Assembly: GCA_031274765.1 (NCBI GenBank)
Contig: JAISPR010000005.1
Coordinates: 1 to 44,787 of the forward strand
Source of the DNA: Nitrososphaerota archaeon
GTDB taxonomy: Archaea; Thermoproteota; Bathyarchaeia; Bathyarchaeales; Bathycorpusculaceae
Length of the DNA stretch: 44,787 nucleotides
Direction: 5' to 3'
In this document: positions 1 to 44,787 of the stretch, in pieces
How positions within the stretch are numbered: the stretch's first letter is position 1
How the letters are laid out: the number at the start of each line of letters is the position of its first letter
Translations under genes and position numbers: made by a program
Notes under the pieces: generated by a model
Told to the model about the DNA's origin: nothing
Database searches by the model: none
What the model saw: the letters and a program-made list of their open reading frames with translations, nothing else

Positions 1-112
1 TTTTGTATTTAAGTTATTTTGTATTTAAGTTATTTTGTATTTAAGTTATTTTGTATTTAAGTTATTTTGTATTTAAGTTATTTTGTATTTAAGTTATTTT
101 GTATTTAAGTTA
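1..112. repeat. 16-bp tandem repeat, 7 units
   Basis: Seven perfect head-to-tail copies of TTTTGTATTTAAGTTA run from the first base of the window to 112. A partial eighth unit follows at 113-118. The array is cut by the window edge, so its full length is unknown. There are no spacers, so it is not a CRISPR. The rest of the spacer to 326 is G+T-rich and I see no gene in it. Confidence 0.95.
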
Positions 113-326
113 TTTTGTGGGTTGTATTTTGTGTTTTTTTGTGTGGTTTTTTAGGTTTGTTTTGTTTTTATGAAGTAAACTTTTGGAACTACTGGTGTTT
201 GGGTGAAAATAATGGGTGAGTGTTATGGTTTGTTTTTGGGTTGGTTCGGTGTTTGGTTTTTTTAATTTTTGGTTTTTATTTTGTGGTTGAATTGTTTGTT
301 TTTGTTGTTTCTGGTGTGCAAAAAGT

Positions 327-344
327 GGGTTTTCGGAAGTTGCC
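327..344. repeat. solitary IS5-type/E-family end
   Basis: GGGTTTTCGGAAGTTGCC matches the terminal repeat found at the ends of the IS5-type relics (10204-10220, 21491-21507) and of the E elements. No partner end is visible nearby, so this is an isolated remnant. Confidence 0.5.
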
Positions 345-346
345 TT

Positions 347-440
347 AAAAGCTATAAATTTTCGTGTTTTTGGCGGAAGTAAACAAAGAAAAACGGTCGT
401 CCTTGTTTTCCCGGGATTTTTATTATTTTTTGGACCGTTT
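347..440 (-). repeat. degenerate B-family element
   Basis: Read on the minus strand this resembles the B family: the segment with CACGAAAATT, the CCGTCC-type centre and an end resembling TCCAAAAA. The outer ends are decayed. It lies about 80 bp upstream of hel308 and leaves little room for a promoter other than 441-521. Confidence 0.5.
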
Positions 441-521
441 AACGAGGTTTGTTTGATATGTTTAGGTTCATAAAACGCTAATAAGTCAGATAGTCATAGT
501 AGCAAAGTGTTTGGCGAGATC

Positions 522-2810
522 ATGAAGATTGCAGAGTTAAATGTGCCAGAAAGCGTTAAGGATGTTTTGCAGACACATGGTATTTGTGAATTATTTCCGC
601 CTCAGGAGGAATGCATACGTGCAGGTGTGTTGGATGGAAGAAATATTTTGCTTGCCAGTCCCACGGCTTCAGGTAAAACGCTTATTGCTGAACTTTGTGC
701 ACTCAGACATGTATTAGAAGGCGGTAAAGTCATTTATCTTTGTCCTCTTCGGGCTCTTGCTAGTGAGAAATTTGAAGAGTTTAAAAAATACACAAATATC
801 CGAAAAAATAACGGCGACAAAGTTTCTGTGGGTATAAGTACCGGAGACTTTGATACTGCAGATAACTGGTTGGCCCGTTGCGATGTAATTATCACCACCA
901 ACGAAAAGGCAGATGCGCTACTTCGGCATCGGGCTAATTGGATGGAATACATCTCAGCAGTAATAACTGATGAGGTGCATCTGTTAAATGAAGCCGCACG
1001 GGGACCCACCTTGGAGATTGTGCTAGCAAGACTTATGCAAAGTAAACCAGACATCCAAATCCTTGCCCTGTCTGCAACCATAGGCAATGTGGAGGAAATT
1101 GCAGGGTGGCTAAACGCTAAACCCGTAGTCACAAATTGGCGGCCCATAAACCTCAAAGAAGGGGTAATTCTTCAAGACGAAATTCAGTACCGCAATGGCG
1201 AGAGGCGCAGAATTGAACAGGAAACCCGTTTACCAGTCATCAACCTGGTGCTAAACACTCTGCGTAACGGTGGTCAGGCCTTGATTTTTGCTTCGACACG
1301 CAAAAACGCTGTTTCTGCCGCAAAACAAGTTGCTATTCACATGGATAAGATATTTGTACCCAAGACGGGCTCAAAAATAGTTAAAAAAGGCCTCCAGGAA
1401 CAAGCTATGGGGATACTTGAGAAGGAAGCAAACAGGATTTTGGAGGCAGGAGAAAGAACCCCAATGGGTGATGAGCTTGCAGATTTGGTACGTTGGGGAG
1501 TTGCCTATCACCATGCAGGCTTGTCAGGTGCTCAGCGCACAATAATTGAGCAAGCATTCAAAGACCGAAAAATCAAAGTTTTAACTGCGACACCAACCCT
1601 GGCTTGGGGCGTTAATTTACCGGCGCGAATCGTCATCATTCAAGATTATCGACGTTTTGAAGTGGGATTGGGCAACTATCCGATTCCTGTTTTGGACTAC
1701 AAGCAAATGGCAGGCAGAGCGGGCCGGCCGAAATATGACAAAACGGGCGAATCTATCATCGTAGCTAAAACTACTGATGAATTAGAATATCTCATGGAGA
1801 ATTATATTTTAGCCAAACCCGAACGGATTTGGTCGCGTCTTGCGGTGGAAAAAATCATCCGGTTTCATGTGCTTGCCACCATCGCCAGTGATTACGCCCA
1901 TACCAAAGAGGATGTTTATGAGTTTTTCCGCAAAACCTTTTATGCCTATCAATATGACGTCAGAGCCATTCAAAATGTCATTGACAAAATTCTACGGTTT
2001 TTACATGATGAAGAAATGATATATGTAATTGGGGAGGATATACAAGCCACCAAATTGGGCAAACGGATAAGCGAACTCTACATTGATCCGCTCAGCGGTA
2101 TAATTATCCGTGATGCACTACAAACTAAGCCGCCACTACTTGTCGAGTTTAGCCTTCTTCAGCTTATCGCACACACTCCCGATATGGGACCAATCATGAG
2201 ACCATACCAGCGAGAGATGGAACAGCTTGCCGATACTGCTAAAAACCACAGCCAAGAACTATTTTTAGAAATCCCCAATCAGAGAAATGACCAAATCGGC
2301 TACGCAGATTTCTTAGGAGAAGTCAAAACTGCAATGGTGCTCAACAATTGGATAGAAGAGTTATCTGAAGAGAAACTTTTAGAACGGTTTAACGTACAAC
2401 CCGGCGACCTCTATCGCACCATTGAAAACGCCAAGTGGCTCCTCCATGCAGTCGAAAAACTCTCACCTGTAGTTGCCGCCAAAAATAAAGATGTAACCAA
2501 CCTTAGCAATGAACTAATTGAACGCGTAGCAAAAGGTATTAAACGAGAACTGCTACCGATTGTCGCTTTGGAAGGTGTAGGCCGAGCACGTGGACGCATA
2601 ATCTTTAATGCCGGTTTCCAAACCCCAGAGGACCTCAAACAGGCCTCATTCAAAGACTTGGTCGCTTTGCCGTCGGTGGGTCCACGGTTAGCCAAAAAAA
2701 TCAAAGAACAAGTCGGGGGCTATGACAAAAAAGATGATGAAGAAGAAGACCTCTCAATCATCAAGAGCACAAATCAAGAACCCCAACAAAAAGAACTCTT
2801 TGAATTCTAG
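522..2810 (+). CDS. hel308: Hel308-type SF2 DNA helicase
   Basis: This is an ATP-dependent 3'-5' DNA helicase of the archaeal Hel308 (Hjm) family, which unwinds forked DNA at stalled replication forks. From an ATG at 522 the protein has 762 residues, close to the usual 700-760. Visible motifs are Walker A SPTASGKT (about 46-53), DEVH (about 150-153), LSATIGN, and QMAGRAGRP (motif VI). A winged-helix and ratchet region follows, and then a helix-hairpin-helix tail with VGRARGR and LPSVGPRLAKKI. An in-frame GTG at 507 would add five residues, but homologues begin near MKIAEL. The acidic C-terminal tail ends in QQKELFEF, which resembles a PCNA-interacting peptide. The gene stands alone. Confidence 0.95.
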   Translation: MKIAELNVPESVKDVLQTHGICELFPPQEECIRAGVLDGRNILLASPTASGKTLIAELCALRHVLEGGKVIYLCPLRALASEKFEEFKKYTNIRKNNGDKVSVGISTGDFDTADNWLARCDVIITTNEKADALLRHRANWMEYISAVITDEVHLLNEAARGPTLEIVLARLMQSKPDIQILALSATIGNVEEIAGWLNAKPVVTNWRPINLKEGVILQDEIQYRNGERRRIEQETRLPVINLVLNTLRNGGQALIFASTRKNAVSAAKQVAIHMDKIFVPKTGSKIVKKGLQEQAMGILEKEANRILEAGERTPMGDELADLVRWGVAYHHAGLSGAQRTIIEQAFKDRKIKVLTATPTLAWGVNLPARIVIIQDYRRFEVGLGNYPIPVLDYKQMAGRAGRPKYDKTGESIIVAKTTDELEYLMENYILAKPERIWSRLAVEKIIRFHVLATIASDYAHTKEDVYEFFRKTFYAYQYDVRAIQNVIDKILRFLHDEEMIYVIGEDIQATKLGKRISELYIDPLSGIIIRDALQTKPPLLVEFSLLQLIAHTPDMGPIMRPYQREMEQLADTAKNHSQELFLEIPNQRNDQIGYADFLGEVKTAMVLNNWIEELSEEKLLERFNVQPGDLYRTIENAKWLLHAVEKLSPVVAAKNKDVTNLSNELIERVAKGIKRELLPIVALEGVGRARGRIIFNAGFQTPEDLKQASFKDLVALPSVGPRLAKKIKEQVGGYDKKDDEEEDLSIIKSTNQEPQQKELFEF

Positions 2811-2903
2811 CAACGTTGCAGTTGAATAATTGTGGAGGGCTTCATAGTTTGAATTGTGTCTTTTCCGGAAATTATTTCACCTTTGAACTTATCTTATTAC
2901 TGA

Positions 2904-3058
2904 CATTCGGCAGTTTGACCTAAAACAGTCAAAATTAAATCCTGCTCAAAAAAATATTCGAAAAAATAAGAAAATCATTGTAAAAATAACCAAAAACACG
3001 CAACAACCTGCAATATAAACAATTCAAAATATTTTTTTCACAAACTGCCGAATGCAAG
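2904..3058. repeat. A-family MITE-like element, copy A1
   Basis: 155 bp bounded by inverted CATTCGGCAGTTTG / CAAACTGCCGAATG. The outer flanks TTATTACTGA (2894-2903) and TTATTAATCA (3059-3068) agree at 8 of 10 positions, which suggests a decayed 10-bp target duplication. No open frame inside. Confidence 0.9.
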
Positions 3059-3103
3059 TTATTAATCATTTTAACCATCCAAAAACTTAGCCACAACCCC
3101 ACC

Positions 3104-3203
3104 AGACTGTTCGAAAACTAACAAACCCCTTAAAACAAGAAAACAACTGTTTTTTCCGTTTGTTTACATCAAAAACACAAAAATTCTATTTTTTAGACAG
3201 TCT
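3104..3203. repeat. B-family inverted-repeat element, copy B1
   Basis: About 100 bp with ends AGACTGT... and ...GACAGTCT extending into CTA(A/G)TTTTT-type arms. Both sides carry a CCCCACC-like run. It lies in tandem with B2. Confidence 0.85.
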
Positions 3204-3231
3204 CCCCCACCAAGCTATAACCACCCCCCCC

Positions 3232-3335
3232 AGACTGTCCAAAAACTAACAAAACTCCCAGAAAAACAACAAAAGGACGGTTTTTATCCGTCCGTTTCCA
3301 CTAAAAGCACGAAAATTCTAGTTTTTAGACAGTCT
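3232..3335. repeat. B-family inverted-repeat element, copy B2
   Basis: 104 bp and the clearest copy. Left end AGACTGTCCAAAAACTA is mirrored by TAGTTTTTAGACAGTCT. The centre contains a GGACGG...CCGTCC hairpin. Flanks are C-runs on the same strand on both sides. Confidence 0.9.
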
Positions 3336-4028
3336 CCCCCACCAAAAACAATGAAAACTCAGATGCTATCCATTGGGTAGAGAAGGCTGTTTTTGGTTGT
3401 GTTTTTGAAGGGGTTGTTGGTTTGTGTGTCGTTAGGGGGTTGGGGTTTTGTTTTGGTCGGTCCAGTTTGGATGTAGTTTGGGTGTTGCCTGTTAGTATGT
3501 ATTGAATGTTGTTAGGAGTTGGTATGGGCGGGAAGGTTTTTGGAGGATGGTTGTTAGTTGGGGTTGGTTTGTTATTTGGGGTTGGTTTGTTATTTGGGGT
3601 TGGTTGTGTCTGTGGTTTGAATTGTTTTGGTGGTGGAATTTAGTTGGAAAAGGTCATAGTTTCTGTGGGTGATGATTTGGCCGGTTTGGGTCTTTTTGCA
3701 TAGAGTGGTGTGGTTTGTGGCTTGACCTTTTGTTTTGTGAGTGGTAGGGTGTAGGGTATGTTTGGTTTGTTTTTGTTGTTTTGTGGTGGTTTGTTTTTTG
3801 GTATGGTGGGGTTGTTTTTGAGTATTTGGTTCACCTTCGATTGTGTATGGGATAGTTGTTATATGCCTGTGTGTGATTTGTGGTGGATGTTTGTGGTGGT
3901 GGTGGTGGTGGTGTTTGTTTTTGGTTTTTGTTTTTGATTTTGATTTTGATTTTGATTTTGATTTTGATTTGGTTGTGTGGTTTTTTGGATGGTGTTATTT
4001 TTCTTTGAAATTTTTAGGTTCATATATA
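3336..4028. other. G+T-rich spacer with microsatellites, no gene seen
   Basis: The plus strand is strongly G+T-rich. It contains an 18-bp TTATTTGGGGTTGGTTTG-type repeat (about 3554-3605), a GTG run (3893-3913) and about six GATTTT units (3936-3970). Open frames here translate to low-complexity residues and show no domain, so I do not call them genes. Confidence 0.7.
3936..3970. repeat. GATTTT hexanucleotide repeat
   Basis: Nearly six perfect GATTTT units, next to a GTG trinucleotide run at 3893-3913. Likely slippage-prone. Confidence 0.95.
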
Positions 4029-4126
4029 GACAACCTCTGAAAACTTATATTTTTCCAAAAAACGCTTGCTGAAAACGGTGTAACTATGTTGCTTGGTTTT
4101 TTGAAATGGGGTTTTCGGAGGTTGTC
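4029..4126. mobile_element. E-family MITE (IS5-type ends), copy E1
   Basis: 98 bp with GACAACCTCTGAAAAC at the left and GTTTTCGGAGGTTGTC at the right, flanked by TATA on both sides. The ends match those of the IS5-type relics at 10204-10220 and 21491-21507, so it looks like a non-autonomous derivative of that element. Confidence 0.8.
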
Positions 4127-4259
4127 TATACACTTACGCCGAGAAATCAGGTAACAATCGCGCCTCCAAGTGAAGAAATTATCGTCAACATAGATGTGGT
4201 TGACACTCAACCTAAGGTTTTAGTGTGGGTTAACAGGTTATGGGTATGGAGTTGTAGAT

Positions 4260-5720
4260 GTGAAGGTTACGGTTGGGATTTTGAGTAAAGAAAACAAAAA
4301 TGTTGTCGGGTCGGTATTAGATATTCTTAAAAGTATAGATATGGGGCAACCCCTACATTTTGGGCTCATGACCCCAAAGCAGGGCAACTTTAACAAAACC
4401 CTTGCTCTACTAAGTAAACAGAGCCAAGAAACCTCGGTGGCCACAGGGTTTGCAACTACACAGTCTATGACGACATCGGGGTATGATTTTTTGCAATTGG
4501 AGGATAGTTCAGTGCTGTTTGAGGGCAGACTTTATGCATCAGCGCTCAAAAGGGCATCTATTATGCGTGCCAATAGAGGTTCTAAGCATTGTGAAGCTAC
4601 CCTGCAAACACTCCTTGGGGAATCAGAGGGCGATTATGCGGTTTGGATGTTAAAAGACAACGAAATGGGGGCTATTAGGGATCCCATGGGCATGCAGCCG
4701 CTCTATTTTGGAGAAAACAGCGACATTGTTGCCTATGCCACCAACCAGACAACGCTTTGGAAATTGGGTATTAAAGAGTCAAAGTCTTTTCCGCCCGGAA
4801 CACTTGGGTTTGTAAATAAAAAGGGTTTTAGATTTAGGCAGGTTAAAATTTTAAGCTATACTAAACCCAAACAGATAACCCTTGAGGAAGCTGCACAGAC
4901 ACTCCAGGCGTTGCTTACAGAGGCTGTTCGATGCAGAGTGCAGGATTTAAAAGAGGTGGCAGTTGCGTTTTCGGGGGGGTTAGACTGCAGTATTATTGCT
5001 TACTTGGCTGCTATGCAGGGTATAAAAGTTAGTCTACTCCATGTCAGTCTTGAGAACCAACCAGAAACCGAGGAAGCCCTCAAAGCGGCTAAAGCACTAG
5101 ATTTGCCCATGTATATACAGCTTTTCAAAGAGTCTGATGTTGAAGCCGCTCTGCCCCGGGTTGTAGAGCTCATTGAAGAGCCAGATCCCATAAAAGCCGC
5201 CATCGGGGTGCCCTTCTACTGGCTTGCATTACAGGCAACGCAAGCCAAGTTCCAAACAATACTGGCAGGGCAGGGTGCAGATGAAATGTTTGCGGGTTAT
5301 CAGCGCTATGTCAATCAAGTCTGCAAAGACAAAGTTGAGGCGGTATATAGAACCATATATCATGATGTTTGCACCTTGCATGAGAGTAATCTTGAACGCG
5401 ACCGGAAAATAATGGGATACTATGATATAGAGTTGAGATGTCCCTTTGTTTCGCATCCCATTGCTCAATTTGCACTAGGATTACCGCTTGAATGTAAAAT
5501 TGAGCCTAATTCAGATACATTACGTAAACTAGTGCTCCGTAAAACAGCTAAAACTTTGGGTATGCCTGAGAGCATTGTCAATAAACCCAAAAAAGCGATA
5601 CAGTATTCCACAGGCATCAACAATGCAGTGAAGCAGATTGCCAAAGAGAACGCTAAGTCTATGGGTGAATATATCAAGGAGTTATTTGAGCACCAAAGAG
5701 CCAGCATCATACCAAAGTAG
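4260..5720 (+). CDS. asparagine-synthetase-like protein with degenerate glutaminase domain
   Basis: 486 residues from a GTG start, with AsnB architecture. The N-terminal Ntn-like domain (about 1-200) keeps DPMGMQPLY. The C-terminal synthetase domain has the ATP-pyrophosphatase motif SGGLDCS (238-244) and GQGADEMFAGY. In glutamine-dependent AsnB the nucleophile is Cys2 (MCGI...). Here the start reads MKVTVGIL and the NGEIYN-type loop is FEGRLY, so glutamine hydrolysis looks lost. The enzyme may use free ammonia or act on another acid. In-frame codons just upstream (4224-4238) read CGLTG directly after a TAG stop, so loss of a longer N-terminus is possible. It is convergent with aspS, 45 bp apart. 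Confidence 0.8.
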   Translation: MKVTVGILSKENKNVVGSVLDILKSIDMGQPLHFGLMTPKQGNFNKTLALLSKQSQETSVATGFATTQSMTTSGYDFLQLEDSSVLFEGRLYASALKRASIMRANRGSKHCEATLQTLLGESEGDYAVWMLKDNEMGAIRDPMGMQPLYFGENSDIVAYATNQTTLWKLGIKESKSFPPGTLGFVNKKGFRFRQVKILSYTKPKQITLEEAAQTLQALLTEAVRCRVQDLKEVAVAFSGGLDCSIIAYLAAMQGIKVSLLHVSLENQPETEEALKAAKALDLPMYIQLFKESDVEAALPRVVELIEEPDPIKAAIGVPFYWLALQATQAKFQTILAGQGADEMFAGYQRYVNQVCKDKVEAVYRTIYHDVCTLHESNLERDRKIMGYYDIELRCPFVSHPIAQFALGLPLECKIEPNSDTLRKLVLRKTAKTLGMPESIVNKPKKAIQYSTGINNAVKQIAKENAKSMGEYIKELFEHQRASIIPK

Positions 5721-5765
5721 CCATACCCGCTACGTTAGCATCCATTGCAATGAACAGGGCACCGG

Positions 5766-7085
5766 TTAGGGTGTTAATCTTACACGGTCACGCGGATATA
5801 GGGTAACTTCGCGGATGTTTTTTATACCAGTCAAAATCATTGTCAGCCGCTCTAGTCCAATTGCCCATCCGGCATGGGGTGGCATACCGTAATCGTAGGC
5901 TTGTAGATGCATTTTAAATGAGTCAGGGTTTAGACCCTTTTCTTTTAGGCGTTCAATTAGTTGGGCTTTGTCGCAGATACGGGTACCGCCTGAGGTTAAC
6001 TCTATGTAGCCATACATTAAGTCAAAGCCTTCGCTAATTTTGGGGTTATCACTTTGGGGTTGGATGTAGAAGGCTTTGGTTTGTGTTGGCCACTCAGTTA
6101 TGAAATAGAATCCAGGATAAATTTTTTCTAGAACGCGAAATGCATCGGTTGGGATGTCTTCTCCCCAAGGGATGTCTATGTTTTGTGTTTTGAGATCAGT
6201 TAGGACTTGTGTGTAGGTTAGGCGTTTAAAGGGTAGGGGGGGTGTTTCAAGGGTGTGGGCTAAGAGAGTGAGTTCGGCTTGGCATTTTGTGTTGACTATA
6301 TTGATGGTGTAGTGGATGACTTGTTCAAGTAGGGCCATGACGTCGTTAGCATTTGCAAATGCGAGTTCTATGTCAACTGAGGTGAACTCGCTTAGGTGTC
6401 GTCGGGTATGGGATTCTTCGGCGCGGAAAAATGGGCCGACTTCAAAGACTTTTTCAAAGCTCAAGGTGAGTTCTTCTTTGTAGAGCTGAGGGCTTTGTGC
6501 TAAGTATGCTTTTTGTCCAAAATAGTCGATACAAAATAGTTCAGCGCCGCCTTCGGTCGCTGAGGCGATGATGCGTGGGCTGTGGACTTCCAGGAAGTCT
6601 TTGTTAAATAGAAAGTTACGGATTGCTTGCAGGGCTACATGTTGAATTTTAAATGCCGCTATGCTTGACTCCAATGTGAGGTCAAGGGGTCGGGCGTCAA
6701 GGCGGACTTCTATGTTGGCGGGGGTTTTGCCGGTGATGTCGATGGGTAGTTGCTCTGTGGCTGTGCTAAAAATTTTGATGTCTGATGGAATGACTTCGAC
6801 ACCTCGATTGGTCATGTTAGTTTTTTTAACGGTCCCCTTAACAGCAAAGCTGAAACGTTTTTGGAGTAAGTTGGATTTTGATAGAACTGTGGGGGAAACG
6901 CGTTTTTTGGGTATGGTTATTTGGACTGTGCCTTCACGGTCTTGGAGAATAAGAAAGCGTAGTCCGCCAAGGTCACGTACATCTTGGACCCAACCAAAAA
7001 GAGTTACTTCATTGCCATCGATGTTGGGGGTTATTTGGGAGGTATACTGAGTTCTAACCCAGTCGCCAATAGAGTCCAAGTCCAT
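5766..7085 (-). CDS. aspS: aspartyl-tRNA synthetase (archaeal type)
   Basis: 439 residues. Class II synthetase that charges tRNA-Asp (or tRNA-Asp and tRNA-Asn if non-discriminating). An N-terminal OB-fold anticodon-binding domain (about 15-105, VTLFGWVQDVRDLGGLRF) precedes the catalytic core. The core shows FFRAEESHTRRHLSEF (motif 2 region) and GWAIGLERLTMILTGI (motif 3). The ATG at 7085 is chosen because homologues begin there; upstream codons are unrelated. It is the last gene of a leftward cluster, with the KH-protein stop 11 bp upstream. The length matches archaeal AspRS and lacks the bacterial GAD insertion. Confidence 0.97.
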   Translation of the reverse strand: MDLDSIGDWVRTQYTSQITPNIDGNEVTLFGWVQDVRDLGGLRFLILQDREGTVQITIPKKRVSPTVLSKSNLLQKRFSFAVKGTVKKTNMTNRGVEVIPSDIKIFSTATEQLPIDITGKTPANIEVRLDARPLDLTLESSIAAFKIQHVALQAIRNFLFNKDFLEVHSPRIIASATEGGAELFCIDYFGQKAYLAQSPQLYKEELTLSFEKVFEVGPFFRAEESHTRRHLSEFTSVDIELAFANANDVMALLEQVIHYTINIVNTKCQAELTLLAHTLETPPLPFKRLTYTQVLTDLKTQNIDIPWGEDIPTDAFRVLEKIYPGFYFITEWPTQTKAFYIQPQSDNPKISEGFDLMYGYIELTSGGTRICDKAQLIERLKEKGLNPDSFKMHLQAYDYGMPPHAGWAIGLERLTMILTGIKNIREVTLYPRDRVRLTP

Positions 7086-7096
7086 GTGCGTCAACC

Positions 7097-7606
7097 TTAA
7101 TCGGCAATTTCTACACGCAGAGACATGTTGCGTGTTTTGTTGGCGATTTCTTTGAGTGCTTTGAGGTCCACGGGTAATTGCTGGCCGCGTTTGCGCCTCA
7201 AAATAACTCGGGTTTCGGTGGTTCCATCGGGAAGCCATATTGTGTTTATGGTCAAAATGCTAAAGGGTACGAATAGATCTTCAAGAAACTTGCGATCATC
7301 AACGCCGTATTCGAGTACGCGGATGTTTTTGCCGGTTTCGTCACTTATGGTTTTGACGATTTTACCGCCATAACCTAAGAGTTTAGGAACATCACCGTGC
7401 CCAACGAGTATGGCTAACGTTTTTTCAACATCGACCGCTTTGTGGAAGCAGACGCTTTGCAGGGAAGGATACTTTTCTTCAAGGCTAAGCAGTAAGCGAG
7501 TGATCTTTAGATCTAAGTTGCTGATTTCGCCAGCTTTCACTTTGGTTAAACACTTTTGGCATAGTATGCCGCTTTTTAGGCAGAAACTGCATAGTTCGGT
7601 TTTCAT
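7097..7606 (-). CDS. zinc-finger plus KH-domain RNA-binding protein, archaeal NusA-like
   Basis: 169 residues. The N-terminus has CSFC and CQKC, a probable zinc knuckle. The middle contains a KH-type fold with a glycine-rich loop GYGGK followed by IVKTISDETGKNIRVLEY. The C-terminal part has NTIWLPDGTTETRVILRRK. This architecture matches an archaeal family of KH proteins related to NusA, with RNA binding as the likely role; the exact target is unknown. It lies 47 bp downstream of alba and 11 bp upstream of aspS, so the three genes are probably co-transcribed. Confidence 0.8.
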   Translation of the reverse strand: MKTELCSFCLKSGILCQKCLTKVKAGEISNLDLKITRLLLSLEEKYPSLQSVCFHKAVDVEKTLAILVGHGDVPKLLGYGGKIVKTISDETGKNIRVLEYGVDDRKFLEDLFVPFSILTINTIWLPDGTTETRVILRRKRGQQLPVDLKALKEIANKTRNMSLRVEIAD

Positions 7607-7653
7607 TTACGAGTCGTTTTCCTGCAAAGAAGGAATTCTGCTTAGCACGTGAC

Positions 7654-7953
7654 TCAACGCATCAACGTTATCTCGATAGTACTTACGTTTGTGGTAATAT
7701 TGTTGCCCTGAAACTCTTCACCTTGATCTTGGGGCTGGAATTGGTCTGTGCCGATGCCAATGTTTTTAATTCTGACATTGGGCAAGAATCGGTGCCTTAC
7801 CACTTCAGCGACATCTATAGCTCTGCTTATGCTTCTGCCGCGTGCTTTAATGCTGACTTCTTTTGCGCCGCCATGGAAGAAAGTGATGCAGGCAAGAACA
7901 TAATTCATTGTGGGTTTTTTCCCGATTAAGACTGCGTTGAGGTTCTCTGTCAC
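7654..7953 (-). CDS. alba: chromatin/RNA-binding protein Alba
   Basis: 99 residues from a GTG start preceded by GGAGTG. Alba is a small dimeric protein that coats archaeal DNA and RNA. The diagnostic segments are [32 protein letters not shown] and [14 protein letters not shown], with the lysine pair GKK in the position used for nucleic-acid binding and for acetylation in Sulfolobus. The tail STIEITL is typical. First gene of the leftward alba / KH / aspS cluster. A TATTTATG element about 50 bp upstream, near 8003-8012, could be the TATA box. Confidence 0.97.
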
Positions 7954-8053
7954 GGTTCCGCTTCACTCCTAGTTTACTTTTAAGTGGTTCAGTTAGCTTT
8001 TTTTTAACATAAATAGGTTGTGGTAAATGTGCAGGGTTCTTGCGGAACGTTTC

Positions 8054-8354
8054 GAGCACGCCAACAATCGGCAGTGTACTAATTTAGAATAGTTAATTTA
8101 ATACAGAGTCAAAATCAGAGTGCTCCATAAGTGACTGCGGGTTTTTCAGGTTTGTAGAGAAAAAACATGTTTAAATTTATAGATAACACAACGTTTGTTC
8201 GGTAAAAACAATCCCATGTTAACCCACCCACAACCAAAAATGCAGAAATTTTGAGAGAAACATCAACCAAGCTGTTTGAGAAAACATCAGATTCTTAAGC
8301 AACACTCATTATTGTAAAGGTTTAACTTAACAAACAGCAACATAAGGGACCAAT
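8054..8354. other. divergent promoter spacer with partial H-family repeat
   Basis: This spacer lies between alba (leftward) and the Lrp-type gene (rightward). It begins with a partial H-family copy (8069 to about 8160). The remainder is AT-rich. AAGGGA at 8344-8349 is a plausible ribosome-binding site for the TTG start at 8355. Confidence 0.5.
8069..8160. repeat. partial H-family element, copy H2
   Basis: CGGCAGTGTACTAA followed by TTAGAATAGTT matches the ends of the H element at 35968-36134. Similarity fades after about 90 bp and no second end is seen. Confidence 0.5.
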
Positions 8355-8813
8355 TTGGAGCCATTAACTAAACGCTCAATTCAACTCCTAAGAACCCTCT
8401 ACGAAAAAGGGAAAGCCACCAACACCTATACATTAAGAGCTAAACAAGACGAACTCTCAACCCAACTAGGGGTCAGCCGGCAAGCACTAAACGTACATCT
8501 ACGCAAACTCAAAACGCACGGCTACATCCGCACTGGCAGAGGCTTCATAGATGTCACCGAAAAAGGCCTCAATGCCTTAGGTGTATCCACCACCCCGGCA
8601 TTCATACTAATCAAAGTTTCTCCACTTAAACGTATCCACTTCTATGAGGAGCTGCGAGAACTTCAGATTTCACGAGCATTTCGAATTGCAGGTGAAGTTG
8701 ACGCCTTAATAATAATAGAACGTGAGAATCTTGACGAATTTCTCAATAAACTTTACAGCATAGACGGAATAGAAGACACCCGTTCATATATTACCATAGA
8801 AGTGATCAAGTAA
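8355..8813 (+). CDS. Lrp/AsnC-like transcriptional regulator
   Basis: 152 residues from a TTG start with an upstream AAGGGA. The N-terminal half is a winged helix-turn-helix (TKRSIQLLRTLYEKG ... LSTQLGVSRQALNVHLRKLKTHGYI). The C-terminal half looks like a RAM/AsnC ligand-binding fold with a segment about the path from AFILIKVSP to DALIIIERENLDEFLNKL and the ending GIEDTRSYITIEVI. Such proteins bind DNA as oligomers and sense amino acids; the ligand here is unknown. The rpl40e gene follows after about 80 bp on the same strand. Confidence 0.8.
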   Translation: MEPLTKRSIQLLRTLYEKGKATNTYTLRAKQDELSTQLGVSRQALNVHLRKLKTHGYIRTGRGFIDVTEKGLNALGVSTTPAFILIKVSPLKRIHFYEELRELQISRAFRIAGEVDALIIIERENLDEFLNKLYSIDGIEDTRSYITIEVIK

Positions 8814-8892
8814 TGCTTGAGAAGAGTTCCCAAAAGGTATATTTGAGGCGTAACCATCAAAGAGTTATCCAAAACAGAAGGTTAACAGTGAA

Positions 8893-9054
8893 ATGCCGAT
8901 ATTAGACCCAGTGAAGAAAACCATCGCACAAAAGCATCGGCTCTACATGAAAATCTGTCGAGACTGCGGTGCCCGTAATGCAGAAACAGCGCTCAAATGC
9001 AGAAAGTGTAAATGTAAAAACCTGCGCTGGAAGAAACGAGAAATCGTAAAGTAA
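8893..9054 (+). CDS. rpl40e: large ribosomal subunit protein eL40 (L40e)
   Basis: 53 residues, starting MPILDPVKKTIAQKHR. Zinc-binding cysteines are C22, C25, C36 and C39 in the pattern CRDCG ... CRKCK, with an extra C41. The C-terminus is basic (NLRWKKREIVK). This is the stand-alone archaeal form of the ribosomal protein that is fused to ubiquitin in eukaryotes. Length and motif spacing fit the family well. Confidence 0.95.
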   Translation: MPILDPVKKTIAQKHRLYMKICRDCGARNAETALKCRKCKCKNLRWKKREIVK

Positions 9055-9282
9055 CCAGTTTACTTTTCCTTGTATATCTTATACATTTTTTTATTCTATA
9101 ACAATCAGATTTTATCCTAAACTTATCACGATACGCTACAAAAATATGGTCAACAAGCAAAAAGAATAGCTCCACCCGAACAAGGAACCACACACAAAAC
9201 CACCCCACTCGAATCAACAATAACCGCCACTTTCGAAAGCTCAAACAAACCGCCCAAACCGACACCACCCCAAAAGCCCCCC

Positions 9283-9387
9283 AGACTGTCCAAAAACTAG
9301 CAAAAATCCCAGAAAAACAAGAAAAGGTCCGGTTTTCTCCGTCCATTTCCGTCAAAAACACGAAACGTTCTAGTTTTTAAACAGTCT
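9283..9387. repeat. B-family element, copy B3
   Basis: 105 bp from AGACTGTCCAAAAACTAGC to CTAGTTTTTAAACAGTCT with the same internal order as B2. C-runs flank both sides. The spacer around it (9055-9517) is A+C-rich and holds no gene I can support. Confidence 0.9.
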
Positions 9388-9517
9388 CCCCCAACACTAA
9401 ACGCTGCAAAATCCTAAAATAAACCCGCATAGCCAACAAACCACAAAAAATAACCCGCACACAACCCCCGCAAATAACACATATCCACCCAAACCATTCA
9501 CCAGAAAATCAACACCT

Positions 9518-9633
9518 CAGATTACGCAAAAACTCCGATAAAATTCACCAAGACCACTACATACAGCAATAGGGAAAGGGCGTACGTTATCTGTAGTGTT
9601 TAATATGTTGTTTTTTGACTTTTGCGCAGTCTG
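9518..9633. repeat. C-family MITE, copy C1
   Basis: 116 bp with ends CAGATTACGCAAAAAC and TTTTGCGCAGTCTG. Flanks ACCT and ATTC differ, so no target duplication is preserved. It lies close to the truncated IS5-type relic. Confidence 0.85.
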
Positions 9634-9905
9634 ATTCATAGAATCAAACATAGGTAGTAGAAAAATTGAAAAACTCACATTATAAATGGGTTGAAATTTG
9701 AAAATAAATTGATTGCAGCATGACCGGACTTTGTTGCCTATTTCTATGCCAAGAAAACGCATGAAGGAGAGGCGGTCGTTTATCATGTATTCGACGTGCA
9801 TGTATGCTATGCCGCATCATTGTTGCAGTAGGGTGATTTGTACATGAGTATGGCGTCATAGGGGGTCGGCCGTCTTTGGTTTTTGTGTATGACGTTTTCT
9901 ATTAT

Positions 9906-10043
9906 GAACAGTTAAGCGATAATCTGAGAAAAATCGTGTAAAAAGAATTGTTAAATTTGTGGATATGTTAAAACCGCCTCAGGTATGCCTCAGATTTACT
10001 TGTTAAAAATTGTTTGATCTCGCAAATTATCGCCGAACTGTTC
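9906..10043. repeat. D-family element, copy D1, nested in IS5 relic
   Basis: 138 bp with GAACAGTTAAGCGATAATCT at the left and AATTATCGCCGAACTGTTC at the right. It interrupts the IS5-type coding relic. TTAT occurs immediately left and just right of the element and may be a 4-bp target duplication. The second copy, at 33661-33801, is in reverse orientation. Confidence 0.85.
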
Positions 10044-10203
10044 CTTATGTGGCGGAATATTTTCCAGTCTATTAGTTAGTTTGCTTTTGTTATGAAGTTG
10101 CCTATTTTTGTTAGTTTTTCTAGTTGTGTTTGTGTTTCAAATAAGTGTCGTTGTCCCATAGTGTTGTCTTTTGTCTTGTCACACAATATGTTGTTGTTTA
10201 AGA

Positions 10204-10220
10204 GATTTTCGGAGGTTGCC
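10204..10220. repeat. IS5-type element terminal repeat
   Basis: GATTTTCGGAGGTTGCC is the outer end of the first IS5-type relic. It matches 21491-21507 and the right ends of E1 and E2. Confidence 0.7.
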
Positions 10221-10288
10221 TGCGATATTTTGCAGGAGACAGTTATCCTATTTTGGACTGTATAATACTTAAATTATTTTGCCACACA

Positions 10289-11473
10289 TCAGGATTCAGC
10301 AGTATTTTCCACCACAGGAACTTCAGGTTCAGATTCATTAGACAGCGTGGGAGGCGACAAAGGTTCTTTATTCCTAAATCTGATAAACACTACAAGCATA
10401 ACCACCAATGCCGTAATTGAAAAAAGCAACACTGCAATAAAGTAAAGCGGCAAAACAACTATACCACTAACATTACTATATGCACCATTATACTGTTTGT
10501 CACCTATCCAACTTGCCCTGAATTCAATTTGACCCACAACTGGAACTACCCAGGTATAGTTGAATTTACCGTCTTGCTGAGTGGGTACCGTAGCGATGGT
10601 TATCCAACCACCACCATTAGTTTGAACTTGAACAGTGACATTTTCACCAACCACTAGAGGTAAAATCTGTCCACTTAGGGATATCTTGGTGTTTTCCACC
10701 ATAAATAAAGGTGAACACTGCAAAGTAATAGCACTAGGGTCAAGTTCGTGAAAAGACGCAAACACTTGCCCAACAGATAACGGCCAGGTATCATCAATTG
10801 AAACCACTTGCGCAGTGGCATTTTGGTAATTCTCAGGGCATTCGCCAACGCGCCAGCTGCTTCGCCACATGCTGCCGGTGCACTCTGCAATATAGTAGGG
10901 AACATTTTGATAGCTAACATGAAACACCTCGGTTCGTACATCAACCGGCAGCTGACCCAAATCTACTGCTATTTGCACGTGTTCGAGCGCTTCATAATAT
11001 AGCAATACTGTAGATATACCTCCTGCTTCTAGAATCGAAGCCGCGACATATGCAAAAAGGTCACAATCACCCTTACCCAGCACCAATGTTTCTACAGGAT
11101 ACCGGCAGGGAATTGTTGCTTCGTATGTAATTTGATGGACAAGCATCAAGACTCCATTAGTAAAGTCTTCAGTATTATTGTAGAGTTTCCAGAGTGTATC
11201 AGCTACTGGCTTGAACACATAGGGCGTAACGAATTTGGAGAAATCATTACTGGAGAACACATAGTGGTTTTTCATCGCGTAGTCTAAGTAGAGACTTTGA
11301 GGTATAGTCAAAGTGAGTTCATTGGTTTTATCACCGTCAGGATGATTAAGCAAAAAAAAAGTCACACTATGATCTTGCACCGGTTGCCCGGAAATATTCT
11401 CAAAAGGTAACAGTGCGAAAAGAGCTAACGAAACCACCAACAGACACACCAGTCTAAGTGCTGTTTTTTTCAT
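10289..11473 (-). CDS. membrane-anchored secreted transglutaminase-like protein
   Basis: 394 residues from ATG 11473; an upstream in-frame start would add 11 residues ahead of the signal peptide. An N-terminal signal sequence (about 1-30) is followed by a transglutaminase-like papain fold. GKGDCDLFAYVAASIL contains the probable nucleophile C137, and H165 lies in EHVQIAV. After about residue 250 comes an Ig-like beta domain (NVTVQVQTNGGGW ... YNGAYS). A transmembrane helix (about 350-373) and a short cytoplasmic tail rich in proline and glutamate follow. The layout suggests an outward-facing, membrane-tethered enzyme acting on peptides or surface proteins; the substrate is unknown. Confidence 0.8.
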   Translation of the reverse strand: MKKTALRLVCLLVVSLALFALLPFENISGQPVQDHSVTFFLLNHPDGDKTNELTLTIPQSLYLDYAMKNHYVFSSNDFSKFVTPYVFKPVADTLWKLYNNTEDFTNGVLMLVHQITYEATIPCRYPVETLVLGKGDCDLFAYVAASILEAGGISTVLLYYEALEHVQIAVDLGQLPVDVRTEVFHVSYQNVPYYIAECTGSMWRSSWRVGECPENYQNATAQVVSIDDTWPLSVGQVFASFHELDPSAITLQCSPLFMVENTKISLSGQILPLVVGENVTVQVQTNGGGWITIATVPTQQDGKFNYTWVVPVVGQIEFRASWIGDKQYNGAYSNVSGIVVLPLYFIAVLLFSITALVVMLVVFIRFRNKEPLSPPTLSNESEPEVPVVENTAES

Positions 11474-11542
11474 TGGAATTGACCCGCATTCTCTTGGAGT
11501 TAGCACGATTATTTAAATGGTTATTCCCAAATCTGATAAAGA

Positions 11543-12373
11543 TTAGGTGGGGACTATCTCACGGTTTTCTTCAATCAAGCGGGTCAGGTGATTTATGGCT
11601 TTTTGAAGCATTTGGGCGGGTTTTTTTTCTTGCAAAACAGTCGCAGTCAAATGGAGTTCTATACGAGCCGTGTGATCTGAACGGGACGGCAAAGGATGAG
11701 ACTTTACATATACACCCAAGTTATCATTCATCACCCTGTCGATTAAGGGCGCCAACTGAGCCTCAGCAACACCTTCCACAAAAAGACTTCGTTCACAAAA
11801 AACATATGAGCCTACCACTTGTTTGATGAGCGGAGCGATGGTTTGAGTAAAAATCGACATCATTTCTAAAGGAACTCCTGGCAGGGCAAATAAAACCGAG
11901 GAACCGATTTGGGCCCTTAGGGCAGGAGCAGTACCAATAGGATTGGTTATGGGTAACGTATTTTCGGGGAAAAGCGCCATCTTTATCCTTGGCGGAGTCA
12001 TTTCGACCTCTCCGAGGTGTCCACTTTTTTTAGCATATTCACTACATCTATTGCGCACCATCTCAAATGCCTCAGGGTTCATTTTTAGCGGCTGGTTTAG
12101 GGCTTTGGCAATACCTTGGAAAGTTTTATCATCAAAGGTTGGACCCAATCCACCGGTGGTGACTATGAATCCGGGTTTACGTGCAGATACTTCATGGAGA
12201 CAAGAAACGATATCTTCAACTGTATCTTGAATGACACTAATCTTTCGCACCTTAGCACCCAAAGCGGTAGCTTGTAGGGCTAACCAGTGTGCATTGGTAT
12301 TTGCTACTTTACCAATAAGCAATTCATTGCCTATACAGATAAATTCAATATCGACAGTCACATCGACACCCAA
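11543..12373 (-). CDS. CinA/MoaB-type molybdopterin-binding-fold protein
   Basis: 276 residues. The MoCF-type fold spans about residues 8-175: FICIGNELLIGKVANTNAHWLA at the start, VTTGGLGPTFDD in the middle and LPGVPLEMMSIF later. The full-length bacterial CinA also has a C-terminal NMN-deamidase domain, which is absent here. That is usual for archaeal homologues, whose role is not settled (pyridine-nucleotide repair or cofactor binding). The start is uncertain: TTG at 12373, or GTG at 12361, which would give MTVDIEF. It is followed by the transglutaminase-like gene about 70 bp downstream. Confidence 0.8.
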   Translation of the reverse strand: MGVDVTVDIEFICIGNELLIGKVANTNAHWLALQATALGAKVRKISVIQDTVEDIVSCLHEVSARKPGFIVTTGGLGPTFDDKTFQGIAKALNQPLKMNPEAFEMVRNRCSEYAKKSGHLGEVEMTPPRIKMALFPENTLPITNPIGTAPALRAQIGSSVLFALPGVPLEMMSIFTQTIAPLIKQVVGSYVFCERSLFVEGVAEAQLAPLIDRVMNDNLGVYVKSHPLPSRSDHTARIELHLTATVLQEKKPAQMLQKAINHLTRLIEENREIVPT

Positions 12374-12573
12374 TTAAAATAGGTAGCTAAGGGATTAATT
12401 GCTTGTGGGAAATTTAAGGGGTTATGGTGATTGTTCTTATCCGGGTTTGGTTGGTGTCTTTAGTTATCCACAACCCGTAAAGTACACATGAAAAATATAA
12501 TCAGAAACCATGATAGCAAAGTGATGCAGAGTTAATACTAAGATAACAGGGTGGCTTCGTCTTTTGGCGAATT

Positions 12574-12780
12574 TTATTTTTTGCTAAGGTACCATTTGAG
12601 GTATTCTTTGCGGCGTGACTGCTTAATTTCCTCGTCAGTTTCATAATCTGGACGATTTTTGTCATGAAAGTCATTTAGCTCCTGTCCAGTACATGATAAA
12701 CCGCAACTCTTGCAAACATATTGTTTAGTCATAGAGATATAGTGCATTTCTCCGCCGCATTCAGGACAATAATTAACCAT
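12574..12780 (-). CDS. small zinc-ribbon protein
   Basis: 68 residues. Two CxxC pairs, C5/C8 (CPECGGEM) and C23/C26 (CKSCG), form a zinc ribbon. The C-terminal half is charged, with DFHDKNRPDYETDEEI and a basic end RRKEYLKWYLSKK. Small archaeal proteins of this type are common and uncharacterised; nucleic-acid or protein binding is plausible. It stands alone between the CinA-like gene and an F-family repeat. Confidence 0.75.
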   Translation of the reverse strand: MVNYCPECGGEMHYISMTKQYVCKSCGLSCTGQELNDFHDKNRPDYETDEEIKQSRRKEYLKWYLSKK

Positions 12781-12861
12781 TTGTGGGCCCTTCTATGTTG
12801 ATACTAATCATTGAATGCGGAAATATTAGTCTTCGCATATAGCACTAAGGTTTTAGGGTTA

Positions 12862-12986
12862 TTCGTCAAATCAGGTGGGTGGAGTCAATAAGTTTTGTTG
12901 CGGTATAATGTTATATGGAACACTAAGGGAGAACATAAGAAACTTAAAGAAGAAAGAATGAGTGCACCCACCTAAAATAGCGAAAG
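12862..12986. repeat. F-family element, copy F1
   Basis: 125 bp with left end TTCGTCAAATCAGGTGGGT and right end ACCCACCTAAAATAGCGAAA, imperfect inverted repeats. Internal TTTTGTTGCGGTATAATGTT is shared with copy F3. Confidence 0.8.
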
Positions 12987-13016
12987 GCCAGTTTAGTATA
13001 AAAAATAAAAAGAGAG

Positions 13017-14126
13017 TTAAACGTGGCTATACATTTTGTCATTACTATATTGTCCTGTGTCCATTTCTCGTTCGATTTCACGAAGTAAAAAGATACGTTT
13101 AAACGTTGCAGGATGGGTTGAAAAGAGCCCGCCCATTTGTGCCGCTGTTGACTGAGCTTCTTTTTCCATCGCCAATTCTAACTCCCGTTCATCCAATATG
13201 CCATCATTGTTGAGGTCGTATTCACTTTTTTTATTCATAACACGCGAAATTTCCTGTTTTGCCATACTTGGGTCCTCAATGTAGAATGCACGGGCGCTTT
13301 CAGCTGATTTTGGCGGTTCAAGGGATAGGCCGTAGGTGATTTTTGTTAAGGCACTTTGTAGATTTCGGGGGGATCCCGTTAGATATGCAGAGAATGCATC
13401 GGCGTAGTGTTCTCGCAATCGACTCAGGCGCATAACGATTAGGAAGGTAAGTATGTAGATAATAAATGAGATAACTCCTATCACCAAGAGGATAGCCCCA
13501 GAGTTGTCCTTGTTGTTTCTGCGTCTTGCTGCACCGCCGCTAAACATACCCGCAAACAGGGTAACTTGTGCAATGTAGTAGGCGATTAAAGGTAGTGCAG
13601 AGAGAACTGTCATAACGATGTAGTCTTTGTGTTTGATGTGTCCCAGTTCATGGGCTATAACACCGCGAATTTCACCCTCGTTTAGTTGCTTTAGTAGTCC
13701 CTCGTGAACAGCTAAAGTAGCACCTGCTGTGCTTCGACCAAAAGTGAAAGCATTAGGAGTGTTGCTTGGAACTGTTGCCAGTTTGGGCATAGGTATGCCT
13801 GTTTTATCAGTTAATTCTTTGACTATTTTTTCCAGCCAAGGGTTTTCACCAGCCTTTAGGTAATGTAGACGTGTGGTTGCAACAACAACGGTTGGTCCAA
13901 TAGCGTATTGGAACAAAATAAAAAGTGCCGAACCCCCTAGGGCAATAAACAATCCCAAGAACAAATTGAGCTCTAAGAAGTAAATAATGACAATTACTAA
14001 GAGACTGAAGATAAAAGCTGACAGGAAAATGGATGTTGCCATTGCAAACTTTAGTTGGGATAGGTTAGCCAAAGATATTCCTCTAGACAACTTTGAAAGT
14101 AACTCTTGTGCATAAGTCTTTCTCAT
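13017..14126 (-). CDS. htpX: HtpX-like M48 membrane metalloprotease with EF-hand
   Basis: 369 residues. A zinc metalloprotease of the M48 family that degrades damaged membrane proteins. Two membrane segments (about 30-50 and 55-78) precede the protease core. The zinc site is H159-E-x-x-H163 in AHELGH, with a third ligand probably E239 in REHYADAFSAY. Two more hydrophobic segments lie at about 170-196 and 210-233. STHPATFKRI near the C-terminus is the family's closing motif. Unusually, residues 304-315 (DLNNDGILDERE) form a canonical 12-residue EF-hand calcium loop between the core and the tail. Monocistronic. Confidence 0.93.
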   Translation of the reverse strand: MRKTYAQELLSKLSRGISLANLSQLKFAMATSIFLSAFIFSLLVIVIIYFLELNLFLGLFIALGGSALFILFQYAIGPTVVVATTRLHYLKAGENPWLEKIVKELTDKTGIPMPKLATVPSNTPNAFTFGRSTAGATLAVHEGLLKQLNEGEIRGVIAHELGHIKHKDYIVMTVLSALPLIAYYIAQVTLFAGMFSGGAARRRNNKDNSGAILLVIGVISFIIYILTFLIVMRLSRLREHYADAFSAYLTGSPRNLQSALTKITYGLSLEPPKSAESARAFYIEDPSMAKQEISRVMNKKSEYDLNNDGILDERELELAMEKEAQSTAAQMGGLFSTHPATFKRIFLLREIEREMDTGQYSNDKMYSHV

Positions 14127-14819
14127 AAAATAAAATAACCCATGTTGCCAATGCTATAAATTTCACAGAGGTTACAATTCAGACGGTGCAAAAATATGAC
14201 AGAACATGCTCACTCTACGCATCGCCGTCAGGTCTTTGTGGTGTATTCATGTTTGCATTGGCAGTTGTTGTTATTGACATAGAATGTAGTTTGTTCTGGG
14301 AGATAAAAACAAAAAGGAAAAGTAGGTGGTGGTTTGTTTGTAGGGTGTTGTTGTATCGATGGTGGTTGTTTGGGAATCATTTTGCGCCGATCAAATGAAA
14401 GTGGTTTGTGTGAGAAAGTAATAGTGTTTAGGTGTTTAATTATGATGGTTAGAGGGAGTAAAACGCAATTGATATTGATAAATTATTGACGTATATGTTT
14501 TTATGAGATACATAAAAATATGTTAAATTTAACAATATAGGTGTTGAACATAATTAGTTTGTAGTGGAGCAGAGAGCAGAGAACTATTTTTAGTAACTCA
14601 GAGAACAGTCAAAACAACCCAAAAGTTAAAAACGTCAACTACACATAAAAAATTTGTATTTTATTAGCAACAAACAAATTTTATATTTCATCCAATATTT
14701 TACTGGTAAAAATCTGCGCAAAACGCACAGAATTTTCGCTTGTTTATGTTTTGACTCAGCCACATATACATAAACATTATATTGTTTATAGCAGTAGGAG
14801 TTATCTTCAGGCAATCAGC
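14127..14819. other. AT- and GT-rich spacer, no gene seen
   Basis: Divergent spacer between htpX and the radical SAM gene. CAGACGGTGCAAAAA near 14179 resembles a C-family end but has no partner. The 14270-14460 part is G+T-rich. The last 200 bp are very AT-rich and presumably hold the promoter of the downstream gene. Confidence 0.5.
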
Positions 14820-16202
14820 ATGAAAATAACCTTAGTTAATCCGCCATATCCACCCAGTGTACATTCACATCCACCATTTATACCGCTGGGACTTGGATAT
14901 CTTGCCGCGGTGGCTGAAAAAACGGGCCATCAAGTTAAAATCATCGACTGTCAAGCCGAAAAACTCACCTATGACACCTTCAAGGACCGTATTGCACAAA
15001 CACCCTCCGACTTCATAGGTGCAACAGCCACGACATTACTCTACAAATCAGCCATGCAAATTCTCACCATCGCCAAACAAGCCCAACCAAATGCCATCAC
15101 AGCAATTGGTGGAAGCCATGCAACATTTTGGGATGAACCCGCCCTCAAAGAATACCCCGCAATAGATCTCATCGTGCGCGGAGAAGGTGAAGAAACCATT
15201 GTTGACCTGGCTGAAAAACTTGAAAGCCATCACCCCATAGCAGACGTATTAGGGATTACTTATCGAGAAGGCAATAAAATTCACCGCACCCCAGACCGAC
15301 CATACATAAAAAATCTAGATAGCATCCCTTTTCCGGCCCATCATCTGATGCCCCTTAATAATCTTAAACATAATGGTAAACTCCTCATCCCATTGGTCAG
15401 TAGCCGTGGTTGTGTTCATTGGTGTGATTTCTGTAGCACCGTACGCATGTTTGGCCGAGGATATCGCATGCGTAGTGCAAAAAACGTAGTTGATGAAATG
15501 CAGTTTGTACACCAAACCTATGGAGTAGATCAGGTTACCTTCTATGATGATGCCTTTAGTGTAGACCGAAATCGTGTGCTCCAAATTTGTAGAGAACTCC
15601 ATGATCGAAACCTTAAATTGATCTGGGATTGTGGCACCCGCGTGGATATGGTTGATAGAGAACTTTTAAAAACTATGAAAGATGCGGGTTGCATCGCTGT
15701 GTGGATGGGGGTGGAATCAGGCTCAGAAGCGGTGTTAAGCGCCATGAATAAGAGTATAAAGTTAGAGCAAACCCGTCAAGCCTACAAAACGGCTCATGAA
15801 GTGGGTTTAATGACCATTGCGAATGTGGTTTTGGGTTTTCCAGGTGAGACTGAGCAGACCGCTAAACAGACCATTCGGTTTGTGCAGCAATTAAATCCTG
15901 AAGATGTCGGGTTTTATTTGGCCACACCTTATCCAGGGACACCCATGTATGAGCAGGTGGTTAAAAATGGCTGGTTGCGTGTCACAGATTTTGATAAATA
16001 TGACACTGCAGGCCCCATCTTTGAAACGCCTACAATGAGTATGGAGAAGCTTGCGCAACTTCGCTATAAAGCCTATCAACAATTCTACCTGCGGCCCAGT
16101 TATGTGTTGCATATGCTGCGTAAAGGTGGAACCTATGGAAGATCGGCAGTGAAGACTTCAGGGGCTTATCTGCTAAGAGCGTTACACATCAGACTCTCAT
16201 AG
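14820..16202 (+). CDS. B12-binding-domain radical SAM protein
   Basis: 460 residues from ATG 14820, where homologues begin (MKITLVNPPYPP). An N-terminal cobalamin-binding Rossmann domain (about 1-140) includes LGLGYLAAVAEKTGHQVKII and IGGSHATF but lacks the DxHxxG base-off histidine. The radical SAM core follows, with C198, C202 and C205 in RGCVHWCDFC for the [4Fe-4S] cluster. MGVESGSEAVL and ANVVLGFPGETEQT are typical of the BchE/P-methylase-like group. Such enzymes methylate or rearrange unactivated carbons, often in lipids or cofactors. The substrate here cannot be inferred from the neighbours. Confidence 0.9.
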   Translation: MKITLVNPPYPPSVHSHPPFIPLGLGYLAAVAEKTGHQVKIIDCQAEKLTYDTFKDRIAQTPSDFIGATATTLLYKSAMQILTIAKQAQPNAITAIGGSHATFWDEPALKEYPAIDLIVRGEGEETIVDLAEKLESHHPIADVLGITYREGNKIHRTPDRPYIKNLDSIPFPAHHLMPLNNLKHNGKLLIPLVSSRGCVHWCDFCSTVRMFGRGYRMRSAKNVVDEMQFVHQTYGVDQVTFYDDAFSVDRNRVLQICRELHDRNLKLIWDCGTRVDMVDRELLKTMKDAGCIAVWMGVESGSEAVLSAMNKSIKLEQTRQAYKTAHEVGLMTIANVVLGFPGETEQTAKQTIRFVQQLNPEDVGFYLATPYPGTPMYEQVVKNGWLRVTDFDKYDTAGPIFETPTMSMEKLAQLRYKAYQQFYLRPSYVLHMLRKGGTYGRSAVKTSGAYLLRALHIRLS

Positions 16203-16236
16203 GTTGCAAGTTGCGTAGGTGGTTTTGGGAAGGTAC

Positions 16237-16333
16237 TGTCGATCTCCGAAACCTATATTTTTTCAAAGCTCGTTTGCTAGAAACCGTGTAACGGTGTTGT
16301 TTGGTTTTCTGAAATGGGGTTTTCGGAGGTTGC
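16237..16333. mobile_element. E-family MITE, copy E2
   Basis: About 97 bp. The interior matches E1, and the right end GTTTTCGGAGGTTGC is intact. The left end (GTCGATCTCCGAAACC) is more degenerate. Located 35 bp after the radical SAM gene. Confidence 0.75.
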
Positions 16334-16900
16334 TTAGGAATTAAAACTTTATTAAAAATAAAACCCATATTTTTGCAGGTAAAGCGATCTGTGAAGTGGT
16401 GTATAGTTTTTATGTTTTTTATGGAGCTATAGAATACATCGATAGCCAGGGTAGTTTAGTGGTTGTGGAGAAACTAAGATGTGGCTTTTTGCTATTTTAG
16501 GTGGGTTCACGCACTATTTCTTTTCTGAACTTGTATGTTCGCCATTATGTCCCATGCAATTATCATACTGTAACGAAATTTATTGACCTGCCCACCTATT
16601 TGACGAAGAACCGATGTTTAGTTTTGGGGTCGATTTTTTGTTTGCGGTCATGTTTTTTGGGTTGAAGGGGCCGGTTTTGTTTTTGGTTTTTTCAGTTGTG
16701 GTAGGTTCATCAGTTATGTTGAAGGTTTCATATGTTTGTTTTACGGTGGTTGTTTTGTTTATAGTTTAGAGCTGCTTCTCAAAGATCTTTGCTATATGTC
16801 ATAATAGATAGCATATCACACTGTAAAATTTATACTATACGGCTATAATAGAACAGGTCTAAAAAGGAAATAATTTCCAGAAAAAGCACATATGATATTA
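16334..16900. other. spacer with F-family repeat, no gene seen
   Basis: Contains F2 (16488-16607), then a G+T-rich stretch (16610-16780) and an AT-rich stretch to the C2 element. A short tRNA-like start at 16445-16475 is discussed among the rejected items. Confidence 0.6.
16488..16607. repeat. F-family element, copy F2
   Basis: About 120 bp, reverse orientation relative to F1: GCTATTTTAGGTGGGT at the left and CCCACCTATTTGACGAA at the right. The interior is diverged. Confidence 0.7.
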
Positions 16901-17015
16901 CAGACTGCACAAAAAATAAAAAACAACATCACTAAACGCTACCTGTAATGTGTGCCTCTTCATTTATGGCTGTATGTTGTGGTTTGGTGAATTTGTCAGA
17001 GTTTTGCGCAGTCGG
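16901..17015. repeat. C-family MITE, copy C2, overlapping a coding end
   Basis: 115 bp, CAGACTGCACAAAAA to TTTTGCGCAGTCGG. Its right part provides, on the minus strand, the last codons and the stop of the YVTN-protein reading frame that ends at 16964. Confidence 0.85.
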
Positions 17016-18183
17016 ATACTCTTTTTTAAACAATTTTTCCCATACCCGTATTTCATAAAAACAACAATTACAAGTAACACAGTTCCAAAAACAAACAACA
17101 AAATTATCAATAATTGAATCAAAACAACTATAAAAGAATCAACGAATACAGCTGTATTTGGATCGGCACTAATTACTGAAACAACACCAACATAAGCATC
17201 GGGAGAATCGGTTAGAGTAGAATCAAACGTTAACACATACACATACTGACCATTGGGCGCTACAACTAAACCCGAAGGACATCGCCCAACACCAACAGTG
17301 CACCCAACAGCATTAGCTGCCGTGTTTATTACTGAAACGGAATTGTCCCATCCATCAGAAACATAAACATAATTATCCTCAGGCGCTATAGCCACACCGT
17401 TGAGCGACCCAAACCCCGACAAAGATGCAACCACACTACCACTTTAGTGTTTATAACAAAAATCTCACCTAACCCCGCAACATAGATGTATGCACCATCA
17501 GGCGTTATTGCAAGACTACTAAGGCCAATGTTCTCAACAGTAATGCTTGCCGTGTTGATATTACAAGAGGTATCTATCACAGAAATTGTCCCATCTCCAT
17601 TTACAACATAAACATATGTGCCATCAGGCGCTACAGCCAAAGCTCTGGGTGCAACACCAACAGTTATTGTGTCCAAAACCATATTAGTGGTCGTGCTTAC
17701 TACTGAGACCATACCAACTGCGGCCCCATTTGAGTCAGGGGTTAGAAGTTCATTTTTTAGCACATAAACAAATTTGCCATTGGGTGATATGGCAACTGCA
17801 TTTGGGTCATCTCCGACTGTTATGGTTGTAGTGGCTATTGTTAGTGGCAGTGTTTATTATAGAAACCGTCCATTCCCTGGAACACTATTTGTAACATAGG
17901 CATATTGGCCATCAGGCGTTATAGCAACACCACAAGGGTTGTTTTCTGCAGTTATGGAAATTAGCGGGTTATTTGTGGTTGTGTCTATTACGGTTATGGT
18001 TTTTCCATTTGGAACCCAGAGATATTTACTATCAGGGGTTATTGCCAAATCAAAAGGGGTTCCCCCAACTATTATTGTTGTTCTGTTCACAGCTATAAAT
18101 ACCATAATGAGAGCAATATGGCAACGGTTAAAAACGCAACACTTATGTAGCCAAGGGTATTTTTTGCTTTCGATTTCATCCAA
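16964..18183 (-). pseudogene. YVTN beta-propeller surface protein, frameshifted
   Basis: Reading leftward, an N-terminal hydrophobic anchor (HIALIMVFIAV) is followed by about seven 40-residue repeats of the YVTN/NHL type (AITPDGQYAYVTN, AVAPDGTYVYVVN, AITPDGAYIYVAG, VAPNGQYVYVL). A C-terminal membrane segment (VVLIQLLIILLFVFGTVLLVIVVFM) ends the fold. The reading frame breaks at about 17870, 17842 and 17440. Repeats resume in another frame after each break, so this is one gene carrying indels rather than three genes. The last residues (about RLRKTLTNSPNHNIQP) come from MITE C2. It was probably a cell-surface propeller protein. Confidence 0.8.
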
Positions 18184-18249
18184 GGGCGCCTTGGATTCAC
18201 CTCATTATTAATTCAGATTAAAATTGTTTTTTGCTTGTCTATATACTTA

Positions 18250-18405
18250 TATTCGGCAGTTTGACCTAAAACAGTCAAAAATTAAATCATGCTCAAAAAA
18301 ATATTCGAAAAAATAAGAAACCCATTGTAAAAATAACCAAAAACACACAACAACCGGTAATATAAACAATTCCAAATATTTTTTTCCCAAACTACCGAAT
18401 GTAGG
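18250..18405. repeat. A-family element, copy A2
   Basis: 156 bp, same orientation as A1 and closely similar inside. Ends are TATTCGGCAGTTTG and CAAACTACCGAATGTAGG. No clear target duplication. Confidence 0.9.
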
Positions 18406-18412
18406 TTAGAAG

Positions 18413-18428
18413 GTTTTCGGAGGTTGCC
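18413..18428. repeat. solitary IS5-type/E-family end
   Basis: GTTTTCGGAGGTTGCC sits between A2 and a truncated F copy. It may be the scar of an IS5-type insertion that removed one end of the F element. Confidence 0.6.
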
Positions 18429-18431
18429 TTT

Positions 18432-18516
18432 AAACTTCTTATGTTTTCCCTTAGTGTTCCATACAATATTATACCGCAACAAAACTTATTGACACCACTC
18501 ACCTGATTTGACGAAT
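18432..18516. repeat. truncated F-family element, copy F3
   Basis: Inverted relative to F1; the shared core ATATTATACCGCAACAAAAC and the end CACCTGATTTGACGAA are present. The other end is missing where the IS5-type end lies. Confidence 0.7.
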
Positions 18517-19006
18517 AACCAAAAAAAGTAATAGACCGTTTAAAGAAGAAAAAAGACACCTACAAACGGCCAAGACAATTAGCTGTTATTGAACACTAAA
18601 AACAAGACAGCACAGCATTGTAGTCAATAAAATGCACACATATTCAATTAAAATGTGTTTAATATTCAACTATTGATAAAACATAAATTTGTTTTTGATA
18701 TAATAAACAGGCAGGCATCGACTCATAAAACCCAACCATATTCAGCACTTAAATAGCCAGCAGTCAGATTGCACAAAAATCCCCATAAAATTCACCAAAA
18801 CCACAACACATAGCAACAAATGAAGAGGCACACATTACAAGTAGCGTTTAGTGGTGTTGTTTTGTCGTTTTGCGCAGTATACATACCAAACTCCAACAAC
18901 TAGCCATACGCAAACTAAATGCAGAAGAGTTAGCCTATGGCATAACCATTATATGTTCTCAACGAATTCGCTACCATAGGAGAGATATGATATAACAAAG
19001 AATTCA
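18517..19006. other. spacer with C3 repeat and coding remnant
   Basis: Contains C3 (18765-18879). From about 18886 to 18990 one plus-strand frame reads LQQLAIRKLNAEELAYGITI and on to a stop, which looks like the 3' end of a lost gene. AGGAGAG at 18979-18985 is about 20 bp before mgsA. Confidence 0.4.
18765..18879. repeat. C-family MITE, copy C3
   Basis: 115 bp, CAGATTGCACAAAAAT to TTTTGCGCAGTA. The flanks do not match, so this is an older copy. Confidence 0.8.
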
Positions 19007-19453
19007 ATGATAAAGAGCAAAAAAAGAATTGCACTCATCGCACATGACAACAAAAAAGAAGACATGATAGAGTGGGCAAAATACAACATATCCACACTGC
19101 AACAACATGTACTCTACGCCACAGGAACCACGGGTAAACGCCTCGAAAAAGAACTGGGGTTAGAAATCACCATCATGGAATCAGGACCACTTGGCGGCGA
19201 CTTACAAATAGGCGCGCACATATCCAATAGCCTAATTGATTGCCTCATCTTCTTTTGGGATCCTCTCGAACCCCAACCCCATGACCCCGATGTAAAAGCG
19301 CTTCTGCGAATAGCAGTATTATGGAATATACCACTAGCATGCAACCGTAGTTCAGCTGACTTTATAATTTCATCCCAACTGATGGGCAGAGAATATACTC
19401 GCAAACTACCAGACTACGAATGCTACCGACACCGGTTAGACAACAAAAAATAA
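19007..19453 (+). CDS. mgsA: methylglyoxal synthase
   Basis: 148 residues. It converts dihydroxyacetone phosphate to methylglyoxal and phosphate, a bypass of lower glycolysis. The whole length matches bacterial MgsA: IALIAHDNKK at the start, HVLYATGTTG, SGPLGGDLQIGA with the catalytic aspartate D65, then FFWDPLEPQPHDPDVKALLR and CNRSSADFIISS. All active-site positions I can identify are kept. The enzyme is typical of bacteria and rare in archaea. With relics and MITEs on both sides, recent or ancient transfer from a bacterium is likely. No other glycolytic gene is adjacent. Confidence 0.95.
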   Translation: MIKSKKRIALIAHDNKKEDMIEWAKYNISTLQQHVLYATGTTGKRLEKELGLEITIMESGPLGGDLQIGAHISNSLIDCLIFFWDPLEPQPHDPDVKALLRIAVLWNIPLACNRSSADFIISSQLMGREYTRKLPDYECYRHRLDNKK

Positions 19454-19784
19454 TTTCATTGCATTGTGAGTTTCCCCATATTTTCTACTGAAAATCCCGT
19501 TCAGTTACTTACTTTAGCAGACACTACTTGCACACATACTACTACCAAGACATGCAAGCAGGCATACAACCCCGAAATCTCAAAACCAAGCATTTCACAA
19601 ACAACCATTTACACCCCACAACCAACAGAATCACCATCACCCGATTCATATGCTTAATTAAACAAATTGGTCTCACATCATCAAGATACCCCAAAAAGGA
19701 AAACAACGCATAAACCCCCCGATTGTCCGAAAACTAGCAAAAATCCCAGAAAAATAAAAACACAAATGAACCCTGCATAAAGCA
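19454..19784. other. A+C-rich spacer, no gene seen
   Basis: The plus strand is A+C-rich, and the open frames are low-complexity. A 5' fragment of a B-family element lies at about 19720-19770. Confidence 0.6.
19720..19770. repeat. partial B-family element, copy B4
   Basis: Only the left half is present: a C-run, GATTGTCCGAAAACTAGC and the CCCAGAAAAA segment. It ends a few bases before the A3 target duplication. Confidence 0.65.
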
Positions 19785-19794
19785 TTATTTCTCA

Positions 19795-19950
19795 CGTTCG
19801 GCAGTTTGGGAAAAAAATACTTTGGATTGTTTATGTTATAGGTTATTACGGGTTTTTTAGTTATTTTTACAACGTTTTTCTTATTTTTCGAATATTTTTT
19901 GGGTGACAATTTAATTTTTGGCTGTTTTAGATCAAACTGCCGAATGTAAG
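19795..19950. mobile_element. A-family element, copy A3, with 10-bp target duplication
   Basis: 156 bp in inverse orientation to A1. It is flanked by exact TTATTTCTCA on both sides (19785-19794 and 19951-19960), the mark of transposition. Ends are CGTTCGGCAGTTTG and CAAACTGCCGAATGTAAG. Confidence 0.9.
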
Positions 19951-20723
19951 TTATTTCTCATTTTTACCTAATTTTTAGAAAAACAAAACACCGAAACTTT
20001 ACTAAAAACAAACCCTACCAACCACTAATACACCAGATTTCAGCGTTTTAAACCCAATTAACCAACAAGAAACATGAACCGCCGTAAATTGTATGCCAAA
20101 TTCTTACAAGCAATCTCACAACCCACACGATCCAACCATGAACCCTACAGGTAATTCCAGCCATAAAACGTGTCATATACCCAAACACATACTCAACCCG
20201 TGCACGAACACGCGCAATAAACCAGTTACCAACCTTTTCCTCCTCCGTAAGATGCTTATTACGATACACCCTAGCACACACATGAACCCTAATCCCGGGA
20301 AACAACCTTAAAATCTCATCCCGATAATCACCAACATACCCACAATCCACCTTTACATCCTCATCTTTTTCATCAATCAAACCCACAAACTCTTGACTGT
20401 CACGAATTTACGCGTCAGTTACACTAAACTCCGTAATAATCTTGCTATAGCTATCACTTTTACATGATTTTTATAGCCAAAAAAGGATTCATCACCCTTC
20501 TTGGTCCAGCGAGCATCCACATCAATTTGCACCAACACATTATCCTGACACTTTATTTCACCCTTTTCAATTCGCTCTGCACATTTTGTCGGTAAATCCT
20601 CAAGATCTTCACCCTTATTTAAATGCGTATCATCATTTTTTGAGAGTTTTCACCTATAGGGCGATAAGTCGTTTTTACGTAACTTTGCAGGGTTTAACGT
20701 TTCTTTTTGACAGATAAGAATCT

Positions 20724-20874
20724 GTATTCAGTAAGCGAAATTCTGCCGTGGTGAGTCAATTTTTCCGTTAATCTGTGTGGCAGAAGGTACGGATAACGTC
20801 GTTATTTAAGCCAACGTCAACGGCAACTAACGGAAAAATCGCCGTAACGATGGGCATTTGTAATTACTGAATAC
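20724..20874. repeat. G-family inverted-repeat element inside IS5 relic
   Basis: 151 bp, GTATTCAGTAA at the left and TTACTGAATAC at the right, with a second internal pair TTTTTCCGTTA / TAACGGAAAAA. It interrupts the transposase relic. This is the only copy in the window. Confidence 0.7.
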
Positions 20875-21490
20875 AAGTTCTAATTCTTGCATTTCACCAT
20901 TAATTTTCGCCCACTTGCCCTCTCGTGAAGGCTATCACGTTGCAAATCTCTCTAAACATGAACACCCCTCATTTTTTGTTGTATGACATTTGGGAACAGT
21001 GACAAAGGTGACATCTACAATTGAACCTTTGTGGGTGATTATGCCCTTCTCTTCAAGTAGCGCATTAAAGGTATCAAAGAGTTTTTTGTCTACTTGATTT
21101 GTTTTTAGAGCTTCTTTGAAGTCCCAAATAGTGTTGCCGTCGGGGACTTTGTCACCAATTTCAAGGCCCAGAAAACGCATAAAGGAGAGGCGGTCGTTTA
21201 TCATGTATTAGGCTGACATGTCTGATAAGCCGTACCATTGTTGCAGCATGGTGATTTTGTACATAAGTATGACATCGTAGAGTGGTCTGTCTCCTTTTGT
21301 CATGTCTTTGCGTATGGCGTTTTCAATTGGCTGGCGAAATATTTCCCAGTCAATAAACTGATTAGCTTTTATTAGTGAATCTCATAGGTTTGATAATATA
21401 CTTCAAGTTGTGTTTTTGTTCCAAATAAGTGCAACGGCCCATAATTTTCCCACTCTACCTTTACTGCACATGATAACTTGATAGTTAAGC

Positions 21491-21507
21491 GGTTTTCGAA
21501 GGTTGCC
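21491..21507. repeat. IS5-type element terminal repeat
   Basis: GGTTTTCGAAGGTTGCC marks the outer end of the second IS5 relic, about 90 bp upstream of the first recognisable transposase residues. Confidence 0.7.
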
Positions 21508-21795
21508 TAATGTCATTCCAAAAAAAGATAGGGGAAGTGAATACATGCCTGATTTCCCGGATTTATTATACATAGGTTGATGGAAATCTACGAAAAGAAC
21601 TGGAATTATAAAAATACCTGTAAAATACGCCTTAAACAATACGGCCTATGTGTAATTAGATCTGAATTATACACATGTTTTGTTTAATCATTAAACGTTG
21701 TTTTGAGGCGTTTTTTAAAAACCAAACGCATTTATCAAATAGTTCCCACATTTGTGTATAAATTTTGTGGGAATTTAGGTACATGATGTTGGTGT
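21508..21795. other. AT-rich spacer, no gene seen
   Basis: Between the IS5 relic and the C-terminus of the unknown membrane protein. No repeat family member or gene was recognised. Confidence 0.5.
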
Positions 21796-22425
21796 TTATG
21801 GTGATGGTGCTTTTGTTGGGCTTGGCAGGATAGGAAGCGTTGTAGGGGTACCTCTTGGTGCTATTGATGGACCTGTGTCAACAGGAAGCTCCTGGCTGCC
21901 TAAGGGTAATCTTATGCTGTAACTTCCGTTGTCATCAACTGCATAGAGAGCTGCATTGCCTAGCATTAGAAAGATTGCTTGTGATCTATCGTCGCTTAGA
22001 TAGTAAATCGACCGCTCAATTCCACTGCCGCCAATAAAGTCTGGTGCACCTGCGATTTTGTCGAATTCTTTTTCTAAAGCACCCACATTTTTACCTATAC
22101 GGTCATATATCTCCCCTGCCTGTTCAGCACTTAATCTTGGCTGGTCTTTTGGCAGGTCTCCAATGGCGATAAGAACGGGTCGGATCCATTCGCCCGGCAA
22201 ACCAATGCCTTTGTCTGCAATGATTTTGTCTAGCTCTACTTTCTGCTCACTTGTTGCTTTGGCATATGCTGACTCATAGAAAGGTACGCCCGGTGCAGAG
22301 AATGCAGGGGTTGTTTCTTGTCCTAAAATCCAGCCATATGCAGCAGAAACAGCTAATATACCGCCAAATAATATCCCAACTATAACGATTGCGAACACCA
22401 TCAGGCTTTTTTTATTTTTCAACAT
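21796..22425 (-). CDS. unknown membrane-anchored extracellular protein
   Basis: 209 residues from ATG 22425. AAGGAG lies 9 nt upstream of it, and only 3 nt upstream of the alternative ATG at 22431. One N-terminal membrane anchor (about 8-32, MVFAIVIVGILFGGILAVSA) is followed by a soluble domain. The domain has AYAKATSEQKVELDKIIADK and YDRIGKNVGALEKEFDKI, with helical character, then a beta-rich part ending GSYSIRLPLGSQELP. The tail is proline- and threonine-rich. I recognise no family. Its start overlaps the last codons of the upstream peptidase-like gene by 14 bp, so the two were one transcription unit and may act together outside the cell. Confidence 0.7.
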   Translation of the reverse strand: MLKNKKSLMVFAIVIVGILFGGILAVSAAYGWILGQETTPAFSAPGVPFYESAYAKATSEQKVELDKIIADKGIGLPGEWIRPVLIAIGDLPKDQPRLSAEQAGEIYDRIGKNVGALEKEFDKIAGAPDFIGGSGIERSIYYLSDDRSQAIFLMLGNAALYAVDDNGSYSIRLPLGSQELPVDTGPSIAPRGTPTTLPILPSPTKAPSP

Positions 22426-23464
22426 AGTCATAAGCTCCTTTATTACTTGTAGACCCAAAGGATATAGTATCATTCTGATTAAAATCAGTTATGCCAATAT
22501 AGTATGTCGAACCTGCGGTCAGATATATGTCAAAGTCAGCATTGTTTGGTGAAGTATCATAGACCAGCATATTTCCGTTGCTATCAAATACAGCTCCATC
22601 TATATTATAACCGGCACCCCTGTCTGTGTAGATATGATATGTACCGCTTGAGGTTGGAATAAATTTAAAGAAATCTTTTTCGTCAGGATAGTCAAAACGA
22701 CAGTTCCAACTGTTGGTTATGGCAAAGCTTTTTTCGATTACGTCGCCAGCTTTGTCTCTAAAATCATCTGTTGTAAACAGAGTGTAACTGTATTGTCCGT
22801 AAAAGTGTGGGAAATCAACAACGACTGATTTAGAAATCAGGAAATATCTTGTGCCATCATCATATCCTCCTTCGCGACTAACAGTCTCAATGTTTGCGTC
22901 GGTTATTTTAACGCCAGATATTGAATAATCCGTTATTGCAGTTGCCCCTCGTTTATGTGACCAAGTACCATCCGAATGTCTTAGATAAAAGTGATAATCA
23001 CTTGCATCGCCGTCTTGCCTAATCGAAAGCGCGATTTTTCTTTGTCCGGCGGGAACACTAGCTGTTCGGGTTGTTTCAGTTAAAGTGCCAAATTCGGGAC
23101 AAACAGCAGAGAGTGTCCAGAAGTCTTCATACATTCTATCGGTAACAAAGTAGTACATATTATTCCAGACTGTCGCGGCATTTCCATAACTGGTCATCAG
23201 ATCTGAAAATGGTTCTGTGTTGGCAGCAAATTCGCCGGGTTGTTACTTATATGGAGCGCCTGATGAGCCACCCGGATAATAGAGGTGCGTTGCATATCCA
23301 TAGCAGTTCATTTTATATTGCATATAACTCCTATAAGGGTTCGTATCTGAATAGACTGAATTCGTTCTGTTGACTGTCACGGCGGCAGCTGTGAGCGGCA
23401 AAAGCGTCAGCACTATGCTTAATGTTAAAAAAACAACAACAAGTTTATAACTCAGCATATCCAT
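22412..23464 (-). pseudogene. secreted cysteine-peptidase-like protein with PPC domain, in-frame stop
   Basis: The frame is open from about 23464 to 22412 except for one TAA at 23243-23245. A signal peptide (about 1-28) precedes NCYGYATHLYYPGG, with the likely nucleophile C54. After the stop the frame continues through DYHFYLRHSDGTWSHK, a probable catalytic histidine region. A pre-peptidase C-terminal-like beta domain follows (about the last 90 residues, with DEKDFFKFIPTSSGTYHIYTD). The pattern recalls Firmicutes exoproteins with a Cys-His pair. The stop separates Cys from His, so as read the gene is inactive; a sequencing error is the main alternative. A GTG at 23485 is an alternative start. 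Confidence 0.7.
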
Positions 23465-23566
23465 TTTTACAGTTTTTTTCTCCACATATCTTCGGCACTA
23501 ATAGCTTAAAAGCCTTATGCACATATCCCACTTATCTGTTGGTGATTTGGATAATTTTTCAGGTTC

Positions 23567-23720
23567 TTCGTCAAAACAGGTGGGTGAGGACAAAGCTTTG
23601 TTACGATTTAACAGTTGCGTGGAACATATGGAAGGTATGCATAAGTTTTTAGAAAGAAACGTTGTTGTTTGTTGAAAGGAAAGAAAAGTCATTGAGATTA
23701 CCCACCTGAAATAGCGAAAG
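23567..23720. repeat. F-family element, copy F4
   Basis: 154 bp, from TTCGTCAAAACAGGTGGGT to ACCCACCTGAAATAGCGAAAG, same orientation as F1 and somewhat longer inside. Lies upstream of the peptidase-like gene. Confidence 0.8.
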
Positions 23721-23876
23721 ACCAAATTTCAGTTATATTTTTTGCAGTCGATTCCTTAAACCTTGGCTTAGTAAGCGCTTACGCATGTATGGTTGAACTT
23801 CCAAATTTTGTGTTTTTCAAGTATACTAAAAATTGCGTTATTATCCTAAATTCCACAAATTTTAGGTACTATGACA

Positions 23877-24065
23877 AATTCGACTCTTACACGCCAAAGG
23901 AACAGTTTTAGTGGCATCACATTTTACACACTTATAGGTTAAAAAACCATACTTGGGATCACGACAATGAAGCATTTTTCTACTTCATCAATCTTGTACT
24001 GTGAGAGATTTGGATTCACACCTTTGAACCGTTCCCAATTCTGAGCAAGCAGCATAATGTTTTTG
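23877..24065 (-). pseudogene. IS91-like transposase, zinc-binding N-terminal fragment
   Basis: Leftward translation gives LLAQNWERFKGVNPNLSQYK, then after a frameshift RDPKYGFLTYKCVKCDATKT and VPLACKSRICHS. The pattern YKCxxC...CKSRxCxxC is the zinc-binding domain that opens IS91/IS801-type rolling-circle transposases. The catalytic remainder is missing. Short and frameshifted, hence a relic. Confidence 0.6.
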
Positions 24066-24128
24066 ATGGCAATTTTGAAGGTCGCTGCCCTTCTTTTTGA
24101 AGGGCAACTCAATTATATAAATTCGTTA

Positions 24129-24201
24129 ACAACAAGAAAAGAACTGATCATCTCCGTCCGTTTTCGCCAAAAACACGAAAAAATCTATTTATGGACAGTC
24201 T
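24129..24201. repeat. partial B-family element, copy B5
   Basis: The right two thirds of a B element, from AACAAGAAAAGAAC to GGACAGTCT, followed by CCCCCGC. The left end is missing. Confidence 0.7.
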
Positions 24202-24294
24202 CCCCCGCACTCGTCCCACCCCACCATATGCACCTCATTACAGAGTAAAATCCCACAAATAAAAAGCGGGCCATCAAACAAAATATTCTGAAAT

Positions 24295-24412
24295 CAGACT
24301 GCGCAAAAAGTCAAAAAACAATGGCACTAAACGCTGCAGATAGCGCATATCGCCTCATTTATTGCTGTATGTAGTGGTTTTGGTGAATTTTATCGAGTTT
24401 TTGCGCAGTCTG
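24295..24412. mobile_element. C-family MITE, copy C4, with target duplication
   Basis: 118 bp, CAGACTGCGCAAAAAGTC to TTTTTGCGCAGTCTG, flanked by AAAT on both sides (24291-24294 and 24413-24416). Adjacent to C5. Confidence 0.92.
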
Positions 24413-24417
24413 AAATA

Positions 24418-24533
24418 CAGACCGTGCAAAAAGTCAAAAAACAATACATTAAACACTACCGGCAGCACATATCCCTCAGCTATTGCGGTATGTAATAGTC
24501 TTGGTGAATTTTATCAGAGTTTTGTGCAGTCTG
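24418..24533. mobile_element. C-family MITE, copy C5, with target duplication
   Basis: 116 bp, CAGACCGTGCAAAAAGTC to TTTGTGCAGTCTG, flanked by AATA (24414-24417 and 24534-24537). Same orientation as C4. Its left duplication overlaps C4's right duplication. Confidence 0.92.
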
Positions 24534-24537
24534 AATA

Positions 24538-25273
24538 CCCCGCATTTCTATTTTAGGGCATTTTTAATGTTGTGCACGAATTCTTAGAAATAAAAGGAAA
24601 CTCAGAATTACATGTCCACAGTTTTATTTTAAAGTTTAACTCGAATTCTCATTGTTTTGCACCATACACACATATGCATTAGATTTAACTTAATTTTGTG
24701 AATAATGATTCGATTAAAATATTGACTGTAGCAGACGTAAAATTTTACAACTCGTAATTTTGTCGCAGGGCATAATTGTACCATATATTGAGGATAAAAA
24801 TCACAATACAATCAACATATAAAAAAATAAGAGTTAACACACAAAAAACAAACATAATGAAACATAATAAATAACATACGTCGAAAAACGATAAATCTTT
24901 TTCAGCTCTGCACATCACAATTTTAACGAAAATTCAGGGTTAATGACTTAGTACAGTAAAATACGCAAACAACAATCATGACCACAAGATTCGCGTAATA
25001 CATTATCAGGGAATTCTGTGTAAGTGGGATTGTTTTGATAATGCTATGTTTCATCGGTGCACGCAGATAATTGCTTTGGCCAGGCGGAGTGTTTATTTTT
25101 TACCTGCTTAAGCTGGCGAATTTTAACCGGATTGAGTTCTGACGGGTTAATTTAAAAGGTTGGTTGATTTGTTGTTTGGATGCGGATTTTACAGTAACCA
25201 GCATATCTTATTTGAAAACCATAATCCCCGTCTATCTTGCGATAGAGGGAATATGAAAGAAAAGGGGTAACTA
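24538..25273. other. AT-rich spacer after rpl10, no gene seen
   Basis: No repeat family member and no gene was recognised. In particular no L12/P1 stalk protein follows rpl10, its usual position. A short hairpin at 25231-25246 lies just after rpl10. Confidence 0.6.
25231..25246 (-). terminator. hairpin downstream of rpl10
   Basis: TCTATC-TTGC-GATAGA forms a 6-bp stem with a 4-nt loop about 30 bp after the rpl10 stop, following a pyrimidine-rich stretch on the minus strand. It could mark the end of the ribosomal operon; archaeal terminators usually depend on T-tracts, so this is weak. Confidence 0.25.
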
Positions 25274-26140
25274 TTATGCTGCTTTCGGTTTAACTTTATC
25301 GACTGCATCACTTAAACTATTCATTTCAGCGTTAGCTTTACGAATGATATCTGCAATGGTTTCCTTAGTGGGTATGGCAGCACCAACTGAGAGGGCAAAG
25401 GCTTTCTGGTGAGCAGTCTGCAAGAGGGGGCGAATGGTTTCTTTAGTTGTATATGCGATACTTAGAGCCAACGCAAAAGCTTCTTGATTGCTTGACTCCA
25501 CACTTCTCTTAGTGGCGGCAACGTCGACTGTTAGCTGATCCCCGGTTATCATTATGCCGTTATCAAAAACTGCACGCATCGAAATACCTAATTCAACCGC
25601 TTTTACGTTAAGTTTAGAGAGAACACCCGCTAAGCGCTCGTTTATGGGTTCACCTTTGCGAACAACTAGAGTATCTTTACTGATCCAAACACTACCGTTT
25701 TCTATACGTGTGGGTAAACCAACGGCATTGAGCTGGCTGATGACTGGCCCAGGAGGCTGACCGGTATTACTTGAAGGGATAACAACATCAAATGCCGCTA
25801 TATCGCCTGATTTAGCAGTGGTTTTAACTTTGCCTCGTTCTAGCATAAGAGCGAGTTTGAAGGGATTGAGGTCTGTGAATAAGAAAACATTTGATCCTTC
25901 CAAGTATGCCTCAAGCTTTTTGAGTTCTGCTTGGTTGAGTTCTTCAAGGGCAATTTTTATGAGGGTGTTTTTTAAGACACGTAGATAAACCTGACCCTTC
26001 ATAGTTTTTTTGAGTTCTTGTAACTGTGATGCGCGGACTTTTTGCAGGCTAGCGATGCCGATGGATTTGTATCCTTTAAAGATATCTTTTATCTCAGCTA
26101 CTTCGCTTGATTTTTCATCTAATACTTGTTGAGATGGCAT
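25274..26140 (-). CDS. rpl10: large ribosomal subunit protein uL10 (P0), short C-terminus
   Basis: 288 residues. The base of the ribosomal stalk. The rRNA-binding N-terminal domain (about 1-105) includes IGIASLQKVRASQLQELKK and LRVLKNTLIKIAL. An archaeal/eukaryotic insertion follows (AFDVVIPSSNTGQPPGPVI, VGLPTRIENGSVWI, RKGEPINERLAGVLSKLNVK), then helical segments that dock L12 dimers. Most archaeal P0 proteins are about 310-340 residues and end in a flexible acidic tail with a GLGALF-like motif. This one stops at VDKVKPKAA without it. Last gene of the secE-spt5-rpl11-rpl1-rpl10 operon; 16 bp after rpl1. The usual rpl12 does not follow. Confidence 0.95.
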   Translation of the reverse strand: MPSQQVLDEKSSEVAEIKDIFKGYKSIGIASLQKVRASQLQELKKTMKGQVYLRVLKNTLIKIALEELNQAELKKLEAYLEGSNVFLFTDLNPFKLALMLERGKVKTTAKSGDIAAFDVVIPSSNTGQPPGPVISQLNAVGLPTRIENGSVWISKDTLVVRKGEPINERLAGVLSKLNVKAVELGISMRAVFDNGIMITGDQLTVDVAATKRSVESSNQEAFALALSIAYTTKETIRPLLQTAHQKAFALSVGAAIPTKETIADIIRKANAEMNSLSDAVDKVKPKAA

Positions 26141-26156
26141 GATTTTTCTTCTCTAT

Positions 26157-26807
26157 TTATGGTTTAATTTTGACGGGTTCACCCATGCTGGTTTTGATGA
26201 AAACGTATTTTATATTTTTTAAGCCTCGTTTAAGTTTGCCGTCAAGGACGCGGAGAACCGCCATCGCATTATCAGCAACGTCTTCATCTTTCATTTGCTG
26301 GGAACCGATTCTAACCTGGATTATAGGCTGGTTGCGCATACGGACAACCGCAGTTTTACGGTGCTTAACGAGTAAATTAACTATATCCGCATTTGGCGGG
26401 ACTGGAACAGGCATTTTACCTCGTGGACCCAAAACGGGACCTAAGATCTTACCGACCAAGGGCATCAAGGGTGCTTCCGCGATGAAAACATCACAATCGT
26501 TGGCTAATTGACGTAACTCTTTCTTTTTACCGTTTAAATTATCGAGTTCTGTGCGGTCAACGACGCGATCAGCACCAGAGTTTTTTGCTTTGAACGCAAA
26601 TTCGCCTGAAGCAATAACACAGATACGGTTGGGTTTTAACGTACCGTGTGGAAGTTCAACGACTTCTTGAATTTTGCCTTCAGGGGTCTTCATATCAATT
26701 TCTTGAATATCCAGTATCAGGTCTATGCTCTGGTTAAACTTTTTCTCGCCAGCTTTAGCTTTCGCCTGTTTTATTGCTTCAGATAGGGTATTGTTGTCTA
26801 GGGGCAT
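26157..26807 (-). CDS. rpl1: large ribosomal subunit protein uL1
   Basis: 216 residues from ATG 26807 (MPLDNNTLSEAIKQAK); a TTG six codons upstream is a less likely start. L1 forms the mobile L1 stalk at the tRNA exit site and in archaea also represses its own operon by binding mRNA. Family segments are FNQSIDLILDIQEIDMKTPE, EAPLMPLVGKILGPVLGPRGKMPVP (split here as seen at about residues 115-138) and GSQQMKDEDVADN. Full family length. It sits 65 bp after rpl11 and 16 bp before rpl10. Confidence 0.97.
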   Translation of the reverse strand: MPLDNNTLSEAIKQAKAKAGEKKFNQSIDLILDIQEIDMKTPEGKIQEVVELPHGTLKPNRICVIASGEFAFKAKNSGADRVVDRTELDNLNGKKKELRQLANDCDVFIAEAPLMPLVGKILGPVLGPRGKMPVPVPPNADIVNLLVKHRKTAVVRMRNQPIIQVRIGSQQMKDEDVADNAMAVLRVLDGKLKRGLKNIKYVFIKTSMGEPVKIKP

Positions 26808-26872
26808 TTTTAAGCCTCGTGCCAATAGGGGATAAGGAACCCATTATAAAAATATTCGCCCAGCATCAGCGG

Positions 26873-27355
26873 TTACCCAAATAGGTTTTCATAGATACCG
26901 GCATCTATATCCTTTTGAACTTCACGGGGATCTTTACCTTCAACAGTGACACCCAAACTTACACATGTGCCAAGCAACTCTTTAGTTGCATTCTTAGTGT
27001 CAGGAGCCAAAAGCTGATGAGATTTAATCTTGGCAATCTTTATCACTTGTTCCATAGTTAAGTCACCAGCTTTAACCGTATTAGGAGTACCTGAGCCTTT
27101 CTCAATCTTCAATTCAGCAACTATCAAAGCGGATGCAGTGGGAGTACCAATACTGATTTCGAAGGTCTTATCTTCAGGATCAACATTAACCTTCACCGGA
27201 ACTTTCATACCAGCATAATCTTTGGTAATTTCATTGATTTTATTGACAACAGCCACAATGTTGACCCCTAAGGGGCCCAAAGCGGGACCCAACGGCGGAC
27301 CGGCATTAGCTTGACCGCCGCTGACGATTAATTCTACAACTTTTTTATCTGCCAT
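26873..27355 (-). CDS. rpl11: large ribosomal subunit protein uL11
   Basis: 160 residues. L11 binds the GTPase-associated region of 23S rRNA. The N-terminal domain includes [20 protein letters not shown], the proline-rich loop typical of the family. The C-terminal rRNA-binding domain includes [17 protein letters not shown] and [24 protein letters not shown] lies upstream of the ATG. It begins 11 bp after spt5 ends, within the operon. Confidence 0.97.
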
Positions 27356-27366
27356 AGATTTTCACT

Positions 27367-27840
27367 TTATGCTTTTGCTTTTTCTACTAATTTTACATAG
27401 TCTGAATGTACTGTGATGGGCAAAGTGAATGTTGCCTCAAGTAACTCGAGAGTAACTTCGCCTTTAGCCTTGTCTAGTCGAGTGATTTTAGCACGCATTC
27501 CCTTAAAGGGCCCGCCGGTAATTTCGACCACATCATCTTCATTGAGGTCTTCCATAACGGGTTTGCGGACTATGTAGCGTTCAATTTCATTGAAACTGAT
27601 TAAGCCCGGAATACGGCTACGGACATGACGAATACCCAAGATAGCATCTTCGATATGATGCGGCCCATCTGCCTCTATAAACACATACCCTTTGAGGGCA
27701 TCGGGAACCAAAAGAGCCTTTAGAGGAATCTTAGTCATATTAATTTTTGATGCAATCAAACGGGCCACATTGCGTTCCTGTCCTGTAGTGGTTTTAATTG
27801 CAAATATTTTTACTTGGGAAGGCTCTTCTTTTTTGTCCAT
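27367..27840 (-). CDS. spt5: transcription elongation factor Spt5 (NusG homologue)
   Basis: 157 residues from ATG 27840; a GTG at 27849 is possible but overlaps the GTGA that serves as a ribosome-binding site. The NGN domain (about 10-95: KIFAIKTTTGQERNVARLIA, LKGYVFIEADGPHHIEDAI) binds the RNA polymerase clamp with Spt4. The KOW domain (about 100-157) carries DVVEITGGPFKGMRAKI. Promotes processive transcription and couples it to translation. Second gene of the operon, 16 bp after secE. Confidence 0.96.
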   Translation of the reverse strand: MDKKEEPSQVKIFAIKTTTGQERNVARLIASKINMTKIPLKALLVPDALKGYVFIEADGPHHIEDAILGIRHVRSRIPGLISFNEIERYIVRKPVMEDLNEDDVVEITGGPFKGMRAKITRLDKAKGEVTLELLEATFTLPITVHSDYVKLVEKAKA

Positions 27841-27856
27841 AACATTCACTTTTTAT

Positions 27857-28033
27857 TTATGTACCGGTAGGGACAATAATAGATGCGATTAATTTAATTA
27901 CAAAACCAATTAAACCCACTATACCAATACCTAGCAGGCTAATTTTTATTGAGAGCCACAGCTCTTCACGTCCCGGTTTAACAGCCAATTTTAATGTTCG
28001 TGCCGCTTGTTGGAGCCAAGATTTAATTCCCAT
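27857..28033 (-). CDS. secE: preprotein translocase subunit SecE (Sec61 gamma)
   Basis: 58 residues, MGIKSWLQQAARTLKLAVKP at the start. An amphipathic helix with KPGREELWLSIKIS, the hinge of the family, leads into one membrane segment (about 33-54: LLGIGIVGLIGFVIKLIASII). This is the single-span archaeal SecE, which clamps SecY. First gene of the operon with spt5, the classical archaeal order. AAGGTG lies about 10 nt upstream of the ATG. Confidence 0.93.
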   Translation of the reverse strand: MGIKSWLQQAARTLKLAVKPGREELWLSIKISLLGIGIVGLIGFVIKLIASIIVPTGT

Positions 28034-28211
28034 TTTTTTATCGCACCTTCAAGATTTCACTCAGATATAATAAACATTCCTGTAAGATTTAGGTTTAGAA
28101 ACTACTGTATATAGATTATTAAACTTTCCCCAGCGGAGTAGAAAATCTAACAGTCACCCAACGTAAAATAAAAGAAATTGTTCCTGAGCAAACTAAACAT
28201 AAAAAAAGTTG

Positions 28212-29039
28212 CTAAACTTTCCGGTAAGGCAACTCCACTGTTTCCAAAGCAAAAAGCAACCCAGGTTTATCATCGCTTCTAATACCTTTCCAATCCAACA
28301 AAGCCAACTGTACTTTCTCAAAAGTCCGTTCAATACATTGTTTAATCATAGCCGCATCTATGGAGGCCACTGCGTATTTAGGGATCATGTGCCCAAATAA
28401 AACTGATTCCGATAGGGCCAGAGCGGTAAATTTTTCAGTATAGTGAGTTCCACCTATACCCAAAACAGCTGAAAAAGAAACGTTTGTGAAAGCATTAATT
28501 GCAGATATAGCGCTTTGTGCAACAGCTTTTGCACCCTGAACATCACCCCACTGCACCGGTGAACTGCCCAACTCCACAAACATAGCAGGAACATCTATAC
28601 TTGGCCCATGATGCGTGCATTCATAACAAACTTGATAGTTAGACAATGATAGGGACTGCTTGTAGTAATCCAGCGTTTTTAGAGCCGCTTGCATAACAGC
28701 CGCTGGTGCAACAGAGAGAGTTTTGGGGACCCCGCCAAATTCTGCATCGGCAAAGTTTCCAGGAGTATGCACCGTAAGGGTGGGTTTGCCGCTTTGGCTA
28801 CTATGGCGTGAAAGAAACACAACAAGATCCGCATCTGGAAAGTCTTTCTGTAGATATTGGGCATAAACAACTTCGTCTTGGAGTGCAACTAAAGTAACTT
28901 GACAATTGTTGATTTTAGCAGTGTATAGAGGAGAATTTTTGTATGTTACAGAGGATTTTTTGAAAACATGCTGTTTGAGGATTTGTTGAGCAATATTTAC
29001 GCCTGCAATATCAAGAAGAGAGTAAACAAGCAATATCAT
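28212..29039 (-). CDS. dtdA: D-aminoacyl-tRNA deacylase (archaeal GEK1 type)
   Basis: 275 residues from ATG 29039 (MILLVYSLLDIAGVNIAQQI), the position where homologues start; an upstream start would add 15 unrelated residues. DtdA hydrolyses D-amino acids wrongly attached to tRNA. Family segments are DADLVVFLSRHSSQSGKPTL, HTPGNF, YECTHHGPSIDVPAMFVELG and GIGGTHYTEKFTALA, with conserved histidines in HTPGN, THHGP and GGTHY. Length is normal. It faces away from argF across a long spacer and is separated from secE by about 180 bp. Confidence 0.95.
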   Translation of the reverse strand: MILLVYSLLDIAGVNIAQQILKQHVFKKSSVTYKNSPLYTAKINNCQVTLVALQDEVVYAQYLQKDFPDADLVVFLSRHSSQSGKPTLTVHTPGNFADAEFGGVPKTLSVAPAAVMQAALKTLDYYKQSLSLSNYQVCYECTHHGPSIDVPAMFVELGSSPVQWGDVQGAKAVAQSAISAINAFTNVSFSAVLGIGGTHYTEKFTALALSESVLFGHMIPKYAVASIDAAMIKQCIERTFEKVQLALLDWKGIRSDDKPGLLFALETVELPYRKV

Positions 29040-29832
29040 GGGTATCAAGTTATCTATTGTGTTACAACGTAAAAATTTACCCATCTCATTTCAGGGCTAC
29101 TGTAGTCTAATTTTAATTATCAAATCACTAAAACGTGCAGCATCCAAAAGAACCAGAGGTGCAAATTTTTTAAAGCCAACTGTGTAAAAACAACAGCGCA
29201 CACGTCACAACCGCCATTTTTTTCACACAATGATTGCACCAAAAGAAAATTTATAAAAAAACAACACTAAAACATCAAATAATAATCAACGAGACACAAT
29301 AAAATCATTAAAAACACACATTCAAGCAATACACAACAAAGTATTACGTAAAATTAACAATAAACATCCACATCCACACAAAACAACAGACAAAAAAATT
29401 CAAAAAACAACATTCAAACAACAAATAACCAAAATATTTCAGCTTTACAGACACCAAACCTTAACAATTAATCCAATTCATCAGACAAAACAAAACATCA
29501 ACCAACTCAAACAACCAAAAACAAAAAAACAGAAAACCTCCAACTGCCCAAAAACTAGCAAAGCTCATTGAAAAACAATAAAAACCGATTTTCTCCACAC
29601 TTTACACCAAAAACACAAAAGATCTAATTCTCAAACAGACACAACCAGAAAAACCACCACACAAACAACACAAACCCAACATCAAACACAACCACCAACC
29701 ACATTTTCCCGCACTCAAAATAAAAACAAACACCTACCAAACCCAACACAACCACAAAACCAAAAAACCTCAACAAAAAAATACCTAAAGCTTATTATTG
29801 AAGGCCTAATTGAAATGTACCAGGCATAAGCG
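29040..29832. other. A+C-rich divergent spacer, no gene seen
   Basis: The plus strand is extremely A+C-rich with hardly any G between 29200 and 29800. B6 (29542-29640) lies inside. No gene is supported. Confidence 0.6.
29542..29640. repeat. B-family element, copy B6 (diverged)
   Basis: About 99 bp with CTGCCCAAAAACTAGCAAA at the left and a decayed right end TCTCAAACAGAC. Internal spacing matches B2. Confidence 0.65.
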
Positions 29833-30759
29833 ATGCACTTAATAAACTTTAAAGAACTCACAGAACAAGACCTCAATACACTAATTGATTTAGCCATAGA
29901 AACCAAACAGAACCCAGAAAAATTTCTCAAAACTCTCGAGGGAAAATCAACCGCATTAATTTTTCAAAAAACTAGCACACGTACACGTGTTAGCTTCGAA
30001 GTCGCAATGACACAACTTGGAGGACATGCACTCTATATCGATTGGAAAAGTACAAATTTCACCTTAGCAGACATAAGCGACGAAACCCAGTCACTTTCCC
30101 GCCATGTAGACTGCATTATGGCAAGATTACTCTACAACAGCGACCTACAAAAAATGGCGTCTGCATCCCGTGTGCCCATAATCAATGGCTGTGACGAAAA
30201 ATATCATCCCAGTCAAATCTTAGCTGATTTAATCACCATAAAAGAGAAACACGGTAAACTCACGGGAACAAAACTGGTCTACATTGGCGTCCACAACAAC
30301 GTCACCAATAGTCTCATCGAAGCCGCCATCAAAACAGGAATTAAAATAACCACAGTAACACCCATCTTTAACAATGCAGCACGTGATGAAGAATTGCTTT
30401 TGGCCGCAAAAAAATCAGGTCTCTGGGAATCCACCTTAGACGTCAAAAACGCCATAAAAAACAGCGATTTTGTCTATACAGACACTTGGATCGATATGGA
30501 ATTTTTCACCGACCCAAAATTTGAGACCGAAAAAAATAACCGCATCAACCTCATGATGCCCTATCAGATCAACCTCGAACTACTCGGCAACAGTAACGCC
30601 TACATCATGCATGATATGCCCATTCATCGCGGCTATGAAATCAGTGAAGAAGCCATCAATAGCCCCCGTTCAGTGATTTATCAACAAACCGAAAATAGAC
30701 TCCATGCAGCAAAAGCTATCTATCTCAAACTAATGACCAAAAACTACCCGGTAAGATAA
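29833..30759 (+). CDS. argF: ornithine carbamoyltransferase-like enzyme with altered substrate motif
   Basis: 308 residues, the size of ArgF. Transfers a carbamoyl group from carbamoyl phosphate to an amino acid, in arginine synthesis if the acceptor is ornithine. The carbamoyl-phosphate motif STRTR (48-52) is intact, MARLL and HPSQILADL follow, and YTDTWIDM supplies the acceptor-site aspartate. Two acceptor motifs differ: the usual SMG loop reads IDME, and the usual HCLP reads HDMP (260-263), replacing the cysteine that contacts ornithine. An acceptor other than ornithine is therefore possible. No other arginine gene is nearby. Confidence 0.8.
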   Translation: MHLINFKELTEQDLNTLIDLAIETKQNPEKFLKTLEGKSTALIFQKTSTRTRVSFEVAMTQLGGHALYIDWKSTNFTLADISDETQSLSRHVDCIMARLLYNSDLQKMASASRVPIINGCDEKYHPSQILADLITIKEKHGKLTGTKLVYIGVHNNVTNSLIEAAIKTGIKITTVTPIFNNAARDEELLLAAKKSGLWESTLDVKNAIKNSDFVYTDTWIDMEFFTDPKFETEKNNRINLMMPYQINLELLGNSNAYIMHDMPIHRGYEISEEAINSPRSVIYQQTENRLHAAKAIYLKLMTKNYPVR

Positions 30760-30824
30760 ACCGATACGGTATTTCACCCCCATTAATCACCACTTCTATG
30801 GGTTCCCGCTGGATGTTTAAAATT

Positions 30825-30940
30825 CAGACGGCGCAAAAACTCCGATAAAACTCACCAAGTCCACAACATACAGCAACAAATAAAGAGGATACCCTACAGA
30901 TATCGTTAGTGATAATGTTTTTTGACTTTTGTGCAGTCCG
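30825..30940. repeat. C-family MITE, copy C6
   Basis: 116 bp, CAGACGGCGCAAAAAC to TTTTGTGCAGTCCG. Flanks AATT and AACA differ. Located between argF and the acyltransferase gene. Confidence 0.85.
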
Positions 30941-30975
30941 AACAAACGATTTTGCCCCAAAGCCGGTTTTTAGTA

Positions 30976-30988
30976 AACATATATAACG
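30976..30988 (+). promoter_or_regulatory. TATA box before acyltransferase gene
   Basis: AACATATATAACG lies about 35-45 bp upstream of the ATG at 31020, giving a very short leader if transcription starts about 25 bp downstream. Confidence 0.5.
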
Positions 30989-31019
30989 TTACAGTGTGCT
31001 ATGATAACTTTAGGTTCGG

Positions 31020-32120
31020 ATGGAAAAGGCTAATCAGCTAGGATTACACAATGTTCATGTTCATTTAATTCGAGCGGTAGCGATTACTGCGGCTATTTTA
31101 GTTCATGCCGCGGGCAGATGGTTAATAACCAGTCAAGAACTGAATCAGTTACCGCCACTGGGAATAGTAAGCTGGTCCACGGTACTTATCTATCAATGTC
31201 TTGCAGTACTGGGAGTTCCATTATTTTTGATGCTGTCAGGTCTGTTGTTGTTACACCCTGAAAAATTACAACCTGAAAAAAAAGAAAGCCTCAGAGTATT
31301 TTTTAAAAAACGTTTCACCCGGATAGGTTTACCTTTCATATTTTGGACACCCATTTATTTTGTCTGGGTCTATTTAACCCAAAACATACCACTCACTCCA
31401 GGAGTCATCATACAAGGCACACTAAATGGGGCTTACACGCAATTCTGGTACATATACGTACTTTTCGGTCTCTACATATTAACGCCCCTTCTGCGGATAA
31501 TTATAATTCACGCAGGTCAAACACTTATCAAATATTTTTTGGGTTTATGGCTTATCGGCGCAGCTATTTTACCTTTTTTTAGCCTAATATTCCCCTATCA
31601 ACTCAATCATAATGTTTTCACCATAACAGGGTATGTAGGATACTTTATTTTAGGTGTATATCTCTGTTGGGTACAACCTATCGATCGCAAGAAAACCTTA
31701 GGAGCCATGCTTTTGGGAATCACTTTGACTGCATTGGGCACTTATGTGCTAATGGTTTCTGGTGCTGGCGAAGGTATGTACTTTTTCCAAGCATATCTTA
31801 GTCCCACAGTAATTCTTGCATCCACTATGGCATTTCTATTGTTGTTAACCGTTAGACCGCCGTCAAATCAACAGAAAACCAAACCAGCGCTATACAACAA
31901 ACTCATTACAACAATCAGCCAAAATACGCTAGGCATCTTTTTTGTCCATGTTATAGTGATTGAAACCATCCAGCGAGGCTATGTGGGCTTTATGCTTAAT
32001 CGCGAAATACTCAACCCCATAATTGAAGTCCCGTTACTTACAATCATTACATTATTTATTTCACTGGGTATAATTCTTTTACTCAAAAAAATACCGCATA
32101 TAGAAAAAGTAGTCACCTAA
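31020..32120 (+). CDS. acyltransferase family 3 integral membrane protein
   Basis: 366 residues with about ten hydrophobic segments. The N-terminus HVHLIRAVAITAAILVHAAG contains the RxxA...H signature of the acyltransferase-3 (OafA/YrhL, NodX) family. GVPLFLMLSGLLLL and KKRFTRIGLPFIFWTPIYF are also typical. Members move acetyl or other acyl groups across the membrane onto sugars or lipids. The gene is followed after about 70 bp by an SGNH hydrolase gene on the same strand, the two modules that are often fused in bacterial O-acetyltransferases. Modification of a surface glycan is a reasonable inference. Confidence 0.88.
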   Translation: MEKANQLGLHNVHVHLIRAVAITAAILVHAAGRWLITSQELNQLPPLGIVSWSTVLIYQCLAVLGVPLFLMLSGLLLLHPEKLQPEKKESLRVFFKKRFTRIGLPFIFWTPIYFVWVYLTQNIPLTPGVIIQGTLNGAYTQFWYIYVLFGLYILTPLLRIIIIHAGQTLIKYFLGLWLIGAAILPFFSLIFPYQLNHNVFTITGYVGYFILGVYLCWVQPIDRKKTLGAMLLGITLTALGTYVLMVSGAGEGMYFFQAYLSPTVILASTMAFLLLLTVRPPSNQQKTKPALYNKLITTISQNTLGIFFVHVIVIETIQRGYVGFMLNREILNPIIEVPLLTIITLFISLGIILLLKKIPHIEKVVT

Positions 32121-32151
32121 TATAGGGATAAGAGGTTGGGTTTATGAAAAA

Positions 32152-32163
32152 TTTATATTTAAA
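32152..32163 (+). promoter_or_regulatory. TATA box before SGNH hydrolase gene
   Basis: TTTATATTTAAA is centred about 36 bp upstream of the ATG at 32193. It would give the SGNH gene its own promoter with a short leader. Confidence 0.5.
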
Positions 32164-32192
32164 ACTGTCCATAGAACATATGAGTCAAAACT

Positions 32193-32912
32193 ATGCTACA
32201 AGATATTACGCTGAATAAAAAAAAATTAACTGCACTAACAGTGAGCATTATTTTTCTGCTTATATCATCGGGAATAATAGTTTACTTAATGAGTCAAACT
32301 GAACAAAAGGAACCAAATGCCATTCGGGTTGCATGTATCGGTGATAGTCTCACACAATCAACTGAGTACACATACAATCTCATGAACAAACTGGGCAGTA
32401 ACTATACAGTACACAATTTTGGTGTTGGTTCCACTACAGTCGCCTTGCTGTCTGAAACGCCCTACAGGAACACAACCGCATTTCAAAATGCACTAAACTT
32501 CGAGCCTAACATCGTGATCATCATGCTTGGAACAAACGATGCTCAGCCAAGTCTTTTTCAATATAACAATACCTTTGTGAATGATTACATAACACTAATA
32601 CAGGCTTTTCAGGAACTGTCAAGTAATCCAGAAATTTGGTTGGTGTTACCACCACCGATTTTTAGTGACCTTGCAGGAAGTATAAGCCCAGAGTATTTTG
32701 AGCAGACCATAATTCCAAGTATTGTGCAAGTCGCAACCCAAACTAGCCTACCAGTCATAGATGTGTACTCACTTTTGATTGATTATCCTGAATACTTCCC
32801 TGATGGCATACATCCATCAAAAACAGTAGATAACTGGGGTAAAGAACCAGCCGCGCAAATCATCGCCACCGCAATATACAAAGCAATAAGTTCACCGCAG
32901 TTATCAAAGTGA
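32193..32912 (+). CDS. membrane-anchored SGNH/GDSL hydrolase
   Basis: 239 residues. A membrane segment (about 13-34: LTVSIIFLLISSGIIVYLM) anchors an extracellular SGNH fold. Block I is ACIGDSLTQS with the catalytic serine, block II has NFGVGSTTV, block III is MLGTNDAQPS with the oxyanion asparagine, and block V is PDGIHPS with the Asp-His pair. All four catalytic blocks are present. The family removes or transfers acetyl and other acyl groups. With the acyltransferase-3 gene directly upstream it may accept acyl groups outside the cell and place them on a glycan. Confidence 0.88.
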   Translation: MLQDITLNKKKLTALTVSIIFLLISSGIIVYLMSQTEQKEPNAIRVACIGDSLTQSTEYTYNLMNKLGSNYTVHNFGVGSTTVALLSETPYRNTTAFQNALNFEPNIVIIMLGTNDAQPSLFQYNNTFVNDYITLIQAFQELSSNPEIWLVLPPPIFSDLAGSISPEYFEQTIIPSIVQVATQTSLPVIDVYSLLIDYPEYFPDGIHPSKTVDNWGKEPAAQIIATAIYKAISSPQLSK

Positions 32913-33174
32913 AGTTCTCTCGGTAACTGCACATTTTAATTAAACCATGCCCGATTTTTGGAATATTTAGACACTATAGTACACTGAGATATATGTTTAT
33001 CAAAAAGACAAAGCAGTATATTTAGTTCTGGGTGAAAATGTGTCTTTGGTTTGCTCATTTTTCGTTAAAATTTAAATTTTTGCATCATTTTTATTTAGTG
33101 GAGCTTAGTTTCTATTAACGATTTAGCGCTAAATCTGAGGTTTTACTAACACATAACCGGTTTATTCGACATTT

Positions 33175-33293
33175 CAGACTGCGCAAAAAGTCAAAAAACA
33201 ATGACATTAAACACTACCGGCAGTGCATATCCATTCATCTATTGCTGTATGTAGTGGTTTTGGTGAGTTTTATCGGAGTTTTTGCGCAGTCTG
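33175..33293. mobile_element. C-family MITE, copy C7, with target duplication
   Basis: 119 bp, CAGACTGCGCAAAAAGTC to TTTTTGCGCAGTCTG, flanked by ATTT (33171-33174 and 33294-33297). Confidence 0.93.
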
Positions 33294-33352
33294 ATTTAGA
33301 AATTTAAGTACTAAACTACACCACACCACCCAAACACCCAAAATACCCCACC

Positions 33353-33457
33353 AAACTGCCCGAAAACTAACAAAACTCCTTGAAAAACAAGAAAAGAACT
33401 GGTCTTCTCTGTCCATTCCCGCTAAAAACACGAAAACTTCTAGTTTTTAGACAGTCT
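33353..33457. repeat. B-family element, copy B7
   Basis: 105 bp, AAACTGCCCGAAAACTA to CTAGTTTTTAGACAGTCT, preceded by TACCCCACC and followed by TCCACCC. Confidence 0.85.
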
Positions 33458-33660
33458 TCCACCCTTCATAACCTCACCTACAAAACCACAACACCCCAAT
33501 CAACAAACACACAACCAACACAACCTACAAACAAACCACCACCAAAAAACAACCACAAACAAGCCACAGAAACCACCCACCCTTCAAACTAAACCCAACC
33601 AACCACCCCACACACTACCTACTACCAACTATATACCACCCACACTACTTGACCACATAG

Positions 33661-33801
33661 GAACATTTCGGTGATAATTTGCGAGCTCAAACAGTTTTTA
33701 GCAAGTAAATCTGAGGCATAGCTAAGGCAGTCTTAACATATCCACAAATTTAACAGTTCTTTTTTTACATGATTTTTCTCAGATTATCACTTAACTGTTC
33801 C
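33661..33801. repeat. D-family element, copy D2, abutting a stop codon
   Basis: 141 bp, GAACATTTCGGTGATAATTT to GATTATCACTTAACTGTTC. Reverse orientation of D1. Its right edge touches the stop codon (33802-33804) of the leftward tRNA methylthiotransferase gene. Confidence 0.85.
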
Positions 33802-35091
33802 TTATTTGATGATTTTTCCTTTTAGATAAGTCACTAAAGTTTCAATTACTTCAACCCGTAAAGTTTTGCCCAACAGCATCTCAGGTGATTTGATAACTAT
33901 GGGTTTGTAAGCAAAGTTTCTACTAATCCAGGAATTAGTCACTTTACCAGGTTCGTCCACTAGCACTTCGCCGCGCCAGCCGAGCCAGGTTTTGTTGCGC
34001 CCGGTGGAGATTTCTTTAGCTAATTCTGCAGTAAGGGCGCTTCTATGTTTGATTTCTTCTTGGTCCACCAAACCATCACTTATATTCCAAGCAACGGTTT
34101 TTGGTCTAGCAAAAAATTTTGAGACATTTGTGATGTCAGGTTGGGTTTTTTTTAATAATTTGAGGGTGTTATCGAAGGCTTCGGGGGTTTCACCGGGAAA
34201 GCCTACGATAACATCTGTAGATAGGGTTAAATCGGGGAACACCGCTCGGAAGGCTTCTACGATTGTTTGGAAGTCCTCAGGGGTGTAAACTCGGTGCATA
34301 TCAGCTAAGACTTTGTTGTCGCCACTTTGGACGGGTAGATGTAAAAATTTGAAAAGCCGTTGATTTTCAAAAGCGGTAATTAGTCGGTTTTGCATAGGTA
34401 TAACTAGATTGGGTGTCATCATACCTACGCGTATATGAAAGTTTCCTTTCAAACTGTTCGTTGCACAGAGTAGATCGGCAAGGTTAGTTTTGATGTCTCT
34501 TCCGTAGCTTGCTGTGTCTTGGGAGGTTATCCAAAATTCTTGGCATCCAGTTGTGTAGTCTGTTTGGATGCGTTGAATAATTTCGGGTATGCTGTAGCTT
34601 CGTAGGTGGCCGCGGGCGTGTACAACACAGCAATAGGTGCAACTTCCCAGGCAGCCAAAGTTTATGGGAATTATACTGATGATAGGATTTGTTTGTAGTT
34701 TGGGCAGTGTTAGAGGGGGTTTTTCTTTGTGGGTTGTAAGGGCTACGATTTTTTGTCCGTCTAGGATGTGTTTGACTATGTTGATGATTTTTTCGCCGGT
34801 TGCTGGGCCAATGACACCATCGAAGGGGACTTCTTTGTTTAGGCGTTCGTAGTTGATTTTGGGTAGGCAACCGGCGATGAGGATTTTTTTGTTTTTTGGG
34901 GTTTGTTTTATGTCGTTGATGATGCGGTTTTCTGTGGGTCCTTTGACGGCGCAGGTGTTGTATATTATGATGTCTGCTTCTGTTTTGTTGGTGGTGAGTG
35001 TGTAGCCTGATTGTTTTAGGCAGCCTGCGAGTGTTTCGCCATCGGCAGTGTTGCTGGCGCAACCATAGTTTTTTATGTAAACTGTGGGCAT
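33802..35091 (-). CDS. tRNA N6-threonylcarbamoyladenosine methylthiotransferase (CDKAL1/e-MtaB type)
   Basis: 429 residues. A radical SAM methylthiotransferase that adds a methylthio group to t6A37 of tRNA. The N-terminal UPF0004 domain has its three cluster cysteines C11, C47 and C75. The radical SAM motif is C147-x3-C151-x2-C154 in GCLGSCTYC. HLPVQSGDNKVLADMHR and STDVIVGFPGETPEAF are family segments. A C-terminal TRAM domain (about 365-425: GEVLVDEPGKV ... LGKTLRVEVIE) binds tRNA. The archaeal/eukaryotic subfamily is indicated by the short start MPTVYIKNYGCASN. The stop codon directly abuts element D2. Confidence 0.92.
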   Translation of the reverse strand: MPTVYIKNYGCASNTADGETLAGCLKQSGYTLTTNKTEADIIIYNTCAVKGPTENRIINDIKQTPKNKKILIAGCLPKINYERLNKEVPFDGVIGPATGEKIINIVKHILDGQKIVALTTHKEKPPLTLPKLQTNPIISIIPINFGCLGSCTYCCVVHARGHLRSYSIPEIIQRIQTDYTTGCQEFWITSQDTASYGRDIKTNLADLLCATNSLKGNFHIRVGMMTPNLVIPMQNRLITAFENQRLFKFLHLPVQSGDNKVLADMHRVYTPEDFQTIVEAFRAVFPDLTLSTDVIVGFPGETPEAFDNTLKLLKKTQPDITNVSKFFARPKTVAWNISDGLVDQEEIKHRSALTAELAKEISTGRNKTWLGWRGEVLVDEPGKVTNSWISRNFAYKPIVIKSPEMLLGKTLRVEVIETLVTYLKGKIIK

Positions 35092-35180
35092 TTGTTTTCT
35101 TGTTAGTTGCTATGTCTGGGCATAAAAATGTGTTGTGCGTTTGTTTGGAATTGACAGGTATTTGATATATGGTTACGTTT

Positions 35181-35192
35181 TTATTTATAAAG
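35181..35192 (-). promoter_or_regulatory. TATA box of the methylthiotransferase gene
   Basis: On the minus strand CTTTATAAATAA is a good archaeal TATA box about 95 bp upstream of the start at 35091. It is next to the palindrome cluster at 35202-35232. Confidence 0.45.
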
Positions 35193-35201
35193 GATTGAAC
35201 C

Positions 35202-35232
35202 AACATGTTATGTACATATTTGTATCATGATA
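35202..35232. promoter_or_regulatory. cluster of three palindromes, candidate RHH operator
   Basis: AACATGTT (35202-35209), TATGTACATA (35209-35218) and TATCATGATA (35223-35232) lie in the divergent spacer upstream of the RHH gene. RHH proteins bind such short inverted repeats, so autoregulation is plausible. The cluster could also affect the leftward gene. Confidence 0.4.
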
Positions 35233-35296
35233 TGTAGAAGTATAAGTGCCAAATAACGTTGTATATCTGTAAAAGCCGCAGGGAGAGATAACCCGC

Positions 35297-35452
35297 TTGA
35301 AATTAATCACTCTGTATCTACCAGAAACATATATAAAAGCTTTGGACCAACTGGTTGACGAAAGATTCTACCCCAACCGGGCCGAGGCCATACGAGTAGC
35401 CATACGCGATTTAATCAGTGCAGAAGTCTGGAGGCGTAAAGGCGTTGACTAA
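35297..35452 (+). CDS. ribbon-helix-helix (CopG/MetJ-like) DNA-binding protein
   Basis: 51 residues from a TTG start preceded by GGGAGA. The protein is a bare RHH fold: a beta strand KLITLYLPE, helix TYIKALDQLVDERFY, then PNRAEAIRVAIRDLISAEVW. The segment YPNRAEAIRVAIRD is the classic second helix. RHH dimers insert the paired strand into the DNA major groove and commonly regulate their own gene. The last 8 bases overlap the next gene, so translation is coupled. No toxin-like domain is visible in the neighbour, so a toxin-antitoxin reading is not supported. Confidence 0.85.
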   Translation: MKLITLYLPETYIKALDQLVDERFYPNRAEAIRVAIRDLISAEVWRRKGVD

Positions 35453-35729
35453 AAACCTCGATGAATTAAAATGCAACCTCACCACTGATGACGCAAAAAT
35501 CGAAGTCATCCCCACAATAATCGAAACTCCGCTAAGCATAACCGCACCCAGCATAACCCGCAAACCCAAAGCGGCTAAAGTAAAAGCAGGGATGGTTAAA
35601 GCAAAAATGACAACAAAAAAAAGCCGCCTCGAAAAAGCAACAAACAACCTCTATGATTTAGAAGACTACCATGGTCCAGAAAAAACCCTCAACATCGATT
35701 TGGACCTCTATCAAATGGAAGACTACTAA
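35445..35729 (+). CDS. unknown basic/acidic low-complexity protein coupled to RHH gene
   Basis: 94 residues from a TTG at 35445 that overlaps the RHH stop. A start further upstream would lie within the RHH gene. Three parts can be seen: an N-terminal stretch of about 30 residues (LTTDDAKIEVIPTIIE), a lysine/alanine-rich middle (RKPKAAKVKAGMVKAKMTTK) that looks disordered and nucleic-acid-binding, and an acidic end (LYDLEDYHGPEKTLNIDL and DLYQMEDY) resembling a short linear interaction motif. I do not recognise a family. The coupling suggests that it acts with the RHH protein. Confidence 0.65.
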   Translation: MTKNLDELKCNLTTDDAKIEVIPTIIETPLSITAPSITRKPKAAKVKAGMVKAKMTTKKSRLEKATNNLYDLEDYHGPEKTLNIDLDLYQMEDY

Positions 35730-35967
35730 ACTTCCACCATCATAATTTTAACCTAAATTTTACGACTTTTCGACACATACAGACTTATGTATTAGAGTTA
35801 TAACAATATTTCAATTTTGTAAAACAATTATTCAGCTTATGCAATTCACAAATATCAAGAATTATACGCCGTATATTTTTAAAAATATTCACCTATGACA
35901 CACACATTATAATTGACACATACACAAAATAAATTCCATGAAAAATTGATACATTTATAGCAAAAAT

Positions 35968-36134
35968 CGGCAGTGTACCAACACAGAATAGTTTTTACTA
36001 GGTGTTTTATGTGTTACCCCCGGATTAAGGGTAACTTTTCTCTTCAAAACTTGGAAAATTTACCAATTATGTCTGGAATCAATACGAATTTAATTCTGCA
36101 CCAAATTAACTATTCCAAATTGGCACACTACCCG
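35968..36134. repeat. H-family inverted-repeat element, copy H1
   Basis: 167 bp. CGGCAGTGTACCAA at the left is mirrored imperfectly by TTGGCACACTACCCG, and the pairing continues inward to GAATAGTT / AACTATTC. A partial copy lies at 8069. Confidence 0.65.
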
Positions 36135-36139
36135 AAAAT

Positions 36140-36255
36140 CAAACTGCGCAAAAACTCCGATAAAATTTATCAAGGCCACTACATACAGCAATAGGTGAAT
36201 GGGTACGCTGTCTGTAGTGTTTAGTGATGTTGTTTTTTGACTTTTGCGCAGTCTG
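36140..36255. mobile_element. C-family MITE, copy C8, with target duplication
   Basis: 116 bp, CAAACTGCGCAAAAAC to CTTTTGCGCAGTCTG, flanked by AAAT (36136-36139 and 36256-36259). Confidence 0.92.
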
Positions 36256-36659
36256 AAATCCCATATGTGCAAAAAACTCACAGATTTTAGGTTTTACCTG
36301 CAAATAAAAAATACACACACATGCAACATCCATCAAGCTCGATAGAACATAAATAATACATCAACAAATCAACAAACAGGACAGAAAAAGCCACAAATAA
36401 AAACCGAACAGAAAAACCACACCTTAACACCCACACACAACCCCTTAGAATCAAACAAACACTATACACAACACAATATAACAAAACACAACAACACATC
36501 CACAATAACAACACCAGCTAGACAAAAAGAAGACATACCAAACAATTGACATACCAATTCAAACCACACTACACAAACAAACAATAAGTAGAACAGCAAA
36601 AGAGGGACTGACGCAACTTCTTTTAAACCCCACCATACATACTACTACCGAGGAATAAG

Positions 36660-37358
36660 ATGTCAATCCAAAGTACACCCGAACCAAACAACATATTTTT
36701 TGTCTGGTTCAATCAGTATGCAGGAATTCTTCTCAAAACCCCCAGCAAAACACTCATAATTGACCCCGTAGATATAAAAGCCAAATCCATCCCCACCCTT
36801 GACGCCCTGCTAATCACACATGAACACTACGATCATCTTGACCCATTATTAACAGCAGAAATACAAAAACAAACAAATTGCAACGTCATAGCTGATGCAG
36901 CATCAGTTAAAAAACTTCAACATATTTTGCCAAACAATAAGCTTCAAAAAGCCCAACCCGGCAGCGAATTCGAGCTTGGCGAAGTCACCATCAAAGCAGA
37001 AAAAAGTAACCATCCAGCCCAAGCGCCCGTAACCTACATCATAACAAGTGAAAACCAAGTCAAGGTGTATCACACAGCTGACAGTTTACCCTTCCCAGAA
37101 CTCGAATCAATAGGACAAAAAGAGCAGTTTGACATGGTTTTCTGCACTGTCGGTATTGCCCCAGGCGCTACTGCCAAAACAGGGTTTGAAATTGCACGTC
37201 TAACCAAACCACAGTTGGCAGTACCTTATCATACAGGAGCAATACACGATCAACAATTATTTGCAGAGTTTCTAAAAAAAGACTTACGTAGAACGGCTTG
37301 TTTAATTCCTCAACAAAACAAAATCTATCAAGTTTCAAAAAAACAAAACCGCATGTGA
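36660..37358 (+). CDS. metallo-beta-lactamase-fold hydrolase (UlaG-like)
   Basis: 232 residues. The two-metal site is intact: THEHYDHLDP (the HxHxDH motif), a histidine in KSNHPAQ, the aspartate in YHTADSLPF and a histidine in AVPYHTGAIHD. The layout is that of small UlaG/YtnP-like metal-dependent hydrolases (L-ascorbate-6-P lactonase group), whose archaeal members have unknown substrates. No signal peptide, so cytoplasmic. The gene is preceded by GAGGAATAAG and a long A+C-rich spacer and stands alone. Confidence 0.88.
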   Translation: MSIQSTPEPNNIFFVWFNQYAGILLKTPSKTLIIDPVDIKAKSIPTLDALLITHEHYDHLDPLLTAEIQKQTNCNVIADAASVKKLQHILPNNKLQKAQPGSEFELGEVTIKAEKSNHPAQAPVTYIITSENQVKVYHTADSLPFPELESIGQKEQFDMVFCTVGIAPGATAKTGFEIARLTKPQLAVPYHTGAIHDQQLFAEFLKKDLRRTACLIPQQNKIYQVSKKQNRM

Positions 37359-37717
37359 AAACAAAGCACGCCGACTGCTCAGATCAACGTTCCAAATTTG
37401 AAGACAAAACACATAGCACAAAACAAATCCCACATCAACTCTTCATCGATAGCAGTATTAACTAAAGAATCAATTTACAATAGCCAGTAAACAAAGGGTC
37501 AGTCTCAAAAATTTATCATCCTGCAAAAATTCGAATTCCCGCAAAATTTGGATCCTGCACACAAAAAATCATTTTTATTTATTAATTTTTAGTTTTTAAG
37601 CATAAAACAACCAGTTTTATTTGTTTTCCACAAGGCCACTATAATGTCCAAGACTACAATAACACAAAATACAACAGAAAGTCATTGATTACCAGTTTTG
37701 CAATTAAAACCTAATTT

Positions 37718-37834
37718 CAGACTACGCAAAAACTCCAATAAAATTCACCAAGACCACTACATACAGCAACAGGCAAAGTTGTACGCCATCTGCAGTGTTT
37801 GGTGATGTTATTTTTTGACTTTTTGCGCAATCTG
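37718..37834. mobile_element. C-family MITE, copy C9, with target duplication
   Basis: 117 bp, CAGACTACGCAAAAAC to TTTTTGCGCAATCTG, flanked by ATTT (37714-37717 and 37835-37838). Confidence 0.92.
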
Positions 37835-38009
37835 ATTTATAAAATTTAAAAAAGTTACCAATACAGTAGCATAACATTGCAGGGAATTTAAGTAGCACCC
37901 ATCAGATAGACAACAGGACCAACACTTATATGACTACCAGTTCACTGCAAAATAGCAAACCATGCAGTGAACAAAGATAATAGTTATGCGTTAGCTCAAG
38001 TCATAGTTT

Positions 38010-38130
38010 TTCGTCAAACAGACAGGTAGAACAAACAAGTTTTGTTACAACATAACAGTTGTTTGGAACATATTTGTAAGCATAACAAATTAGAGAAGCA
38101 ACAACAAGTACACACCTAAAATAGTGAAAG
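38010..38130. repeat. F-family element, copy F5
   Basis: 121 bp, TTCGTCAAACAGACAGGTAG to CACCTAAAATAGTGAAAG, same orientation as F1, with the shared internal AGTTTTGTTAC and TTGGAACATA. Confidence 0.75.
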
Positions 38131-38362
38131 CCACAAACCACTTGACAATAATTTATCGTCATCAAGAGTACCAGAATAGACACCTATCAGAAAGCGGATA
38201 ATAGGCAGAGTTTTTAGCTACAAAATCAGAAAACAAACAGAATAAAATAAAAAAAATGAACCATACGCTTCAAAACCAAACAAAACACAAACAAACACGA
38301 CAATATATACACAATAATAGGTAAAATAAATAATTTTAAAACATATAAACTAACGATATCGT

Positions 38363-38923
38363 TTACTCATAAAATATAAGACCTGTTCTTTTTAACAAGG
38401 AATGCAAATCATCAACTGCAACATAAACATCAGACTCTTTTTTTGCACCCGTACAAACAAGTTTCCCGCTAGCAAAAAGCAAAATCACCACTTTAGGGTC
38501 CTTCATACGATAGATCAAACCAGGAAATTGCTCAGGTTCATACATCGCATGCCCTAAAGTATAGGCAGCTTTCTCAAGGTCAATCATACCACCCAACCCC
38601 CCAGAGGCCACAATATTTTGAATTTTTAACTCGGGTTTACTGATGATAATTATGCCACCTTTTTTGAGCTCCTTAATCACCTTCATAACAGCATGTTTTG
38701 CTTCTTTTTCGGATTTAGCACCCGTACACACCATTTTACCGGAACGGAAGATTAGTGTAACTGTTTTGGGACGTTTTAAACGGAAAACTAGACCGGGAAA
38801 TTGATCAGGACGATATACTACGCCAGGGTGCCCTTTAACAACAGAGTTCAGGTCCACTTTTTGGTTGAGTGTTACGGAAGCGACAACGTTTTCAATGCTT
38901 ATTAAAGCTTTAAGTTCTGACAA
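38363..38923 (-). CDS. tbp: TATA-box-binding protein
   Basis: 186 residues from a TTG start with GAGGAGAA upstream. TBP recognises the TATA box and with TFB recruits RNA polymerase. Two direct repeats are obvious: FPGLVFRLKRPKTVTLIFRS followed by GKMVCTGAKS (first half), and FPGLIYRMKDPKVVILLFAS followed by GKLVCTGAKK (second half). Each repeat carries the DNA-intercalating phenylalanines of the saddle. Size is normal for archaea. Its own promoter has a clear TATA box at 38971-38980, which allows autoregulation. Confidence 0.98.
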   Translation of the reverse strand: MSELKALISIENVVASVTLNQKVDLNSVVKGHPGVVYRPDQFPGLVFRLKRPKTVTLIFRSGKMVCTGAKSEKEAKHAVMKVIKELKKGGIIIISKPELKIQNIVASGGLGGMIDLEKAAYTLGHAMYEPEQFPGLIYRMKDPKVVILLFASGKLVCTGAKKESDVYVAVDDLHSLLKRTGLIFYE

Positions 38924-38970
38924 CCAGTTCTCCTCTGCGTTAAACTAAATATCCACTATCGATTGCTATC

Positions 38971-38980
38971 TTTATAAATA
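38971..38980 (-). promoter_or_regulatory. TATA box of tbp
   Basis: On the minus strand TATTTATAAA stands about 50 bp upstream of the tbp start. It lies only 9 bp past the stop codon of the signal peptidase gene, so tbp is transcribed independently. Confidence 0.6.
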
Positions 38981-38988
38981 CATCTATG

Positions 38989-39663
38989 TTATAATGGGGC
39001 CATTGGGTTTTGTGGTTCAATTTGTTTTTTCTTTTGCTGTTCTTTTATAAGGGGAACAACAAATTCAAAAACTATAAGCAACGTAATCAGCACAACTACT
39101 AAGGGTAGCGCCCAAGGGATACCGCGCATGAGTAAAGTAATCCAGCCAATATAGGGAATACGCATAACAACTCTTCCCAGAATTAAGTCTTGAGACACTC
39201 CTTCGCCGCTAGTCCAGATTGTGTGTGAATCATACTCTGATGAATCGATTGGAACGGGCCAATGGCGTCCATTACCATCACCTTTAGTTTGGAAATAAAG
39301 GATACCGTTTTCTTCGTAACGTGCAACTATACGATGCACTATTGGAGTATCCGCTGGGTTGGTGGGTCTTTGGTAGACGATTATGTCACTGTTTGGGTAA
39401 ATGGTGTTGAGGTCCTGAGGGTTGACAGCTTGAATGAGGATTATGTCACCAACATGGAGGGATTGGTCAAAGGGGTGACTCCAGCCATCGCAACCATGGG
39501 GTTCAAGGCACATACTGCCGCTTTCTACCACTCGGAGGGGGATAGCAGTTCCTAGCATAGCACTCAGACCTACAAAAAAACCCAACATCAAACTGGCAAT
39601 TACTACAAGGACGACTATAACCCTGAAGTATTCGTTTTTTAGGAGACGATTTAAATCAGTCAA
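38989..39663 (-). CDS. signal peptidase I, archaeal/ER type (S26B)
   Basis: 224 residues from a TTG start with GGTGAAAG upstream. Removes signal peptides from exported proteins. An N-terminal membrane segment (about 14-38) precedes ESGSM with the catalytic serine S50. H110 in IVHRIVARY replaces the bacterial lysine, as in Sec11, and D129 lies in TKGDGN. A second membrane segment (about 185-210) is near the C-terminus, followed by a lysine- and glutamine-rich tail. An insertion with CLEPHGCDGW after the serine is notable. A TATA box lies at 39687-39698. Confidence 0.93.
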   Translation of the reverse strand: MTDLNRLLKNEYFRVIVVLVVIASLMLGFFVGLSAMLGTAIPLRVVESGSMCLEPHGCDGWSHPFDQSLHVGDIILIQAVNPQDLNTIYPNSDIIVYQRPTNPADTPIVHRIVARYEENGILYFQTKGDGNGRHWPVPIDSSEYDSHTIWTSGEGVSQDLILGRVVMRIPYIGWITLLMRGIPWALPLVVVLITLLIVFEFVVPLIKEQQKKKQIEPQNPMAPL

Positions 39664-40255
39664 TGTTTAGCTTTCACCGGAGCACTGTTTTTATAAACTG
39701 ATCACTAATTATGACATACCCCGCTGTGTGTTGCTTGTTGTGTTTGAAGCGGGTGCTTCTTGGAAGCTGCGGTTATTTGCAGAATATTTACCAAGCTAAC
39801 CCCGTGTGTCCCACGGTTCATTTAGATGCGTCAACATGCGCATCCTTTGTTTCTGACGGATCAATGGTATATATGTTTATGGTTTAATAGAGCAGGAACT
39901 TTTACGTGGGATAGCGATATTGGTAGCAGGCATATGGGTCGATTTGGCTTGTTATCTAGTGTTAGTTTGTTGAATGTTGTACATGTTGGCAACTTTTATG
40001 TTTTAAGGTACATGTTTTGGTTTGAACGTGTATTTGGATCTAAAATCTAAGCAGTGTTGTTTGTTTGTTTTTGTAAAATATTTTTTTGAGTGACGGTTCA
40101 GTTAATTGATGAATTGTACTGTGATGTTTCATAGTTTCAAATCAGTTTAGATAATCGTATTATTTTAAACAGAGCATAATTTTTTTAAATATAGGGGAGT
40201 TAACTATTGAGTTCAATGAATGTGTTGTGACCGCTGTGCGCATAATTTTTACTCA
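39664..40255. other. spacer, G+T-biased, no gene seen
   Basis: The first 40 bp hold the signal peptidase promoter. The remainder is G+T-biased on the plus strand, then AT-rich up to A4. The one long frame (39826-40050) shows no family features. Confidence 0.5.
39687..39698 (-). promoter_or_regulatory. TATA box of signal peptidase gene
   Basis: On the minus strand GTTTATAAAAAC about 30 bp upstream of the TTG start predicts a very short leader. Confidence 0.55.
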
Positions 40256-40406
40256 CATTTGGCAGGTTGGGAAAAAAATACTTCGAATTATTTATATTAC
40301 GAGTTGTTGTGAGTTTGGTTATTTTTACAATAATTTTATTATTTTTTGAATATTTTTTGGTGTAAATTAATTTTTGGCTGTTTTATGTCAAACTGCCGAA
40401 TGTAAG
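40256..40406. repeat. A-family element, copy A4
   Basis: 151 bp in the A3 orientation, CATTTGGCAGGTTG to CAAACTGCCGAATGTAAG. Flanks TTTTTACTCA and TTTTAGATTA match only in part. Confidence 0.88.
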
Positions 40407-40477
40407 TTTTAGATTAAAAGTTTGGCTAAAAAGAAAAATAGAGAGAAGTCTAAAAGGCATGTTTATTATTTGTTTGT

Positions 40478-40648
40478 TTAGATTTTGCTCTTGCTTAATA
40501 CTTCACGGAATACGTTACCGCATTTTGAGCATTCATAAAGGCCGATTTCTAGTTGCATACGTTTACCGGCTTTATCTGGGCGGCCTGCCATTTTCCATGT
40601 CTTTTTTGGTTTGGAAACATCTGTTCCGCATTTTGGACATTTACCCAT
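40478..40648 (-). CDS. zinc-ribbon Cren7-like chromatin protein
   Basis: 56 residues. CPKC at residues 4-7 and CSKC at 40-43 form a zinc ribbon. Between them lies KKTWKMAGRPDKAGKRMQLE and then IGLYEC, and after the second pair GNVFREVLSKSKI. The order W ... KxGK ... IGL[FY] ... G..FR..L matches crenarchaeal Cren7, a small monomeric DNA-bending protein, which lacks the cysteines. I infer a related DNA-binding role; a ribosome- or polymerase-associated zinc ribbon is the alternative. Basic charge overall. Located between A4 and lhr. Confidence 0.75.
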   Translation of the reverse strand: MGKCPKCGTDVSKPKKTWKMAGRPDKAGKRMQLEIGLYECSKCGNVFREVLSKSKI

Positions 40649-40930
40649 GTGCAAATTTCCTCCGTATTATCGTTTCCATGCTTTTCACAGAATAGGATAA
40701 AAAAGTTTCCATAGTTTTTACATAGATATTTTCTTTTTCAACATCGCAATTAAACATATTTATGTCAACTTTACGATAACAAAAGAATATACATGGCTAA
40801 AGTAACCATAAATACGACTTAAATTCGTCAGAAAACACCAAATAAAACCAACCCACACACAAAATTACACCCCACAGCTTTATAGCAAACCAAAAAATAT
40901 ACTCCCAATCAACCCGAGGTCCACCTTATA

Positions 40931-43813
40931 GTGCAAACAACACCCGAAAACACTTTCGAAATACTAGTAAAACCCATACGACGACTAATACAACAAAAAG
41001 GATTCACTAAACCCACCGAACCCCAAGAAAAAGCCATCCCAAAAATTCTCGACAACAAAAACATCCTGTTAATTTCCCCCACTGCCACCGGAAAAACAGA
41101 AGCCGCCTTCCTCCCCATACTCAACACCCTTCTACAACAACCCAAAACACCAGGAATAAAAGTACTCTACATCACACCCCTACGTGCCCTAAACCGTGAT
41201 CTAATGGAACGACTACAATGGTGGTGCAACAACCTCGACATCAAATTAGCAGTCCGCCACGGCGACACAGAACAAAAAGAACGCACCCACCAAAGTCAAT
41301 CCCCACCAGACATTCTAATAATAACCCCCGAAACACTACAAGCCATCCTCTCAGGATGGCTTCTACGACAACATATGCAAAGTCTCAAGTGGATAGTTAT
41401 CGACGAGGTACACGAATTAGCAGATAACAAACGAGGCAGCCAACTCTCACTTGCACTAGAACGCATCCGCAACTTGATAAACAGAGAATTTCAAATAATC
41501 GGCTTATCTGCAACAGTAGGCAATCCTAAAAAAATCGCCAAATTCCTCGTCGGCAACCAGCGACCCGTCGAAATCATACAAGTACCAGTCGCTAAAATGG
41601 TCAAACTAGAAGTAATTTATCCCACATCCACCAAAGAAGATACACAACTCGCAAACAAACTTTTCACCCACCCCGAAGTAGCAGCACGACTACGCACAAT
41701 CCGAGACTACATGGAAAAACGCAAATCCGTACTTCTCTTCACCAATACACGCTCAATCAGCGAAGTTTTAACTTCCCGTTTCAAAGTCTGGGACATAAAT
41801 TTTCCAATATCTATCCACCATGGCTCCCTAGCAAAAACCTCACGACTCGCCGCTGAAACCGGGCTCAAACGCGGTGACCTCAAAGGTTTAATCGCCACCA
41901 GCAGTCTTGAACTTGGCATAGACATCGGTCACATCGATTTTGTTATCCAATACATGAGTCCAAGACAAGTTTCCAGACTCATCCAGCGCATTGGCAGAGC
42001 TGGACACACCTATGGTAACCCTTCTGAGGGCCTAATCATAGGCATGGACTCTGACGACACACTCGAAGCACTAGTTATTGCCCGCCGAGCACTACAAGAA
42101 CAATTAGAAGAAGTCGCAATTTCTGACAAACCCTACGATGTTTTAACGCATCAAATCGCGGGACTATTACTCAAAAATCACCAGTTAACCTTCCAAGAGA
42201 TTTTTGATTTCGCCAAAAAAGCCGCACCATTCCAGACCTTGGATATGACAGATATAGAAAAAATCATCAAGTACATGCATAACAGCGCTCCACAGCTTGC
42301 TTGGGCATCATTTGAGGAACAAATAGTTTTCAAACCCCCACATACTAAAGCCCTCTTTGAGTATTACTTTGATAATTTATCAATGATACCAGAAGAAAAA
42401 CAGTTTCTTGTCATCGAGCAAACCAGCGAATCTTCCATCGGTGTTCTTGACGAAGCATTCATGGCAGAATATGGCAAACCCGGAACTAAATTCATCATAC
42501 GAGGCAGCGCCTGGCAGATAATTCATGCCTCTGAAGATAAGGTCTATGTACGCTCAGTCGACGATTCGACAGGCAGTATCCCCAGCTGGATAGGCGAAGA
42601 AATCCCCGTGCCCTATGAGGTGGCACAAGAGTTAGCAGAAATTCGAAGTTTTGTTGAAGACCAACAGCAACAGAACACAACCCCTTTACAGATAAGTCAA
42701 ACCCTTGCAAACCGCTACCCCGCCAAACCAGAAACATTGCTACATGCCCTCTCAGAGACTTTTGAACAGATACAAAGAGCCATCCCCGTTCCAACACCTC
42801 AGCGTATTGTTGTAGAAGAATGGAATGAATTTATTATTGTGCATTCCAACTTTGGTTCACTTATCAACCGAGCACTATCACAACTATTAGGACAGGTCTT
42901 ATCAGATAAACTTGGATACAACATCATTGTGCAACATGATCCATATCGCATTTTTGTGCAAATTATGGGGGCCATGACTGCAAACCGCCTCATAGAAAAA
43001 CTGGAAGAAATCGCAGATATGCCCGAAAAGCTCATCCGTGACACCCTGATAACAGCAACAGTAAAAACAGGCTTATTCAAACGACGCATTATCCAAGTTG
43101 CACACCGCTTTGGAGCGATTAAAAAACAGACGGATTTTAGTAACATCAGTCTTCAAAAATTGGTGTCCAGTTTTGAGGGCACCCCCATCTACGAGGAAGG
43201 CCTTAAGGAGGTTTTTAGCAGAGACATAGAAACAGATGGATTAGTTATGGTGCTGGGTCGTCTCAACAATGGAGCGATTAAATTGCAACTAGTTGAAACA
43301 AACGGTAATGCAACACCCATAGCACGTGTGGGTATTGAACGAACTAGCATGAAAAGCGATTTGATTCCCCCGGAGAGGATGCGGTTAGTGCTTATAGAGT
43401 CTACTAGAGCACGGTTGCTAAACGAAACAGGGAACTTTATCTGTACCCACTGCTGGAATTATATGCAGATGGTGTGCATAAAAGATTTACCAGACAAACC
43501 CAAATGTCCAAGCTGTGGCTCTTATGCTTTGGGTATGCTCAAAGTAGAAGAAGAAAAAGCAATAGGACTTGTGGAGAAAAAAGAGATACACCTCACAAAA
43601 ATAGAACAAAAAATGCAGTGGTATGCTAAAAAAACAGCTGAACTCATAGAACGTTACGGAAAAACAGCGGTCATAGCTTTAGGTGCACAACGGATTTCAG
43701 TTGCAGATGTTTGGACAATTCTGGAGAAAGAACCTAAAAGCACCGACAAGTTTTATGAGTTTATTTTAGAAACAGAACGCAAAGTGCTGAGCAGGCGATT
43801 CTCTAAGACTTAA
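40931..43813 (+). CDS. lhr: Lhr-type large ATP-dependent helicase
   Basis: 960 residues from a GTG start with GAGGT about 10 nt upstream. Lhr is an SF2 helicase that unwinds DNA and RNA:DNA hybrids in repair. Motifs are SPTATGKT (49-56), DEVHELADN (DEVH 158-161), LSATVGNP, the domain-2 segment SSLELGIDIG and QRIGRAGHTYG. The winged-helix and Lhr-specific beta-barrel domain follows to about residue 800. Near the C-terminus is a four-cysteine zinc module, CTHC (838-841) and CPSC (859-862). Length exceeds the about 860-900 of a core Lhr mainly through this tail. The 5' third of the coding strand is strikingly A+C-rich and continues the bias of the upstream spacer. Confidence 0.95.
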   Translation: MQTTPENTFEILVKPIRRLIQQKGFTKPTEPQEKAIPKILDNKNILLISPTATGKTEAAFLPILNTLLQQPKTPGIKVLYITPLRALNRDLMERLQWWCNNLDIKLAVRHGDTEQKERTHQSQSPPDILIITPETLQAILSGWLLRQHMQSLKWIVIDEVHELADNKRGSQLSLALERIRNLINREFQIIGLSATVGNPKKIAKFLVGNQRPVEIIQVPVAKMVKLEVIYPTSTKEDTQLANKLFTHPEVAARLRTIRDYMEKRKSVLLFTNTRSISEVLTSRFKVWDINFPISIHHGSLAKTSRLAAETGLKRGDLKGLIATSSLELGIDIGHIDFVIQYMSPRQVSRLIQRIGRAGHTYGNPSEGLIIGMDSDDTLEALVIARRALQEQLEEVAISDKPYDVLTHQIAGLLLKNHQLTFQEIFDFAKKAAPFQTLDMTDIEKIIKYMHNSAPQLAWASFEEQIVFKPPHTKALFEYYFDNLSMIPEEKQFLVIEQTSESSIGVLDEAFMAEYGKPGTKFIIRGSAWQIIHASEDKVYVRSVDDSTGSIPSWIGEEIPVPYEVAQELAEIRSFVEDQQQQNTTPLQISQTLANRYPAKPETLLHALSETFEQIQRAIPVPTPQRIVVEEWNEFIIVHSNFGSLINRALSQLLGQVLSDKLGYNIIVQHDPYRIFVQIMGAMTANRLIEKLEEIADMPEKLIRDTLITATVKTGLFKRRIIQVAHRFGAIKKQTDFSNISLQKLVSSFEGTPIYEEGLKEVFSRDIETDGLVMVLGRLNNGAIKLQLVETNGNATPIARVGIERTSMKSDLIPPERMRLVLIESTRARLLNETGNFICTHCWNYMQMVCIKDLPDKPKCPSCGSYALGMLKVEEEKAIGLVEKKEIHLTKIEQKMQWYAKKTAELIERYGKTAVIALGAQRISVADVWTILEKEPKSTDKFYEFILETERKVLSRRFSKT

Positions 43814-44787
43814 AGGCAGCAGTTCAAAAGTTACGAGTTTTCCACCATTAAAACATACAAAATACATTTTGGAATAACTAATCAAACAACACAAAGATAA
43901 ACAGCATATCACAATTTTTCACATAGCAACAATATAAAAAGAAAAATTACAAAAAAAGTAAACATAAAAAATAAGAGAGTGTTTCAAAAAGGATTGTGTA
44001 CAAAAATCTAGAACTCCTCACACACACCATCAACACAAAAACAAACAAACAAACAAACCAAAACCACACAAACCCCCCACAAAACCACCCACACCAAACA
44101 CTAACAAAAATTACCCCTCCACCACACCCTCAACCCTCATCAAAACCAACAACACAAACAAAACCAACACCACATACACCAATCATCAACAAAAAAACCA
44201 ACACCCAAAACCCACAACCCATCAAACATCAACTTTAACATTTAAACACTTCAATTCCCACACACCCAATCCACCAACTCCCCAATAATTCGACAATACA
44301 CCCCCCACACCAAACCACACCTTTTTAATCGTAAAAAACACCACTCTCACAAAGCACAATCACAACTTCACCTTGTGAGGTGAGTTTTCGTAAGTTCTGA
44401 GCACAAAATTCTTCACCCAATACAAACAGTGGAAGACTGAACGTTTAACCCCAAACTTTTCTGAGTTACGTAATATGCAGATCTAGAGTTTCTAAGAGAT
44501 CACGAGTCTTTTTAGGAACCTCAGTAGTATCCTGCATTCCCGAAACACGTGCCTATGTGTTGGGCTTAGCAATCAAGATTATTTTGCACAAATATTGTTA
44601 TTTTGTGTTGTTTTTTCTATTTTAAATGCAGACAAATTTAGTTTTTAATTCATAAAAAACGAGTATGAAATTTTATAGTTATGTGGTGTGACACATAACT
44701 GCGTGTTTAATCGTCAATCATTTAAAGATACATTTAATAAAATTTACAATAATTATTTTTGTAAATCCCGTCTTTTAGTGAATGTAT
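43814..44787. other. spacer to window end, no gene seen
   Basis: The 43990-44330 part is extremely A+C-rich on the plus strand. From 44370 to 44580 the base composition becomes balanced, and the minus strand shows short coding-like stretches (for example DTTEVPKKTRDLLETLDL) broken by stops, perhaps a decayed gene. The end is AT-rich. Confidence 0.45.

Follow-up and report, generated by a model that had tools for sequence, protein, structure and literature searches.

What kind of protein is encoded by a small archaeal gene that begins inside the last codons of a ribbon-helix-helix (RHH) regulator gene, and what could such a protein do? In the window analysed here, a stretch of 44,787 nucleotides from a draft genome of 2.50 Mb (170 contigs, 95.6% complete), two forward-strand open reading frames at 35297–35452 and 35445–35729 encode proteins of 51 and 94 amino acids, and their coordinates confirm an overlap of 8 bp, as described in an original prediction made from the bare sequence. 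That prediction regarded the second product as an unrecognised, disordered protein and stated that no ftsZ was present, so that the role of the pair was left open.

The gene pair and its locus

Divergently oriented upstream of the pair lies a gene for a MiaB-like tRNA methylthiotransferase (33802–35091, reverse strand; TIGR01578, 401.8 bits, above the cut-off), and about 0.9 kb downstream a gene for a metallo-beta-lactamase-fold hydrolase is found. The best 80 of 181 related stretches were used for comparison, and as only these were kept, all counts over the 80 loci lean to close relatives. The nearest named relatives among them are Bathyarchaeia, including Candidatus Bathycorpusculum, and the MiaB neighbour of locus L016 is 79% identical to that of the window. 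The divergent MiaB neighbour marks the locus as conserved, being present in 75 of the 80 loci; the stretches were too short in L007, L064 and L077, and the gene was absent from view in L079 and L081. With regard to the gene behind the RHH gene, the 80 loci comprised 42 short ones, 34 complete full-length ones, two full-length ones truncated at contig ends (L042 and L056), L034, left unassigned because another frame was longer, and L079, where such a gene is lacking. With the copy in the window itself (L001), the short loci number 43.

Relationship of the second gene to ftsZ2

Searches of the second protein itself against Pfam (to E 1) and NCBIfam (to E 0.01) were both negative. Its identity was revealed by the relatives, 36 of which (among the best 80 of 181) carry FtsZ directly behind the RHH gene, two of these genes being cut by a contig end and six lacking the GTP motif; the passing remark of the original prediction that RHH genes lie near ftsZ in some archaea thus proved to be the key. 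The 34 complete full-length loci encode FtsZ or degenerate FtsZ of 315–387 amino acids, and in the 42 short loci, as in the window, the frame in the same place measures 83–119 amino acids from stop to stop. A profile built from the 34 full-length proteins matched all 43 short proteins, which had been picked by length and place alone, and 41 of them at E ≤ 1e-3. The weakest matches, L048 and L081, were at about 0.005 (worst 0.0053), and the best of 4300 shuffled control sequences reached E 0.47. Profile–profile alignment with hhalign paired positions 13–95 of the short family with FtsZ 299–386 over 83 columns (probability 99.4, E 4e-21), so that residues 11–94 of the window's protein (35475–35726, forward strand) correspond to approximately the last 88 residues of FtsZ. 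The C-terminal ends are alike, as seen in LYDLEDYHGPEKTLNIDLDLYQMEDY of the window and LFNLEPYAAPEKPLDIKLNLYQMENF of the FtsZ of L038.

The start of the gene is also shared. The list of open reading frames gives a GTG-initiated frame of 103 amino acids (35418–35729), and the 94-amino-acid version starts at the TTG at 35445, 10 nt downstream of a likely ribosome-binding site, GGAGG (35430–35434, forward strand), which lies inside the codons of the RHH gene. A TTG equally spaced from the RHH stop codon was found in 35 of the 43 short and 22 of the 36 full-length loci, counted by codon place and, for the full-length rows, by place alone and not by frame row by row. As the strongest similarity lies within about 28 residues, one might suppose that the gene is unrelated to FtsZ and resembles it at a short acidic end by chance or convergence. 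This is barely conceivable in view of the 83 aligned columns, the match of L015 to the FtsZ profile from position 294 to the end at 77.8 bits, and the start place, overlap and locus held in common with full ftsZ genes.

Judged by the profile homology, the common TTG place and the common locus, the second gene is an ftsZ2 gene after an internal in-place deletion of about 285 codons, a size derived from the alignment, and not a new gene; that it is a tail-only ftsZ2 is close to certain. No Tubulin/FtsZ GTPase domain with its GGGTGTG motif is found in the product by Pfam search, nor any PF12327 match, only the last stretch of the FtsZ C-terminal domain (FtsZ 299–386) being represented, whereas the FtsZ C-terminal peptide is recognised both in the tail alignment and by the profile matches, and the gene occupies the place of ftsZ2, immediately after a CdrS-type RHH gene. 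The GTPase domain and most of the C-terminal domain are accordingly the parts lost, and the acidic C-terminal peptide (residues 67–94; 35643–35726, forward strand), delimited by the tail alignment and by codon dN/dS and presumed to be the SepF-binding end, the part kept. Of the GID motif described in archaeal FtsZ, the tail shows no more than a loose form. Hence the supposedly unrecognised protein, with its profile matches in 43 of 43 cases, is an FtsZ2 without its core, and the ftsZ that was said to be missing is the second gene itself. A literature search over titles and the starts of abstracts, in open-access papers with subscription papers mostly outside its range, returned no report of an FtsZ reduced to its tail among the matches listed.

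The structure model of the second protein showed no fold (mean pLDDT 61, one helix of six residues), and the protein is probably disordered, in line with what had been predicted. Its net charge is −3 over residues 1–36, +10 over residues 37–66 and −7 over residues 67–94, which bears out the description of a basic middle and an acidic end. Among ten relatives, the acidic end is conserved (−4 to −7) and the charge of the middle is not (−4 to +12), and the basic middle was therefore dropped as a candidate functional part.

The RHH gene is CdrS-like

The first gene (35297–35452, forward strand, TTG start) encodes a short RHH protein of family PF01402 (RHH_1, E 1.5e-7; 31.6 bits, above the cut-off). 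It also matched the NCBIfam CdrS model NF058555 (E 4.1e-11), at 42.7 bits versus a cut-off of 100, so that it falls outside that family as defined; the short name of the model, TransRegCdrSHalo, suggests that it was made for haloarchaea. The protein is near-invariant, five of the best 80 of 181 relatives being identical to it and 78 of 80 at least 75% identical, and the dN of its gene is 0 in the window's closest pairs. The cdrS-ftsZ2 pair is described as widespread in archaea (mBio 2020, PMC7439475), and ftsZ2 is reported often to adjoin a gene named parD (PMC8178401). The arrangement seen in the 36 FtsZ-bearing loci is that of CdrS paired with ftsZ2, and the match to the CdrS model together with the adjacency to FtsZ identifies the RHH gene as CdrS-like, by sequence and by neighbourhood, with a putative regulatory role. 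As in the pair described in PMC7439475, a small RHH gene stands directly upstream of ftsZ2, here with an overlap; the difference is that the ftsZ2 gene of the window encodes only the tail. CdrL is described in the same source as restricted to Halobacteria.

The RHH gene is not patchily distributed. A strong match was present in 28 of 29 genomes of the genus, and the remaining one, G057, showed a weaker second copy only. Two RHH matches occur in most genomes with any match; the second RHH gene of the window's genome (L002/L172; G000 contig 148, 15660–15803) is 48% identical to the first and adjoins a frame that we read as resembling orotidine-phosphate decarboxylase.

A phased promoter element precedes the operon

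A putative TATA box of the operon promoter, TTTATAAA (35184–35191, forward strand), is aligned in the relatives. It is followed by an operator-like element (35202–35246, forward strand) with three CAT boxes at 35204, 35215 and 35226, in an 11-bp phase, and a conserved AGAAGTATAA stretch. The three short palindromes predicted just upstream of the gene pair are all present, namely AACATGTT (35202–35209), TATGTACATA (35209–35218) and TATCATGATA (35223–35232). With the TATA box, the intergenic stretch holds four palindromes of at least 8 bp, with P values from 2000 Markov shuffles of 0.04 for their presence and 0.41 for their clustering, and as such they are only mildly unusual. The expectation that the palindromes are conserved was borne out in part: in the second and third the perfect symmetry is lost among relatives, but the CAT boxes inside the palindromes are kept. 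Three CAT boxes spaced 11 bp apart were found in 65 of 81 loci, compared with 0.08 loci expected by chance, and the letters 3′ of them are conserved as well in the alignment of relatives. The element occurs in 38 of 45 short loci, a count that includes L034 and L079, and in 27 of 36 full-length loci; the exact spacing is missing in 16 of the 81, including the short clade L072/L073/L075, which is without the third box. Because the CAT boxes are what is conserved, they replace the palindromes as the candidate operator.

RHH proteins bind tandem short repeats, and the archaeal transcription start lies at a known position relative to the TATA box. As the element covers the expected start, its placement suggests repression, most simply by CdrS itself. 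The compact two-gene module originally proposed is supported by the conserved promoter element together with the conserved overlapping start, and the gene pair is likely to be self-regulated. A profile of the element gave one strong match in the genome, its own operon (E 3.1e-16); in this search for a CdrS regulon, in which 150 of 1899 candidates were scored, all further matches (the next best at E 0.11) were within chance. In Haloferax, CdrS is reported to have 18 sites, one of them upstream of ftsZ1 (PMC8406309), in contrast to the one strong site in the window's genome, and a single site here would thus mean a narrower regulon.

A small RHH gene that overlaps another small gene behind an operator-like element is also what would be expected of a toxin–antitoxin pair, with the RHH protein as antitoxin. 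We rejected this reading as most improbable, since the partner is an FtsZ tail in which no toxin fold was found, and since the RHH gene is nearly invariant, precedes FtsZ in relatives and is present throughout the genus with the strong matches given above.

Repeated loss of the FtsZ core and selection on the remainder

To place the short genes, we used a MiaB neighbour tree, built in a quick IQ-TREE run from 85 rows with SH-aLRT as its only support values; loci without a long enough neighbour gene were left out of it, nine later stretches were added, and L034 was scored as short. The short state required four changes on this tree, at least three of them forced by starred branches; the core was thus lost at least three times on the neighbour-gene tree. 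The window falls in a clade of 41 short rows (support 99, starred) nested among full-length lineages. Short genes also form the groups L072/L073/L075/L092 and L093/L094, as well as four rows of families f23 and f20, whose branches are long and whose sequences are partial. In a survey of 163 genomes of the class, 51 genomes had a tail at E ≤ 1e-3 in a long frame and 55 had one in a short frame; the short form occurred in 29 of 29 genomes of the window's genus. The short-tail counts are lower bounds, as the profile missed a short tail in G027 and a tail-like gene in G145 that was seen by eye. In a survey of 299 genomes of the phylum, the tail profile gave 41 matches, 40 of them within the class and the sole one outside it weak and in a 386-amino-acid frame (G217).

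As to whether the short gene is still of use, its reading frame was found to be conserved in relatives. In 26 pairs of relatives, which are not independent and whose sequences are short, dN/dS was 0.12–0.42 for the whole short gene outside the overlap and 0.02–0.49 for the last 28 codons, apart from one pair at 0.83 where dS was 0.07. The short gene is under purifying selection. The large deletion, the weakly conserved middle and the full-length FtsZ copies without GTP motif in other lineages would also fit a decaying, functionless ftsZ2 pseudogene; the dN/dS values, the frame and tail kept across the 41-row clade, the promoter element retained in most short loci and an end state reached at least three times led us to reject this as very unlikely.

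Other FtsZ genes in the class

A PF00091 search of the window's draft genome gave no match at E ≤ 1e-3, and the sole match of a lineage-specific full-length FtsZ profile in it was the tail gene (27.4 bits). Two other genomes with a short tail and SepF likewise gave no FtsZ match above the cut-off, namely G087 (one contig, 96% complete) and G064 (about 10 contigs, 99% complete), and the absence of FtsZ is firmer there because the assemblies are good. A separate FtsZ1-like gene was found in 6 of 32 genus genomes, the label FtsZ1 being assigned from place and sequence without an FtsZ tree. None of 20 FtsZ1-like proteins in the class bears the acidic peptide at its end, and many end basic; these 20 remained of 24 loci read after removal of L089 and L157 (no frame with the motif), L159 (an FtsZ2 with tail) and L154 (a different type). 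The FtsZ2 tail is therefore the only SepF ligand recognisable by sequence.

Full-length FtsZ2-type copies that lack GGGTGTG and retain the tail were found in L064, L065, L068, L069, L076 and L078. Five of these six are on the MiaB tree, on branches other than those of the short clades, and therefore represent parallel decay and not steps towards the form seen in the window. The model of the pseudo-FtsZ of L068 was poor (pLDDT 50, pTM 0.47), its PDB matches mixing azoreductases and FtsZ, and the protein itself matched no Pfam family; among the 17 aligned rows, 15 match PF00091.

At least 14 of 29 genus genomes also encode a tubulin-like protein in frames of 805–908 amino acids, for which the window's genome gave no match at E ≤ 1e-3; in L084 (G053) a protein of this kind, of 863 amino acids, has a 383-amino-acid gene beside it on the opposite strand. 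These large proteins perhaps belong to the FtsZ-like family of Makarova and Koonin 2010 (PMC2875224). The divergent families described there are, like the tail gene, non-canonical archaeal relatives of FtsZ, but they keep the tubulin-like domain and are encoded by separate genes. The evolution of FtsZ and tubulin is treated in PMC9871819.

SepF usually accompanies the tail

Archaeal SepF is reported to bind the FtsZ C-terminal domain peptide and to track FtsZ (Nat Commun 2021, PMC8178401), and Haloferax SepF to bind FtsZ2, binding to FtsZ1 not being seen in that report (Nat Commun 2021, PMC8187382). The window's genome carries a sepF gene on another contig (L083, 1162–1773, 203 amino acids). 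Among 21 SepF proteins compared, from 12 tail-gene genomes (its own included) and nine full-FtsZ genomes, the core is 61–83% identical to that of the window's genome, and all 21 contain GDIARLGEER. SepF measures 156–231 amino acids in 10 of the 12 tail-gene genomes versus 119–132 in the nine full-FtsZ genomes, the exceptions being G086 (131) and G087 (89, start doubtful). In most of the tail-gene genomes (L083, L112–L121 and L131) the stretch ahead of the core is longer than in the FtsZ-bearing relatives. Two archaeal SepF-like entries were credible relatives of the window's SepF among solved structures, and no SepF–peptide complex was matched. The FtsZ end and the SepF family are thus the same as in the SepF–FtsZ peptide systems described (PMC8178401, PMC8187382); the differences are that no FtsZ polymer stands behind the window's peptide and that in those 10 genomes more residues precede the SepF core.

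Among FtsZ-less genomes, SepF was detected in 40 of the 43 that carry the tail gene and in 15 of the 27 that do not (Fisher P = 0.0005, a statistic that ignores relatedness), and it was also detected in 51 of 51 genomes with a long-frame tail. A genome was here counted as having FtsZ when a match of 33.9 bits or more was listed for it in a frame below 500 amino acids, and G162 was scored as SepF-negative as it was not among the listed positives. A tail without detected SepF occurred in the FtsZ-less G061, G085 and G143 and in G050, where an FtsZ1-like gene accompanies the tail. The tail was undetected in 15 FtsZ-less genomes with SepF, one of which (G124) is a single contig; in several such genomes the second RHH copy is the only one seen, so that their assemblies may not cover the locus. 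The SepF-lacking G136, G142 and G144 keep the CdrS-like gene, with no tail gene seen behind it, and G142 has FtsZ genes elsewhere; G145, of the same family as G144, has SepF and the tail-like gene noted above. G112, also without SepF, has a full FtsZ2 with a degenerate end. Homology and co-occurrence make it likely that the tail protein acts through SepF.

Cdv genes and tail genes without an RHH gene

In the window's genome, cdvB, cdvA, another cdvB and cdvC follow one another, with the Pfam CdvA and AAA domains above and the ESCRT-III and NCBIfam Cdv models below their cut-offs. ESCRT-III matches at E ≤ 1e-3 were found in 29 of 29 genus genomes, and together with the CdvABC cluster they indicate that cells of this lineage probably divide with Cdv. 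Bathyarchaeia are listed with both CdvABC and FtsZ homologues in PMC9723716, and the distribution of ESCRT is covered in PMC11188069.

In genomes of families f23 and f17 the tail gene was present and no RHH gene was detected within the 2-kb stretches read. The f23 genomes G155 (L173) and G154 (L174) show the order miaB, tail gene, a gene for a 70-amino-acid membrane protein on the opposite strand, cdvB, cdvB and cdvC, with no cdvA match within the stretch read, and in L097, from a third genome, the start of cdvB was seen near the tail gene. In G159, also of f23, the tail gene lies beside miaB with no cdv gene there, and the genome has no ESCRT-III match. Being one clade and not one operon, this neighbourhood is a lead and not proof, and a link of the tail to ESCRT-III is a possibility. 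The f17 loci L102, L103 and L104 encode tail-only peptides that span 52–63 amino acids between stop codons; the E value exceeds 1e-3 for two of the three peptides, and a miaB gene lies upstream in two of the three loci. At their starts the peptides resemble, perhaps by chance, the first strand of the RHH protein; a remnant fusion of cdrS and ftsZ2 is possible.

Such observations raise the question of whether the FtsZ2-derived tail has by now taken on a different partner (ESCRT-III, FtsZ1, a PRC-barrel protein, or nucleic acid via the basic middle), SepF being kept for another reason. The cdvB-cdvB-cdvC neighbours in two f23 genomes and the cdvB start in L097 would fit such a partner, as would the four tail-bearing genomes without detected SepF and the strongly basic middle of the window's protein. 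However, the part conserved throughout is the C-terminal peptide and not the middle, the SepF-lacking G136, G142 and G144 show no tail gene behind the CdrS-like gene, with SepF and tail-like gene both present in G145, and G159 keeps its tail gene away from any cdv gene. We consider another partner unlikely, though worth keeping in mind.

Implications

We favour, with a probability of roughly two in three, a self-regulated operon that supplies a free SepF ligand in cells probably dividing by Cdv. A cdrS-ftsZ2 operon would have lost its ftsZ2 core by in-place deletion, leaving a mostly disordered protein of 94 amino acids whose C-terminal peptide would still bind membrane-tethered SepF. The tail protein would thus form no filament but serve as a free SepF ligand, whether as a cap, an adaptor or a competitor. 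CdrS or a related RHH protein would bind the CAT boxes downstream of the TATA box and repress its own operon, and with division left to Cdv/ESCRT-III, SepF and the tail may have a role in placing, at the membrane or in regulation. A comparable case is the FtsZ of Nitrosopumilus maritimus, which is without the GTP motif and was reported not to polymerise (Ng et al. 2013, PMC3684127). As here, the gene is kept in a Cdv archaeon, apparently freed from division duty; unlike here, the protein is full-length, whereas in the window the fold is gone and little beyond the tail is left.

More speculatively, and in our estimate doubtfully, SepF and the free FtsZ tail could form a membrane-bound adaptor that places or regulates Cdv/ESCRT-III, a working relic of the switch from FtsZ to ESCRT-III. 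If so, SepF with the tail might replace CdvA in anchoring in two f23 genomes, and FtsZ would have been dismantled repeatedly around the one part still needed by the new machinery. These loci bear on how lineages pass from FtsZ to ESCRT-III division. Within one class, at one locus and mostly behind the same promoter element, full FtsZ, FtsZ without the GTP motif and the tail alone are found; the motif-less and the tail-only forms lie on different branches and are parallel ends, and they tell which part of FtsZ goes last. They also warn that cdrS and sepF in a genome are no proof of an FtsZ ring. In these uncultured archaea, the loss in place of the FtsZ motor domain, with little beyond the tail retained, points to a job for the tail without FtsZ. 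The forms found make testable the claim that one role of SepF depends on the FtsZ peptide and requires no FtsZ filament; such a role would also explain the SepF genes in FtsZ-less genomes.
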